Shown in pieces: positions 1 to 56,054 of a stretch of DNA of 56,054 bases (position 1 is its first letter; each line of letters opens with the position of its first letter). Under the pieces are notes generated by a model. It saw only the letters and a program-made list of their open reading frames with translations. It was not told the origin of the DNA and searched no databases. The stretch is taken from NCBI RefSeq assembly GCF_028712425.1, contig NZ_JAQTQD010000005.1, positions 1 to 56,054 of the forward strand. Reading direction: 5' to 3'. The translations under genes were made by a program, and so were the position numbers. The stretch comes from Methanoregula sp. (GTDB lineage: Archaea > Halobacteriota > Methanomicrobia > Methanomicrobiales > Methanospirillaceae).

Positions 1-638
1 GTGTGCTCTTTCGATCTTGGGACCTGGACTGACTGGAATGCTGCTTCCTGCAGGGCACGCTCGACTTCGCCCTTCTGCGCTGACGGGGCAACTATGACAA
101 CGAAGTTCTTCTCCTTCCCCCTGACAAACTGCATCTCATTCGGGACGGAGAGCACGACTTCTTTTGCCACGTACCCTGCGTAGACGGTGAAATCCCGGTA
201 CCCGCGGTACAAGGAAAGATCGGCCGGGATGTCAGCAAACGGGGCGATCTCGGCAATCTTCTGCTCGAACTCCTTGACCTTGTTCTCAAGTTTCCCGCGC
301 TGGCCTGTCAGTTCCTCGACCTCGTTTGCGAGGACCGGCAGTTCCCGTTCGATTTGTGCCTTCAGTTCGGCCTTCGTGCCGGACTTCACGGGATCCATGT
401 CGTCCGCATTGATGGAGACGGCATTTTCAACAGCCCGGATCCTGAGCAGATCAACGGACACTTCGCTGGAGCCTGAAAGTGGTGTGCCGATCTTAAAGCC
501 CTCATAGCCTGCTTTGCCGCCTTCGACATATTCCTCGATATGGAACAGGTGGTGGCGGTAGAGCTCCGCGATAACGGGACTCATCTGGTCCCGTGATGCG
601 GCGATGAGGAGCCGGCTCATCTGCTTAGGCTTTAACAT
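1..638 (-). CDS. ahaI: A-type ATP synthase subunit I, copy 1 (N-terminal part, runs off window)
   Basis: This is the membrane stator subunit (a/I) of an archaeal A1Ao ATP synthase; it carries the ion half-channels and joins the peripheral stalk. Only the N-terminal cytoplasmic region of about 212 residues is in the window, and the reading frame is open to the left edge. The start MLKPKQMSRLLIA is the usual beginning of subunit I, and the following text (RDQMSPVIAELYRHHLFHIEEY) fits the family. Its ATG lies inside the end of ahaH, overlapping by 14 bp, so the two are translationally coupled. The remaining subunits K-E-C-F-A-B-D presumably follow beyond the edge. It is clearly different in sequence from the full-length subunit I at about 43.2-45.2 kb, so the genome carries two ATP synthases. 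Confidence 0.9.
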   Translation of the reverse strand, partial: MLKPKQMSRLLIAASRDQMSPVIAELYRHHLFHIEEYVEGGKAGYEGFKIGTPLSGSSEVSVDLLRIRAVENAVSINADDMDPVKSGTKAELKAQIERELPVLANEVEELTGQRGKLENKVKEFEQKIAEIAPFADIPADLSLYRGYRDFTVYAGYVAKEVVLSVPNEMQFVRGKEKNFVVIVAPSAQKGEVERALQEAAFQSVQVPRSKEH

Positions 639-954
639 GCAGCTGCTCCTTAAACCGCAAAACCAGCAGCTGCACTGCCTTTGAGAGGTTCTGTTCCCCT
701 TTTGCTTTCAGTGCCGCTGCGCGCTGGTTGCCGCTTTTGATGATTTCAGCGTGCTTAAGTGCCGCCTGGTGCCGTGCTTCTTCCAGTTTCAGCTTTTTGT
801 ACTGTTCTGCATTGCTCTGCGCTTTGGTTACCAGATTGTCCGCCTCAAGCTCGGCCTGGGAATGTCGCTGTTTCTTCTCTTCCTGGGCCTTGCTGATTGT
901 GGACAGGTAGTCATTTTCCGCTTTTTTGATGTCGTTTAGGACCTCAGTTTTCAT
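625..954 (-). CDS. ahaH: A-type ATP synthase subunit H, copy 1
   Basis: This 109-residue, highly charged, almost entirely helical protein has the Ala/Lys/Glu/Gln-rich heptad pattern of the peripheral-stalk subunit H, which pairs with subunit E to form the stator stalk. It is the first gene of the left-hand operon. A strong ribosome-binding site (GAGGAGGG) sits just upstream of the ATG, and a TATA-like box lies about 45-55 bp upstream. The downstream subunit I begins inside its 3' end. Length and position directly before ahaI match archaeal subunit H. A generic coiled-coil protein is the only alternative, and the context makes that unlikely. Confidence 0.9.
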   Translation of the reverse strand: MKTEVLNDIKKAENDYLSTISKAQEEKKQRHSQAELEADNLVTKAQSNAEQYKKLKLEEARHQAALKHAEIIKSGNQRAAALKAKGEQNLSKAVQLLVLRFKEQLHVKA

Positions 955-996
955 CCAACCCTCCTCTCACGGCAAGTACAATAATAGGTAAAAAAA

Positions 997-1010
997 GCCA
1001 TATATGTATT
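997..1010 (-). promoter_or_regulatory. TATA box of the left ATP synthase operon
   Basis: On the minus strand the sequence reads ATACATATATGG, an archaeal TATA-type element about 45 bp upstream of the ahaH start. A short leader with the GGAGGG ribosome-binding site follows. No other candidate promoter is visible between ahaH and the neighbouring unknown gene. Confidence 0.5.
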
Positions 1011-1142
1011 GCTATTTTACTGGAGAGGACGAAAATGGCGTTTAATTGTGTTGTTATCGGAAACAATCGCTGGGGATTTTTATTTTGCCGGTTGCCGGAT
1101 AATCCGGGGGAACGATACGCCGGCGATGTTAACGGTTTGCGA

Positions 1143-1610
1143 CTAACCGGTTAATATCCGGTAATTGACATACCGGTGCGTGGCACTTTCGGGCAGGTCC
1201 AGGACCTCGATGCCCTCAGAGTGGGCTTTGAGGGTAATCCCGGCAAGCTCATCGCTGGAGCAGACCAGGTGCTGCTCCGGGTGGGTCCCCCGCCGGATAG
1301 AGCAGCTCGTGGTGATGAGCGGCCCGACTGACACCAGGTACGAGAACCGTTTCGAGCCCGGGTGGTCCTTTGGCAGGACGATCAACGGCATCCGGTACGT
1401 CCTGACAAACTCGGCAAGCATGAACGCCGGTTCGTGAGACCCTCCCTCCGGGGCAGAGACAGCAATGAGATCTCCTGGTTCAACCGTCTGGCTGTACTCC
1501 ATGTCCGGGGCCTCGATACGAAGGGCAAAAAGGGAGCCGGCCCTTGCCACCAGCAGAAAAGAGCGGGTGCCGGAGATGAGCAGGAACTCATCCCTGAGCG
1601 GCACGATCAT
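1143..1610 (-). CDS. conserved hypothetical protein (155 aa), coupled to a zinc ribbon
   Basis: I do not recognise this protein. It is a soluble, mixed alpha/beta-looking protein with no signal peptide or membrane segment. The N-terminal half (about residues 1-75) is rich in beta-type hydrophobic stretches. The middle contains PLIVLPKDHPGSKRF followed by the Cys-bearing TTSCSIRRGTHPEQHLVCSS, which could form a ligand site. The ATG is 4 bp downstream of the zinc-ribbon gene's stop codon, so the two are almost certainly one transcription unit, with the promoter upstream of the zinc ribbon. An ATP-synthase promoter follows on the same strand, so it is probably not part of that operon. Confidence 0.7.
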   Translation of the reverse strand: MIVPLRDEFLLISGTRSFLLVARAGSLFALRIEAPDMEYSQTVEPGDLIAVSAPEGGSHEPAFMLAEFVRTYRMPLIVLPKDHPGSKRFSYLVSVGPLITTSCSIRRGTHPEQHLVCSSDELAGITLKAHSEGIEVLDLPESATHRYVNYRILTG

Positions 1611-1614
1611 GGTA

Positions 1615-1773
1615 TCAGAGTTCCGTTACGTCCTCGGACTGGCAGCTTGCACAGACGGGCTTCTTGCTGATACTCTCGAACTTCTCGCCGCACTCATTGC
1701 AGCGGTACCTCTTCCCCTTGACCCGCTCATCGAAATTCAGGTCCCCGGTGGGGCCTCCGCCAACAGTACACAC
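1615..1773 (-). CDS. small zinc-ribbon protein (52 aa, GTG start)
   Basis: This small ORF encodes 52 residues with two CxxC knuckles, CNEC at about residues 25-28 and CASC at about 41-44, spaced like an Rpb12- or rubredoxin-type zinc ribbon. The GTG start is supported by an AGGTGA ribosome-binding site six bases upstream, complementary to the 16S rRNA 3' end. The stop lies 4 bp before the ATG of the 155-residue unknown gene, so the two are co-transcribed. A TATA-like CCTTAAG motif lies about 40-50 bp upstream. The protein may bind nucleic acid or act as a metal-binding partner of its neighbour; the exact role is unknown. Confidence 0.75.
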   Translation of the reverse strand: MCTVGGGPTGDLNFDERVKGKRYRCNECGEKFESISKKPVCASCQSEDVTEL

Positions 1774-1881
1774 GTTCGTTCACCTCACTACGACATCTCC
1801 ATGCAAAGACTTAAGGCTATCTTTTTCCGCCACCGGCACATCCGGCATTCCCGACATGCCCGTCACGTTACCGGGGAAACC

Positions 1882-3813
1882 CTAAACGAGGATGACATTG
1901 AAAGTCACGAGCGCGATGATCAGGAGAATGCAGGAGTGCTTGACTCCCGCTGCAACGGACGACTCCCCCATCTGCCCGGCGATCAGGCCGGAGAAGAGCG
2001 CCTGCATGAGGCAGGCATGATACAGGATACGGACAAATGTTGCCAGCGGGATGGACCCGAAGCTCCCGATGGAGCCTGCGGACGAGAGCCCCTGCGTATC
2101 GATGTCGGCAAGGATGGGAAGGAACTGCATGGTGAGGACGGCAACGACAAAGAGGAAGACAAAGAATGACAGGTACACGATTGCGGTGTAGATGAACATC
2201 TCCGTGAGCCGCTCTTTTTTCAAGGCCTCGCTCATCTTCGCATCGCTCGATGCTATGGAGAGGACTTCGCTGATCTGGCCGCTCATCTCGCTTGCCTTCG
2301 TTATCAGCGTCACGGTGCGGGCGATTGCCGGCGTGCTGACCCGCTGCTCGAAACGCACGAGCGCCTCGGTGAAGTTCGCCCCCCAGTCCATGTCCCGCTT
2401 GATCCGCCGGATCTCGTAGCTGAGGAGCCCGAGATTGGTGTTCACCATGATCGCGATAGCCTGGGCAATGGTGAGGCCGACCTGGTTGATACCGGACAGC
2501 CGCTCGAGGAAGTCGGGGACAAGGGACTGGATGCCGAGGACTTTTCTCGACCAGATCTCGTAAAAGATGGCATACGGGATGAGGATGATGAGCAGGGCGA
2601 GGACGATATGATCATCGATGACACCGAGATAAACATCGATATCCCGGTACAGGGGAACCCGCAGAAGCACCGAGGTGATGTACAGGACAGCAATCGGGAC
2701 GGTTATGTAGAGCGTGTGGTCGACATTGGTGATGAAGCTCTCAAGGGGGTGACGGATATGGTCGGCAATGGTGCGGATGCGGTCGTACTTCTTCAGCTGC
2801 TCGAACTGGTGTGCCTCGTCGTCCTTTTTGACAATGGTGATGTCCGGGTAGGCATGCAGCCATTTTATAGTGGTGTACCGTTCCGTCTTCTCGGCCTTAA
2901 TGGAGATCAGGTCGATGAGGACGATGAATATCAGGGACCCGATAGGCAGGATCGCATACGTGACGAGCGAGAGCTGGAGGACCGCGGTGCCCCCGGTCAT
3001 CCCCATGACCACCATGATGATGATGAGGAAGAGCGGGCCGGCAACAAAGAGCGTAACATAGCCTTCGGCAACAAGCGAGAGGACATTTAAGAACTGCTTC
3101 TGTTCAAAGCGTGCCTCCTCCTGGTACATCCGTACTCTCATGGAGAGGAACTCCCCCATGTCCCCGCCGCCATCGATGACAGAGAGGAGGTCCTCTAAGA
3201 AGAGCTTGAGTTTCTCCGATGGCGTTGTCTCTGAAAGATGCCGGATCGCCGTGACGACATCGTACCCGAAGAAATCCGCGTCCCTCACAATCTGGCGGAA
3301 CTCCAGGGCAACCTCGCCGTAGATATCCGCACGCTCCGAGAGGGACTGGAAGATAGGCATCAGCTGGGCCCCACCTTTTCGCATGGCGTACATATACGCA
3401 ACCGCATTGTGGAGGGTCAGGTTGATCTTGATCGCCCGGTTCGTCTTCTCGATGCCGGGTAACCTCATCAGGAGAGCGTACCCGAGATACATGCCGATTC
3501 CAAACGAAAGGACAAGAACAGTGACAGCGATGACGACAGCAGGCAGCTGGCCGCTGAAGAGGGCCGGCAGCTGCAGCCCGAAGACATTGGTGATGCCGAT
3601 GCGTCCTTCCAGGGACGGCAGGGTAAAGGAGAGGCTGGCAATAAACCCGAGTGCGGCAAAGGCGAACCCGGCAAGAAGGGAGACTTTCACCGCACGCCAG
3701 ACGTACTGTTCTGGCGTCATACCGATCCGGGCGGAGATCATGTCTGCATGGAGACTCGTGAACCGGACCGGATCGCGCTTGATCCACTGGTGAATGTACT
3801 TCCGGAGAATCAT
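1882..3813 (-). CDS. FlaJ/TadC-type membrane platform protein (type II secretion F family)
   Basis: This is the polytopic inner-membrane platform of an archaellum- or type IV pilus-like system, partner of the ATPase encoded just upstream. The 643-residue protein has two T2SSF-like halves (roughly residues 130-300 and 430-600), each with the conserved cytoplasmic helices (for example LFLEDLLSVIDGGGDMGEFL and FEQRVSTPAIARTVTLITKAS) followed by transmembrane helices. Additional hydrophobic segments lie near 45-70, 90-120, 365-410 and at the C-terminus. The length is typical of archaeal FlaJ-like proteins. Its ATG overlaps the ATPase stop by 4 bp (ATGA), showing operon coupling. No pilin, prepilin peptidase or archaellin gene is visible nearby, so the substrate is unknown. 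Confidence 0.88.
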   Translation of the reverse strand: MILRKYIHQWIKRDPVRFTSLHADMISARIGMTPEQYVWRAVKVSLLAGFAFAALGFIASLSFTLPSLEGRIGITNVFGLQLPALFSGQLPAVVIAVTVLVLSFGIGMYLGYALLMRLPGIEKTNRAIKINLTLHNAVAYMYAMRKGGAQLMPIFQSLSERADIYGEVALEFRQIVRDADFFGYDVVTAIRHLSETTPSEKLKLFLEDLLSVIDGGGDMGEFLSMRVRMYQEEARFEQKQFLNVLSLVAEGYVTLFVAGPLFLIIIMVVMGMTGGTAVLQLSLVTYAILPIGSLIFIVLIDLISIKAEKTERYTTIKWLHAYPDITIVKKDDEAHQFEQLKKYDRIRTIADHIRHPLESFITNVDHTLYITVPIAVLYITSVLLRVPLYRDIDVYLGVIDDHIVLALLIILIPYAIFYEIWSRKVLGIQSLVPDFLERLSGINQVGLTIAQAIAIMVNTNLGLLSYEIRRIKRDMDWGANFTEALVRFEQRVSTPAIARTVTLITKASEMSGQISEVLSIASSDAKMSEALKKERLTEMFIYTAIVYLSFFVFLFVVAVLTMQFLPILADIDTQGLSSAGSIGSFGSIPLATFVRILYHACLMQALFSGLIAGQMGESSVAAGVKHSCILLIIALVTFNVILV

Positions 3814-5555
3814 CCGATTACCTTGCGGAGGTCTTCGATATTGTCCAGGACTTTGTTCTTGTTGATATGGTATGCATGGAAGAGCGAGGCAACGGAGATG
3901 TAATCCCGGATGCCCTGTTTCATCATCGCCGCAAGGATCGATTTCCTGAGGTTGATCTCGCTCTCCAGCTGCTCGCGGGTCCAGCCACGCCTCTCGGCAA
4001 TGTCCATGTATATCTGCGATCTCCCGGTGTAGCTGATGGCATCATGGACGGGATCGTAGACGAAAACATTGTTGACGCGGAGGTTGCCGGTGGAGGGGTC
4101 GATCCCCGCGATCTCGACAATCTCCTGGGCACGGCGGACACGTTCGGTACCGTGGTAGATGAGCCCCTGGACGCTGACGATGTTTAAGGCCTGCATCATG
4201 TTGCGGGGCACGTTTAAGGGTTCGCTCTCCAGCCGGTGGATGGCAGCATCGACACTGCCGCCGTGCATGGTCGAAAACGTTGTGTGGCCGGTGTTCATGG
4301 CCTGGAAGAGCGTCTGGGCTTCGTGGCCGCGGACTTCCCCGACGAGGATGTACTCCGGCCGCTGCCGCATTGCAGCCCGCAAAAGGTCGAACATGCTGAT
4401 GGCATTCCCGCCCTCGGTCAGGGCTTCCCGGGTGACGCTTGCGATCCAGTTGTCGTGGTAGAGCGTGATCTCGCGGGTGTCCTCGATGCTGACCACCTTT
4501 GCCACCGGAGGGATAAAGAGCGAGACCGCGTTCAAGGAGGTGGTCTTCCCGGATGCCGTTCCCCCGATGAAGATGAGGCTCTTGTTGTTCTCGATGGCGA
4601 GCCAGAAGTAGACGAGCGATTCGGGATTGAATGTCTTGTTCTCCAGCAGTTCGATGGGGGAGAACGGCTCTTCCCGGAACTTACGGATAGTAAACGATGT
4701 GCCCCGTGTCGTCACTTCCGTCCCGAATGTCAGCTGGAGACGGGACCCGTCGGGAAGGGTGGCATCGATCATCGGGGCACCGGTTGAGATATGCTTGCCG
4801 GACCGCTGCGCAAGCGTGATGGCAAGGGAGTTGAGGATGTCCGGTTCGAAGGTGATATTGGTCCTGATGTTCCGGTACCTCCGGTGGTAGAGGAAGATGG
4901 GGATCCTGATGCCGTCGCAGGAGATATCCTCCAGCTGCGGGTCCTTCATCAGCGGGTCGAGCCGCGACCACCCGATGTAGTTCCGGATCAGGAAGTACTG
5001 GATCTTGAACCGGGTGTGAGGTTCCAGAACAAGGCCGTAATCCTCGACCAGCGCGTTCATCTTCTCCAAGAGGAGGTGTTTTCTGTCTCTCCGGATCTCA
5101 TCCGATGTGAGGATCAGCACGTCGCGGAGATCTTCATGAAGGCGTTCGAGCAGTTCGTATTCGAAATCAGAGAGTGTTGGCTCGAAGAGGAGGTACTCGT
5201 TCTGGTTCGTCCGCTTGTTGAGGCCGATGACAACGAGCGAGCAGCCCTGCTCGACCCAGTACTGGTCAACTGCCACGTAGGTCTCCGGCACGCTCGCTTC
5301 TACGAGTGGCCCGTCCCGCTCGAAATCATATTCCTCTACCGGTGCCTTGTCACTGCCCTTTTCGAGCGAGAGGAGCCGGCGGATCGAGAGGCCGGGTTTT
5401 TTCCCTGGCGATCCGGCTGCAGCAGCATCCCCGCCAGCCGCAGGGGCATGCTGCCCGGCTCCACTCCCGTCCGCAGCATGCCCATCGGCCGGTGATCCGG
5501 GCTGTGTTCCGGTCTCGACTCGTTTGCGGGATTTGATGAGATCTCCCAGTCCCAT
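3810..5555 (-). CDS. FlaI/VirB11-type secretion ATPase
   Basis: This is a hexameric traffic ATPase that powers assembly of an archaellum- or pilus-like filament. In the 581 residues, the N-terminal ~70 are low complexity (Ala/Gly/Pro-rich), then an N-terminal domain, then the RecA-like core. Walker A GGTASGKTTS is near residues 331-340, the Asp box SIEDTREI follows, the Walker B region YILVGEVRG is near 401-409, and the His box HTTFSTMHGG is near 424-433. It is first in a two-gene operon with the FlaJ-like gene. Divergent TATA motifs in the 238-bp gap to the KaiC-like genes (CTTATATAA near 5609-5621 for this strand) suggest separate promoters. It could be archaellar, pilus or another secretion type; sequence alone does not decide. 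Confidence 0.9.
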   Translation of the reverse strand: MGLGDLIKSRKRVETGTQPGSPADGHAADGSGAGQHAPAAGGDAAAAGSPGKKPGLSIRRLLSLEKGSDKAPVEEYDFERDGPLVEASVPETYVAVDQYWVEQGCSLVVIGLNKRTNQNEYLLFEPTLSDFEYELLERLHEDLRDVLILTSDEIRRDRKHLLLEKMNALVEDYGLVLEPHTRFKIQYFLIRNYIGWSRLDPLMKDPQLEDISCDGIRIPIFLYHRRYRNIRTNITFEPDILNSLAITLAQRSGKHISTGAPMIDATLPDGSRLQLTFGTEVTTRGTSFTIRKFREEPFSPIELLENKTFNPESLVYFWLAIENNKSLIFIGGTASGKTTSLNAVSLFIPPVAKVVSIEDTREITLYHDNWIASVTREALTEGGNAISMFDLLRAAMRQRPEYILVGEVRGHEAQTLFQAMNTGHTTFSTMHGGSVDAAIHRLESEPLNVPRNMMQALNIVSVQGLIYHGTERVRRAQEIVEIAGIDPSTGNLRVNNVFVYDPVHDAISYTGRSQIYMDIAERRGWTREQLESEINLRKSILAAMMKQGIRDYISVASLFHAYHINKNKVLDNIEDLRKVIG

Positions 5556-5793
5556 GGTCCGCTCTCTCCCTCCTGAAGATACTGGTGTTCCGATGTATAG
5601 TTCGTGAGATCAAATTATATAAGGGTGTGTCTGTGCGGGAATATCCGGGCAATAATGCCGGCGCGTTTCATCGTTCCTTTCTCCATTTTTCCCGGATCGG
5701 CCCCGCTCCCTCCTGCCGGCAGATATCTTTATGTGCCAGTCCATGACACTTTCTCTTGCAACGTTCCGATTGATCGTCAATTGAGAGGCAAAA

Positions 5794-6621
5794 ATGCAGG
5801 ATTCTCAGCGCAAGAAAATGCCTACCGGTATCGCTTCGCTCGACCCCGTACTTGAAGGGGGCGTCCCGCCGGGATCGGTCATCCTCCTTCTCGGGGACCT
5901 CGGTGCGGGGAGTTACGAGTTCACCTACAGCTCGATTGTCAACATCCTCGGTCTCATGAAGGGGAGCCTGCCGGAGAACCTTGCTATCCCGCAGGAGATA
6001 CGGTACATCACGTTCACCCGGATCAAGGACGACGTGCGCCAGGAGATCCTGAACTCGTTCCATATCACGGGACTTGAGGGACTGGTTGACGCCATTAAAT
6101 TTGACGACCTCTCGGAGCTCTATTTCGACAACAGCGTTGTCCCGAATGAATGGTACAGCCAGAGCACGGTCATAAACCGGCTGCAGAAGCGGGCGAATCA
6201 GGACAGCCTCCTTGTCCAGCTGGCAAATGCCGTCAACAACGCCACTCCCGGCGGCCTTATCATCCTTGACTCCATCACCGATATCGCGACCCAGTCCACG
6301 GTACCGCATTGCTGGACCAATCTTGCCGGTTTCTTAAGAGGCCTGCAGCGGGTAGCAAAGCAGCGTGGCACAACGGTATACCTGCTGCTGAGCAGGGGGA
6401 TTTTGGAGTCTGCGCAGGAGCGGGAGCTTGCCGATATCGCAGATGCCGTGCTCCTCTTCAAGTGGGAGGAATCGACCGGCGCCCGGCGGCAGCGGATTAT
6501 GTACTTCGAGAAGTTCCGCGGCGTCATGCCCCACCTGGAAGAAAAAGACCTGGTGAAGTTTGCGGTCAGGATATCGGAGGCTGGCGGGTTTGAGGTCAGC
6601 AATATCCGGGTGGTCATATGA
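5794..6621 (+). CDS. KaiC/RecA-like protein with degenerate P-loop
   Basis: This 275-residue protein has the KaiC/RadA-type RecA fold: PTGIASLDPVLEGGVPPGS at the start, a P-loop position near residues 33-42, a Walker B-like strand GGLIILDSITD near residues 150-160, and a C-terminal beta segment. The P-loop reads GDLGAGSYEF: the invariant Lys and the following Ser/Thr are gone, so it probably does not hydrolyse ATP in the usual way. It overlaps the next KaiC-like gene by 4 bp (ATGA) and is divergent from the FlaI/FlaJ pair. FlaH, a known FlaI partner, also has this fold, which suggests, but does not prove, a role in that machine. Signal transduction is the alternative. Confidence 0.85.
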   Translation: MQDSQRKKMPTGIASLDPVLEGGVPPGSVILLLGDLGAGSYEFTYSSIVNILGLMKGSLPENLAIPQEIRYITFTRIKDDVRQEILNSFHITGLEGLVDAIKFDDLSELYFDNSVVPNEWYSQSTVINRLQKRANQDSLLVQLANAVNNATPGGLIILDSITDIATQSTVPHCWTNLAGFLRGLQRVAKQRGTTVYLLLSRGILESAQERELADIADAVLLFKWEESTGARRQRIMYFEKFRGVMPHLEEKDLVKFAVRISEAGGFEVSNIRVVI

Positions 6622-7316
6622 ACAACGAACGAGTCAAGATCGGGATCCCGGGCCTGGACGATATGCTGGGCGGGGGGCTGATCAAAAACAGCATCTGTTC
6701 GATCATCGGCACCTACGGTACGGGAAAGACGACCTTCTCGCTGGAGTTTGTCTGGGAGGGGCTCAAGAAAAAAGAGAACATTATTTACATCAGCCTTGAG
6801 GAGCGGGAAGCGCGTATCCTCACCTACATGGAGCAGAAAGGGTGGGATGTCAAGCCGTACCTGAACAAGGCGCTGTACGTGATCAAGCTCGATCCAACGG
6901 ACTTCGACCGTGCCAATAACCGGATCAAGAACGAGCTGCCCAAGCTGATCGAGGAGGTGAAGGCAACAAGAGTCGTCATCGACCCAATCTCCCTGTTCGA
7001 GGACCTCTTCACCACGGATTCCGAGCGCCGGCAGGAGATGTTCCGGTTCATCGAGGGGCTCCGCGACAAGAACTGTACCATCATGCTTACATCGGAGACA
7101 CACCGGGACAATGTCTTCTCCAGCCGCCATGGCCTCATCGAGTACCTTTCCGATACCGTCATCCTCCTTCGCTACTTGCGGCCATCCGATCTCTCCGCGG
7201 TCCACCTTGCCCTTGAAGTGGTGAAGATGCGGATGTCACAACACTCCCGCGAGATCAAGCCGTACGAGCTCCAGCAGGACCAAGTGCTGGTGTACTCGGA
7301 AGCGAATGTATTCTAA
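6618..7316 (+). CDS. KaiC/RecA-like ATPase (intact P-loop)
   Basis: This 232-residue single-domain KaiC-family protein has an intact Walker A, GTYGTGKTTF (near residues 31-40), followed by the KaiC-typical IYISLEEREARI segment and a Walker B region with VIDPISLF. It begins inside the stop codon of the degenerate homologue, so the two are co-translated and may form a mixed complex with one active and one inactive subunit. The divergent FlaI/FlaJ operon suggests a FlaH-like regulatory role for the pair. The stop codon is followed within a few bases by hairpin array R1, which may serve as the 3' end of the transcript. Confidence 0.88.
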   Translation: MNNERVKIGIPGLDDMLGGGLIKNSICSIIGTYGTGKTTFSLEFVWEGLKKKENIIYISLEEREARILTYMEQKGWDVKPYLNKALYVIKLDPTDFDRANNRIKNELPKLIEEVKATRVVIDPISLFEDLFTTDSERRQEMFRFIEGLRDKNCTIMLTSETHRDNVFSSRHGLIEYLSDTVILLRYLRPSDLSAVHLALEVVKMRMSQHSREIKPYELQQDQVLVYSEANVF

Positions 7317-7319
7317 CCG

Positions 7320-7600
7320 ACTGGTTCATCAGAACCAGGAGGTAGAGAAGATTTTCCATCGGGTAAATCTTCGAATTCCGATTGGTCGAAGAGTCAATGG
7401 CTCTTCTCCTCCTCGACCTTTTTTTGAAGGTCTCGGATTCATCAGAACCAGGAGCTGGAGAATGCTGAGGGTCGCCAGACCTGAAGCAGGAGAATCGAAC
7501 AAGTCATCAGACTTGTGAGATGAGAAGAACGTAGTTCTTCGAAGACAGTAGGTCTTCGACCGACTCCTTCGGGATTCTTCGACTGGAAACTGGCTCCCCA
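7320..7600. repeat. hairpin-array repeat R1
   Basis: This is a run of closely spaced short inverted repeats starting right after the KaiC-like gene. Clear units are TGGTTC-ATCA-GAACCA (about 7323-7338), GACCTT...AAGGTC (about 7418-7436), ACAAGTC-ATCA-GACTTGT (about 7499-7516), GAAGAAC-GTA-GTTCTTC (about 7524-7540) and AAGAC-agtag-GTCTT, plus several eroded ones such as AGATTT...AAATCT. The stems differ; the commonest loop is ATCA. Positions 7489-7542 match 27848-27901 exactly in inverted orientation, and the segment around 7427-7455 matches R3 near 55808-55836 with a single difference. I see no convincing coding sequence here. Confidence 0.8.
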
Positions 7601-8102
7601 GACATAGATTCTACGACGTAAAATCCCTGCTGGCCAGGAAACCATCATAGAAGTCGTCCGGGCAGTGGATCGCCCCTGTGACATACAAAAACCTGCGTCC
7701 CCCTCTTTTCAGCCCTGAGAATGTGGCAAAAATTTACCTCCCCCATCCGGCGTAAAAGCAGGTCTTTCACCAAAATTATTCCCTCATTTTCCGGTATTAT
7801 TCCCTCTGGGTCCGGAAATCAGGCCAAACGGAGCCCGTAGAAGGCCCGGATTTCCGCATCCCGATAGGGGGCGTAATTTACCAGGACCTGCAGGTTCCGG
7901 GACAACAATCCTGGCAACAGGAGATCTCCCTGTCGAATTCTGCCAGAGATCCAATTGGGGATTTTTTTCAGGATTCGGTTCCGGCCAAGACGTTGTCCAG
8001 TACCGCAGAAAAAATTTTTTTTATTATGGAAAATTTTTCCGGATTTTTTCCGGATTCCTTTGGGAGACACTTTCGATAAAAAAAATTGTCCGGATTTTTT
8101 TT
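7601..8102. other. non-coding interval between R1 and the BofA-like gene
   Basis: I see no supported gene in this 500-bp stretch. It contains homopolymer-rich patches and three copies of a TCCGGATTTTTT-like motif near 8036-8100, just beyond the stop of the BofA-like gene; the T-runs read as A-runs for that gene's strand. A minus-strand open frame of 83 codons (7819-8070) has no good ribosome-binding site and an odd, basic, Phe/Lys-rich N-terminus caused by the A-rich tract, so I do not call it. The stretch may be eroded mobile or repeat DNA. Confidence 0.4.
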
Positions 8103-8366
8103 TCAGATCGTGATCCCAAGAATCCCCAGCAGCATCAGGATCAGGACACCGGGGATCCCGCCGATGGCGCAGATGAGGAGGGGTGCGGCATCGTAACCGA
8201 GGTCAGGCTTTCCCATCCACTGCATCACGTGGAGGAAGTTGATCAGGAAGAGGCCGACAAGGCCGCAGATGGCATTTACGACAAGGACCGAGAGCTGCTT
8301 CACCAGGAACCAGACAATGGCGATGATGGCGATAACAAGGATGATGGCAACGAGGATATTGGTCAT
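8103..8366 (-). CDS. BofA-like small integral membrane protein (87 aa)
   Basis: This protein has three hydrophobic segments: an N-terminal helix (ILVAIILVIAIIAIVWFLV), a central stretch with the BofA signature NAICGLVGLFLINF, and a C-terminal Gly-rich helix (AIGGIPGVLILMLLGILGI). This matches the BofA family (pro-sigma-K processing inhibitor in Bacillus, where it restrains the intramembrane protease SpoIVFB). Archaea do not sporulate, so the role here must differ; membrane-protease regulation is a reasonable guess. I place the start at the ATG at 8366, downstream of a GAGGAAAGGG motif, rather than at an upstream TTG that would overlap TldE. It is the last gene of the LonB-TldD-TldE block. Confidence 0.75.
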   Translation of the reverse strand: MTNILVAIILVIAIIAIVWFLVKQLSVLVVNAICGLVGLFLINFLHVMQWMGKPDLGYDAAPLLICAIGGIPGVLILMLLGILGITI

Positions 8367-8382
8367 ACAAAAAACCCTTTCC

Positions 8383-9669
8383 TCATTTACCAATGATATG
8401 CTGTTTCTTTATCCTTACGGACGGAAGGATCAGGGACCCGATTGCCCTTGATTCCCGGCTCAGCCCGGTAATCTGGTGCTGGAGATCAAAGACATTCCCC
8501 GAGAGCATGGCGCTCCGGATCGGTTCCTGGAACTCCCCTCCTTCACGGAAGAACGCATTGGAGAGCTCGACCGAGAACTCGCCGCTCATCGGGTTTGCCG
8601 TGTGGGCCCCGACAACATTGTGCACGAAGATCACGCGTTCGTCATCAACGGTATCCCGTTTCCCATCCACGACGAAGTTGTGGTGGCCGATGGACGGGGA
8701 TCCCCCATACCCGCCCCGTACCGCGTTTGCCGTGCTCTGCTTTCCGTACCGGTATGCGGTCTTCAGGTCGTAGGCGAAAGCGCAGAGGACGCCATCGCGG
8801 ATGAAGTCGGTCCGTTTTGTCGGCATCCCTTCCGCGTCCCAGCAGGAGCTTCCGTCCGCGCCGGGGAGGAGCGGGTCATCGTACATCGAGATCAACGGAT
8901 CGGTAACTTTCTGCCCGAGACAGTCCGCGAGCCGCGAGCGTTTGGCGTGGACATTGCGGCCGCTCAGGGCGGGGACAAAGACCGTGCCAAGGAGTTCCGC
9001 GTAGGCAAGGGGGGAGAGGAGGATATCGTAGTCACCGGTCGGTATGTCCTTCCCTTTTGCGGATTCGCAGGCAAAGAACGTTGCCCGTTCCCCGACAGTT
9101 GTCGGGTCCACGCGGTCCAGTGCCCACGAGTGATCGAACTCGTATCCCGTGGACTGCCCATGGATGGCTTCAAGCGAGAGGGAGACCGAGGTGTGGCGGC
9201 TGGTGTACCGAATGCCATGACTGCTCGCAAGGGTCACTTCAAGGGATGAGACTCCCGCTGATCCCGAGGTCACTTCGGCCGGGTGCTCTTCAGCACCCTC
9301 CAGCATTGCCTCCAGAAGTTTTCCGGCAGTCACGGGGCCGACTTCCAGCGAACGATCGAACGAGAGGGGCGTCTGGTCGAGCGGTTCCGGCCCGGGAAGC
9401 CCTTTCCATTCCTGCGGCGTGGCAAGGTTCCCGCTTGCAATTGCCGCGTTCAGGCACTCGCGCCAGCGGCCGGGATCGCTCGTGCTGGACGATCCGATCC
9501 GTCCCTTCCGTATCGTGCGGATGCCGAGGCCACAGTCCTGCGAGGTGGTTGCGTGGCTCACCTTCTTCTTACGGAGATCGGCTGATATGCTGGTGCCCTC
9601 AACGTAAAAGACCTCGACTTCGTCAACACTTTTCTCCGCTTCCCGGATCAGCTGGTCAATCCATTCCAC
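8383..9669 (-). CDS. pmbA: TldE/PmbA family protein
   Basis: This protein of about 428 residues is the non-catalytic partner of the TldD metalloprotease (heterodimer that degrades unfolded or modified peptides). The family features are visible: the N-terminal KVSHATTSQDCGLGIRTIRKGRIGSSSTSD region, the central ASSHGIRYTSRHTSVSLSLEA, and the C-terminal GGSPSIGHHNFVVDG plus NPMSGEFSVELSNAFFREGGEF. It lacks the HExxxH motif, as expected for TldE. It follows TldD directly and overlaps it slightly. The start is uncertain: a GTG at 9669 (VEWIDQLI) seems best, with an ATG at 9687 as alternative. Confidence 0.9.
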   Translation of the reverse strand: MEWIDQLIREAEKSVDEVEVFYVEGTSISADLRKKKVSHATTSQDCGLGIRTIRKGRIGSSSTSDPGRWRECLNAAIASGNLATPQEWKGLPGPEPLDQTPLSFDRSLEVGPVTAGKLLEAMLEGAEEHPAEVTSGSAGVSSLEVTLASSHGIRYTSRHTSVSLSLEAIHGQSTGYEFDHSWALDRVDPTTVGERATFFACESAKGKDIPTGDYDILLSPLAYAELLGTVFVPALSGRNVHAKRSRLADCLGQKVTDPLISMYDDPLLPGADGSSCWDAEGMPTKRTDFIRDGVLCAFAYDLKTAYRYGKQSTANAVRGGYGGSPSIGHHNFVVDGKRDTVDDERVIFVHNVVGAHTANPMSGEFSVELSNAFFREGGEFQEPIRSAMLSGNVFDLQHQITGLSRESRAIGSLILPSVRIKKQHIIGK

Positions 9670-10987
9670 TGCCACCCACCACCGCATCCACTAAGAGAAC
9701 ATGGGGAGCCCCGTCGCTCACGGGGACGCTCTGGCCGCCCTTCCCGCAATACCCGGGGCTCATCTTCCGGTCATTCCCGCACAGCACGATCTGGTGCAGG
9801 GTCGAGAGGATCTCGCCCGTGAGGGAGACATCGCGGACCATCTTCGTGCACTCGCCGTTCTCGACAAGGTAGCCGTACTCCGCGTTGAACTGGAAAACGC
9901 CCCTGCCCGGATCGACCTGCCCCCCGCGGGACCCGGCAAGGAAGATCCCGTTTTTGCATTCAGCAAAGATCTCCTCTTTTGTGGAGTCGCCGTTCTCGAT
10001 GAACGTGTTGCTCATCCGCACCAGCGGGGGCTCTCCCGGCATGGCACGGGCATGGCCGGCAATCCCGTTCCCGACCGCCACCAGAGATTCGCGGTTATGA
10101 AGGAAGGCGTTGACCACCCCGCACCGGATGATCTCGGTCCGTGAAACGGCTACCCCCTCTGCATCAACGGGATCGAACCCGAACTCGCAGAGACTTGGGT
10201 CGTCGACAATCGTGAGGGTTTCGTTCCCGATCCGTTCCCCGGTCCTCCCTTTCAGAACCGAACTCCCCTCCTGGATCAGGTCGCCCTCGCTCGCGTGGCC
10301 CACGGCTTCATGGGCAAAAACCCCGGCCAGTTCGGGATCGAGCACTGCCCGCATCTTTCCGCCTTTCGCAGCCACTGCGTCCAGCAGGGAGACTGCTGTT
10401 TGTGCCGCTTTCCTGCCCACGTCCTGCTGGTGCCGGAGATTGAACCCGTGGATGGAATGCTCCCGTTCGTATCCCATCTGGACATTGCCATTCCGCGATG
10501 CCACGGCGAGAACATTGAATCCCGACCGCCCCATCCCGTACGTGAACTCGTTGCCGGAACTGTCGGAGAAGCGGACCTCTTCGAACTTCTCGATATAGTT
10601 TGCCCGCCGGTTGACAATAAGCGGGAGCGTGGCACTCCTCTCGATCTCTGCAAGGAGCGCGGATTTCTCTTCAAGACCGATCTCCCGCGGATCTTCCTTC
10701 AGGGGCGGGACGGGCAGCTGGCGGCGCTGCACATCCCCGAGGACGACCTGCTCCTCCGTTATCACGGCAAGGCGGGCCGCCCGTTCCAGCAGCTCATCGA
10801 ATTTCCTTCCGGTGCAGGTGGTGAAATTGTCGATCTGGAGCACGCCCCACCCGGACCGGACAAGGACGCGAAGGATCGCCTTGTTGAAAAAAGAGGTTCC
10901 GGCAGACTCGACCACACCGTTATCGATATCGATGTGTGTGACCTCGCCGGTCACGTGCCTCAGGTCGTAGTAGGAGATGCCGTCCAT
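9656..10987 (-). CDS. tldD: TldD metalloprotease
   Basis: This 443-residue protein is the catalytic subunit of the TldD/TldE protease. The zinc-binding HEAVGH (HExxxH) motif is present in the segment GVFAHEAVGHASEGDLI near residue 227, followed by the family's conserved NETLTIVDDPSLCEFGFDPVD and the C-terminal SRGGQVDPGRGVFQFNAEYGYLVENGE. The gene lies 5 bp downstream of lonB and overlaps tldE, so the three form one operon. In bacteria TldD/E matures peptides (microcin B17) and degrades antitoxins; in archaea the partners are unknown, although peptidase activity is established for the family. Confidence 0.94.
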   Translation of the reverse strand: MDGISYYDLRHVTGEVTHIDIDNGVVESAGTSFFNKAILRVLVRSGWGVLQIDNFTTCTGRKFDELLERAARLAVITEEQVVLGDVQRRQLPVPPLKEDPREIGLEEKSALLAEIERSATLPLIVNRRANYIEKFEEVRFSDSSGNEFTYGMGRSGFNVLAVASRNGNVQMGYEREHSIHGFNLRHQQDVGRKAAQTAVSLLDAVAAKGGKMRAVLDPELAGVFAHEAVGHASEGDLIQEGSSVLKGRTGERIGNETLTIVDDPSLCEFGFDPVDAEGVAVSRTEIIRCGVVNAFLHNRESLVAVGNGIAGHARAMPGEPPLVRMSNTFIENGDSTKEEIFAECKNGIFLAGSRGGQVDPGRGVFQFNAEYGYLVENGECTKMVRDVSLTGEILSTLHQIVLCGNDRKMSPGYCGKGGQSVPVSDGAPHVLLVDAVVGGSGMD

Positions 10988-10992
10988 CGCAT

Positions 10993-12978
10993 TCAGGCCG
11001 TTGTCGGGTTGATCTCCGGCGCTTCTGCGATCATTGCTGTGGACCGCATCGCCATCTTCTTGAGCTTGGTGAGGAAACTCTCCGAGTTCTCCGGGACGAG
11101 AGCGTATTTGAGAACATCATCGATCGTATCGACAGGGATAATTGTAACGAGCGGTTTGTACCGTTCCTCGATCAACACATCGCCAACATTCATCCGGGGA
11201 ATGAGGACCGTCTTGATCCCTGCCTTCGCTGCTGCTTCGATCTTGTAGGTGACACCACCGATTGGGAGTACATCGCCCCGCACCGAAAGCGAACCGGTCA
11301 TCGCAAGGTCCTGGCGCACCGGGATACCTTCGATGGCGCTGACAACAGCGGTCGCAACACTCACCGAAGCCGAGTCACCCTCCACACCCATGTAGGTGCC
11401 GATGAACTGGATGTGGATATCGATGTTCTTGACATCCTTGCCGGTGAATTTTTTCAGGAGCGCACTGACGTTCTTGATCGATTCCTGGGCAATCTCCTTG
11501 AGCATCCCGGTGGCAATTACTTCACCACCTTCCTTTCCTATTGCCGGAGTAACCTCTGCCATGATGGGAAGAACGGATCCGGCATCGCTGCCGGTGACGG
11601 CAAGCCCGTTCACGCGGCCGACCCGGGTGCCTTCCACCACTGTCATCTCGTATTCGCGCAGGTGGCGGGTGATCTCGTCCGAGACCTGGTCCTCGATGGA
11701 CCGGGCGGTCTTCTTTGCCGTGATGACATGCGCTGCTGTCGTTATTGGGGCATTCTCCTGCCGGGCGATATCACCGGCAACCCGGATCAGGCCGCCCATG
11801 TCGCGGAGCTTTAAGGTCAGGTGGCCCTTACGGTTCGAGCGCCGGCGGGCTTCCCGTATGATCTCGTCGATGCCGCTCTGGTCGAAGTGCGGGATCTTCC
11901 CGTCGTTTTTGACCTCCTGGGCAATGAACCGGACATATTTCTGCCGGTTCTCAGGAGTGTCCTCCATGCTCTCGGCCATATAGACTTCGTACCCGTATCC
12001 CCGGATACGTGACCGGAGTGCCGGGTGCATTCCCTGGATGGCATCGATATTGCCTGCCGCAATCATCACGAACCTGCAGGGGACCGGTTCTGTGCGCACC
12101 ATCGCCCCGCTCGACCGCTCGCTCTGCCCGGTGATCGGGAACTCCCCTTCCTGCAGGGCCGTGAGCAGGTTCTGCTGGGAGTGGGGGTCCAGGGTGTTGA
12201 TCTCGTCGATAAAGAGGACGCCGCCGTTCGAACGGTGGATGGCCCCGGCCTCGACCCGGTCATGGGCCGGGGTCTCAAGGCCGCCGCTCTGGAAGGGGTC
12301 GTGCCGGACATCCCCCAGCAGGGCGCCGGCATGAGAGCCCGTGCCGTCAATGAAGGGGGCGATGTTCTTGGTATCGTTCGAGACAAGAAGCTTGGGCACC
12401 ATCGCTTCTTCCCTGGGTGTCGAGTACCGAAGGGCCATGAAGACAAATGCGCCCGCGATCAGCCCCATCAGGAGCTGCATGGTAATGATAGCATATCCCG
12501 CTATACCGAGCATGAGGAGCATCATGAGGGTCTGCCGGAACTGGGACTTCTTCTTGGCCTCGGCCTTGTGGGCGCCCACGATCTGCTTGCCCCTTCCCCC
12601 GGCAACGGTCCGGATGACCGGGTTGTTGGAGTCATCGGAGTTCGGGTACACGAGGATGTCCTGGAGCTCCTCCTTGGGCAAAAGTTCGGCCATCGCTTTT
12701 GCAAGCATGGACTTACCCGTCCCGGGGCTGCCGATCATCATCACGTGCCGGCGCTGGATCGCCGCTTTCCGGATGACCTCGACTGCCCGCTCCTGGCCGA
12801 TTACCTGGTCGATTAACGATGCAGGGACTTCAATCTGCGATGATGTCGCAACTCCGCCCTCAGGGGTTGCCCCTGGCGCGGTTGCCGGGGATGGGGAGAC
12901 TTCGGGAGCCGCAGTTTCCGGTTTTGCCGGCTCTTCAAACTGATCTTTTGGGAGTGGTTGTTCTGGTGCACTTTCCAT
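10993..12978 (-). CDS. lonB: archaeal membrane Lon protease LonB
   Basis: This is a membrane-anchored AAA+ protease that degrades damaged or unfolded proteins. The 661 residues comprise a Pro/Ala/Glu-rich N-terminus, Walker A GSPGTGKS (near residue 80), an insertion with two transmembrane helices (about 150-185) typical of LonB, Walker [13 protein letters not shown], a sensor region around [10 protein letters not shown], and the C-terminal protease domain. The Ser-Lys dyad lies in [14 protein letters not shown] (about residue 530) and [14 protein letters not shown] (about 575). A TATA-like TGTATATG lies about 35 bp upstream on the minus strand (13008-13016), giving a short leader. It is first in the operon with tldD, tldE and the BofA-like gene. 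Confidence 0.96.
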
Positions 12979-13179
12979 GACGATGATGCCCTCTGCGGAT
13001 GGATTTTCATATACATTGTCTCATGCAAGTTTAAGTACTTTCAGCTGATAGCACGGCAGGGAGGCGTGGGATTTCGCGGTCGCATTTTTTCCACCCTGCC
13101 AGCGCCATAAACCCGGTTCATCCCCCGGTTTCTTCTGTTCCTTCCACCAGCCGGTGCCGCCAATCGGAAAACTACAATA

Positions 13180-13202
13180 GGGTTTATCTTCCAAGTACTT
13201 GG
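13180..13202 (+). promoter_or_regulatory. prs promoter with CCAAGTACTTGG palindrome
   Basis: A TATA-like GGTTTATC (about 13181-13188) is followed immediately by a perfect 12-bp palindrome CCAAGTACTTGG (13191-13202). The palindrome sits between the presumed TATA box and the expected start of transcription some 25 bp downstream, a position where a bound repressor would block initiation. The prs ATG is 42 bp further on. A related half (AAGTTTAAGTACTTTC) occurs near 13027-13042, beside the lonB promoter. The regulator is unknown. Confidence 0.45.
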
Positions 13203-13243
13203 TTGATAAGCGCCGGGCAGGCACCGGGGCGGGGAACGATACC

Positions 13244-14092
13244 ATGAGAGTGATTTGTACAGAACGGTCGCAGGTGCTCGGTGCCCGCGTTGCACAAGTG
13301 CTGAAAGTGCCGGTTGCAAGTGTCGCGTTTTCCCGGTTTCCCGACGGTGAGCAGTATCTTGTTGCCGGCGATCTTGATGACGAGACGCTGATTGTTGCAA
13401 GTGTTGTGGACAACGATGCGCTGGTCCAGCTGATGCTCCTTGCTGATGCCTGCGAACCTTCGAGTACCCGTCTCGTCCTCCCCTACATGGCCTATGCGCG
13501 CCAGGACAAACAGTTCAAAAAGGGAGAACCCCTCTCGGCACGTGCCGTGGCAAAGGCACTCAGCCGGGGCGTTACAGAGGTCATCACGGTCAACATCCAC
13601 GACCCGGCAGTCCTGGAGCACTTTACTGTCCCGGCAAAAAACATATCCGTTGCAGCGGAGGTCGGGGCGTATGTCGGGACGCTTGGCCTCAAAAATCCCC
13701 TCATCCTGGCGCCTGATGACGGGGCCCTTGCGTTTGCCGGGCAGGTTGCGGCAACCGGCGGGTGGGAGTACGATCACCTGGACAAGACGCGGCTCTCCGG
13801 AATGGAGGTACGGATGGCTCCCAAGAACCTCTGCGCTGCCTCCCGCCCGGTCGTCATTGTCGATGATATCATCTCGACCGGCGGCACCATCGTAACGGCA
13901 GCCGGCATGCTCTACCAGCAGGGCGCAACCGATGTCTATGCCGCCTGCGTCCACGGGGTTTTGACCGGCGGCGCCTATGCGCGGCTTATCTCGGCAGGCG
14001 TCCGGGATGTCATCAGCAGCGACACGATCGAGCGCGGCTGCAGCAGGGTTTCTGCCGCTAACACCATTGCAGCGGCGGTACGAACGCCCTGA
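13244..14092 (+). CDS. prs: ribose-phosphate pyrophosphokinase (PRPP synthetase)
   Basis: This enzyme transfers pyrophosphate from ATP to ribose 5-phosphate, making PRPP for nucleotides, histidine, tryptophan and methanopterin. It has 282 residues, the size of class III-like archaeal enzymes. Visible motifs are RFPDGEQYL near the start, the ATP-site stretch RLVLPYMAYARQDKQFKKGEPLSARA (residues ~82-107), NIHDPAVLEHF, and the PRPP-binding loop VVIVDDIISTGGTI (near 204-217). I use the ATG at 13244 (MRVICTERSQ) because the region upstream reads as leader with a GGGGCGGGGAACG motif before it; a TTG 45 bp upstream is less likely. nob1 and gfcR follow on the same strand. Confidence 0.95.
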   Translation: MRVICTERSQVLGARVAQVLKVPVASVAFSRFPDGEQYLVAGDLDDETLIVASVVDNDALVQLMLLADACEPSSTRLVLPYMAYARQDKQFKKGEPLSARAVAKALSRGVTEVITVNIHDPAVLEHFTVPAKNISVAAEVGAYVGTLGLKNPLILAPDDGALAFAGQVAATGGWEYDHLDKTRLSGMEVRMAPKNLCAASRPVVIVDDIISTGGTIVTAAGMLYQQGATDVYAACVHGVLTGGAYARLISAGVRDVISSDTIERGCSRVSAANTIAAAVRTP

Positions 14093-14142
14093 GCCATGCC
14101 AGCGTCTATGATCCCCTTCCTGTTCTGGCGGATCCCTGCCCT

Positions 14143-14598
14143 ATGAAGGCCGTCCTTGATGCGAGCGTTTTCTTTTCTGAGATCCCGTTAGAAGGTGAAC
14201 TTTTCACAACACCATCCGTCTGCGATGAACTCATCGATATCCGGGCAAAGGGGAACTTTGAGAAACTGTGTGCAAAGGGACTTACCGTTCTCTCTCCTGC
14301 CGGAGATAGTCTTCGTGCAGTGGACCGTGCAGCGGAGAAAACCCGGGACAGCAGCGTGATCTCCGGCACCGACCGGGATCTCCTCGCGCTTGCAAAGGAG
14401 CTCGGCGCCGTGCTGTACACCGATGATTTTGCCATCCAGAACGTTGCCGGGGTGCTCGGCGTTGAGACACGCCCCATCCTGCAGAGAAAAGCCCGACAGG
14501 TCCGCTGGAAGTACCGGTGCACAGGCTGCGGCCGGTATTACAGCCACGACGGCGATTGCCCGGTCTGCGGCGCAGCGATTAAAAGAAAACTTAAATAG
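14143..14598 (+). CDS. nob1: rRNA maturation endonuclease Nob1
   Basis: Nob1 trims the 3' end of 16S rRNA precursor during small-subunit maturation. The 151-residue protein has an N-terminal PIN domain (VLDASVFF with the first acidic residue, CDEL, and SGTDRDLLALAKELGAVLYTDDFAIQNVA carrying the remaining acidic residues) and a C-terminal zinc ribbon (CTGCGRYY...CPVCG, residues ~124-143) followed by a basic tail. This domain order and length are those of archaeal Nob1. It starts 50 bp after prs and is followed by gfcR, which seems to have its own TATA element inside the last codons of nob1. Confidence 0.93.
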   Translation: MKAVLDASVFFSEIPLEGELFTTPSVCDELIDIRAKGNFEKLCAKGLTVLSPAGDSLRAVDRAAEKTRDSSVISGTDRDLLALAKELGAVLYTDDFAIQNVAGVLGVETRPILQRKARQVRWKYRCTGCGRYYSHDGDCPVCGAAIKRKLK

Positions 14599-14619
14599 CT
14601 GCCAGAAGAGCTTTTGTGC

Positions 14620-15222
14620 ATGTCTTCGTTAGACGATCTGATTGGGAAGGCGAAAGTGCTCCTTTCGGAAGGGCACAGCCCGGGTCAGATTGCAGATGAA
14701 CTCTCCCTTTCCATGGAAACGGTGACATGGCTCCTCACGCAGGCCAAGGGAACGTCCGCCCCAAAAGATGTCCATATCGACTGGACCGCGGTCTCCAGCC
14801 ATGCCCCCATGCTCGAAGAGACTGCCCTGATGCTCCTGAACCGGTATTACCAGTCCCAGAAGGAGACTGCCGGATCTCCGGTGGCAGATGTCATCGTGGG
14901 TATTGCCCTCTCGGGTATCCCGCTTGCTACCCTGATTGCGGTCCAGGAAGCCACGCAACTCGCAATCTATCACCCGGCTAAACAGAGCCAGAGCGAGAAG
15001 CCCACGGGTTCGATCAGCGGGAACTTCGCACCCGTCACCGGCCAACGCTGCATCATCGTAGACGATGTCATCACTTCCGGCAATACCATGAAAGAAGTTG
15101 TCCGGTACCTCAAGAAGCACAATGCGACCCCTGTTGCCATCTGGGTCATCTTTGACAAGCGCGGCATCAGGGATATCGATGGCGTGCCGGTCTATTCGCT
15201 CTTCAAGGTATCTCCGGTGTAG
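14620..15222 (+). CDS. gfcR: GfcR-type regulator (orotate phosphoribosyltransferase-like)
   Basis: The protein has an N-terminal helix-turn-helix (about residues 1-45, [20 protein letters not shown]... with the HTH core [22 protein letters not shown]) joined to a type I phosphoribosyltransferase domain with the PRPP loop [14 protein letters not shown] (near 146-159). This is the architecture of the PyrE-like family whose halophilic member GfcR regulates central sugar metabolism genes. It is therefore probably a transcription regulator sensing PRPP or a nucleotide rather than a pyrimidine enzyme. I use the ATG at 14620; an A/T-rich TTAAATA box about 27 bp upstream suggests a nearly leaderless transcript. 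Confidence 0.88.
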
Positions 15223-15248
15223 TCCATTCCTTTTCCGGGATTACACCA

Positions 15249-15261
15249 TATAATTTATATA
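15249..15261 (+). promoter_or_regulatory. TATA box of the thermosome gene
   Basis: The strong element TATAATTTATATA lies 41-53 bp upstream of the thermosome ATG. It is the best TATA match in this part of the window, in line with a highly expressed chaperonin. A leader follows with GGAGG 7 bp before the start codon. Confidence 0.65.
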
Positions 15262-15301
15262 GAAGTTCAATTCCACCTTTTACAACATCGGAGGATCCAT
15301 T

Positions 15302-16900
15302 ATGCTATCTGGACAGCCTATTATCATTTTAAAAGAAAATGTGGAGCGTAATACCGGGAAAGAAGCCCAGCGCTCGAATATTGCGGCCGCAAAGGCAATT
15401 GCCGGCGCCGTGAAGTCGACGCTTGGCCCCCGGGGCATGGACAAGATGCTTGTTGACTCCACGGGTGACATCGTCATTACGAATGACGGTGCAACGATCT
15501 TAAGCGAGATCGCCGTTCAGCACCCCGGCGCAAAGATGGTCATCGAGGTCGCCAACACGCAGGACGATGAAGTCGGCGACGGGACCACCACCGCAATCAT
15601 CCTTGTCGGCGCGCTGATGGAACAGGCCGAGATCATGCTCGAACAGGGTATCCACCCGACTGTTATTGCCCAGGGATACCGCATGGGCATGGAGAAGGCC
15701 ATTGAGATAACAACCGGCCTCTCCTACAAGGTCGATGCAACCGACCGGAAGACCCTCCTGAAGATCACCGACACGGCAATCACCGGCAAGTCGGTTGAGC
15801 AGATCAAGGACAAGCTGGACGGCATCATCGTCGATGCGGTCATGGCCGTTGCCGAGAAGGCGAACGGGAAGATCGTTGTTGACGAAGATGATGTCATGAT
15901 CAAGAAGCAGAAGGGCCAGGCAATGGACGATGCAGAGCTGATCCGCGGCGTTGTGATCGACAAGGTCCGTGTCAACGACGGGATGCCAAAGAAGATCCCG
16001 AAAGCCAAAGTCGCTCTGATCGCATCCCCGCTTGAGATCACCAAGACCCAGGTCAAGGCTAAGATCAAGATCTCCACCGCCGAGCAGGTGAACGCATTCT
16101 CCGAGCAGGAGCGCGGGGCATTAAAGAAACTTGCCGACCTCGTCATTGACAGCGGCGCAAACGTTCTCCTCTGCCAGAAAGGCATCTCCGATATTGCGCA
16201 GTTCTACCTGGCAAAGGCAGGAGTCTTTGCTATCGAGGATGTTCCCGAGAAGGACATGAAGTATGCTGCCCGGGCACTCAATGCAAACATTATTGCAAAG
16301 CCTGATGCACTGACAGCAAAGGACCTCGGGACTGCCGACCTTGTCGAGGAAGACACGGAAGGAAATGTCACGAGGATCTCCGGCTGCAAGAACCCCAAGA
16401 CCATCACCATCCTCCTCCGGGGGACGAGCGACTACCTTTTGGACGAGCTCGAGCGGGCGGTTGTTGACGGGACCCGCGTTGTCATGGATGCCATGGAAGA
16501 CGGGACCTATGTTGTTGGCGGTGCAGCGGTCGAGACCGAGCTGCTCATGAAGATCCGCGACTATGCCCAGACCGTTGGTGGCCGTGTTCAGCTCGCCATC
16601 GAGGGCTACGCAACCGCTTACGAGTCCATCCCGCGGGCACTTGCCGAGAACTCCGGCTTCAATCCCATCGACAAGATCGTGGAACTCAAGAATGCCCATG
16701 CAAAGGGCAAGAAGAACGCCGGCCTGAACGTGTACCAGGGCAAGGTCGTTGACATGCTGGCCGAGGGCGTTATCGAGCCGCTCCGTTCCAAGCGCCAGTC
16801 CATCCAGAGCGCATCCGAGACTGCCATCATGCTCATCCGCGTCGATGACATGATGATCACCCAGCAGGGTGGCAAGGCCGGTGCCGCTCCCGGGATGTAA
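15302..16900 (+). CDS. ths: thermosome (group II chaperonin) subunit
   Basis: This subunit of the double-ring ATP-dependent folding chamber has 532 residues, a normal length. Motifs: the nucleotide-binding [13 protein letters not shown] (near 40-52), TNDGATIL, the catalytic [12 protein letters not shown] (near 90-100), and the apical/equatorial return with [24 protein letters not shown]. The C-terminus is Gly/Ala-rich and ends in GM, as usual for tails that project into the cavity. The start is fixed by the GGAGG ribosome-binding site. A T-run at about 16920-16927 probably terminates the transcript before the tRNA gene. No second subunit gene is in the window. Confidence 0.97.
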
Positions 16901-16974
16901 CGGTAAAAACCCAGCTTCCCTTTTTTATCAGATAACTATTAGAGTGATTGGCAAGAAAAAATAGAGAACCGGGT

Positions 16975-17059
16975 GCCGAGGTAGTCTAGCCCGGAAAGGC
17001 GGTAGCCTCGAAAGCTACTGGCGCTTCGCGCCTCGGGAGTTCAACTCTCCCCCTCGGCG
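16975..17059 (+). tRNA. tRNA-Ser (CGA)
   Basis: The acceptor stem GCCGAGG pairs with CCTCGGC (7 bp), with G as discriminator. The anticodon arm GTAGC-CTCGAAA-GCTAC gives anticodon CGA (serine, codon UCG). The long variable arm (GGCGCTTCGCGCC) is characteristic of a class II tRNA such as Ser. The TψC arm GGGAGTTCAACTCTCCC is perfect. CCA is not encoded. Confidence 0.95.
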
Positions 17060-17161
17060 TCAACCACGTGTCCCGATCCTGCTTTTCCGTTTCCGTTCAT
17101 AGAGTGGTGCAGTGATGTGGACCTCTTCTCCCGAAAAAGTTGAAAAATATTCCCATACTGG

Positions 17162-17185
17162 ATGGATTTTTCCCTAAAAATCCAT
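17162..17185. repeat. perfect inverted repeat ATGGATTTTT-CCCT-AAAAATCCAT
   Basis: Ten-base perfect arms with a 4-base loop lie in the 249-bp gap between tRNA-Ser and the small membrane protein gene. The adjacent sequence is T-rich, so it could end a transcript from the tRNA or act as a regulatory site for the downstream gene, whose TATA-like ATATTATATG lies about 60 bp further on. Otherwise I see nothing in this gap. Confidence 0.55.
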
Positions 17186-17308
17186 ATAATTGATTTTTCC
17201 TGTTATCGTTCATTCACAACCAATAAATATCGCATCTTCATATTATATGATCAGTACAGGCTGCGACCCACAGGGAACCGGGCCGCGGCCGGGAACAGGT
17301 GAACAGGA

Positions 17309-17512
17309 ATGCTCCGGATCAAACAGAACAAACCTCCCATATCCGCTGACGCAAAGTCATTCCGCGCCGTCCGCAGGCTGAACCTGAACCGCACCTATAT
17401 GCCCCTGAAGATCGGGGCCATCGTCGGGTATATCCTGCTCGGGATGCTCTCGGCGTCAACCTCCATGTTCGGTATCCTCGTTGGTACCATCCTCCGCCTT
17501 GTCGGGCTCTAA
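17309..17512 (+). CDS. small membrane protein of unknown function (67 aa)
   Basis: This 67-residue protein has a basic N-terminal half (rich in Arg/Lys/Asn, about residues 1-33) and a C-terminal hydrophobic stretch from about residue 35 (IGAIVGYILLGMLSASTSMFGILVGTILRLVGL) that could form one long or two short membrane helices. A ribosome-binding site (AGGTGA) lies 8 bases before the ATG, and a T-run terminator follows the stop, so it is a real monocistronic gene. I do not recognise the family. It lies between tRNA-Ser and a convergent cupredoxin gene. Confidence 0.72.
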   Translation: MLRIKQNKPPISADAKSFRAVRRLNLNRTYMPLKIGAIVGYILLGMLSASTSMFGILVGTILRLVGL

Positions 17513-17521
17513 GTCTCTTTT

Positions 17522-17540
17522 AGCCCGGACGGGTTTTTTT
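17522..17540 (+). terminator. weak hairpin plus T7 terminator
   Basis: AGCCC-GGAC-GGGTT followed by a run of seven T residues, directly after the stop of the 67-residue membrane protein. The T-run alone is a plausible archaeal termination signal. Confidence 0.55.
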
Positions 17541-17667
17541 ATATCGTCTTTTGCTGACGGTGTATTGAAGTCATACCGGAAAAACGGTTCTTTCCGCTAT
17601 TTCCGTTATACCATTGTTTTGTGCAAAAAGGAGAGATTAAGGACCGCAGGACTGCCCTGTGATCGTT

Positions 17668-18105
17668 TTATTCCAATACCGTTACCCTTCCCTGCATAGT
17701 AGGCGAGATTTTACATCTGTAATCATAAATGCCTGGGCGGATAAACATCTGGCTCATGGATCCACTTGGTCCCAGCAGGTGCTCGGAAAAACCACCCGTG
17801 ACAAAACTGACACGGTGGGGACCCTCGTCCACATTAACCCATCGCACCTGCGATCCCACTTTGACTGTGATCTCTTTTGGGGAGAAGCCTGTGTCATAGA
17901 TATAGACATCGAATGTTGAGGGAGTGAGCGTTGGTGTGGGGGGGATGGTGGTTACAACAGGCAGGGGGGTTTTCTGAGTGGTTACCTGCTTGACGGTTGT
18001 TGCCGGAACCGGGGTTGAAGATGGTTCAGGGGAAGTTTCCTGGACGCACCCGGAAACCAGCATCAGAACTGCAACAAGGGCGATAAGTGCGAACCATTTC
18101 TGCAT
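17668..18105 (-). CDS. cupredoxin-like lipoprotein, one copper ligand missing
   Basis: This 145-residue secreted lipoprotein has a signal peptide with lipobox LVSGC (Cys near residue 20), a Thr/Pro-rich linker (about 22-65), then a plastocyanin/azurin-like domain (FDVYIYDTGFSPKEITVKVG, VRWVNVDEGPHRVSF, GIYDYRCKISPTMQGRVTV). Type 1 copper sites use His...Cys-x-x-His-x-x-Met. The first His (GPHR), the Cys and the Met are present, but the second His position is Ser (CKISPTM, codon TCG). It may bind copper weakly, bind another metal, or have lost metal binding. It is convergent with the small membrane protein gene and lies just upstream of the Lhr-type helicase stop. Confidence 0.85.
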   Translation of the reverse strand: MQKWFALIALVAVLMLVSGCVQETSPEPSSTPVPATTVKQVTTQKTPLPVVTTIPPTPTLTPSTFDVYIYDTGFSPKEITVKVGSQVRWVNVDEGPHRVSFVTGGFSEHLLGPSGSMSQMFIRPGIYDYRCKISPTMQGRVTVLE

Positions 18106-18164
18106 ATGATCCTATTTCCGGGGTATCACAAAAAGGGATCCGTCCTCCTTCAGGAGGGGGAGGG

Positions 18165-20309
18165 TTACTCTGCCGTGCCAGGCTCCAGAGCTACGGGGGG
18201 AAGCGCAGTGACCGTCATCCCCGCAAGCCTTTGTTTGAACTCCGTAATATGGTAATAATCGGGGAGTACTGCCTTCCGGAAGAGAGGTTCAGAAAGGAGC
18301 CCGGCGAATTTCCATGCCTCCCGTTGGGGTGCCGGAAGGATCTCCGCAATCTCTTCCGGACTCAGTGCCCGGACTGCCTCCAGTGCTGCAATCACCCGGG
18401 GGATGCTATCCTGTTTCCCTGCACCCGACACGCGGAGACGGAAATCGCCGGAACTGACCCGGGCCTTTCCCCCGAGGGTGTGGGCAAGGAGGGGCGCAAG
18501 CACGCGGTTGAACCTGCTGCCATGGAAGGAGTACACCTCCACGATCTTTCTTCCGGCCCGCTTCCTTTCTCTCACAAAGAGACCGCTCCCGCCCACCCCT
18601 TCCGGTATTGCCTGCAGGGCTTTTTGGAGAACTTCGCGTTCGGGATCCCCAAGCGGCAGCCGGGTTGTTCCTTCCTTCCGGATAGCCCCCGCCCGCTCGC
18701 AGATGAGGCCGGAGAACCCGGCTTCGCCACTCCCTTTCCAGAAGGTGCGGGCCCCGCCGGCACCGGACGGGACAACAACCACGATGTTGTGGCCCTCGTC
18801 GCACTTCACCATCGACCAGGTCTTCCCGCCCAGCGTCACGTCGCCGTCGCTGTGGCTGCTGACAAACCGGGCATCGAGCTTCCCCACGGATTCGCCGTCC
18901 GGCGTCATGGCCCGGTACTCCCCGCCGCCGGGAATGACCGAGTACAGGTCTTTCCAGTTCGATCTCCCCAGCACCCGCTCCGCTTCGGTGCCGGGCATCA
19001 GCATCTCGCCATCGGTTGTTATGTACCCCTCATCGATGAGATACCGGAGAAGCCGTTCCAGCTCCGCTTTCCGGATCCCGGAAAATACCGGCCGGGAAAG
19101 GAGCATTTTCATAAGGGTACCCCTGCCTGCCCTCCCGCTCCGGAGGGTGAGGAAGAGCTGCTGGAGGAGGACATTCCAGGGCTGCTCCGGCGGTTGCAGG
19201 TCCTCGACCCTGCGGTCGATGGCACATTCGATGATGGCACAGCTGCAGAGCAGCTGGCAGGGGGTTTCCAGCACAAAGACAACGAACGCCGGTCGTCCCC
19301 GCCTCCCGCTCCGGCCCATCCGCTGGAGAAAGGACGATACCGTATCCGGCGGGCCCACCTGCACCACAACATCAAGGTCGCCGATATCGATCCCGAGTTC
19401 GAGCGTGCTCGTGCAGATGATGCAGGCCCCTCCCTCCGACAGGAACGCATCCTCGGCCTTTCTCCGCATCTCCGGCGAGAGTGACGAGTGGTGGATGTGA
19501 AGGTTAAGCACCCGCCCGGAGAGGGCTTTCACGAGGTGCTCGGCACCGCTCCGGCTGTTGACAAAGACCAGCGCCTTTCTCCCGGTAACGACCCCCGCCA
19601 GCGCACTCGTCCGCCGGTCCTCGTCCGGCTCGATGATGAACGAAAAGTGCTTCTCTCTGGGTGCCGGGGCAACCTCAACCAGTTTCCGGCCCTGCCTCCC
19701 ATCGGAGAGCCACGAGAGGATCTCATGAGGGTTCCCGGCGGTGGCAGAGAGGCCGATCCGCTGGATCTTGTGCCCGGTAAGCACGTCCAGCCGGTCCAGC
19801 AGCACCCTGAGATGGATGCCGCGGTCGGTCTCCACGAATGCGTGGAGCTCGTCGATGATGACAAAACGCACCTCCCGGAGGTCCTGGGAGAGCGTTCGCT
19901 CCTGCAGGAGGACCTCGAGCGACTCGGGGGTGATCATCAGGAAATGGGGCGGCTCCCCTTTCCATGACCGCCCCCCTTTTTTGACATCGCCATGCCATTT
20001 CATCACCGACAGCGATGCCGGCAGGCAGAATGCCGAGAACCGTTCTTCCTGGTCATTGATCAGCGCTTTTGTGGGTGCGATATACAGGCAGGCCACCCCG
20101 GGCAGCCCATTTTTCAGAACCGCGTCCATCACCGGGATCAGGGCGGCCTCGGACTTTCCCCCGGCCGTAGGCGCGATCACCAGCGTGTCGTTCCCTTCCG
20201 AGATGGCGACACAGGCCCGCTCCTGCACCTCGCGGAGTTCAAACCAGCCAAGCCGCTGGGTGAGCACCTGCCGGAGGGACTCGTGCAGGGTGGAGAAGAC
20301 GGATGTCAC
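18165..20309 (-). CDS. Lhr-like superfamily 2 helicase
   Basis: This is an ATP-dependent nucleic-acid helicase of 714 residues. The helicase core occupies about residues 1-370: Walker A APTAGGKS, motif Ia IAPTKALINDQ, DEAH-type motif II IIDELHAF, motif III LSATAGN, motif IV VFVNSRSGAEHLV, motif V CTSTLELGIDIGDLD and motif VI QRMGRSGRRGRP. The remainder has the winged-helix and Lhr-core-like regions. It is shorter than bacterial Lhr, as is common in archaea. Lhr-family proteins act in DNA repair, preferring forked or hybrid substrates; the precise role here is not known. The start is GTG at 20309 with a weak ribosome-binding site. Confidence 0.88.
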   Translation of the reverse strand: MTSVFSTLHESLRQVLTQRLGWFELREVQERACVAISEGNDTLVIAPTAGGKSEAALIPVMDAVLKNGLPGVACLYIAPTKALINDQEERFSAFCLPASLSVMKWHGDVKKGGRSWKGEPPHFLMITPESLEVLLQERTLSQDLREVRFVIIDELHAFVETDRGIHLRVLLDRLDVLTGHKIQRIGLSATAGNPHEILSWLSDGRQGRKLVEVAPAPREKHFSFIIEPDEDRRTSALAGVVTGRKALVFVNSRSGAEHLVKALSGRVLNLHIHHSSLSPEMRRKAEDAFLSEGGACIICTSTLELGIDIGDLDVVVQVGPPDTVSSFLQRMGRSGRRGRPAFVVFVLETPCQLLCSCAIIECAIDRRVEDLQPPEQPWNVLLQQLFLTLRSGRAGRGTLMKMLLSRPVFSGIRKAELERLLRYLIDEGYITTDGEMLMPGTEAERVLGRSNWKDLYSVIPGGGEYRAMTPDGESVGKLDARFVSSHSDGDVTLGGKTWSMVKCDEGHNIVVVVPSGAGGARTFWKGSGEAGFSGLICERAGAIRKEGTTRLPLGDPEREVLQKALQAIPEGVGGSGLFVRERKRAGRKIVEVYSFHGSRFNRVLAPLLAHTLGGKARVSSGDFRLRVSGAGKQDSIPRVIAALEAVRALSPEEIAEILPAPQREAWKFAGLLSEPLFRKAVLPDYYHITEFKQRLAGMTVTALPPVALEPGTAE

Positions 20310-20426
20310 GGTTGTACCTGAATGAGGATTGTGCCGCTACCGATATGGTCTTTTGCGCGGGCATGGGATTCCGTGCTACAACATAGCATTGTACAGGGAT
20401 GTGCACCAGCGTATAATTGAAAACCG

Positions 20427-20597
20427 TTATATAGAGTGGTCTTCAGATTAAGATCCGGTAAACAATGAGGTCGCAAAGGGCTTGTTCCACTGTTTCTCTA
20501 TTAAGCCCGTGCTACGCATTCTTCTTTAGATAGGGGACCGTCGTTCTGTTTGGTCCCCGTGTATTGTCGCTATGAAGAGTTTACCAGAGGTTTTTCT
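20427..20597 (+). promoter_or_regulatory. promoter and structured 5' leader of the symporter operon
   Basis: A TATA element TTATATAG (20427-20434) predicts a start near 20455, leaving a leader of about 140 nt. Two stem-loops lie in it: GGGCTT/AAGCCC (20478-20483 with 20503-20508) and a perfect GGGGACC/GGTCCCC (20533-20539 with 20552-20558). The leader contains no obvious known riboswitch pattern that I can recognise, but a leader of this length and structure is unusual for an archaeal gene. Confidence 0.5.
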
Positions 20598-20723
20598 ATG
20601 CTCTTTGGAATTCCTGATTTACAGATAGTGCTCGGCTATGGGCTGTCCATCGGCTTAGCCCTGGCGTGTATCGTGTACGGCTGGCTGTACTGGAACGAGG
20701 GGGACGGCGGTAATGGCAGTTAA
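20598..20723 (+). CDS. symporter small accessory protein (41 aa)
   Basis: This tiny membrane protein (starts MLFGIPDLQIVLGYGLSIGL, ends WNEGDGGNGS) has one transmembrane helix and ends 11 bp inside the symporter gene. Short single-helix proteins of this kind, encoded immediately before and overlapping SSS-family symporter genes, are a recognised family of accessory subunits. The start follows a CAGAGGTTTTTCT leader. It is probably co-translated with the transporter and needed for its assembly or activity, by analogy. Confidence 0.82.
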   Translation: MLFGIPDLQIVLGYGLSIGLALACIVYGWLYWNEGDGGNGS

Positions 20724-22278
20724 TACCCTGACGATGACGGCGCTGGTGCTCCTCTACCTTGCAGCCACCCTCGTCATCGGTTATCTCGGGTACAGGAAGA
20801 CAAAAAGTACCGAGGACTACCTGGTTGCCGGACGGTGCAGCCACCCGGTGATCATTGCCCTTTCGTACGGTGCAACGTTCATCTCCACGTCCGCCATCAT
20901 CGGGTTCGGGGGACAGGCAGCAAACCTCGGGATGAGCCTGATCTGGCTGACGGTCCTCAACATCGGGGTCGGCATCCTTCTCGCCTTCGTCCTCTTCGGC
21001 AAGAAGACGCGGGAGATCGGCCACCGCCTCTCGGCTGTCACCTTCCCGGACCTGATGTGCAAGATCTACAAGTCCCCGGTCCTCCAGTACATTGCCGGTT
21101 TCATCATAGTTATCTCGATGCCCCTGTATACTGCTGCTATCCTCATCGGCGGAGCACGGTTCATTGAGCCAACGCTCGGGATCGATTACACGACCTCGCT
21201 GATCCTCTTTGCCGTTATCACGGCCGTCTACGTGGTCTTCGGGGGCCTCATCGCGGTCATGTACACCGATGCTTTCCAGGGTACCATCATGCTGATCGGC
21301 ATGACCGTGCTGCTCGCCCTCACGCTGGTTGTCGTTGGGGGATGGACCGCCGGGGCAACTGCCCTCACGAATATGGCTGATCTTGTCCCCACGGCACTTG
21401 CAGGCCAGGGCATGACCGGCTGGACAACCATGCCGGAACTCGGCTCACCGATCTGGTTCACGGTCATCACCACCCTCGTCCTCGGTGTGGGTATCGGGGT
21501 GCTCGCCCAGCCGCAGCTCGTTGTCCGGTTCATGACGGCAAAGGACAACAAGTCCCTGAACCGGGCAATCCTCGTGGGCGGGCCGTTCATTCTGATGATG
21601 ACCGGTGTCGCCTTCACGGTCGGAGCGCTCTCCAACGTGTACTTCTACCAGACCTCGGGGAAGATTGCTATTGACGCTGCAGGCGGGAATGTTGATGCCA
21701 TCATGCCGCTCTTCATCAACCAGGCCATGCCCGAGATCTTTGTCGTCATCTTCATGCTGACGCTCCTCTCGGCTGCGATGTCCACGCTCTCTGCCCTGTA
21801 CCATGCCATGGGCACGGCCCTGATCTGCGATCTCTGGGGCCGCGGAAGGGAGTGCGCCCTGTCGTTGAAGGCGCACCAGGCAGGAATCGTCATCATGATG
21901 GTCCTCTCAACGATCCTCGCCCTGCTCATGCCCATCAGCATCATTGCCCGGGCTACCGTCATGTTCATGGGGCTCTGCGCCTGCGCCTTCCTGCCGGCTT
22001 TCGCCGTAGGCGTCTATGCAAAGGCGCCATCGACAAAAGCAGCGCTGTGGAGCATGGTTACCGGTGCTGTCGTCTGGTTTGTCTGGACTGCGTTCGTCCA
22101 CGCGGCAGAGGCAAAACCTCTGGGCCTCTGCCAGGCACTCTTCGGGAAAGTCACCCTCCTTGGCGCTCCGTGGACAGCGGTTGACCCGATCGTGATCGCC
22201 CTCCCGATCTCCCTCATCGTCATGGTGGTCATGCAGGTGCAGGCAGGAAAAACACAGCCAGCTCCTGCCATCGCATAA
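20713..22278 (+). CDS. sodium:solute symporter (SSS family)
   Basis: This 521-residue transporter has about 13 membrane helices. Family features: the N-terminal STEDYLVAGR motif, the GATFISTSAIIGFGGQAANLG helix, FGGLIAVMYTDAFQGTIMLIG (the characteristic central motif, residues ~175-195), and MLTLLSAAMSTLSALYHAMGTAL near residue 355, part of the sodium-site region. The substrate cannot be assigned; relatives carry organic acids, amino acids or pantothenate. It overlaps the small accessory gene and is followed by a strong hairpin terminator. Confidence 0.93.
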   Translation: MAVNTLTMTALVLLYLAATLVIGYLGYRKTKSTEDYLVAGRCSHPVIIALSYGATFISTSAIIGFGGQAANLGMSLIWLTVLNIGVGILLAFVLFGKKTREIGHRLSAVTFPDLMCKIYKSPVLQYIAGFIIVISMPLYTAAILIGGARFIEPTLGIDYTTSLILFAVITAVYVVFGGLIAVMYTDAFQGTIMLIGMTVLLALTLVVVGGWTAGATALTNMADLVPTALAGQGMTGWTTMPELGSPIWFTVITTLVLGVGIGVLAQPQLVVRFMTAKDNKSLNRAILVGGPFILMMTGVAFTVGALSNVYFYQTSGKIAIDAAGGNVDAIMPLFINQAMPEIFVVIFMLTLLSAAMSTLSALYHAMGTALICDLWGRGRECALSLKAHQAGIVIMMVLSTILALLMPISIIARATVMFMGLCACAFLPAFAVGVYAKAPSTKAALWSMVTGAVVWFVWTAFVHAAEAKPLGLCQALFGKVTLLGAPWTAVDPIVIALPISLIVMVVMQVQAGKTQPAPAIA

Positions 22279-22297
22279 CCGAAAAAACCCGTACCGT

Positions 22298-22337
22298 GGG
22301 AGCCCGGCGTACCGGCTCCCTTGGAGAAACTTTTTTT
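22298..22337 (+). terminator. symporter terminator
   Basis: A perfect 7-bp stem GGGAGCC/GGCTCCC (22298-22304 with 22314-22320) is followed by a run of seven T residues at 22331-22337, just before the next gene. Confidence 0.7.
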
Positions 22338-22360
22338 GCCGGCACACAGAAGTGATAACC

Positions 22361-22693
22361 ATGGAACTCGCACACCAGAAGTGCACAACTTATAAAGCCG
22401 GATCCCCGCCCCTCACGAGAAAGGATACCCTCGAATACCTTGCGCAGGTGCCGGGCTGGAGCTTAAAAAACGGCCATATCTCCAGGACTTTTACCCTGAC
22501 TGATGCATCGGCCTGCATTGCATTCTTTGGCGAGATCGCAGCCCTTGCCACAGAAGAGGGACATTTCCCGGATATCTGCATGCGGGAGTCCCGGTACGTT
22601 GATGTCTCCCTGTATACGTATCCTGCCGGCGGGCTCACCCTCAACGATTTCATCATCGCCGCCCGGCTCAATGCAAAAGACACCGCACAATAA
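22361..22693 (+). CDS. pterin-4a-carbinolamine dehydratase-like protein
   Basis: This 110-residue protein belongs to the PCD/DCoH family: LEYLAQVPGWSLKNGHISRTFTLTD at the start, ASACIAFFGEIAALATEEGHFPDICM in the middle and a GGLTLNDFIIAARLNA end. In well-studied enzymes the active site has His-His in the HHPD motif and a third His in a THD motif. Here these are HF in GHFPD and a Tyr in TYP, so only one of the three is retained. It may have another role in pterin chemistry or be catalytically weak. I take the ATG at 22361; a GTG 9 bp upstream is possible. Confidence 0.85.
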   Translation: MELAHQKCTTYKAGSPPLTRKDTLEYLAQVPGWSLKNGHISRTFTLTDASACIAFFGEIAALATEEGHFPDICMRESRYVDVSLYTYPAGGLTLNDFIIAARLNAKDTAQ

Positions 22694-22826
22694 GACACTT
22701 CTTTTTTGACCGGATTTTTTTGCCGGATTGATTGCGCAGGAACAACCAGATCCGGCTCAGTTTTTTCAAACAATTTCCGGTTTGAAAATTTTTTCGCGCG
22801 AAAAAAAATCCGGAATGAAATTCCTC

Positions 22827-22941
22827 CCCTGCCCGACCCCCCCTGGCTTCCTGTGGAAGGTTTTTAGGGGATTTTTCCTTCGGAGATTCCACACGAAATT
22901 ATGGTGTTTTTTGCATACCTGAAAAGGGGGGTCGGGCAGGG
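22827..22941. repeat. long inverted repeat, MITE-like (115 bp)
   Basis: The arm CCCTGCCCGACCCCCC (22827-22842) is repeated in inverted orientation as GGGGGGTCGGGCAGGG (22926-22941), 16 bp perfect apart from one extra C beside the left arm. The 83-bp interior is AT-rich and has no gene. The size and form resemble a miniature inverted-repeat element or a large hairpin; target-site duplications are not obvious. It sits at the edge of the AT-rich island, 130 bp after the pterin dehydratase-like gene. Confidence 0.6.
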
Positions 22942-22989
22942 TAAAATTGGAAAAAAACGATCGCGTTTGAAATTTTTGCAGCGATTTCG

Positions 22990-23230
22990 TTGGGAACATT
23001 CTGTAACAAGAGAGGGTAACCTAACCCAATTAATAAGAGGCCCCCACCATTTCAAACTATTAGGGAAGATCCCCGCTCCACCCCACTCATGCCATAGGAT
23101 GTATCTACACCACCTCTTAGTGGAGCGGTTCTCTGGCACTGGATCCGGGGCAGAACCAAAGTGGGGACTACCGCCTCGGATTAATGCATGCAGGAATTGT
23201 CCCAGCTCCATCCTAATGGTATGAGAATTT
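22990..23230 (-). ncRNA. candidate structured RNA or element remnant
   Basis: This GC-rich stretch between the inverted repeat and the AT-rich genes is full of mutually complementary segments. Examples: CCGCTCCAC/GTGGAGCGG (23073-23081 with 23120-23128, perfect 9 bp), GGTTCT/AGAACC (23126-23131 with about 23152-23157), and CCCCACT/AGTGGGG (23082-23088 with about 23160-23166). The minus strand has an open frame of 115 codons (22864-23211), but it crosses the G/A-rich inverted repeat and has no ribosome-binding site. I read it as a structured, probably transcribed or element-derived sequence; which strand is transcribed is not decided. Confidence 0.3.
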
Positions 23231-23333
23231 CATATGTAAAAAAAGATTTTTCTATTTAACAGAACAATACAAAATTGTTTAAATATTATTATATTCACAA
23301 ATTAGTAGTTAATTACAAATAGGAGATTTATTC

Positions 23334-24377
23334 ATGAGCGATGAATTGGCGGAGACAAAAATTGAAAGGCTCCGTTATTTTTTCGAATTCGAAACATTAA
23401 TGGCATTGAAAGTCACTCATGAAATTACATTTTCTAATGAATCGAAAAGTCCCATTAGCACAATAAAATTCGATTTGGGCGAATATAAACCATATTTAAG
23501 GATATTCGACACCAACAATGAAATTCTAGAATTTTCCAAATCTCGGGAAGCAGGTTCTGGTGATTTTTCACAATATTTAATCGATATCAAATTGCCACAT
23601 GATCGAGAATTAAAACCAAACGAACGGCGAACGCTTATCATAAAATACGTTTCACCTTCGGGATATAACGATGATGCTCCCCAGTTCGAAAACGCACCAT
23701 ACAGTCGATTAGTGTTTGATTTAAAAGAAGAGATAAATCTCTATATTGCAATCAAATCATCAGATAATTTTCAATTTGTCGACTACCCATATATTCTCGA
23801 TAATGACGGCAATCCAATCAGAGGGGAAGTCGAGAAATTATCAAAGAAAGATAAGTTCATGCAAGATGAAAGCGGCCAAAATTCTTATTTTTCCATCAAA
23901 AGTGAGAGTAACGACAAAACATTAGTAATATACCACAGACAGGCAATTAATCAGAGTATCTCCAATTGGATCGTTGCTGGAAAATGGCTTGGAATAATTT
24001 CGGCGATTGTAATTTCATTGTTCATTGTGTCGATGTTACTCTCAAAAAATAATTTAATTGAAAGTAATTTTTTAATTTCCTATCCGGTTTTTGTAATGAC
24101 AAGCTTAGTCGTGATTAAAGGCTGGTTATTCTCTAAAGATTTAGATTCAAAACTCGAGCGATATGACAAACAGTACCTCATATTAATTGGCACATTGTTT
24201 GCAGAACTATTGTTGATCCTGCTGTTTCAATTATCTAGTCCGCAGAATCCAACCATACAGGCATGCAATATAACAGATTGCAATCAAGTGTTGAATTTTA
24301 CCTTTGATGACATTCCAACGAAATGTTCGACCATGATATCGAATAACTATAACTCAACAATAACCATTAACACGTAG
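23334..24377 (+). CDS. membrane protein of unknown function in AT-rich island (347 aa)
   Basis: I do not recognise this family. The N-terminal ~195 residues look like a beta-sandwich (alternating beta strands such as MALKVTHEITFSNESKSPIS, RTLIIKYVSP). Three transmembrane helices follow at about residues 222-240, 248-268 and 283-302, then a C-terminal tail with three cysteines and several N-x-T/S sequons (NIT, NFT, NST), which may be exposed outside the cell. The ATG is preceded by TAGGAG, and an ATATTATTATATTC promoter-like box lies about 45 bp upstream. Base composition and codon use are strongly AT-biased, unlike the flanking genes, which suggests horizontal transfer. Confidence 0.8.
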   Translation: MSDELAETKIERLRYFFEFETLMALKVTHEITFSNESKSPISTIKFDLGEYKPYLRIFDTNNEILEFSKSREAGSGDFSQYLIDIKLPHDRELKPNERRTLIIKYVSPSGYNDDAPQFENAPYSRLVFDLKEEINLYIAIKSSDNFQFVDYPYILDNDGNPIRGEVEKLSKKDKFMQDESGQNSYFSIKSESNDKTLVIYHRQAINQSISNWIVAGKWLGIISAIVISLFIVSMLLSKNNLIESNFLISYPVFVMTSLVVIKGWLFSKDLDSKLERYDKQYLILIGTLFAELLLILLFQLSSPQNPTIQACNITDCNQVLNFTFDDIPTKCSTMISNNYNSTITINT

Positions 24378-24413
24378 CAGAAATAATAGAGTAAGACCAC
24401 AACATATTAGTAT

Positions 24414-24427
24414 TTTAATCGATTAAA
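24414..24427. promoter_or_regulatory. palindrome TTTAATCGATTAAA in AT-rich island
   Basis: A perfect 14-bp palindrome 18 bp upstream of the 45-codon gene, overlapping an AT-rich TATA-like tract. It could be an operator that controls the three genes downstream, or simply part of their promoter. Confidence 0.4.
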
Positions 24428-24445
24428 CGTAGATAACGGATAAAT

Positions 24446-24583
24446 ATGACACAAGCATCAAAAGCTACACTTCTTCCAATCAAGGCATCACATGTTAGCA
24501 TGATCCGCAGTAAAAAGGAAGCGAAAGAGCTTGAGCGTAAGATTGAAGAAGATTTTCCCAAAAAGAAACGTATTGCATTGTAG
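24446..24583 (+). CDS. small basic protein in AT-rich island (45 aa)
   Basis: This short open frame starts MTQASKATLLPIKASHVSMI, then has a strongly charged Lys/Glu helix (about residues 22-38) and a basic end (KKKRIAL). The start follows a weak GATAACGGAT motif and lies 18 bp after the 14-bp palindrome. The next gene begins 8 bp after its stop, so the three open frames up to the peptidase could form one operon. It has no double-glycine leader motif, so it is not an obvious C39 substrate. It might be an inhibitor, a regulator or not a gene; confidence is limited by its size. Confidence 0.45.
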   Translation: MTQASKATLLPIKASHVSMIRSKKEAKELERKIEEDFPKKKRIAL

Positions 24584-24591
24584 AGATTAAA

Positions 24592-24792
24592 ATGGATTAC
24601 ATGCCAGACGACATTGAAATGAATTGCGTCTGGCTTGATCTTAAAATCGAAAAAACCTCCCATTCTTTTATCAGTGATCAAATCGATAAAATTGCCTTTT
24701 TCGAACAAATCAATTCAGATAATGGCAAATTATTTGAAGACATGAAGGAATGGCAAAATCGGGTTGTTCCTTATTCTCTTCCCCTTGATTAA
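24592..24792 (+). CDS. small acidic protein upstream of the peptidase-like gene (66 aa)
   Basis: This 66-residue acidic protein has no signal peptide and no recognised domain; Asp/Glu-rich and aromatic residues suggest a small soluble alpha/beta fold. It is placed 8 bp after the 45-codon frame and its stop codon is separated from the ATG of the predicted peptidase by one base, implying translational coupling. The position is that of an immunity, chaperone or inhibitor partner of the large downstream protein, but this is inference from arrangement only. Confidence 0.55.
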   Translation: MDYMPDDIEMNCVWLDLKIEKTSHSFISDQIDKIAFFEQINSDNGKLFEDMKEWQNRVVPYSLPLD

Positions 24793-24793
24793 G

Positions 24794-26287
24794 ATGACTC
24801 CGGAATCTAATGTCATCGATACCAATTCTCATGATATTGAACTTCTTATTGATAGAATAAGTTCTATCGCATATGATGATAACTTAAAAACCACCTTAGT
24901 TGTTAAATCAATAAACTGTCGAGAATGGGAGAAAGAGAAAAGCATTTTTGAGCGATATAAGTTTCCTGATGAGTATTTATCAAATAGCGATATAAAAAAA
25001 TTGGCTTCCAGATATTATGTAGAAATTCGATCACAAAAAACTACATACAACGAACATATACATTTTGGACATTTTGATTTCAGACCAACATCCGCAACAA
25101 TTTGTGATGCATTTCTTCCAATTCCTGAAAAAAACGGTTTTTTTGTTACATGTAAAAAAGCATACAAGTCTGATGATTTTGAAAATCCTACAATTTCCAC
25201 AGTACCTTACACAATGCCCGATATAAAATTAGGCGCGTGTGCACCCTCAAGTCTATGGATTATCTTGACTACATTGGCAAATGAATTAGGGCTGCAATAT
25301 TATTCACTTTCAGACATTGCATTGAATTTACCTAAAAACTCTCTCTCGAAAAATGGTATACGAGATTTTGAAGCCGTTATTAAAAAAATGAATTTTGAAT
25401 ACTATTATCATTACGGTATACCTCAAAGAGATGAGTACCAAGAAATTGAAAAAAAAATACAAACGAAATCAGAATGTAAAGGGGATTGCAAATTATCGAA
25501 ACTTTTCGCTCATATCCATACAGATTCTAAAAACATGAGTTTGATGGATTCTGATACATTATACGCCTATATTGAATCAGAAATTCCTGTGTATTTAGTT
25601 TTTGATTTTGAGAGTTTATTACTACTACCCACTTATTCTAAATGGAAAAAATCTGAAGAGTGTTCACCCACAGAAAAGGACAAGGAAAAATATCATGCTA
25701 TCGTTGCTGTTGGCCATACATTAAATAAAAATGGCGAACATCCAGATTTCATCGTTCATGATGTCGATCTAGCACCATTCATCGTGATACCTCAAGAATT
25801 TATTAATAAACATTTATTGGAGGCGTTGGTCTTACTTCCTGAAAACACAGTCCATTATACGTTTATTAAAAAAATATTTGAAGAAAAAATTTTACCAAAT
25901 TTTTTAAAAATTGATAAACATCTCGATTCACTTTCACCAATTGATGAATTAAAAATCAGACCATTCTTAATGCGCTCGCAACGTATCAAATTCTGGTTTT
26001 CTAATAAATTAAAATATCCAGAAGAAATTACCCAAATTTTTTCAGTAGCAGAATTTCCAAAATATGTATGGGTATTCGAATTTAGTAATAGTAAAACTAG
26101 AGAGAAAAATCAGTCCTTGGGTCATATAATTTTTAATGCAAGCGTATCAGCAAAACAATCCAGCCCTGTGTTAATAACATCTCCAAATTATTTATTGTGG
26201 TATGAAAATGGAGAGCTTCGAGATTCATCAAAGGACAACCCGGATTCTTTTTACTTTGGGCTATCTCTTTTTCGATGCAAAGGATAA
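24794..26287 (+). CDS. predicted C39/papain-like cysteine peptidase in AT-rich island
   Basis: This 497-residue cytoplasmic protein has no signal peptide. The middle contains a pattern typical of C39-type cysteine peptidases: a Cys at residue 149 in GACAPSSLWIILTTLANELG at the head of a helix, then SEIPVYLVFDFE, then His 301 in YHAIVAVGHTLN, then Asp 323 in PDFIVHDVDLAPF. The order Cys-His-Asp and the Val-Gly after the His match the C39_2/papain-like fold. The N-terminal ~140 and C-terminal ~150 residues are unrecognised. It shares the AT-rich codon bias of its neighbours. The catalytic assignment is by motif; the substrate is unknown. Confidence 0.62.
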   Translation: MTPESNVIDTNSHDIELLIDRISSIAYDDNLKTTLVVKSINCREWEKEKSIFERYKFPDEYLSNSDIKKLASRYYVEIRSQKTTYNEHIHFGHFDFRPTSATICDAFLPIPEKNGFFVTCKKAYKSDDFENPTISTVPYTMPDIKLGACAPSSLWIILTTLANELGLQYYSLSDIALNLPKNSLSKNGIRDFEAVIKKMNFEYYYHYGIPQRDEYQEIEKKIQTKSECKGDCKLSKLFAHIHTDSKNMSLMDSDTLYAYIESEIPVYLVFDFESLLLLPTYSKWKKSEECSPTEKDKEKYHAIVAVGHTLNKNGEHPDFIVHDVDLAPFIVIPQEFINKHLLEALVLLPENTVHYTFIKKIFEEKILPNFLKIDKHLDSLSPIDELKIRPFLMRSQRIKFWFSNKLKYPEEITQIFSVAEFPKYVWVFEFSNSKTREKNQSLGHIIFNASVSAKQSSPVLITSPNYLLWYENGELRDSSKDNPDSFYFGLSLFRCKG

Positions 26288-26361
26288 TTCTTCATTTTAC
26301 AGCATTTTCAATAATTTACTTAATGGAATATAATGTAAAAATATTGAAAATAAGAAGTCTA

Positions 26362-26444
26362 TGCGAGAAGCAGGAGTTGAACCTGCGAACCCCTTCGGGA
26401 ACAGATCTTGAGTCTGCCTCTGTTGGCCACTTAGATATTCTCGC
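26362..26444 (-). tRNA. tRNA-Leu (CAA)
   Basis: Read on the minus strand, the acceptor GCGAGAA pairs with TTCTCGC, with A as discriminator. The anticodon arm GCAGA-CTCAAGA-TCTGT gives anticodon CAA (leucine, codon UUG). A class II long variable arm (TTCCCGAAGGGG) and the TψC arm GCAGGTTCAACTCCTGC are present. CCA is not encoded. Its 3' end faces the AT-rich island, the usual arrangement for an integration site. Confidence 0.94.
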
Positions 26445-26550
26445 GCAGAATAGTATGGGGGAGAGGAGAGTAAAAGGCTTTCACAGGACACAAAATCCCG
26501 TCAGGAATTCCCGGTTCCCACATCCTTAATTACCTGAATATTCTCATTAG

Positions 26551-27741
26551 ATGAGCATGATTGAGCGCTTGTGGCAGGGCCGTTACCGCGATCTCCTCAT
26601 CGCAGTCCCGGTAATCGTGTTCTTCCTCATCGTGCTGGCGCTTTCAGGTTCTGAGGTCCTCGGCGGGGACCTTGGGGAGTTCGTGCTTGCCGGCGGGATG
26701 GTAGCACCCTTTGTCATCCTCGCCTTCCTCGCCTATACAGGGGAGACGTCCCGCTGGGCCCGGTATACCGCGGTCCTCTGGCTCCTTGGTATCCTCTTCT
26801 GTATCTGGGCCATGACCCTTATGATCACTCTTGCACCGGTGATCAGTCTCACCGGTGACGAAGCCGCCCTCGACGCGTATCTTGAGACGCAGCCTCCGGA
26901 ATCGATGGGCATTGTACTCCTCGTCTCGCTCGGGGCGGTCTTTGCCAGTCTCCTCGGCTTCTCCCACCGGTTCCGGGGGCACCTGTCCCGCGTCCTGCCG
27001 TTCAACCCGGATTCGTTTGCCCACACCATCGGTCTTGTCTGTGTTATCGCGCTCATCGTTCTTCCATTGGTCCCGCTGGCTGTCAACGGCAATGCTCCGT
27101 TCCTGGATGCCGGGCTGCAGGAAGCCCTTGGTATCGGGAGCGAGGAGCCCGGTTCCAGCGTCAAGCTCGACATCTTCACCCTCATCTGGACAACCATTGC
27201 CTCGTTCTTCTTTGTCGGGCTCTGGGTCAGAAAAGACCTTCCGGCAACGCTCTCACGTCTTGGCCTGGTCCGGCCTTCCGCCCGGCAGGTTGCCCTCGGG
27301 GTAGCAGCTGGCATCCTGCTCGTTGGAGCCTTTACCGTTATCGATGATCTCCTGGTGCAGCTCTTCGTTGCCTGTGGTATCACGGTGACAGACGAGGTAT
27401 TGGTGAACAACCTGTTCATCGCTTCCTTCACGCCACTTGCGGCACTCGTGGCATCGGTTGCCGCAGGATTCGGGGAAGAACTCTCGGTCCGCGGCGTGAT
27501 CCAGCCCCGGTTCGGTATCCTCCTTGCAGCCCTTGTCTTTGCATCCCTGCATGCGTACCAGTACGCGTGGGACGGTGTGATCGAAGTCTTCCTTATCGGG
27601 CTCTGCTTCGGTGTGCTCCGGCAGTACACCAACACCTCAACGAGCGCCATTGCGCACGGGATCTACGATCTCGTGCTCTTCTCCCTCATTATGGCGGGGA
27701 TCACGACGATTTATGAGAGGGGATTGGATCCGGAAGGTTGA
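26551..27741 (+). CDS. CPBP family intramembrane metalloprotease
   Basis: This 396-residue membrane protein has about nine or ten hydrophobic helices. The C-terminal CPBP (CAAX prenyl protease 2-like) domain carries the metal/catalytic motifs: GFGEELSVRG (EExxxR, near residue 310), LVFASLHAYQ (the second His) and SAIAHGIYD (third His-containing motif). Members cleave prenylated proteins or handle bacteriocin-type peptides; the archaeal substrate is unknown. The ATG is about 100 bp from the tRNA-Leu gene. It is GC-rich like the backbone, so it probably lies outside the island. Hairpin array R2 begins a few bases after its stop codon. Confidence 0.9.
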   Translation: MSMIERLWQGRYRDLLIAVPVIVFFLIVLALSGSEVLGGDLGEFVLAGGMVAPFVILAFLAYTGETSRWARYTAVLWLLGILFCIWAMTLMITLAPVISLTGDEAALDAYLETQPPESMGIVLLVSLGAVFASLLGFSHRFRGHLSRVLPFNPDSFAHTIGLVCVIALIVLPLVPLAVNGNAPFLDAGLQEALGIGSEEPGSSVKLDIFTLIWTTIASFFFVGLWVRKDLPATLSRLGLVRPSARQVALGVAAGILLVGAFTVIDDLLVQLFVACGITVTDEVLVNNLFIASFTPLAALVASVAAGFGEELSVRGVIQPRFGILLAALVFASLHAYQYAWDGVIEVFLIGLCFGVLRQYTNTSTSAIAHGIYDLVLFSLIMAGITTIYERGLDPEG

Positions 27742-27745
27742 GGGG

Positions 27746-28031
27746 GCTTCGTATTTGATGAATACGAGACCTTCGTAAGATGGTCGAGGAGGAGGAGAAC
27801 CATTGGCTGTTCAATCCTCAACTTGGTCGAAGAATCCTTCAGGTTCCTCGAAGAACTACGTTCTTCTCATCTCACAAGTCTGATGACTTGTTCGATTCTC
27901 CAACTTCGGGTCTTCGACCCTCGACAACTCGATGAGCCCTGCAGGATCCTCTTGAACGTCGGGTCCGATGACCCTCCGCTAGTCGAAGAATCCTTCGGGT
28001 TCTTCTCCAGCCTGCCCTTCCCTTGCGGGAA
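27746..28031. repeat. hairpin-array repeat R2
   Basis: This intergenic array fills the gap between two convergent genes. Units include TCGTATT-TGATG-AATACGA (about 27751-27769), GAAGAAC-TAC-GTTCTTC (27850-27866), ACAAGTC-TGAT-GACTTGT (27874-27891), GGGTC-TTC-GACCC, GGGTC-CGAT-GACCC, and at the right end a long near-perfect stem CTGCC-TTCCC/GGGAA-GGCAG, which may terminate transcripts of either flanking gene. The loops are TGAT-like, so R2 is in the opposite orientation to R1 and R3. A 54-nt stretch (27848-27901) is identical to R1 in inverted orientation. Several stems are eroded. Confidence 0.8.
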
Positions 28032-28038
28032 CGGCAGT

Positions 28039-31000
28039 CTACATGAAGTCCGCCAACCCAAGCTGCTGCTGTTTCTCCTCACCGAACGTAGACTCGATCG
28101 CGAGGTCGATCACTTCCACCCGCTGCTTGGTGTACTCTGAAATATGGTATTTCCGGCAGATTTCGCGGGACATCTCAAGGTACTTCTTCACAGAGCCCTC
28201 GTGAACGGTGGGGATGATATTGCCATTGCAGATGCCCTTGCCCTTGAACTTCGTGCACTTGCCGGCAAGCGGCATGCGGCGGTAGCTCGTGTTACATTTC
28301 GTGCACCGGAACTTCTGCTTGGAGAAGGCAGAGAGGTTTCCCATCAGGTCGCGGATGAAATGCGTGTTTAAGACCCGCTCCGCCACATCGTCGGCATCCA
28401 CGGCCCGGATCTTCTCCGCGAGTTCGAGTTCAGCGCCGAGCTTGTCGGTCATCGTCTTCATCTGGGTATACATGGATTCGATGGGGCCGGCCGAAATATC
28501 CGAGGTGTCGTGGGTGAACTGGAACCCTTCGAGCTGGGCCGGCGTGCCGAGCCGGTTCTCGACGCGGTCGATGAGCTTGACGATGGTTTTTGGCTCCGCG
28601 TACGTGAGGGCACTCGTGTAGACCTCGATCGGGTACCGCTCGCAGACATCGACATTGAGCGCCTCCTTGTCGATCTCAGCCGGGTCGATACGGCTGGTCA
28701 GCACCAGGGGAGCGTCCATGGAACCCCCGCGGTTCTGCGGCAGGAACGAGCGGGAGAAGTTGATCAGGCCGTCGAGAAGGAGCATGATGCAGTCCTCATC
28801 GCCATCGCACTGGCCGGTGAAGATGCCATTTGCCACCAGCGTGTGGTCGTCGGCAACCGTCAGGCAGTAGACCCGCTCTTCAGGAGCCGGGACCTGTTCC
28901 GCGAGCTTGATGGTATCGGAGATGACGCAACTGCCTTCAAAAACCGGCACCGAATCACCGGGCTTGAGCTCCATTGCCCTGAGCTTGCGAAGATAGCCGG
29001 TGTCCCAGACAAGCATCGCGTGGTCGGGGGTGACGACCAGCTCCTTTCCGCGGGAGGTGGTGAACCGGATCAGCGCCGCCGGTGAACGGTGGACCGAGAC
29101 CGAGGTCACCTTCCGGAGGTGTATCTGGCCGGAGGTGTCCACGGCACGGGTCCAGAACGGCCGGGCCGGGTCCGAATAATACGTGCCGAGCCGGTCAAGG
29201 CCGGGCCGGGTGAGGTCGAAGTTCTCCAGCACGAACTTCCGGATCGGGAGCTTCTCCCACCTGCTGCCGTCGTTGACCTCGATCTCCGTCTCGCCCCAGA
29301 AGCAGTTCCGGCGTTTTGCGGCATGGAAGAACGGGTGGGCATATCCCACGTTGGCCCTTGTGAACCCGACGATCCTTGCAAGGACGCCGGCGCTCGTGTG
29401 CGGGGCAAGACCGATGACGAGATGCCCGATGAGGTCATCGGGTTTGCTGACCTTGTAGAACGGTTCAAGGCCATAGCATTTGACGAGCAGTTCATCCATG
29501 AACTTTGTCACGCTGACCAGCCATTCGGCGCAGGAGTCGGAGACAAGGATATCCTGCGGGTGAAGCTCGACCACCTGCGATCCATTCTGGAGATCGTAGC
29601 CGTGCGTGTCTTTCGTGTACCCGAGCGAACGCATCTTCTCCACAGGGACGCGGACCTCGTCCGGGCGGATGTGGGTGAGGGGCAGGTCGATCATATCGAA
29701 CCGTGTCGTGCCATCCTTGAAGACAAAGACGTTCTGCTGCGCCCGGAGAATCCCCTTCTCCATTGCCTCCACTGTCTTCTCCCTTGAGATGACTCCCTTG
29801 ACCCCCTTGACGAGTGCGATGCTGTCGGTCCTAAGGCCCATCCGCTCCATCGCCTTTGCGTACTCTGCCTTCACGTTCAGGCTGATCCGCTGGCTGCACA
29901 TGGCGGGGGCATCGCAGCTCGGGCACCGGTCCTGCGTGAGCTCGTGGCCGCACTTTGAGCAGGTGAAGAGGGCGATCGTGTGCCCCCCGCACTTGTCGCA
30001 CCGGTTCATGTAGGTTATCTCGCCGCACTGGCTGCACCGGCGCCGCCCTACTTCGATCTCGATGATCCCGCCTTCCTTCTGGAAGTCGAGGTCAACGTTG
30101 TCTGCGTCGACCTCTGCAGTGTGCGTGGAGGCGGACTGGAACGAGCGCCGGGCCCCGCCTGAGTCCCCGAGCGGGAAGAGGACATGGGGCGGCGGGTTCA
30201 TCTTCCGGGGTTTCGATTTCCCCGGCCGGCCCATGCGGCCACCGATCCGGGTACCGGAGCGGGACCGCATCTTCAGGCCGGAGAGGTGCATCACCATATC
30301 GAGAGGGGCTGCTCCTTCGGGGAGAGTCTGCCAGGTATCGCGCTTCTTCAGGCTGCCATCCAATCCGAGGCCGGCAAGGAACGTACGGTACGTGCGGATG
30401 ACGATAGTATCCTCGCGGAGATCATGGGAGAGGAGGATCTCTTCGAGAGCAGCCTTGATGGCAGGATCGGTGGGAAGATGGAGGCCGTCCTCGTGAATCG
30501 ATCCTTTTGCGGATACATACTCAGCCACTGCCCGGATCTGGTCTGTGGTGATGTCGTCCCAGAACCATGTCCACGCCGGGTGGAGATACCCCCCATTCTG
30601 TGCATACTCCAGGGCTTCTGCCTCATCCTTTGGGGGCTTCACCCCATCCCCCGCGTCAAGCAGCCACCATTCCTCGCAATACCCTGCGGGAACCAGCGGA
30701 TGGTTGTTCTCCAAAAATTCCCCGAACGAGATGAGGATCTCACCGACATCGAGGATCTTCTCGATCCCCGGGCCAAGCCGTTTTGCGGTTGCTTCATCGT
30801 CGATCCGGAGCACGCTGCCCTCCCGGAGCCGAACCGTCGGACCCTCAAGTGTATCCACCGGCACCACCCCGCAGGCCTTGCCGGGTCGCTCGGTCTTCAT
30901 CTGGGTGCCCGTGGCAAGGAACTCGCCGAGGATATAGAGCGTGGCCGGGTGCATCCCGGCAGCGGCAAACCCGGTGTTCCGTGACCTCCCGTACCGGAGC

Positions 31001-31956
31001 CGGAATCCCCCTTTGCGCATCGGGTAGGAGAATACCGGCCGGCCGCCGATGAGATCCCGGAGGTACTTGTCGAGCGGCTTGATCCCCGTGCTCTTGCCGC
31101 CATCCCCGCTCTTGGCCGCACCGGCGATCAGCTTGTCGAGCCAGTCCCAGCCCTCCATCTTCATCTTCTCGACCCGGCCTTTGAGCTTCCGGGCCTTCCC
31201 GGCAATCCCTTCACCGATGACGAGCGCCATGCCCCCCCGCACAACGTTCGTCTCCACCCGCTCCAGGTTCCGGTGGCCCGAGACCTCTTCCTGCTCGGTT
31301 GCTTCACCGTCAATGCAGACCGGGCAGTTCTCGATGATGAGCCGGATCTCGGCTTCGCTCGGGAGGTACTGGAGGTTCATGATCGAGTTGTACTGCCGGA
31401 TCTCCTCCACGTAGCGCTCCACCTCCTCCTGCCGGGCAATATACCGGTTGATCCCCAGTTTCTGGCGCACGTAGTCGCCGACCAGCACCGACATGGCCTG
31501 CGCCGTACCACCGGCACTCCGGATCGGGCCGGCATAGAAGATCATCAGGTACTGGGTCCCGTCGTCATTCTTCCCGAGCGAGACCTTGGCTATCCCTTCC
31601 GTGGGGGCGGATACGACGCCTTCTGTCAGGAGCGCCATGGCAACGCGGATGGAGTGGTCGAGCACCTCCATGATGTCCTTCTCCCCAAACCTCCGGGCAA
31701 CGAAATCGTCACCGATACGGAGGGCCGCTTCCTCGCGGGACATTGTTGCCTCGAGCTCGCGGATCCGGGCCGCAACGCCTTTGACCCCGGTCAGGACCTC
31801 CACCCGGTCAGCGAGATCACTTGCAATCGGGATCTCGACATCGGTGCTGGGGTCGAGGCCCCGTAACCGTGCCTCTTTTGCTATCGCAATCTGCTGATGG
31901 AGCCCGTCCAGCAGGGACTTCTCGTAGGCCTCCATCACGGGCGAGAGCTTGAGCAT
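28039..31956 (-). CDS. polC: DNA polymerase D large subunit DP2, with intein
   Basis: This is the catalytic subunit of the archaeal replicative polymerase PolD (euryarchaeal; partner DP1 is elsewhere). The precursor is 1305 residues, of which 165 are an intein, leaving 1140. Visible signatures: [15 protein letters not shown] near the N-terminus, [21 protein letters not shown], the catalytic segment AAKRRN/CDGDEDC that is split by the intein, [11 protein letters not shown], and zinc-binding Cys clusters (CSQCGEI, CDKCGGH, CSKCGHE, CPSC) in the central third plus CTKCNTSY near the C-terminus. I use the ATG at 31956 ([18 protein letters not shown]) because homologues begin there; the frame extends 23 codons further upstream. 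Its stop is 8 bp from hairpin array R2. Confidence 0.95.
28810..29304 (-). other. mini-intein in PolD DP2 (165 aa)
   Basis: The intein runs from Cys ([10 protein letters not shown], block A) to Gln (ANGIFTGQ, block G), with Cys as the first residue of the C-extein. Block B is VVTPDHAML (TxxH) and block [12 protein letters not shown]. At 165 residues it has no room for a homing endonuclease. The terminal residue is Gln instead of Asn and the usual penultimate His is Gly; a C-terminal Gln is known to be compatible with splicing in the Pyrococcus Pol-II intein. It is inserted in the catalytic RN/CDGDEDC motif of the polymerase, so splicing must occur for an active enzyme. Confidence 0.93.
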
Positions 31957-32116
31957 ATCTACGGATGGGCCGTGAGGGGATTTATGAGTGCTGATTAAGG
32001 AGGGGGCTGTGGAACCCTGGACCACAGGGATTTCTTACAATGGCCGGCAGGGAAAAGAGGGAGTCAAAACAGGAAAAAGGGAGGGTGATATCATGCGCTG
32101 CGAAACGCAAGCACGG

Positions 32117-32845
32117 TTATTCTTTCTTTGGCTCGTCTTCCTTTTTAACCGCTTCTGTCTTCGCCTTGTGCGTGAAAATGGAAGCACCGGCGCCGATCGA
32201 TGCGGTGACGATACCAATCAGGGCTGCAATCACCGTCGGGTTCTCCAGCGGGCTCTCAGATGCGGGTTCTGTGGCAACCGGCGTGGCCGTTATTACCGGG
32301 GCAGCAGTGGCGGGAGGCGCCGATGGCGTGGCGACAATAATCTGCGGGGAGCCGGTGCTCATGGGATGAAGTGTCCCGTACTCGGTGGTCTCCTGGCCGG
32401 CGATGACATAGATGGTTCCTTCATAATCGATATACCCGCTCAGGGAGAGGCGGATCAGGTGGTTTCCCGGGGCAAGGCTGGTTACCGTTCCCGGGGTGGT
32501 GCCATGATATACCCCGTCAATGAGGATCGCGGCGCCGGGCGGCGATGAGGCCACGAACACGCCCCCGGTTGTCGGGGTGGCGGTGGGAACGACCGTTGTC
32601 ACGGTTGTTGCCGGGATGGTCGTAGCTGTCGTTGTCGGGGCCGCGGTGGTGGTTGTCGGTACTTCGGTGGTCGCCGTCGTTTGCACGGTAGTTGTGGGAG
32701 GAACGGTGGTCTCAGTGGTGACAATGGTTGTTTCACTGGTCGTGGGAACCGTGGTATTCGTGACGTTTCCATCGTCAGCCATCACGGGCAGAACCAGGCA
32801 TGCTGCGACAAGAAGGAGAATGAGATACGTATAGTTCTTTTTCAT
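32117..32845 (-). CDS. PEGA-domain surface protein
   Basis: This 242-residue exported protein has a signal peptide (residues ~1-23, LVLPVMADD), a Thr/Val/Pro-rich spacer likely to be O-glycosylated (about 25-95), a PEGA beta-domain (GGVFVASSPPGAAILIDGVYHG...PGNHLIRLSLSGYIDYEGTI), a second Pro/Ala/Thr linker, and a C-terminal membrane helix (VIAALIGIVTASIGAGASIF) with a short charged cytoplasmic tail. It is a wall-bound protein anchored in the membrane. The GGAGAT ribosome-binding site supports the start. Such proteins are common in Methanomicrobiales envelopes; the binding partner is unknown. The 286-bp gap to the next gene on this strand holds nothing I can support. Confidence 0.85.
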   Translation of the reverse strand: MKKNYTYLILLLVAACLVLPVMADDGNVTNTTVPTTSETTIVTTETTVPPTTTVQTTATTEVPTTTTAAPTTTATTIPATTVTTVVPTATPTTGGVFVASSPPGAAILIDGVYHGTTPGTVTSLAPGNHLIRLSLSGYIDYEGTIYVIAGQETTEYGTLHPMSTGSPQIIVATPSAPPATAAPVITATPVATEPASESPLENPTVIAALIGIVTASIGAGASIFTHKAKTEAVKKEDEPKKE

Positions 32846-33131
32846 GATTGGATCTCCATGAGTTCATATCCGGGTGCGGACCCCTGCCCGTGAGAGATAC
32901 GCCGGCCTCCTGTCACGGGAGAACACCCTTCCGGGGATCATGGTTTCTGAAAAGTATTGCGTGGTCTGCCATGATGAATGTTACCAGATGAGAATAAAAG
33001 CACCAGATGTCATCCGGCAGGGACCGGTACGGGGATACGTCCTGTGGGGGGCATAGGAAAAAAGGGAGGGGAATAAAGAGAGGGGAGTAAAACCCCAACC
33101 CTTTCGTGGGAATACCTGAGTTGTGGATTCC

Positions 33132-33809
33132 TCACTTGGAGATAGATTCCAGTACCTTTTCCATGAACTGTTCGCTGCGGTTCTTCATGCCGAACCAGAC
33201 CACAATGGCAATCGAAGCACCAAGGCCGATCCCGATACCCCAGAAGATGGGTGTAATGATCGTGTAGATGATCGTGAGATCGAGCATTAGCTGCGAGAGG
33301 GCCAGCATAACTACAACGAAGTACAGGAAGAGCCGGAGCAGGACGAGGACGGGTGTGACCATTTCGATCTTCGAGGTCTGCGAGTATTTCCTGAAGAAGT
33401 CGATGAAGAAATCGACAAGGATGATTCCTATGACAAGGATGATCACGAATGCAACTACATGCGGGATATACTCGATGACCTGTGCCATGAACTTGCTGAT
33501 GTAGTCAAGGTTGAGGATGTCGACTGCCGCAAGGATCGCGATAAGGTACACGACACAGCGCATGGTGATGTCGCCCAGGTAGCCCAGCGACACATGCGAT
33601 GTTGCTACGGTCTTTCCTACATCCGATTCGCCGATCAAGGGGGCGGAGGAGACTGCGGCCATGGCCTTGTCGATGATGATCCGGACCGCCTTGCCCAGCA
33701 CACGTCCGACAATCCAGCCAAGAAGAAGAACAATCACTGCACCAATGATGGCAGGAAGAACTGCCACTACATTTTCCAATCCACGGGAAATAATGTCAAC
33801 AGACACCAT
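33132..33809 (-). CDS. MscS-type conserved TM-helix-repeat membrane protein
   Basis: This 225-residue protein has four or more membrane helices. Its N-terminal helix VLPAIIGAVIVLLLGWIVGRVLGKAVRIII and the repeat near residues 95-130 (VAFVIILVIGIILVDFFIDFFRKY) match the TM-helix repeat found at the N-terminus of mechanosensitive-channel-like proteins. It lacks the MscS beta-domain, so it may not gate as a classical MscS. The start is fixed by AAGGAG upstream of the ATG. A TATA-like GATTTAAAAAG lies just before it, and a 14-bp palindrome lies beyond that, shared with the divergent HTH-PAS gene. Confidence 0.8.
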   Translation of the reverse strand: MVSVDIISRGLENVVAVLPAIIGAVIVLLLGWIVGRVLGKAVRIIIDKAMAAVSSAPLIGESDVGKTVATSHVSLGYLGDITMRCVVYLIAILAAVDILNLDYISKFMAQVIEYIPHVVAFVIILVIGIILVDFFIDFFRKYSQTSKIEMVTPVLVLLRLFLYFVVVMLALSQLMLDLTIIYTIITPIFWGIGIGLGASIAIVVWFGMKNRSEQFMEKVLESISK

Positions 33810-33861
33810 ACAGATTACTCCTTATTCAGATCTTTTTAAATCCTTCTGATATAGGGTTGCA

Positions 33862-33875
33862 GCAGCATATGCTGC
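33862..33875. promoter_or_regulatory. palindrome GCAGCATATGCTGC between divergent promoters
   Basis: A perfect 14-bp palindrome in the 190-bp gap between the MscS-like gene and the HTH-PAS gene, about 25 bp upstream of the TATA box of the former. This is the position expected of a regulator binding site; the adjacent HTH-PAS protein is the natural candidate. Confidence 0.5.
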
Positions 33876-33999
33876 GACACTACACAGTAGTTTTAACGTT
33901 GTTTATATTTAAATTATCCAGTAATTGATTATACATTCTGGTGATTCATAACACTTATAAATTTTGGAGGGCAATAGAGTACCTACAACACCTTCAGGC

Positions 34000-35400
34000 A
34001 TGTTTACAACCATGATGCAGGATTACCAGCAGGAACTAGGCGCAATACGGCAGCTTTTGAAGAAGAACCCGAATGGCATGAGTGTCACCGATATCTCCAG
34101 GGCGCTCAAAAAGAACAAGAATACCATTGGGCGTTACCTGGATATCCTGCTCATCTCAGGGCAGGTCGATATGAGGACCTACGGGATGGCAAAGGTGTAC
34201 ACGCTCTCCCAGCGCGTCCCGCTCTCCGCTATGCTGAGCTACTCAAAAGAACTCATCATGGTGCTGGACAACGAGTTCCGGATCATCGATATCAATACCA
34301 ATTTCCTTGCCCTGCTCCACCTCTCCCGGGAAGAAGCCGTCGGAAAGAACATCTCGTTCCTCCAGTCCCCCGAAGTGGATGTCCACGAGCTGCTGGAGAG
34401 CGTCTCAAAGGAGAGAAAAGAGGCGGAGACAACGGTCACCTTCCTCGTGAAAGGCAAAGGGGAGCGGATTTTCCACCAGAAATGCATTCCCACGGTGTTT
34501 GATGACGGGGGAAAAGGGATCACCCTGATCCTCGAGGATGTAACGGAACGTATCCTTGCCGAGCGGGAGATCCGGGAAAGCGAAGAGCGGTTCCGGATGA
34601 TGGCGGAAAATATCCGGGACGGGCTCATCATCCTTGAGAACGGGAAGACCATGTACGCGAATCATCGCATTGCCGAGATAACAGGATATTCCTTCAAGGA
34701 GCTCTGGGCGATGAACACGCTCTCCATAATCCCGCAGGAGTGCCGTGACGAAGTGACCTGGCGAATCCGGGATATTGAATCGCATCCTGAAACTCCAAGC
34801 GATCTCAAGATGTGGGTCATAAGGAAAGATGGCGAGAAGCGGTTTGTCTATGTCCGCATCAACGCTGTCCGGCACGGGACCATCCTCTACAATTTTGTCA
34901 TCTTCACCGACATAACGGAACTGAAAAACCAGGAGGCAAAAGTCTGCGAGAGCGAGCAGCGGTTCCGGATGATGGCAGAGAATATCCAGGACGGCCTCAT
35001 CATTGTCGAGAACGACAAGGTGGTGTACACAAATCACCGCATCAACAAGATCTCCGGCTATTCAGACAAGGAGATGATGACCATGGGACTCCACGGGACA
35101 ATCGTCGTGGAAGATGTATCCGGGGGAATGGCCGATGCTGGCCTCATCCCGCTTTCCGAGAAGACAAAGATAGAAGAGATTGTGAAAAGCGTCCAGCCGG
35201 ATTCCGGGGTCCCCGGCGAGTTCAGGATCTGGATCCGGAGGAAAGACGGGATCCCGCGGTTTATCCACGGTAAGGTCACCGCTGCCCGGAGAGGTTCCGT
35301 GACCAGCACCTACATCACGATTGCAGACATCACCGATTTTGCCGAACGGGAGAATGCCCTGCGCCAGCGTATCGATGCGCTCCAGGACCTCCTCCGCTGA
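34000..35400 (+). CDS. HTH-PAS sensor regulator
   Basis: This 466-residue soluble protein starts with a winged helix-turn-helix (about residues 8-65, LKKNPNGMSVTDISRALKKN, KNTIGRYLDILLISGQVDMR) and then has three PAS domains (about 75-185, 195-310 and 325-450), the last two clearly related to each other through the shared SE-RFRMMAENI-DGLI motif. There is no histidine-kinase or output domain, so it is a one-component sensor-regulator, a design common in methanogens. The ATG at 34000 follows a TATA-like TTATAAATTT (about 33954-33963) by about 37 bp; a TTG at 33964 is an alternative. It probably controls the divergent MscS-like gene, itself, or the downstream surface genes. Confidence 0.85.
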   Translation: MFTTMMQDYQQELGAIRQLLKKNPNGMSVTDISRALKKNKNTIGRYLDILLISGQVDMRTYGMAKVYTLSQRVPLSAMLSYSKELIMVLDNEFRIIDINTNFLALLHLSREEAVGKNISFLQSPEVDVHELLESVSKERKEAETTVTFLVKGKGERIFHQKCIPTVFDDGGKGITLILEDVTERILAEREIRESEERFRMMAENIRDGLIILENGKTMYANHRIAEITGYSFKELWAMNTLSIIPQECRDEVTWRIRDIESHPETPSDLKMWVIRKDGEKRFVYVRINAVRHGTILYNFVIFTDITELKNQEAKVCESEQRFRMMAENIQDGLIIVENDKVVYTNHRINKISGYSDKEMMTMGLHGTIVVEDVSGGMADAGLIPLSEKTKIEEIVKSVQPDSGVPGEFRIWIRRKDGIPRFIHGKVTAARRGSVTSTYITIADITDFAERENALRQRIDALQDLLR

Positions 35401-35489
35401 GACCGTCATGTGCCCATCTTGTTTGTCCGGCTGGAGTTCCGGAGTTAACTATTCATATGTATAACCCATAGGGGAAATGTTTTAATGCG

Positions 35490-36917
35490 ATGGAATTCAA
35501 CTTTAGTGAGACATCTGGAAAACAGCGAGAAATTCTTATGACAACAAAAAATTCCCTGACAGCCGGTTCCACAAGGACGACCGGAAAACCGTTGTACCAG
35601 GACATCGGGAGCCACAACTTCGTGTCCCTCCTGCTCCTGGCCGGCATTGCCGTGACATTTTTTGCCATCGCCCCGGTGAGTGCAGAGGATGGCACACAAT
35701 ACCTTGCAGGCAGCCCGATACTCTCTGCGGCCATCTCCGGGAACAACGAGCTCATGCCCGGAAAAGAGGTCCAGCTCGGGATCGTGATCCAGAATACCGG
35801 GACAAACCAGTTCAAGTTCGTCCGGTCGAATATCGTGAACCGCGACGACCTCCCGAATACAGCAAAATTCCTGACTGTCAGCCTTGGTGCAGGAGACTCT
35901 CCTCTCATCGTGAAGTCTGACCCGCAGCTGACCGGCGACCTTCCAGCAAGCAGCACTGCAACAGCGACATTCACTGTAAAAGTTCCCACCGATGCAGCGG
36001 CCGGAACGTACCAGCTACCGGTATCCCTGCAGTATACCTATCTCTATAATGCCGACCAGTATGGTTTCGACACGATCGAATACCGGTACAAATCCATGAA
36101 CGAGACCCTCACCATCCCCGTGAAGATCAAGTCGGACGTGCGACTCGATGTAGAGTCCGTACAGGTAAGCGGCCTCAACGCAGGGACCGAGGGCTACGTG
36201 ACCCTTTCTGTGAAGAACATCGGCCACGAGGATGGGAAGAAAGCCATTCTCTGTATTGCCCAAAACGATGGCAGCCCGGTCATCCCTACCGAGGGTAGCG
36301 CATATATCGGAGATTTCCCTGCCGGGGGGACGGCAAGTGCCATCTTCCGGACATCGGTTGACTCCGGTGCTGAGGAGCAGACCTACCCCCTCGATGTGTA
36401 CGTGAAATACGAGAACACTGACGGGGATACGGTCACTTCCGACATCGAGGCCATCGGAATCCCGGTAGGCGGAAAGATCAAGTTTGCCATCATCTCCGAA
36501 CCGCAGACCATTGCAGCAGGCCAGAAGAAAGTGATCACGGCACAATTCAAGAACACCGGCGGGGCAACCGCCCACCAGGCAGTCGGCCGGATCAGCATGG
36601 TCGATCCCTTCAGCAGCAACGATGACTCGGCATTCTTAGGAGACCTTGCTCCCGGAGAGACGAAAGAGGCCTCGTTCCTTGTTACCGCAGATGGTGCTGC
36701 AACCGTGAAGTCGTACGGTATCGATGCTGAGGTCCGCTACCGCGATGCCCTTGACAACCAGGTTGTCTCGGACCCCATCAAACTCAATGTTGAAGTGGTG
36801 CCCGCAAAGAGCCTCGTATCATCCCTCACCGGCAACCCGGTACTCCTGGCCCTGCTGGTCCTCATCGTCATCGCAGCTGCCGGGTTCTATTACTACCGCA
36901 GGAAGAAACTCCAGTAA
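35490..36917 (+). CDS. COG1361 S-layer-like surface protein A
   Basis: This membrane-anchored surface protein of 475 residues has an N-terminal signal region with a late hydrophobic segment (SLLLLAGIAVTFFAIAPVSAED at about 45-66), four Ig-like beta domains with the motifs GNNELMPGKEVQLGIVIQNTGTN, NAGTEGYVTLSVKNIGHED, AAGQKKVITAQFKNTGGA, and a C-terminal membrane helix followed by the basic RRKKLQ. It is closely related to the next gene (both start with a GSP-L-A-I-G-NE motif), so the pair arose by duplication. They precede an RND transporter, an arrangement often seen in methanogens. The start could also be the ATG 48 bp downstream. Confidence 0.85.
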   Translation: MEFNFSETSGKQREILMTTKNSLTAGSTRTTGKPLYQDIGSHNFVSLLLLAGIAVTFFAIAPVSAEDGTQYLAGSPILSAAISGNNELMPGKEVQLGIVIQNTGTNQFKFVRSNIVNRDDLPNTAKFLTVSLGAGDSPLIVKSDPQLTGDLPASSTATATFTVKVPTDAAAGTYQLPVSLQYTYLYNADQYGFDTIEYRYKSMNETLTIPVKIKSDVRLDVESVQVSGLNAGTEGYVTLSVKNIGHEDGKKAILCIAQNDGSPVIPTEGSAYIGDFPAGGTASAIFRTSVDSGAEEQTYPLDVYVKYENTDGDTVTSDIEAIGIPVGGKIKFAIISEPQTIAAGQKKVITAQFKNTGGATAHQAVGRISMVDPFSSNDDSAFLGDLAPGETKEASFLVTADGAATVKSYGIDAEVRYRDALDNQVVSDPIKLNVEVVPAKSLVSSLTGNPVLLALLVLIVIAAAGFYYYRRKKLQ

Positions 36918-36928
36918 CGGGGAAGAAC

Positions 36929-38263
36929 ATGGCCTATTCCCGTTTTTCCAGGACTTGTGGCAATGCTGCCCTTGTCGCAATCGCCCTCCTTGTCTGCACA
37001 GCCGCGGTCATTGTCCCGGCCTCCGCAGCAACAAAGTACGTTTCAGGCAGCCCGGATCTCTCTGCCAGCGTGACAGGCACTAATGAGTTCTTCCCGGGAG
37101 AGGATGCCACCATCACCATCCTCATCAGGAACACCGGTGTCAGTACCTTAAAACAGCTCAACCAGGGCACGATCGACTACGAGGACCTCCCGACAACAGC
37201 GAAATTTTCAACGGTCGGGCTCTCCTCCGGGACCGATGCCATCATCATCAAGAGCGACCCGCAGTTTGTCGGTGACATTCCCGCGGGAGGGGCAGGCAGT
37301 ACGGTCAGCTTTTCCGCCAAGATCTCCACGAACGCAACCATCGGCGAGTACCAGCTGCCGGTGACCATAAGTTACCAGGCCCCCGATATCAGGAAGCAGG
37401 AGGTCGCTGATGTCTACGAGTACTCCTACACGAAGACCAGTACGACCATCCCTGTCACTATCAGAATCAAACCTGAGGTGAAGATCACTGTGGTCGAAGC
37501 TATCCCTGACACGCTCAGTGCCGGCACCTCCGGGTATGTTGTCCTGAAGATCAGGAACGACGGCCCCGAGAGCGGCACAAAAGCGAGCGTGAAGCTCACG
37601 CAGAGCGGGTCGAGTGCAATCATCCCGACCGACAGCACCGCGTTTGTCGGGGACTTCCCGAGTGGTGGTATCATCTCCTCCCGGTTCAAGATTTCTGCTT
37701 CCAAGGACGCTGCTGACCAGATTTACCCGGTCGATGTCTCGGTCACCTATACCAACCGGGAGGGCGAGATCGTCACCTCCCGGAGCGAGTCCGTGGGAAT
37801 CCCGGTCAGCTCCAAGATCAGTTTCTCCGTAACATCCCCCGTTCCTTCTGTTTCAGCCGGTTCACATGATGCCATAGCGATCACCTACCGGAACAACGGC
37901 AACACCACGGTGCATGAGACCCAGTCACGGATAACCCCGCACGGGGGGGTCACAGCTGAAGGTACGGTCGCGTACCTTGGCGACATCCCCCCCGGGGAAA
38001 CCGCGACTGCCCTCTACGATATTGCCGTCAGCAGGGAGATGCAGCCGGGAACATACAACTTTGACAGCAAACTCCGGTTCCGTGATGCTCTTGGCAACAG
38101 CCTGGAATCCGACACCGTGCCAGTGACCGTCCAGGTGCTCCCGGCAAAGGCCGGTACCATCGCTGGAATTCCGACCACAATCCTGGTTGCGGGGCTCATC
38201 CTTGTGGTTCTTGCAGCCGGCATCGGGTATATGGCATACCTGCGGAAGACAAAACCGCAGTGA
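36929..38263 (+). CDS. COG1361 S-layer-like surface protein B
   Basis: This 444-residue paralogue of the preceding gene has a clear N-terminal signal (VAIALLVCTAAVIVPASAATKY), the GSPDLSASVTGTNEFFPGEDATITILIRNTGVS motif, three or four Ig-like domains (SAGTSGYVVLKIRNDGPES; SAGSHDAIAITYRNNGNT), and a C-terminal helix with basic LRKTKPQ. It starts 11 bp after the previous stop with GGGGAAG as ribosome-binding site, so the two are co-transcribed. It may act with the RND transporter encoded next, perhaps as a periplasm-like adaptor or surface receptor; the link is by context. Confidence 0.85.
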   Translation: MAYSRFSRTCGNAALVAIALLVCTAAVIVPASAATKYVSGSPDLSASVTGTNEFFPGEDATITILIRNTGVSTLKQLNQGTIDYEDLPTTAKFSTVGLSSGTDAIIIKSDPQFVGDIPAGGAGSTVSFSAKISTNATIGEYQLPVTISYQAPDIRKQEVADVYEYSYTKTSTTIPVTIRIKPEVKITVVEAIPDTLSAGTSGYVVLKIRNDGPESGTKASVKLTQSGSSAIIPTDSTAFVGDFPSGGIISSRFKISASKDAADQIYPVDVSVTYTNREGEIVTSRSESVGIPVSSKISFSVTSPVPSVSAGSHDAIAITYRNNGNTTVHETQSRITPHGGVTAEGTVAYLGDIPPGETATALYDIAVSREMQPGTYNFDSKLRFRDALGNSLESDTVPVTVQVLPAKAGTIAGIPTTILVAGLILVVLAAGIGYMAYLRKTKPQ

Positions 38264-38283
38264 GGGCACATGACGTTTACACA

Positions 38284-38297
38284 GGAGCAGCTGCTCC
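38284..38297. repeat. palindrome GGAGCAGCTGCTCC before the RND gene
   Basis: A perfect 14-bp palindrome in the 77-bp gap between surface protein B and the RND transporter. It may form a small hairpin in the transcript that separates the translation of the two genes, or be a binding site. Confidence 0.4.
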
Positions 38298-38340
38298 ACC
38301 CCCAACAGACACACTCCTGCAACACTAGTGAGGGCCGGGT

Positions 38341-40665
38341 ATGATCAAAGAAATATTTGAGAGCATCGCACATGCAATTATCAGGAGGCCAAAACTCGTG
38401 GCCTGCCTGCTTGTTGCAGTCTTCTGTATGGGTCTTTATGGCATGACCCTGCTCACCATGCAGACCGGGTGGGATACCTACGTGGACAAGGGCACTCCCG
38501 AAGGCGCCCTCCAGGCAAAATACAATCAGGAGTACAAATCGGATTCGATCATCCTCATCATCGAGGCGGGCGATCCACTCAGCCCGGATATTTTGACGTA
38601 TATCGATGACCTGGAAAAGGACATAAAACAGCAGCAGAATATTGAGAGTGTCAATAGCATCACCGATTACCTGAAGGCGTACAATGGTGGCATGCTCCCC
38701 TCCTCCAAGGAGGAAACCCTGCTTTTAATCAACGCCCTTCCCGAAGACCTGCGCTCCACGCTTTATCCCTCCAATGTCTTAACACTCATCCAGATCAAGC
38801 TCACGCCCGGCCTGTCCGAGAATGTGCAGAAGTCGGTACTGAACAATATCGAGTCCGTCATCGACACATCCCCCATTCCGCCCGGTGTGACCGTGGAGAT
38901 GTCCGGCTCCCCGGCATTTTCCCAGCAGATGGGTGAGGGCTTATCGAGCAACATGGGTATCCTCATTGGCGGGGCGATGATCCTCATGGTCATCACCATG
39001 GGCATCCTCTTTGCCTACGTCCGCCACCGCTTCATGCCGGTGCTTCTCGTAGGACTCGGCCTTATCACATCGCTGGGGCTCATGGGACTTGCCGGAATCA
39101 ACCTGAACATGGCCGTGATCGGGGCATTCCCGGTCCTGATCGGTCTTGGGATCGATTACGCCATCCAGTTCCATGCCCGGTTCGATGAAGAGGCGAGGAA
39201 GGGATCGCTTGACAAGGCGGTCTTCATGACCGTAACCCGTACCGGCCCTGCCGTGTTGTACGCGATGCTGGCCACCTCCATGGGGTTCTTGGCCATGTTC
39301 ATCTCAACCGTCCCAATGATCCGCTCGTTCGGGCTGGTTGCCATCATCGGTATCAACACCTGTTACTGGTTCTCCTGCATCGGCATGCCCACGCTCGGGC
39401 TTCTCTTAAACTACAAGCCCAAGCCGCAGACCGGGCAGTGCTACGCGGTCGGGACTGAAGCCTGTGACACGGTCATCGGAAAGGAGCAGAACAAAAAGAA
39501 GAACGGCTTCTCGTACGCGGATTTCCTGACCAGTACCTCAGTGAAGATTGCAAAGAACCCGGTCCCGGTCCTGCTCCTTGCAGGCCTCATAGCACTCATC
39601 GGCTTCCAGATCGACCCGACCATTCCGGTCAGTTCCGATGAGAACTCGTTTGTCCCCTCGGACATGCCGGCCAAGATCAACATCGACAAGGTCACCCGCA
39701 TCATCGGGGCAACCAGCACCGCAGACTTAATGGTCCAGGGATCGCGGGTGACTGATCTCGATACGGTGAGATGGATCAAGGAGTTCCAGGACTATGAACT
39801 GGCCCATCACAACGTGCTGACAGGCGCGACCAGCATTGTCACCTATATCCTCCAGTACAATGGCGGCGCGATGCCCAAAACCCAGGCAGAACTCGACACC
39901 GTCCTTGCGAAGATCCCGGAGAGCACGAAAGAGGCATACCTCAGCAGCCCCATGAACGGGATCATCCGGTTCAGCACCACCGACATGGAAATGATCCAGA
40001 TGAACGATCTCAAAGAGCAGATGGAAAAGGAGATCAAGTTCCTCGAACCACCCGTCGGGATCACAGTCGAACCGGCCGGGAGTTTCGAACTCTACACCAG
40101 CCTGCTCGGATCAATGTCGGAGTCTAAGGACCGGATGACCCTGCTCGGTTTCATCTTCGTCTTTGCGTTCCTGATCCTGGTATACCGCCACCTCCACGCG
40201 GTCTCCCCGATCATCCCGATCATCTTCGTTGTCGGCTGGAACGCAGTGATGATGTACCTCATCGGCCTTACCTACACTCCGCTGACGGCAACGCTCGGGT
40301 CCATGACCATCGGTGTCGCCGCCGAGTACACCATCCTGGTGATGGAGCGCTATGCCGAAGAGGAGGAGCGGCTGCACAACCCGATTGCCGCAATCCAGGA
40401 GAGCGTCCAGAAGATCGGCAGCGCCATTACGGTCTCGGGCCTTGCAACCTTCTTCGGGTTCTCGGCACTCTGCCTTGCCACCTTCCCCATCATCAGCAAC
40501 TTCGGCATCTCGACCCTGATCGCAGTCGGGTTCTCCCTTACGGGCGCAATCTTCATCATGCCCGCGGTGCTCTCGCTCATGGGGCAGCTGTCCGAACGGC
40601 TGGACTCAGGGAAAAAGAGACAGGGTGTGCCGCCGTCAGATGCCAACGAAACCCCGGCAGAATAG
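38341..40665 (+). CDS. RND transporter, MMPL/HAE3 type
   Basis: This 774-residue protein has the RND pattern: a first membrane helix (ACLLVAVFCMGLYGMTLLTM), an external domain (about residues 45-200), five helices (including IGLGIDYAIQFHARFDEEARKG with the family's conserved Asp), then the repeat of the same layout with the second helix near residue 405, external domain about 430-590 and the last five helices (GVAAEYTILVMERYAEEE). This two-fold internal repeat with no outer-membrane partner is typical of the HAE3/MMPL-like family. The substrate may be lipid- or hopanoid-like in related groups; in archaea it is unknown. It ends an operon with the two COG1361 proteins. Confidence 0.9.
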   Translation: MIKEIFESIAHAIIRRPKLVACLLVAVFCMGLYGMTLLTMQTGWDTYVDKGTPEGALQAKYNQEYKSDSIILIIEAGDPLSPDILTYIDDLEKDIKQQQNIESVNSITDYLKAYNGGMLPSSKEETLLLINALPEDLRSTLYPSNVLTLIQIKLTPGLSENVQKSVLNNIESVIDTSPIPPGVTVEMSGSPAFSQQMGEGLSSNMGILIGGAMILMVITMGILFAYVRHRFMPVLLVGLGLITSLGLMGLAGINLNMAVIGAFPVLIGLGIDYAIQFHARFDEEARKGSLDKAVFMTVTRTGPAVLYAMLATSMGFLAMFISTVPMIRSFGLVAIIGINTCYWFSCIGMPTLGLLLNYKPKPQTGQCYAVGTEACDTVIGKEQNKKKNGFSYADFLTSTSVKIAKNPVPVLLLAGLIALIGFQIDPTIPVSSDENSFVPSDMPAKINIDKVTRIIGATSTADLMVQGSRVTDLDTVRWIKEFQDYELAHHNVLTGATSIVTYILQYNGGAMPKTQAELDTVLAKIPESTKEAYLSSPMNGIIRFSTTDMEMIQMNDLKEQMEKEIKFLEPPVGITVEPAGSFELYTSLLGSMSESKDRMTLLGFIFVFAFLILVYRHLHAVSPIIPIIFVVGWNAVMMYLIGLTYTPLTATLGSMTIGVAAEYTILVMERYAEEEERLHNPIAAIQESVQKIGSAITVSGLATFFGFSALCLATFPIISNFGISTLIAVGFSLTGAIFIMPAVLSLMGQLSERLDSGKKRQGVPPSDANETPAE

Positions 40666-40676
40666 ATCCATGGCCA

Positions 40677-40697
40677 TGCCCCGGGTGTTCCGGGGCA
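40677..40697. terminator. bidirectional hairpin between convergent genes
   Basis: A perfect 8-bp stem TGCCCCGG/CCGGGGCA with loop GTGTT lies between the stops of the RND transporter and the HEAT-repeat gene. Its symmetry lets it serve either strand. Confidence 0.6.
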
Positions 40698-40716
40698 CTA
40701 TCCATTTCGTCTTCTT

Positions 40717-41259
40717 TTAGTCTTCTTTTCTGGCGTCTTCAACAATGGCTGGCACACCAGCCTCGCCCAGTTTCCAGAGCGTGAGCGTGGCGCAGGACCG
40801 GACGATCTCGTCAGCATCATGCAGCCGCTGCCGCAGGGGTTCGATGGCCGGCCCGCCAATCCGGCAGAGTGCCTGCGAGAGGAATCCGCGGAGCTCCGCC
40901 TCATCGGAGGCCATGGCATCGATGAGCGGGATAACGGCAGGCTCCCCCATCCCCCCCAGTGTCGCCGCAGCATAGCGCCGGAATGCCTGCGCCGGGTTGG
41001 CCTTCATGGCTTCAATGAGCGGCGCGATAGCTGGAGCGCCGATCCGGGAAAGGGCAACCGCTGCGTACCAGCGCCGGTCATTGTCTCCTGCCTCGCCGAG
41101 TTCTTTGAGCAGCGGGACAACCGCAGGCTCCCCGATCTCTTGCAGGGCCGTAACAGCAGCATGACGGACATCCAGGGAAGGATCGGACAGCCTCGCGATC
41201 TCCCGTTCAACTTTCTCCGCCACCGCCTCGGCCCTGCCCACATCGCTCATAGGTATCAT
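40717..41259 (-). CDS. HEAT-repeat protein
   Basis: This 180-residue protein consists of about five alpha-helical HEAT repeats of ~31 residues each, with the repeated pattern AVTALQEIGEPAVVPLLKEL, AAVALSRIGAPAIAPLIEAM, AAATLGGMGEPAVIPLIDAM, LSQALCRIGGPAIEPLRQRL. Such PBS-lyase-type proteins act as scaffolds or regulate partner enzymes; none is indicated here. The start may be the ATG at 41259 or the one 9 bp further in (MSDVGRAEAV). It is convergent with the RND operon and lies downstream of the DUF1646 gene's 3' end. Confidence 0.85.
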   Translation of the reverse strand: MIPMSDVGRAEAVAEKVEREIARLSDPSLDVRHAAVTALQEIGEPAVVPLLKELGEAGDNDRRWYAAVALSRIGAPAIAPLIEAMKANPAQAFRRYAAATLGGMGEPAVIPLIDAMASDEAELRGFLSQALCRIGGPAIEPLRQRLHDADEIVRSCATLTLWKLGEAGVPAIVEDARKED

Positions 41260-41373
41260 TGATCTGCGCAGTCCGTGCTATTGGTTGTTACGCTTTCCGG
41301 CAGGCCGCGTGCCAAAAGGATGAAAGAATCCCGCAGGAAGATTTCCGCAGGATGCCTTTTTCATCCGATCGGA

Positions 41374-42492
41374 TCACACAACGCCCAGCCAGGCAGGGAC
41401 AAAGAGAATGACAAAGAAGACTGCCATCAGCACAAGGCCGAGAGGGACGCCAACCCTCGCCCATTCGCTGCTGGTGATCCCCAGCTTGCAGGCCGATATG
41501 ATGTTGGGGATATTGCCGGGAATGAGCATTCCCCCCGCGATCAGCAGGCCCATCAGGGCGCTCGTGATCTGCTGGGAGGAGAGCGCTGGGCTGATCTCTG
41601 CTGCGGCAAGGGTAGCGTTGTCAAGGACAGCGGAGACGATATTGATCCAGTACAGGCCGGCAGACGGGATGTTGATGATATACTGGAGGATCAGCGGCTT
41701 GAATCCCTCTCCCAGGAAGACCAGCGCCATGATAAAGAGCCAGACCTTGCCGGCCCGGAGGAAGATCTCAAAGAGCGATTCGCGCCTGACGATACACTCG
41801 AGTTTCTCACCCGCGTTATGGCTCCGGGAGAAGAGAACAACCCCGACAATCCCCAGTGCAATGACGGCCGGGATGATGAAGATTGCCAGCCGGTCGAAGA
41901 GAAACAGGAACCCGGCATAATACGGGGGCCCCGAGAGCTTGGAGACAACAATCGTGGACAGCGGTTCTCCAAGCGGGGTAAGGCCGGCGCCAAGGCCGAT
42001 GGAGAAGCAGGAGACAACGGTCACCTCAACCTTGGCCTTCCGCACAAGTGGCAGGGCGTTGACAATCTCGACAAGGATGATTGCCGCAAGGATCGCAGAG
42101 ATGATGCTTGAGACCAGGCCGAGCACAACGATAAGGAGAAAGACAATCCATTTCAGCGGGACACAGTCGACCATTCCGACAATCGCTTCCTGCATCCTGC
42201 GGTGGAAGAGGTAGATCAGGAGGCCGACGATGAGGACGATCTGGACGATGCCGATGGGTATTCCCCCGATGTTTACGATATTCAGCGAGGAGAAGAGCGC
42301 TTCCTCAACAATCGCGATGCTCCAGCCGGTATGCTCCCCGGGAATGGCGATGAACCCGGAAAGCGTCAGGGCAGCGACACCACAGGCAAAGAGGAAGAGT
42401 TCGAGGTTCCGCTCAACACAACTCACGCGAAACGGGAGGATGAGCACCAGCGCGAAGATAACGAGGAGCCCGAGGTTTGCCAGCATGTCCAT
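41374..42492 (-). CDS. DUF1646 family predicted cation transporter
   Basis: This 372-residue polytopic membrane protein (about ten helices) matches DUF1646, an ion-transporter-like family predicted to move cations. Recognisable parts: IPGEHTGWSIAIVEEALF, FSIGLGAGLTPLGEPLSTIVVSKLSG (re-entrant-loop-like, near residue 175) and the C-terminal AVLDNATLAAAEISPAL plus GGMLIPGNIPNIISACKLGI, both similar to the ArsB/NhaD-type ion-transporter superfamily. GGAGAG precedes the ATG. It is divergent from the second ATP synthase, which may be a functional link in ion cycling, but this is a guess. Confidence 0.82.
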   Translation of the reverse strand: MDMLANLGLLVIFALVLILPFRVSCVERNLELFLFACGVAALTLSGFIAIPGEHTGWSIAIVEEALFSSLNIVNIGGIPIGIVQIVLIVGLLIYLFHRRMQEAIVGMVDCVPLKWIVFLLIVVLGLVSSIISAILAAIILVEIVNALPLVRKAKVEVTVVSCFSIGLGAGLTPLGEPLSTIVVSKLSGPPYYAGFLFLFDRLAIFIIPAVIALGIVGVVLFSRSHNAGEKLECIVRRESLFEIFLRAGKVWLFIMALVFLGEGFKPLILQYIINIPSAGLYWINIVSAVLDNATLAAAEISPALSSQQITSALMGLLIAGGMLIPGNIPNIISACKLGITSSEWARVGVPLGLVLMAVFFVILFVPAWLGVV

Positions 42493-42674
42493 ATTCTCTC
42501 TCCAGAACCGGACGGCAGGAACAGTCCGCTACTGCTGATTATACATCCGGGCCCGGAAGGTTAATGGATTCCCCTTCGTTACAGAAACGCGGGGATCTGC
42601 AGGGGTGGTGCAACAAGGTTTATATCCCCATGGCACGGTATAGGCAATTGATCAGCTTCGAAGGAGGTGCTGGT

Positions 42675-42872
42675 GTGGCACAGGACCTCATGAAAACAAT
42701 CGGTGCACTGCAGGACGCGGCAGTCGGGCGCTGCCGCAAGCGGATCGAGGATGCAGCACTGAAGGCGAAGGGACTTTTACGGGCCGGGGAGCAGGACGAG
42801 AGCGAGAAGCGTCCTGCAGAAAAACCCTCGTGCGGGGTGACCTCGGTCCTGAAACGGAAGCACGGACTATGA
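42675..42872 (+). CDS. small protein at the head of the second ATP synthase cluster (65 aa)
   Basis: I do not recognise this 65-residue protein. Its first half is an amphipathic helix (QDLMKTIGALQDAAVGRCRK), its second half is charged and ends in a basic stretch. The GTG start is preceded by a perfect GGAGGTG five bases away, and a TATA box GTTTATATC lies about 60 bp upstream (near 42617-42625). Its stop overlaps the ATG of the subunit H gene. It is therefore a true first gene of the H-I operon; it might be an assembly factor or an extra stalk subunit. No such gene precedes ahaH in the left-hand cluster. Confidence 0.65.
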   Translation: MAQDLMKTIGALQDAAVGRCRKRIEDAALKAKGLLRAGEQDESEKRPAEKPSCGVTSVLKRKHGL

Positions 42873-43210
42873 GGGGGGGAGAGGATACGGATACCGAACG
42901 GACGCTCCTGCAGCAGATCCGGGACAAGGAACAGGAACTTGGTTCCCGGATCGAGGGGGCGAGAGAAAAAGCCGATGCGATGATCGCTGCCGCACAGAGC
43001 GAGGCCGATGATCTTGTCTGCACGGCTGAGAGCATGGCAAAGACTTCCGCGGAAAAGGTCTACTGGACGGAGCGGGGGAGGACCGAGACGGAGATCACGG
43101 AGCTGAAGAGGGCAGCAGAGCTGGATACCGCCGCGGCAATCGCCCGGGCGGAGAAAAACGTCCCCGCTGCTGCCGATGCGATTGTCAGGTACGTGACCGG
43201 GGAACACTGA
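42869..43210 (+). CDS. ahaH: A-type ATP synthase subunit H, copy 2
   Basis: This 113-residue charged helical protein has the coiled-coil pattern of the peripheral stalk subunit H (ERTLLQQIRDKEQELGSRIEG; REKADAMIAAAQSEADDLV), and lies directly before the subunit I gene. It differs clearly from the left-hand copy in sequence. The ATG overlaps the stop of the preceding small gene (ATGA). It forms the stator stalk with subunit E, which in this cluster is encoded on the other strand about 8 kb away. Confidence 0.83.
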   Translation: MRGGEDTDTERTLLQQIRDKEQELGSRIEGAREKADAMIAAAQSEADDLVCTAESMAKTSAEKVYWTERGRTETEITELKRAAELDTAAAIARAEKNVPAAADAIVRYVTGEH

Positions 43211-43234
43211 GGGGCAAAAGGACGGTTGGACCGT

Positions 43235-45172
43235 ATGCTCCAGGCGATGAAACGGATCCAGGTGGTCGGTCCCCGGGAGGACCTGGGACAGGTAGTGGAT
43301 TTCCTGTACCAGGCAGGAACGGTCCACCTTGAGAAAGTCACCGAACTTGTTCCAAAAGAGGAGATCCGCCTTGACAGCGTGCGGCAGGGGGAAACGACAG
43401 AAATATCCTCGGTCCTTGCTACCATCAGCGCGATCCTCTCGACCCTCCCGGTTGCTGCAGATGACGAGACCGCCCAGGAAGCGCTGAGAGCTTCCCTTTC
43501 GTCAATGACCCACAAAGAGATCCTTGCCCGGAGCCACGGGATCATCAGCACCCTTGAGACGACAACACGGGAGCTTTCGGCAAAGAAGAGCGAACTTGTG
43601 CTCTCGGTCACGAACCTGAACCGGTACGAGAAAGTCCTCGACATCATCCAGCCGGTCGAGAAGGAACTCCCGGTGCTCGAAGGCTTCGAAGTAACGATCC
43701 TCCTTATCCAGCAGGAGCATAAGGAAATCCTTGACCTGATCAAGAAGGAACTCCTCGCGATCACCGGTGACCGCTTCGAGATGACCTCAACAACGGTCGA
43801 TGCAGAGACCCTTGCGGCCATCATGGTCTTTCCCAAGAGATTTTCCGAAGAGATCCATTCCTTCATCTACTCCGTGAACGTGAACGAGGTCCGCCTGCCC
43901 AGGGAATATGCCGGCCGGCCATTCTACGAGATGTATGCCCTTCTTGAGGACAGCCGGCTCCGGGTCCTGGACGAAATTGCCCGGATCGACCAGAAACTCC
44001 GTGCCTTCTCGGCAAGATGGTACCAGGAGCTTGTTGTCCTGAGAACGTATCTTGAGAACATCCACTGCGAACTCGGGGCGTACCGGAACTTCGGACAGTC
44101 CGAGTATACGTTTGTGATCATGGGCTGGATCCCCAAAAAACACCTGAAGAAGACTCAAGCGGAGCTGAAAACCCGGTTCAGCGGCCGGGTCGTCCTCTGC
44201 GATCTTCCGACAAGCGAGAAGGACATGGAGAGTGCCCCGGTCTTTTATGACAATCCCTTCTGGGTAAAGCCCTTCGAATTCATCATGCAGCTTGTCACGC
44301 CGCCGCGGTACCGCGAGCTCGACCCCTCCCCCATCCTTGCGATCTTCTTCCCGCTCTTCTTTGGGATCATGGTCGCGGATATCGGGTACGGGCTTGTCAT
44401 CCTCGCCTTCGCGTTCGTGATCCGGCACAAGTTCCAGGCCATGGCATTTGCCCGGAGCCTTGCCGACATCCTGATCATCTCATCCATCCCGGCGATCTTC
44501 TTTGGTTACCTCTTCGGCGAGTTCTTCGGGGATTTTGGTGAGCACATGGGCTGGTTCCACCCGGTCCACTTCCTTGACATCACCTGGAACCGGGTGGACG
44601 CGATGATCCCGATGCTCGTGCTCGCGATCCTGCTTGGCGTCATCCATGTCCTCCTCGGCCTTGTCATCGGCATCCGGAACGCGGTCATCACGAAGAAGAA
44701 AAAGCACCTGTACGAGAAGTGCGGCATGTTTCTGATGATCGTGGCGCTGATCGTCCTGGTCACTACCCTCGCGGGTTTCCTGCCGGAGGTTGCGATGTAC
44801 CCGGGCATCGCCCTTGTCATCGTTGCCCTGCCGCTCATCCTGCTGGGGGCGGGGATATTCGGCACCATCGAGGTGATGAGCACGGTGGGAAACATCCTCT
44901 CATACGCCCGTCTCATGGCGATCGGTATGGCATCGGTGATCCTTGCGATGGTTGCCAACCGGCTTGGCGGGGCGTTCGAGATCGCGATCATCGGCATCAT
45001 CGTTGCCCTCCTGCTGCATGCCCTCAACGTCGTGCTTGCGATGTTCTCGCCGTCCATCCACTCGATGCGTCTCCATCTCGTGGAATTCTTCAGCAAGTTC
45101 TACGAAGGAGGGGGGGTGCCGTACCAGCCGTTTTCCCGGCCGGCGGGGGAGGGGGAGAAGAAGGGGGAGTGA
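43235..45172 (+). CDS. ahaI: A-type ATP synthase subunit I, copy 2
   Basis: This complete 645-residue stator subunit (a-type) has an N-terminal cytoplasmic region with long coiled coils (about residues 1-340), then seven or eight transmembrane helices from about residue 365 (SPILAIFFPLFFGIMVADIGYGLVI; GVIHVLLGLVIGIRNAVIT), with the Arg-bearing helix LSYARLMAIGMASVILAM near residue 555, which forms the ion half-channels against the proteolipid ring. I take the ATG at 43235 (MLQAMKRIQVV), with AAAGGACGG upstream; a TTG 9 bp earlier is possible. It ends the rightward H-I unit and is convergent with ahaD. Confidence 0.93.
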   Translation: MLQAMKRIQVVGPREDLGQVVDFLYQAGTVHLEKVTELVPKEEIRLDSVRQGETTEISSVLATISAILSTLPVAADDETAQEALRASLSSMTHKEILARSHGIISTLETTTRELSAKKSELVLSVTNLNRYEKVLDIIQPVEKELPVLEGFEVTILLIQQEHKEILDLIKKELLAITGDRFEMTSTTVDAETLAAIMVFPKRFSEEIHSFIYSVNVNEVRLPREYAGRPFYEMYALLEDSRLRVLDEIARIDQKLRAFSARWYQELVVLRTYLENIHCELGAYRNFGQSEYTFVIMGWIPKKHLKKTQAELKTRFSGRVVLCDLPTSEKDMESAPVFYDNPFWVKPFEFIMQLVTPPRYRELDPSPILAIFFPLFFGIMVADIGYGLVILAFAFVIRHKFQAMAFARSLADILIISSIPAIFFGYLFGEFFGDFGEHMGWFHPVHFLDITWNRVDAMIPMLVLAILLGVIHVLLGLVIGIRNAVITKKKKHLYEKCGMFLMIVALIVLVTTLAGFLPEVAMYPGIALVIVALPLILLGAGIFGTIEVMSTVGNILSYARLMAIGMASVILAMVANRLGGAFEIAIIGIIVALLLHALNVVLAMFSPSIHSMRLHLVEFFSKFYEGGGVPYQPFSRPAGEGEKKGE

Positions 45173-45318
45173 GTGGAAATCCCGGTTCCGGGACTCGATC
45201 CGGAACTCCTGCTTTTCCCTGCCGGACTACCTGCAGCCCGTCCGGACCCGCCTTTCGCGTCTGTATTAGCGCTATTTGCGTCTCATTTTTTACGACGGAA
45301 AAATGGGAAAAATGAGGG

Positions 45319-45383
45319 ACTTAGTCCTGCTTTTTCCTGAATTAGTCCTGCTTTTTGGGGTACTTAGTCCTACACCCCCTTTC
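45319..45383. repeat. short tandem repeat between convergent ahaI and ahaD
   Basis: TTAGTCCTGCTTTTT occurs at 45321-45335 and 45342-45356, and a third partial copy TTAGTCCTACA at 45364, giving a period of 21-22 bp. The 312-bp gap between ahaI and ahaD holds nothing else that I can support; it also carries T-rich stretches that may terminate both converging operons. Confidence 0.6.
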
Positions 45384-45484
45384 CCGGAGGGGCATCCTAC
45401 GACGGTGGATGGATAGGTTTGGTTGAGGGCACGACCTGAACATTCCTGGTATGGCCGGGAAGGGATGATCCGCTCATTGTTGGA

Positions 45485-46159
45485 TTATCCCGGTGATACT
45501 GCCTCCTGTTGTTTCTTCTCCCTCACCTTCTTTTTCTTCTTCTCTAAGAGGCTCTTCACCTTCTTGAGCCGGAACAAATCCTCCCGCTCCCGCTCCTCAA
45601 TTGCGTTCTTGATATACTTGGCCTGGCTCCTCAGCTCCGGGATCAGGATCTGTTCGAGCGCGTTGACGCGCCGGCGGTTCATCTGGATCTCCGCCCCGAG
45701 CCGGCGCATCGCGGTCTCGGTCTCGGCCAGCTTGATGAGAAGGTCGAGCTCCACTTCGTACCGCTCGGCCGTCTCATCGATCCGTGCACTGGTCGCGATG
45801 ATCCCGTAGCCCCGCTCCAGCATACTCTTGGATACGCGTTTCTTCTCGATGACCGGGACAGGGACGCCCATGATGTTCTTGCCGCTGATGCCGACCGTGA
45901 TGGAACGCCGGGTGGCAAACGATGCGGATCGCAGGGTCACCGGGTCATCGGTTGCGGCCGCGATCATCAGCGCAAGATCGGCAGCCCGGGAGATCTGGTC
46001 AAGCTCGTCGCGGGAGTCCGATACGCTGGAGAGGATCTTGAAGAACTCCTGGATGAGCGCGTCCATCTTCTCCCGCAACAGGTCGCGGCCCTGCTCGGCA
46101 AGCTTGATCTGCGCCTTCTTCTTCATCAGCTCCATCCGCGTGGGCTTGACCTGCTCCAT
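45485..46159 (-). CDS. ahaD: A-type ATP synthase subunit D
   Basis: This is the central rotor stalk (gamma-like) subunit. The 224-residue protein has the two long helices of the coiled coil: N-terminal KPTRMELMKKKAQIKLAEQGRDLLREKMDAL and C-terminal AEIQMNRRRVNALEQILIPEL..YIKNAIEEREREDLFRLKKVK, with the central domain including SITVGISGKNIMGVPVPVIE. The very C-terminus is extremely Lys-rich. It lies 6 bp downstream of ahaB and is the last gene of the K-to-D operon, which is read leftwards. Confidence 0.95.
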   Translation of the reverse strand: MEQVKPTRMELMKKKAQIKLAEQGRDLLREKMDALIQEFFKILSSVSDSRDELDQISRAADLALMIAAATDDPVTLRSASFATRRSITVGISGKNIMGVPVPVIEKKRVSKSMLERGYGIIATSARIDETAERYEVELDLLIKLAETETAMRRLGAEIQMNRRRVNALEQILIPELRSQAKYIKNAIEEREREDLFRLKKVKSLLEKKKKKVREKKQQEAVSPG

Positions 46160-46165
46160 CCCCGC

Positions 46166-47589
46166 TCAGCTCCCTTCGCTCTTCTCCTGCTGCGCAGCCG
46201 TTTCCTGTGCGGCCGGGTGGTATTTCGCGATGTGCTCGCGCTTGATCCGTTTCAGTTCATCCACCGGCAGGGTTGAGAAGAGATCCCATGCAATCCCGAA
46301 CGTGGTCTCGATGGCCCGGTCCTCGTCACCCTGCGTAATGAACTGCCGCTCGAAGGCATCCGCGAACTTCAGGTATTTCCGGTCCAGGTCCGTGAGCGCT
46401 TCCTCGCCCACGATCGCCACAAGCCGGCGCAGGTCGCGGCCGTACGCGTAGGAGGCATAGAGCTGGTCGGCAACGCCACGGTGATCCTCGCGGGTCTTGC
46501 CAGGGCCGATCCCGAGGTTCATGAGCCGCGAGAGGCAGGGCAGGGCATCGACCGGTGGGTCTCCCCCGCGCCGGAAGATGTCACGCGAGAGCACGATCTG
46601 CCCCTCCGTGATGTATCCCGTGAGGTCGGGCACCGGGTGGGTGATGTCGTCGTCCGGCATGGTCAGGATCGGGATCTGCGTGATCGAGCCCTTCTTCCCT
46701 TTCAGCCGCCCGGCCCGCTCGTAGATGGAGGCAAGATCGGTGTACATGTATCCCGGGTACCCGCGCCGGCCTGGAACTTCCTCCCTTGCCGTCGAGATCT
46801 CGCGGAGCGCCTCGCAGTAGTTGATCATATCCGTCAAGATCACGAGCACGTGAAGGTCGTGGGCAAATGCAAGATGCTCTGCAACCGTGAGGCCGCACCG
46901 CGGCGCCGCGAGCCGCTCGACTGTGGGGTCGTCGGCAAGGTTCATGAAGAAGACAACGCGGTCGAGCGCCCCGGTCCGCTCGAAGTCCTGCATGAAGAAC
47001 GAGGCTTCTTTGTGCGTGATCCCCATGGCAACGAAGACCACCGCGAACTCCTCGCCCTCGCCCCGGACCTTTGCCTGCCGGGCGATCTGGGCGGCTAGCT
47101 TGCTCGCGGGAAGGCCGGAGCCGGAGAAGATCGGCAGCTTCTGTCCGCGGACAAGGGTGTTGAGGCCGTCGATCGCCGACATCCCGGTCTGGATGAAATC
47201 CGCGGGCTTGTCGCGGGCCGACGGGTTGATTGGCTCACCGGCAATGTCGAGCACCGCCTCCGGTATGATCTCCGGACCGCCGTCGCGGGGCGTTCCCACG
47301 CCCGTGAAGATCCGGCCCAGCATGTCCTTTGAGACCGTGATCCGTGCCGGCTCGCCAATGAACCGGGCCGTTGTCCCGACGAGATCGATGCCTCGCGTGC
47401 CCTCGTAGACCTGGACAACCGCATGCTCCTCGGAGATATCGAGGACCTGGCCGGTCCGGACTTCGCCGTCCTTTAAGGTGATCTTCACGATCTCCCCGTA
47501 CGATGCACCAAGGACACCGGAGACGAAGATGAGCGGACCCGAGACGTACTCGATGGTCCGGTATTCCTTGGTAAGGAGAGAAGAGTCCT

Positions 47590-47593
<4 letters not shown>
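46166..47593 (-). CDS. ahaB: A-type ATP synthase subunit B
   Basis: This is the regulatory non-catalytic nucleotide-binding subunit of the A1 head. The 475 residues have the three-part architecture of ATPase alpha/beta-type subunits: a beta-barrel N-terminus ([18 protein letters not shown]), a central RecA-like domain with the degenerate P-loop position [16 protein letters not shown] (near residue 155) as expected for subunit B, the [15 protein letters not shown] and [25 protein letters not shown] segments, and a helical C-terminus. It overlaps ahaA by 4 bp. Confidence 0.96.
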
Positions 47594-49338
<1,745 letters not shown>

Positions 49339-49342
49339 ATCA

Positions 49343-49663
49343 TCACCTTTTCAGCACGATGTTGTACCCGATTGCTTTTCTTAGGAGCCGCTCGATATAC
49401 GTCCGCCGGTCAACTTCCTTCTTCTTCGACGGGATCGGGATGATGAGCGGGCGGTGCATCTTCTCGATCCGGTCCATCAGCTTCTCGTCCAGCCCGAGCA
49501 TGTACTCCTCATTTACTGCAACGATCCCGATGTCGTCCTTGTGGAGGAGGGGAGGGATTGCGGCCCGGGCCTCCTCCATGTCATCCGCCTCGTATACCTC
49601 CGCTCCCGCGAGCCGGAACCCCGATGCCCGGTCGCTGTCCGTCACGATGACCAGCTTAAACAT
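49343..49663 (-). CDS. ahaF: A-type ATP synthase subunit F
   Basis: This 106-residue central-stalk regulatory subunit has the Rossmann-like fold of the family: [24 protein letters not shown] at the start, the [12 protein letters not shown] strand, and [30 protein letters not shown]. The ATG at 49663 is used, as homologues start with MKIVVI-type residues; the frame extends further upstream only with a poor start. It lies between ahaC (8 bp overlap) and ahaA (4 bp gap). Confidence 0.94.
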
Positions 49664-50729
49664 AGACCAGCTCCTCCCGTAAGTTCTCAACCGGGAAGTC
49701 GGCCGTCTTGCAGCGCGAGATGATCCGGATATTCGTTATCTCGTTGTACTTGGCCCAGAAATACCCGATGAGAGACGCCACGCTCAGCGGGTCGCCAAGG
49801 AATGAGTCGACACCCTCCCGGACCAGGTGCCGCTCCAGCTGCTTCTCGATAACGGAGATCTTCTGGGCCCGGAGCACATCCTCCGGGATCGTTGCCAGGA
49901 ACCGGTAGCGCGTGGGATGTAACGTGGGGTACCAGGTTGTGGAGAGCATAGCCGCAGCCTCCGCGATCGTGGGGAGGACAAGGACCCGGGCGATCATCTT
50001 CTCATCCAATGCCTGTCCTCCTTCGAGCAGGAATTTCTGTGCATCTTCGGGTGCGATCCGGTCCCTCACCATCCGGAGGATTGTCTTGATATTCACCACA
50101 TCAACCTCAAGCGAGAGCACCTGGCGGATCTTCGCGTTGTCTGCCCCTTTTGCAGAGACTGCCTGGAGCGCGTCGTTGTAGTAGAACCGGTCAAGAGCAC
50201 ACTCCAGCATCCCGAGATCCCCGCTCTTTGCAAACTCCGGAAATGCCGTTGTGAGCGGCCGGGCCCAGCGGATGTCCCATGTTGCAAGGAGATCAATCAC
50301 CGCTTTTACGTCCGGTTGCCGGACCAGCTCGGTCAGGGTTGCCTCGTCCAGTTCGCCAACGGGAACAAGACAGTCCACAATCTCCTCGTTTGTCACGTGG
50401 ATGTTCTTTCCGCGGAGGATCGTCTTGATGTTCTGCACATCCCAGCGGTGAAGGAAGATGCTGATATAGAGCCGCGCCTCTTTCTCCTTCGAGAAGTCCA
50501 GGACCTTCCGGAACGTCCGGACAAAGTTGTTCCGGAGGGCATATTCAACAGCAGTGACTCCCGTGTACTTTCCTTTTGCCTCGATGAGGTCCTCGCGGTA
50601 CGCGGTCTTCTCGAGCTCGGCTATCAGCGAGTCCATGTCCGGCTGCAGGATAAGGTTGTCAAGCGTCCGGTGGTCGAGGAGCCTGCTCTTCATCCCCCGG
50701 ATCCGGGCATTAATGTACCCCCAGTCCAT
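49656..50729 (-). CDS. ahaC: A-type ATP synthase subunit C
   Basis: This 357-residue helical protein couples the central stalk to the membrane rotor ring (the archaeal counterpart of V-ATPase subunit d). It starts MDWGYINARIRGMKSRLLDHR, the classical beginning, and has the repeated helical hairpins with FLHRWDVQNIKTILRGKN and LEVDVVNIKTILRMVRDR, showing the internal three-fold repeat. The ATG at 50729 is one base after ahaE's stop on this strand. The longer frame upstream is inside ahaE and is not used. Confidence 0.95.
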   Translation of the reverse strand: MDWGYINARIRGMKSRLLDHRTLDNLILQPDMDSLIAELEKTAYREDLIEAKGKYTGVTAVEYALRNNFVRTFRKVLDFSKEKEARLYISIFLHRWDVQNIKTILRGKNIHVTNEEIVDCLVPVGELDEATLTELVRQPDVKAVIDLLATWDIRWARPLTTAFPEFAKSGDLGMLECALDRFYYNDALQAVSAKGADNAKIRQVLSLEVDVVNIKTILRMVRDRIAPEDAQKFLLEGGQALDEKMIARVLVLPTIAEAAAMLSTTWYPTLHPTRYRFLATIPEDVLRAQKISVIEKQLERHLVREGVDSFLGDPLSVASLIGYFWAKYNEITNIRIISRCKTADFPVENLREELVYV

Positions 50730-50730
50730 C

Positions 50731-51315
50731 TCAGCCTCCGGAGAGGATGGTGTAGATCGAAAGCCGCTTGTGCTCACGGATGCGCTCGAGGCGCGATTCG
50801 ACCGTGTTTGCGATGGTGACAAGGCTGTCCGGTGATGCTGCAACAAGGCCGCCGGCGCACTCGATGTCGGGGATGACCTCGCAGCGGACACCCATGGCGG
50901 CAAGGGTTGCCCGGCAGAGCTCCAGGTCACGCTTGTCAACATGGAGGACAAACGGATTTTGTCCTATTGCGCTCACCGTCTCCCGTGCGAGTCGTTCGAA
51001 GATGGCAGGGTACTGTTTGTCCTGCCGGAGCCCGGACAACCGTCTTTCTGCCTCTCTAAAAGCGGAGAGGAAGATCTTCTCCCGGCCCCGGAGGGATTTT
51101 TCCTTGATCTCTCCCTTTGCCAGGTAGAGCTGCTTGTTGCGCTCGATGGCCACAGACCGTTCTGCATCGCGGATCGTGGCCTGCTGGATCTCGTCGGCCC
51201 GTTTCCTTGCCTCAGCGCGGATCGCTTCCGCCTGCTGTTCTGCCTTTTGCAGGAGCTCCCGCTCTCTTGCTTCTGCACTTTCCTCCACGGATTTCAAAAG
51301 ATTATCATAGGCCAC
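50731..51315 (-). CDS. ahaE: A-type ATP synthase subunit E
   Basis: This peripheral stalk subunit has 194 residues: a long N-terminal coiled coil (EESAEARERELLQKAEQQAEA through about residue 100), which pairs with subunit H, and a C-terminal globular domain (residues ~105-190, containing ECAGGLVAASPDSLVTIANTVESRLER, the family's most conserved element) that contacts the A3B3 head. GAGAGGATGG upstream acts as a ribosome-binding site. It is separated from ahaK by 153 bp containing a strong stem-loop. Confidence 0.95.
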   Translation of the reverse strand: MAYDNLLKSVEESAEARERELLQKAEQQAEAIRAEARKRADEIQQATIRDAERSVAIERNKQLYLAKGEIKEKSLRGREKIFLSAFREAERRLSGLRQDKQYPAIFERLARETVSAIGQNPFVLHVDKRDLELCRATLAAMGVRCEVIPDIECAGGLVAASPDSLVTIANTVESRLERIREHKRLSIYTILSGG

Positions 51316-51368
51316 GGCATCACCATCCTCTCATGCCTGCTCCGGCAGGGTGAGGTGCCAGTTCTGTC

Positions 51369-51394
51369 TTTCCCGGGGTTCCCGGCCCGGGAAA
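51369..51394 (-). promoter_or_regulatory. stem-loop between ahaK and ahaE
   Basis: A perfect 9-bp stem TTTCCCGGG/CCCGGGAAA with an 8-base loop lies in the 153-bp gap after the proteolipid gene. It is not followed by a T-run in the direction of transcription, so it is more likely an RNA-processing or stability element than a full terminator. It could let the proteolipid message accumulate in excess of the other subunits. Confidence 0.55.
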
Positions 51395-51468
51395 GGGGTG
51401 AGAAGAATTTTTTTGGGAACGCACTGCTCACGGGGCATCCCGCACCGGAGTCGATTCGTCTGTGCAGG

Positions 51469-51687
51469 TCACTTCACCATCAGGATGATCATGGAAGCGA
51501 CAACGAACCCGAGAATGACCAGCGTCTCGGGGATTGCCTCTAAGATGATGATAGTTCCGGCGGTCTCCGGCTTCTCGGCAATCGCACCGGCGCCGGCTGC
51601 CCCGATGCGTGACTGCGCCCAACCTGTACCAATCGCACCAAAGGAGAATGCGATGGCAGCACCGATAGGGACTTCCCAACCAACCAT
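51469..51687 (-). CDS. ahaK: A-type ATP synthase subunit K (proteolipid c-subunit)
   Basis: This 72-residue single-hairpin membrane protein forms the rotor ring. Helix 1 spans about residues 6-34 with Gln25 in GTGWAQSRIGAAG, helix 2 about 43-71 with the ion-binding Glu54 in AIPETLVILGFVV, followed by Thr55. A Gln in helix 1 together with Glu-Thr/Ser in helix 2 recalls sodium-binding rings, but protons cannot be excluded. The ATG at 51687 is set by GGAGGT six bases upstream. A TATA-like TTAATATATCC (about 51723-51733) lies about 40 bp upstream, so this gene begins its own operon. Confidence 0.94.
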   Translation of the reverse strand: MVGWEVPIGAAIAFSFGAIGTGWAQSRIGAAGAGAIAEKPETAGTIIILEAIPETLVILGFVVASMIILMVK

Positions 51688-51790
51688 GTCGATACCTCCC
51701 AATGATAGAACCTACAGGGCCCGGATATATTAAGGTTATTGTGTGTTTTCATGGGAAGTCCGGGGGGCATCCCGGGACTTCCACGACGTA

Positions 51791-52135
51791 TCACGCATTC
51801 TTTCCTGCAGGTTTCGCGTGGGAGATGACCGAATCCATCGCCTCAATGGTTGCGCGGGGGATGGCGCGGCCCGGTGCAGTCCCACCAAGCGTCAGGAGTT
51901 CGCGGATATCCGCCTTTGTGAGGGTGGAGAACGCGTATTGCTGCCACTTCTCGCGGTCAACGCCGATCCAGATCTCGGCAAGGATCTCCCGGAGCCGGGT
52001 ATAGTCCGTGCCGGAAAAAGAGGCCCATTCGGCATCCGGGGCGCGGCGTATCTTCTCGATCGCGGCCTCGATCGCCTGTTCTTTCTGGAGCTGGAACCGT
52101 CTCCTGCCCAGCTCTTCTTCACTGGTAGAGGGCAT
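51791..52135 (-). CDS. unknown small protein, paralogue A of a divergent pair (114 aa)
   Basis: I do not recognise this soluble, mostly helical 114-residue protein. It is clearly related to the divergently transcribed 109-residue protein next to it: both start with a short tail, then EELGRRRFQLQKEQ vs AELGRRLYHVHRGK, then a helix with a Trp-bearing segment (ADAEWASFSGTDYTRLREIL vs GADWKSLSEADIMLLSHLL), a Trp/Lys motif (DREKWQQYAFSTL vs DQKVWDKIPFMNL) and a C-terminal PG-containing helix. The 103-bp gap to ahaK contains that gene's promoter, so the two are separate units. A TATA-like element near 52157-52168 fits this gene. Confidence 0.75.
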   Translation of the reverse strand: MPSTSEEELGRRRFQLQKEQAIEAAIEKIRRAPDAEWASFSGTDYTRLREILAEIWIGVDREKWQQYAFSTLTKADIRELLTLGGTAPGRAIPRATIEAMDSVISHAKPAGKNA

Positions 52136-52309
52136 AATTCACTTACAGGGAAATTATCCTGTCCGGGATTATAGCATTTTCCCTTGCCGGGAACCACCCG
52201 GCCAAACCTGGTAGTGCGGACGTTGCTGTCCCGGCATCTCCTCCGCAACATTTATGAGCGCATAGCGGGATTCACTCATCATCCCCGGAACGGGGCTGGA
52301 GGTAAGAGT

Positions 52310-52639
52310 ATGCCGGAGGTTACCCAGGCAGAACTGGGAAGGCGCCTGTACCATGTCCACCGCGGAAAGACGGTCGAGAGTTCGATGAAACTGATGCAGC
52401 AGGGGATCGGTGCGGATTGGAAGTCGCTCTCGGAAGCAGACATTATGCTCCTCTCTCATCTGCTCCAGTGCACGTGGAACAAGATCGACCAGAAGGTATG
52501 GGACAAAATCCCGTTCATGAACCTGAGCATGGAATCGGTCAGGAAGATCCTCTCCTATGGTGACGGAGTGCGGCCGGGAAAGAATCCTTCGCCCGAAGCC
52601 GTGGAAGAGATCCGGAAGATCCTGCTGGCCATACGGTAA
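52310..52639 (+). CDS. unknown small protein, paralogue B of a divergent pair (109 aa)
   Basis: This 109-residue protein is the divergent paralogue of the neighbouring 114-residue protein and shares the same helix-Trp-helix layout and similar spacing of motifs. The ATG at 52310 is set by GGAGGT six bases upstream; the frame extends further upstream without a good start. A TATA-like CATTTATGAG lies about 52-60 bp upstream. The pair shares a 174-bp regulatory gap. No enzymatic motif is visible; an interaction or regulatory role is possible, perhaps linked to the adjacent ATP synthase, which is inference from location. Confidence 0.75.
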   Translation: MPEVTQAELGRRLYHVHRGKTVESSMKLMQQGIGADWKSLSEADIMLLSHLLQCTWNKIDQKVWDKIPFMNLSMESVRKILSYGDGVRPGKNPSPEAVEEIRKILLAIR

Positions 52640-52686
52640 GAGACTATTCAAAAGCATCTGTGGCCGTGATCTCCCCAAAGGGGGGA

Positions 52687-53853
52687 TCACTCTGTTGCCA
52701 CGTTAACGCACTCGGCGATCGTGCCGATCCGGGCAACCGCGGCGCACATGTCCGGCACGTATGCAAGCGCTTTCCCTGAGTTCACCATGATCGCCTCGTA
52801 CTGTTCCATGACAGGCGAGACCACCATGCAGGTGTCGGCAAAGACCCGCGCACCGCTCTTCTCGATCTGGTCCACGGTCTTCTGATTCCGGTCAATCACG
52901 CCCTGCGACGCAAAGACATAGAACGGCATGGTGACGACCTTTCCCCTCAGGAGGCCGGCAATCTCCTCAAGCTCCAGCGGCGAACAGTGCGGGCAGCCCA
53001 CGGCAACCGCGTCCACCGGGATCTCTTTGAACAACCGCTCGACCTCTCCTGTCTCGACGTTGATAACCTCCAGACCGGAAAGGTCGAAAAGTCCCTTTGC
53101 TGCCTCAGGAGTCACGCCCTCGACATGGTACAGGGCAACGGCACCGGTCGCCGCCGTTGCCGCCCCGAGCCCCTTGAGCCGTTCGGGAGTCGCGGACTCA
53201 AGCCCCGAGAAGAACGGGATCCGGTTGCCTACGAGTTTTCCCGCATGATACCCGAGGGCCCCGTAATGGGCTATGTCCCAGTTGCGGGTATCGGCCTCGA
53301 CCCGGACAATGATCTGCGGCTTCCGCTTTTCTTCAAGATGGAGCCCGTAGCACGGGGTCTTTCCCACGATGGCTGCGGCAAGGGCGCCAGGACCGCCCTC
53401 GCGGTTGGTCCGGGCACCGATCACGGAGTTTGCATAGCTGACCGCGGAGGACTCCGACCAGGCAAGGTGGTCCCCAAACGAGGTCTCGCGGAGATAGTAG
53501 GGCGTGCAGGTGCACTCAAGGGCGATGCCGAGCCGCTCGTAGGCTGCAACAACCGCCTGCTGCTTTTGTGCAAAAACCGGGTCCACACCCATCTCCTCCC
53601 AGCGTCCCCGGGGCATGCCAATCGGGTTCAGCACGGCCGGGACAACCGCCTTTGCATCAAGCGAGGCCAGCCACTGGAGGCCGTACTCGCCGATGGTCTT
53701 GTAGGAGGCCCCGCTCACCTGCGCACTCCTGATCGGGACGAGCCGCTCAGCTCCGAAAACCTTGCCAAGCGCAACAATGAGCTCGAGCATCTTCTGTTTC
53801 GTTTCGCCCTGCTCACCGGCAAGGATCCGTTCGTCGTCACGGTCGAGCTGCAT
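52687..53853 (-). CDS. aconitase X, phosphomevalonate dehydratase large subunit
   Basis: This 388-residue protein belongs to the aconitase X (DUF521) large-subunit family, which in archaea dehydrates mevalonate 5-phosphate to trans-anhydromevalonate 5-phosphate with a small DUF126-type partner. Motifs: DERILAGEQGETKQKMLELIVALGKVFGAERLVPI at the start, LECTCTPYYL with cysteines for the Fe-S cluster, WSESSAVSYANSVIGARTNREGG, VGCPHCSPLELEEIA and ADTCMVVSPVMEQY, the last two with further cysteines. I use the ATG at 53853 (MQLDRDDERIL), 5 bp after the UbiD-type gene. The small subunit is not in the window. Confidence 0.9.
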   Translation of the reverse strand: MQLDRDDERILAGEQGETKQKMLELIVALGKVFGAERLVPIRSAQVSGASYKTIGEYGLQWLASLDAKAVVPAVLNPIGMPRGRWEEMGVDPVFAQKQQAVVAAYERLGIALECTCTPYYLRETSFGDHLAWSESSAVSYANSVIGARTNREGGPGALAAAIVGKTPCYGLHLEEKRKPQIIVRVEADTRNWDIAHYGALGYHAGKLVGNRIPFFSGLESATPERLKGLGAATAATGAVALYHVEGVTPEAAKGLFDLSGLEVINVETGEVERLFKEIPVDAVAVGCPHCSPLELEEIAGLLRGKVVTMPFYVFASQGVIDRNQKTVDQIEKSGARVFADTCMVVSPVMEQYEAIMVNSGKALAYVPDMCAAVARIGTIAECVNVATE

Positions 53854-53857
53854 GGAC

Positions 53858-55093
53858 TCACCACGTTGCGCGGCGGAACTCGTCCTCGCGCCCCAGCACC
53901 ATGGTCGCGTCCACGCCAACCTTCACGTTCGTCCCGTCTTCAAGCTGACAGGGATCAAGTGACGATCCGCGGACCCCCTGGATTATCATGATGTCCCGGT
54001 CCCCGCTTACCCGGGTCGCAATGGCGTACTCGACCTCATGCGGATTTGCGGGATCAATGTCCTCGTCAACGACCACGACATGCTTGAGGGAGGTGTGGGC
54101 AGCAAACGCCGCCATGATTGCATTCTTCCCGTCTCCCTGCGTGCTCTTCCGGATCTGGATCACCGCGTGGAGGTACCCGCAGCCTCCTTTTGTGAGGAGA
54201 ACATCCTTCACTTCAGTGACACCCGCGACTGCCTTGTAGATCTTCGGCTCGTACGGCGCTCCCATCAGCATCTTATGCTCATCGCCCCCGGGCAGGATGC
54301 CGTGGTAGATGAAGTCGGGTTTTGTGTGCATGCCGGTGATCTCGATGATGTGCTGGCGGCGGATCGGGTCGTATGTCCCGGTGATATCGACGAACGGTCC
54401 TTCATCGGTGAGCTCGGCCGTGATGAATCCTTCGAGCACGATCTCCGCGTCGGGGACGAGCACGCCATTGCTGCATTTCTTCACCTTCAGCGTGCCGCCC
54501 ATCAGCTCCGCGGCATACGGGAGTTCCTTTCCGGTCGGCACCCTCGTGCAGGAAGCAAACGTGACTGCCGGGTGCGTCCCGATCGTGATCGCGACGGGCA
54601 GTTTTTCACCCTTTGCAATGGCTTTCTTCACCATCACGTGCGTATGCCGGCCCTCGACGAGCCGCGCAACAACGCGGTGGTCATCGAGCACCTGCATCCG
54701 GTGGATCGACCCGTTTTCGACACCCTCCCAGCGCGAGAAGACGATGGCGGAGGTGAGGTACTTCCCGGCGTCTTTCGGGAAGTGGTGCATGATGGGGAGC
54801 TTCGTGAGGTCCGGCTTCGGCATCGTAAGCGTCCCATCTTCAACAACCTTCCCGTTGAACTGCGCATCCGCAAGGGTCTTCACCATCGCTCTCTCGTCGA
54901 TCCCGAGCGCAAGAGCGAGCGAGGCACGGTTTGCCGTCAGGTTCATCACCGCCTTGTGACCGCCGAGATTGTGGAAGAAGAGGAGCTTGTCCGTTTTCGC
55001 TGCCATCTTCGGTGCTTCCATATCCGGCGAGACGGCTTCCTTTACATCTGTAACGAGCCCGGCCTTCCGCATCTTCTCAATGAAACTACGCAT
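53858..55093 (-). CDS. UbiD-type decarboxylase, trans-anhydromevalonate phosphate decarboxylase
   Basis: This 411-residue protein is a UbiD-family decarboxylase that uses prenylated FMN. Features: the family start MRSFIEKMRKAGLVTDVKEAV, LLFFHNLGGHKAVMNLTANRASLALALGIDERAM, the middle GTYDPIRRQHIIEITGM, and HEVEYALATRV-type (here HEVEYAIATRVSGDRD) near residue 360 with the conserved ERE-like residues. Between UbiX and aconitase X it completes the route mevalonate phosphate to isopentenyl phosphate. The ATG overlaps ubiX by 8 bp, so the three form one operon. Assignment to this substrate is based on the neighbours; other UbiD enzymes act on aromatics. Confidence 0.88.
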   Translation of the reverse strand: MRSFIEKMRKAGLVTDVKEAVSPDMEAPKMAAKTDKLLFFHNLGGHKAVMNLTANRASLALALGIDERAMVKTLADAQFNGKVVEDGTLTMPKPDLTKLPIMHHFPKDAGKYLTSAIVFSRWEGVENGSIHRMQVLDDHRVVARLVEGRHTHVMVKKAIAKGEKLPVAITIGTHPAVTFASCTRVPTGKELPYAAELMGGTLKVKKCSNGVLVPDAEIVLEGFITAELTDEGPFVDITGTYDPIRRQHIIEITGMHTKPDFIYHGILPGGDEHKMLMGAPYEPKIYKAVAGVTEVKDVLLTKGGCGYLHAVIQIRKSTQGDGKNAIMAAFAAHTSLKHVVVVDEDIDPANPHEVEYAIATRVSGDRDIMIIQGVRGSSLDPCQLEDGTNVKVGVDATMVLGREDEFRRATW

Positions 55094-55640
55094 CGTATCC
55101 CTCCCAGCGCCCGCCCAGCGTATGCTCGATATCAAGGTGGTCGAGCACCCGGGCAACAACCATGTCCACAAGATCATCGATGGTCTTTGGCCGCTGGTAA
55201 AATCCCGGGCTTGCCGGCATGATGGTAGCGCCTGCTTCCTCGGCAGCCAGCATATTCTTCAGATGGATCTTCGAGAGCGGCATCTCGCGGGTGACGAGGA
55301 TGCACTTCCGTCCTTCCTTGAGGCAGACATCGGCAGTGCGGGTGATCAGGTTGTCCGTGTACCCGTTGGCTACGGCAGAGAGCGTCTTGGAGCTGCAGGG
55401 GATTATCACCATCCCGTCGTACTTATGCGAGCCGCTTGCGATGGAAGCGAAGAGCTTGCCATTTGCATGGTAGGTTGCAGGGAATCCCTCAAGTGACACG
55501 CCTTCATGGGCCGCAATCTTCGCTGCAACATCCGAGACAATGACATGTACCTGCGCCTCCCTGCAGAGCACCTCAAGCAGGCGCCGGGCATAGACAGCCC
55601 CGCTCGCCCCCGTCACCCCGACAACGATCTCCTTCTTCAT
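55086..55640 (-). CDS. ubiX: flavin prenyltransferase UbiX
   Basis: This 184-residue enzyme attaches dimethylallyl phosphate to FMN, producing the prenylated cofactor for UbiD enzymes. It has the Rossmann-like start KEIVVGVTGASGAVYARRLLE, the VIIPCSSKTLSAVANGYTDNLITRTADVCLKEGRKCILVTREMPLS segment and PASPGFYQRPKTIDDLVD. It is the first gene of the operon with the UbiD-type decarboxylase and the aconitase X. The upstream region (55641-55704) is short and hairpin array R3 starts immediately beyond it. Confidence 0.95.
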   Translation of the reverse strand: MKKEIVVGVTGASGAVYARRLLEVLCREAQVHVIVSDVAAKIAAHEGVSLEGFPATYHANGKLFASIASGSHKYDGMVIIPCSSKTLSAVANGYTDNLITRTADVCLKEGRKCILVTREMPLSKIHLKNMLAAEEAGATIMPASPGFYQRPKTIDDLVDMVVARVLDHLDIEHTLGGRWEGYDA

Positions 55641-55704
55641 AGCAGAACAACCGCCTCTCCTGTGATACCAATGTCGGAGCGCGGGGGAAAAAGAGTTTGT
55701 GATA

Positions 55705-56054
55705 CCGAGGGGTCATCAGACCCCGAGGTGGAGAAGAACGCTTCAGCGTTCTTCGACTTTCGACTAGTTCGAAGAGCCTGCAGCTCTTCTCTTTCTCGAC
55801 CTTCTCATGAAGGTCTCGAATTCATCAGAACCAGGAAGACGAGAAGATTTGCAGAGCAAATCTTCGAAAACCGAGAGGCCCATCAGGGCCTTGAGGTCGA
55901 GAAACATCCTTCAGGATGTTTCGAGTTCCGAGGGGTCATCAGACCCCGAGGTGGAGAAGAACGCTTCAGCGTTCTTCGACTTTCGACTAGTTCGAAGAGC
56001 CTGCAGCTCTTCTCTTTCTCGACCTTCTCATGAAGGTCTCGAATTCATCAGAAC
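55705..56054. repeat. hairpin-array repeat R3, with 223-bp macro-repeat (continues beyond window)
   Basis: A dense array of nine short inverted repeats per ~223 bp. In order (first copy): GGGGTC-ATCA-GACCCC (55709-55724), GAAGAACGC-TTCA-GCGTTCTTC (55733-55754), TTCGA-CTAGT-TCGAA (55759-55773), GAAGAGC-CTGCA-GCTCTTC (55771-55789), GACCTTC-TCAT-GAAGGTC (55798-55815), an eroded TTC-ATCA-GAA, GAAGATTTGC-AGA-GCAAATCTTC (55843-55865), AGGCCC-ATCA-GGGCCT (55876-55891) and GAAACATCC-TTCA-GGATGTTTC (55901-55922). Positions 55705-55831 are repeated exactly at 55928-56054, offset 223 bp, to the edge of the window. 223 is not a multiple of three, so the copies cannot be read in one frame. It lies directly upstream of ubiX. 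Confidence 0.88.

Follow-up and report, generated by a model that had tools for sequence, protein, structure and literature searches.

An inserted island next to tRNA-Leu in Methanoregula carries a candidate conflict module with a predicted C39-like cysteine peptidase and a small partner protein

Beside a tRNA-Leu gene of Methanoregula sp., four genes of AT-biased DNA interrupt a GC-rich backbone. Is this block an acquired unit, and what could its genes do? We examined it within a window of 56,054 nucleotides, the whole stretch of DNA that was analysed. An earlier note, made from the sequence alone, had described an AT-rich island of four genes, the last three tightly packed, and suspected an undescribed defence, competition or signalling module. 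The description held up in its genes, its gaps and its base composition. GC content is ~55–62% in the flanks and drops to 31–36% across ~23000–26350; the four ORFs, here P1 to P4 (347, 45, 66 and 497 aa), leave only 8 bp between P2 and P3 and 1 bp between P3 and P4. All four are real genes: their synonymous divergence from homologues elsewhere far exceeds the non-synonymous divergence, and purifying selection was apparent for P1, P2, P3 and P4.

A comparison with relatives lacking the island, which the earlier note had proposed, revealed an empty site in two genomes of the same genus (G035 and G041). Their flanks are 88–91% identical to the window, and only 36–41 bp lie between the equivalents of window positions 22977 and 26361. 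Hence a segment of ~3.38 kb (22978–26360, no strand assigned, left edge ± ~40 bp) has been inserted. The extent had originally been given as 23230–26361; with a left edge at ~22978, the insertion is slightly larger. According to ARAGORN and Rfam, tRNA-Leu(CAA) occupies 26362–26444 of the minus strand; the island therefore directly adjoins its 3′ end, as had been claimed. The "structured element" thought to bound the other side exists as a 16-bp perfect inverted repeat (arms 22827–22842 and 22926–22941), but G035 and G041 carry it too, which makes it part of the backbone. Between 23000 and 23230 the insertion contains non-coding DNA of intermediate GC content that has no match among 20 relatives. 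A conserved structured RNA at 22970–23232 was considered and rejected (fold z-score −1.27); even at a lax threshold, Rfam returned only the tRNA and a sub-threshold match overlapping it. The island ORFs include no integrase or transposase, in agreement with the earlier note, and no direct repeat of the tRNA-Leu end (att) was found at the island. Insertion at a tRNA 3′ end, a hallmark of tRNA-targeting integrative elements, is evident from the empty-site comparison. A tRNA-integrating element with attL and attR was nevertheless rejected, as neither an integrase nor a repeat of the tRNA end was found.

The first gene is preceded by a putative promoter region (23278–23325, plus strand), read from the sequence, with a TATA-like TTTAAATA at 23278–23285 and a candidate ribosome-binding site, AGGAG, at 23321–23325. 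P1 (23334–24377, plus strand) had been predicted to be a membrane protein, and the structural model and hydropathy point to a beta-rich N-terminal domain followed by three C-terminal membrane helices. To call it a sensor is a guess. The AlphaFold model (pLDDT 53) was built on a three-sequence alignment; we treat its Foldseek matches to ligand-gated channels as meaningless, since none reached an E-value below 0.001 and their TM-scores were low. At locus L025, a P1 homologue adjoins a tyrosine integrase. P2 (24446–24583, plus strand) is a small basic protein with the core motif ATLLPIKAS, and its gene follows P1 immediately on the 3′ side in all six cassette-type P1 loci. The motif ALLSVKAPYAEIIQGKK at locus L022 resembles the N-terminus of ASCH domains; P2 as a cut-down ASCH/PUA-like domain was nevertheless discarded, as the profile comparison was weak (hhalign probability 5%; best hmmsearch E-value 0.003, with a six-sequence set).

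The largest protein, P4 (24794–26287, plus strand), had been taken for a cysteine peptidase, a prediction that its relatives bear out. P4 itself scores 16.4 bits against Pfam PF13529 (Peptidase_C39_2), under the cut-off of 24, which is passed by the homologues L008 (26.0) and L098 (24.7). The catalytic columns, represented in P4 by C149, H301 and D323, hold Cys in 23/24, His in 23/24 and Asp in 24/24 family members. The profile scores of these homologues and the catalytic columns support the assignment of P4 to a C39-peptidase-like family, whose members are currently annotated as hypothetical. The above-cut-off domains in L008 and L098, and the expected order of Cys, His and Asp, are shared with the papain-fold Peptidase_C39_2 family; P4 differs from it in its sub-threshold score, in extra N- and C-terminal regions and in having a dedicated small gene upstream. 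The AlphaFold model of P4, again built on a three-sequence alignment, has a pLDDT of 43 and no significant Foldseek match (the ribosomal proteins retrieved, with low TM-scores and no E-value below 0.001, are meaningless), and a PDB sequence-profile search gave chance matches only. Single-sequence scans with P4 for close relatives found no match in genome contigs or viral contigs; homologues emerged only with alignments of relatives. In 19 E. coli genomes a relative persists that is naturally catalytically dead, so in some cases the family can do without catalysis. About a fifth of the family members in one E. coli lineage are dead yet retained.

Directly 5′ of P4 lies P3 (24592–24792, plus strand), a 66-aa small partner protein that ends in YSLPLD and has homologues at L008, L023 and L028. 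Across the family, an ORF of ~50–80 aa directly precedes the peptidase gene at 21/24 loci, compared with 22/94 control ORFs, and an automatic count of adjacent small upstream genes on the same strand gave 18/22 loci against the same control figure (22/94). The two genes often overlap or are a few bases apart; the family members at L091, L092 and L093 have no small gene. Outside the cassette, the small proteins have diverged too far for homology to be proven, yet 10 of 17 end in a C-terminal [FMYC][ST][ILV] motif, which occurs in only 1 of 22 controls. About seven small proteins have no such tail, although their peptidases retain the catalytic residues. In the single lineage with a dead peptidase active site, the tail motif has been lost as well.

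Does the gene set recur, as the earlier note had suggested checking? Three further loci, among them one in Methanoculleus sp. FWC-SCC1, carry the complete P1–P4 cassette with its gene order unchanged; 107 other genomes of the host family lack both P1 and P4. The four genes thus recur as a set, but the set is separable. A P3–P4 core occurs without P1–P2 across archaea and bacteria, and P1–P2 occurs without P3–P4 at L022 and L024, so the four do not make up a single inseparable operon and the conserved core is P3–P4. P1 and P2 are best read as a lineage-specific extension of this core. The earlier note had named two outcomes as speaking against a module, namely genes that never occur together elsewhere and a clear match to a housekeeping or phage structural function; the genes do co-occur, and no such match appeared. 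Members of the P4 family were detected in archaea, on bacterial plasmids, in contigs of viral collections and in E. coli islands, with four plasmid copies of the small gene–peptidase pair. Only two matches turned up in 2.9 million viral contigs, and none in phage genomes.

The bacterial copies on plasmids and islands lie near multiubiquitin, caspase, FRG, ABC-three-component or restriction genes, and the E. coli copies adjoin recognised defence candidates. Some family members sit beside primase-polymerase genes, and several distant archaeal members have ordinary genes as neighbours. P1–P4 had no match in PADLOC-DB 2.0.0, the wider family had no convincing one there, and profile searches recognised no known toxin or antitoxin family. 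Our search of a mostly open-access collection of published papers found no account of a defence system that pairs a C39-like peptidase with a small protein, nor any of the accessions. The recurrence on bacterial plasmids and on E. coli islands beside defence genes suggests that the module could serve defence or addiction in a way not yet described; a defence role as such is indicated only by neighbourhood and mobility.

We tentatively regard the island as a conflict module, for defence or for addiction, that was gained by horizontal transfer and has the P3–P4 peptidase and small partner as its core, a reading to which we give slightly less than even weight. P4 would be a cytosolic cysteine peptidase of papain/C39 fold, co-produced with P3, a small helical protein; the peptidase might recognise the C-terminal tail of P3, which would be its substrate or else a plug that holds it inactive. 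In Methanomicrobiales, two proteins would be added to this core, the membrane protein P1 with its beta-rich domain in the cytosol and the small basic P2; P1 could be the target or the anchor of P4. Infection or loss of the element would remove P3, and the P4 thereby activated would cleave P1 and/or host proteins, so that growth stops. We infer the peptidase activity of P4, its control by P3, the cleavage of P1 and protection from viruses.

It is possible, if improbable, that the pair serves addiction only. The peptidase would then be a growth-arresting toxin and the small upstream gene its antitoxin, securing the inheritance of plasmids and islands, with P1–P2 as passengers or accessories. The position of the small gene immediately 5′ of the large one at most loci, often overlapping or nearly so, fits this view, as do the four plasmid copies. 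Like type II toxin-antitoxin pairs, the two genes share a strand and travel on plasmids and islands; unlike them, they match no known toxin or antitoxin family, and neutralisation is only putative. Against addiction alone speak the retention of P1–P2 with the pair, ordered and under selection, at four loci, and the persistence of the dead E. coli versions. Moreover, a DNA-binding domain was found in none of the small proteins. An equally doubtful explanation is that the peptidases evolve fast, act in regulation or proteome maintenance and travel on mobile elements by chance. The plasmid members, the primase-polymerase neighbours, the P1 homologue beside an integrase and the archaeal members between ordinary genes are compatible with such non-defensive cargo. 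However, the E. coli copies lie next to recognised defence candidates, and the lack of matches in phage genomes, with just two among the viral contigs, argues against a virus-serving role.

We consider it very unlikely that P4 instead matures a peptide, trimming P2 or P3 into a signalling or antimicrobial product, while P1 serves in export or immunity. A C39-type domain does lie beside two small genes, C39 peptidases that process double-glycine bacteriocin precursors provide a precedent, and C39 peptidases have been described together with double-glycine peptides in islands of archaea (PMC6393860). Yet neither P2 nor P3 contains a Gly-Gly site, a hydrophobic, signal-like segment is missing from the small proteins, and no ABC exporter was found in or beside the island or next to the pair in bacterial neighbourhoods. 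The C39 peptidases that process bacteriocins as part of ABC exporters (PF03412, with a weak match in L091 only) share with P4 the peptidase fold group and the nearby small genes, whereas the island lacks both transporter and double-glycine leader. Similarly, archaeal dark-matter islands (arCOG10864; PMC6393860 Fig. 2E) have a C39-type peptidase amid unknown small genes, but their links are with pseudomurein-binding domains or with double-glycine peptides, and the P1–P4 island has neither. Bacterial gasdermin systems, in which a protease and a membrane partner are encoded in defence islands, could offer a functional analogy only: P1 has stable membrane helices, the protease family differs, and P1 gave no gasdermin match in Pfam or, with its poor model, by fold search.

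Within the conflict-module reading, a more specific version seems rather unlikely to us. Here P3–P4 would form the centre of a protease-based immune system, not yet described and common to archaea and bacteria, and the tail [FMYC][ST][ILV]-COOH, lodged in or cut at the C39-fold active site, would be its on/off switch; in methanogens, the freed peptidase would cleave P1, a dedicated membrane protein, and kill or arrest the infected cell. Should the function of the module hold, a peptidase-based system common to archaea and bacteria would be missing from PADLOC-DB 2.0.0. The peptidase family would then gain a function, and recognition of the tail by the peptidase would supply a mechanism for the orphan small genes. 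E. coli strain R2 carries the two-gene pair, which together with the naturally dead relative in E. coli offers the system in laboratory-testable form.

The AT-rich island of four genes described in the earlier note stood up to closer analysis. It encodes, on the forward strand, P1 (23334-24377, 347 aa), P2 (24446-24583, 45 aa), P3 (24592-24792, 66 aa) and P4 (24794-26287, 497 aa). Its interior GC content falls to 31-36%, and it ends at the 3' end (position 26362) of a tRNA-Leu(CAA) gene on the reverse strand. The last three genes are as tightly packed as had been noted, with 8 bp between P2 and P3 and 1 bp between P3 and P4.

The island is mobile, and the proposed comparison with relatives lacking it showed the site to be empty in G035 and G041, two congeneric genomes. 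Their flanks are 88-91% identical to those of the window, and 36-41 bp separate the equivalents of positions 22977 and 26361, so that about 3.38 kb was either gained in the window genome or lost in theirs. Gain is far more likely, since neither P1 nor P4 turned up in any of the 107 other family genomes searched and the composition of the island is foreign. In agreement with the earlier description, neither an integrase nor a transposase was found at the island. A repeat of the tRNA end was absent too. The island had also been described as bounded by a structured element and tRNA-Leu. The tRNA side of this claim holds, but the structured element, an inverted repeat at 22827-22941 (perfect 16-bp arms CCCTGCCCGACCCCCC/GGGGGGTCGGGCAGGG separated by 83 nt) that lies between the tRNA and a pterin dehydratase-like gene, is conserved in both empty-site genomes and therefore belongs to the backbone. 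Positions 23000-23230, within the insertion, are non-coding DNA of intermediate GC content that has no match in 20 related genomes; this stretch may be left over from the vehicle in which the island arrived.

The same gene set recurs elsewhere, the check for which had been proposed in the earlier note. The complete cassette P1-P2-P3-P4, with order and strand kept, is present in genomes G193 (locus L008, where the P1 copy is broken) and G534 (L023/L029, where an insertion sequence interrupts P4) and on one further contig (L028/L030). L028 and L030 are nearly identical across their shared part, and are filed under two unrelated bacterial MAGs, so at least one must be misbinned; the MAGs are one Bacteroidota and one Pelotomaculum. 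P1-P2 without P3-P4 is found in G517 (L024) and at a second G193 locus (L022), and P2 follows P1 at all six cassette-type P1 loci. The genes are under selection: in P1-P4, including the 45-codon P2, substitutions cluster at third codon positions, and dN is well under dS (roughly 0.1-0.4 of dS) in those genes where dS could be estimated. The two tiny ORFs P2 and P3 are thus real genes. In two genomes, the surroundings of the P1 locus also include an HD-domain gene and, after it, a gene whose C-terminal part gives a DarG-like match (L023:2620-4508, L024:12071-13968).

P4 scores 16.4 bits against Pfam Peptidase_C39_2, below the cut-off of 24, while L008 (48% identical to P4) and a homologue on a P. 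aeruginosa plasmid (L098) exceed it with 26.0 and 24.7. By sequence, P4 belongs to a broader peptidase-like family. Predicted structures, whose models were poor, gave no confirmation of the C39 fold. A profile built from seven relatives and run on 393 genomes of the phylum found the family in 18 of them; it also occurs on plasmids of Hymenobacter, Shewanella, Pseudomonas and Mesorhizobium, in two IMG/VR contigs and in E. coli chromosomes. The equivalents of the catalytic residues C149, H301 and D323 of P4 are conserved in 23 (Cys), 23 (His) and 24 (Asp) of 24 aligned members. One E. coli lineage, made up of 19 genomes that are at least 99% identical, departs from this pattern: both Cys and His are changed to Tyr. 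Its peptidase-family reading frame is intact (L109:6219-8267 in E. coli W2-5; likewise in the remaining 18 genomes), which makes this lineage a natural inactive control.

The peptidase gene has a conserved companion. At 21 of the 24 loci it is immediately preceded, in the same orientation, by an ORF of about 50-80 aa, the exceptions being L091, L092 and L093. An automatic count over 22 loci (two E. coli loci joined later) found such an ORF at 18, versus 22 of 94 other long ORFs there (Fisher p = 6e-7, a value that exaggerates the strength because related loci enter it as if they were independent). This count missed P3 of the window because the longest P4 ORF starts at an upstream TTG. Outside the cassette, the small proteins have diverged too far to be aligned reliably. 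A C-terminal [FMYC][ST][ILV] motif (FTI, FTV, MSV, MTI, CSL, YSL), picked after the sequences were inspected, ends 10 of the 17 non-cassette proteins versus 1 of 22 control small ORFs, with fewer than ten independent cases, as six of the ten carriers are archaeal, some closely related, and L101 and L108 are near-identical. In the cassette proteins, YSL sits three residues before the C-terminus (YSLPTD). The small partner of the catalytically dead E. coli peptidase has lost the motif and ends in YEA, a single coincidence that fits, but does not prove, a contact between the tail and the peptidase active site.

P1 has a beta-rich N-terminal domain followed by three hydrophobic segments, which bears out its earlier reading as a membrane protein. 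Its C-terminal tail contains many Asn, Ser and Thr residues and few charged ones; from this composition, the C-terminus is likely outside and the N-domain cytosolic. The G193 homologues carry an acylphosphatase domain at the N-terminus (L022:6946-8274, L008:7739-8107). Distant homologues occur without the other cassette genes, one of them (L025) next to a tyrosine integrase.

The surroundings of the pair, in this small sample, look like those of defence or addiction modules. On plasmids, it adjoins a multiubiquitin-ThiF-DUF6527 operon in P. aeruginosa and, in Mesorhizobium, genes for multiubiquitin and ThiF; its neighbours in Hymenobacter are a DEAD/DEAH helicase and a gene with a caspase domain, and in Shewanella a TrlF-family ATPase. 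The E. coli R2 pair adjoins a gene with an FRG domain, beyond which restriction enzymes are encoded, and that of E. coli W2-5 an integrase at tRNA-Pro and an ABC-three-component/Lmu-like system. Among archaeal non-cassette members, L085 lies near a restriction-modification gene and L084 near a primase-polymerase; others have ordinary genes on their flanks. The multiubiquitin/ThiF neighbours at two of the four plasmid pairs (L098:6683-9031, L099:11488-13660) may reflect either chance co-location or a functional link.

The best-supported reading is a mobile conflict module in which the small upstream partner would control a C39-fold peptidase, the Methanomicrobiales version having presumably gained a membrane partner as an extension. 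The analysis shows the module to be mobile and recurrent, its genes to be under selection, its catalytic residues to be kept and the pairing of small gene and peptidase gene to be conserved. Beyond this, the peptidase would be enzymatically active and recognize the tail of its partner, P1 may be its target, and the role could be antiviral or one of addiction. A pure toxin-antitoxin pair and non-defensive cargo are rival explanations; peptide maturation is disfavoured because both a double-glycine site and an exporter are missing. Peptidase-based conflict systems are already known, and the island looks like a new version with a putative function: searches of Pfam, PADLOC-DB 2023, NCBIfam 2026, PHROGs and PDB gave no name for P1-P4 or for the pair, and no description of them was found in the open-access literature.

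Elsewhere in the window, the gene for the DNA polymerase II large subunit (DP2/PolC, 28039-32025, reverse strand) contains a short intein at about 28807-29304, which at about 165 aa is too small for a homing endonuclease.
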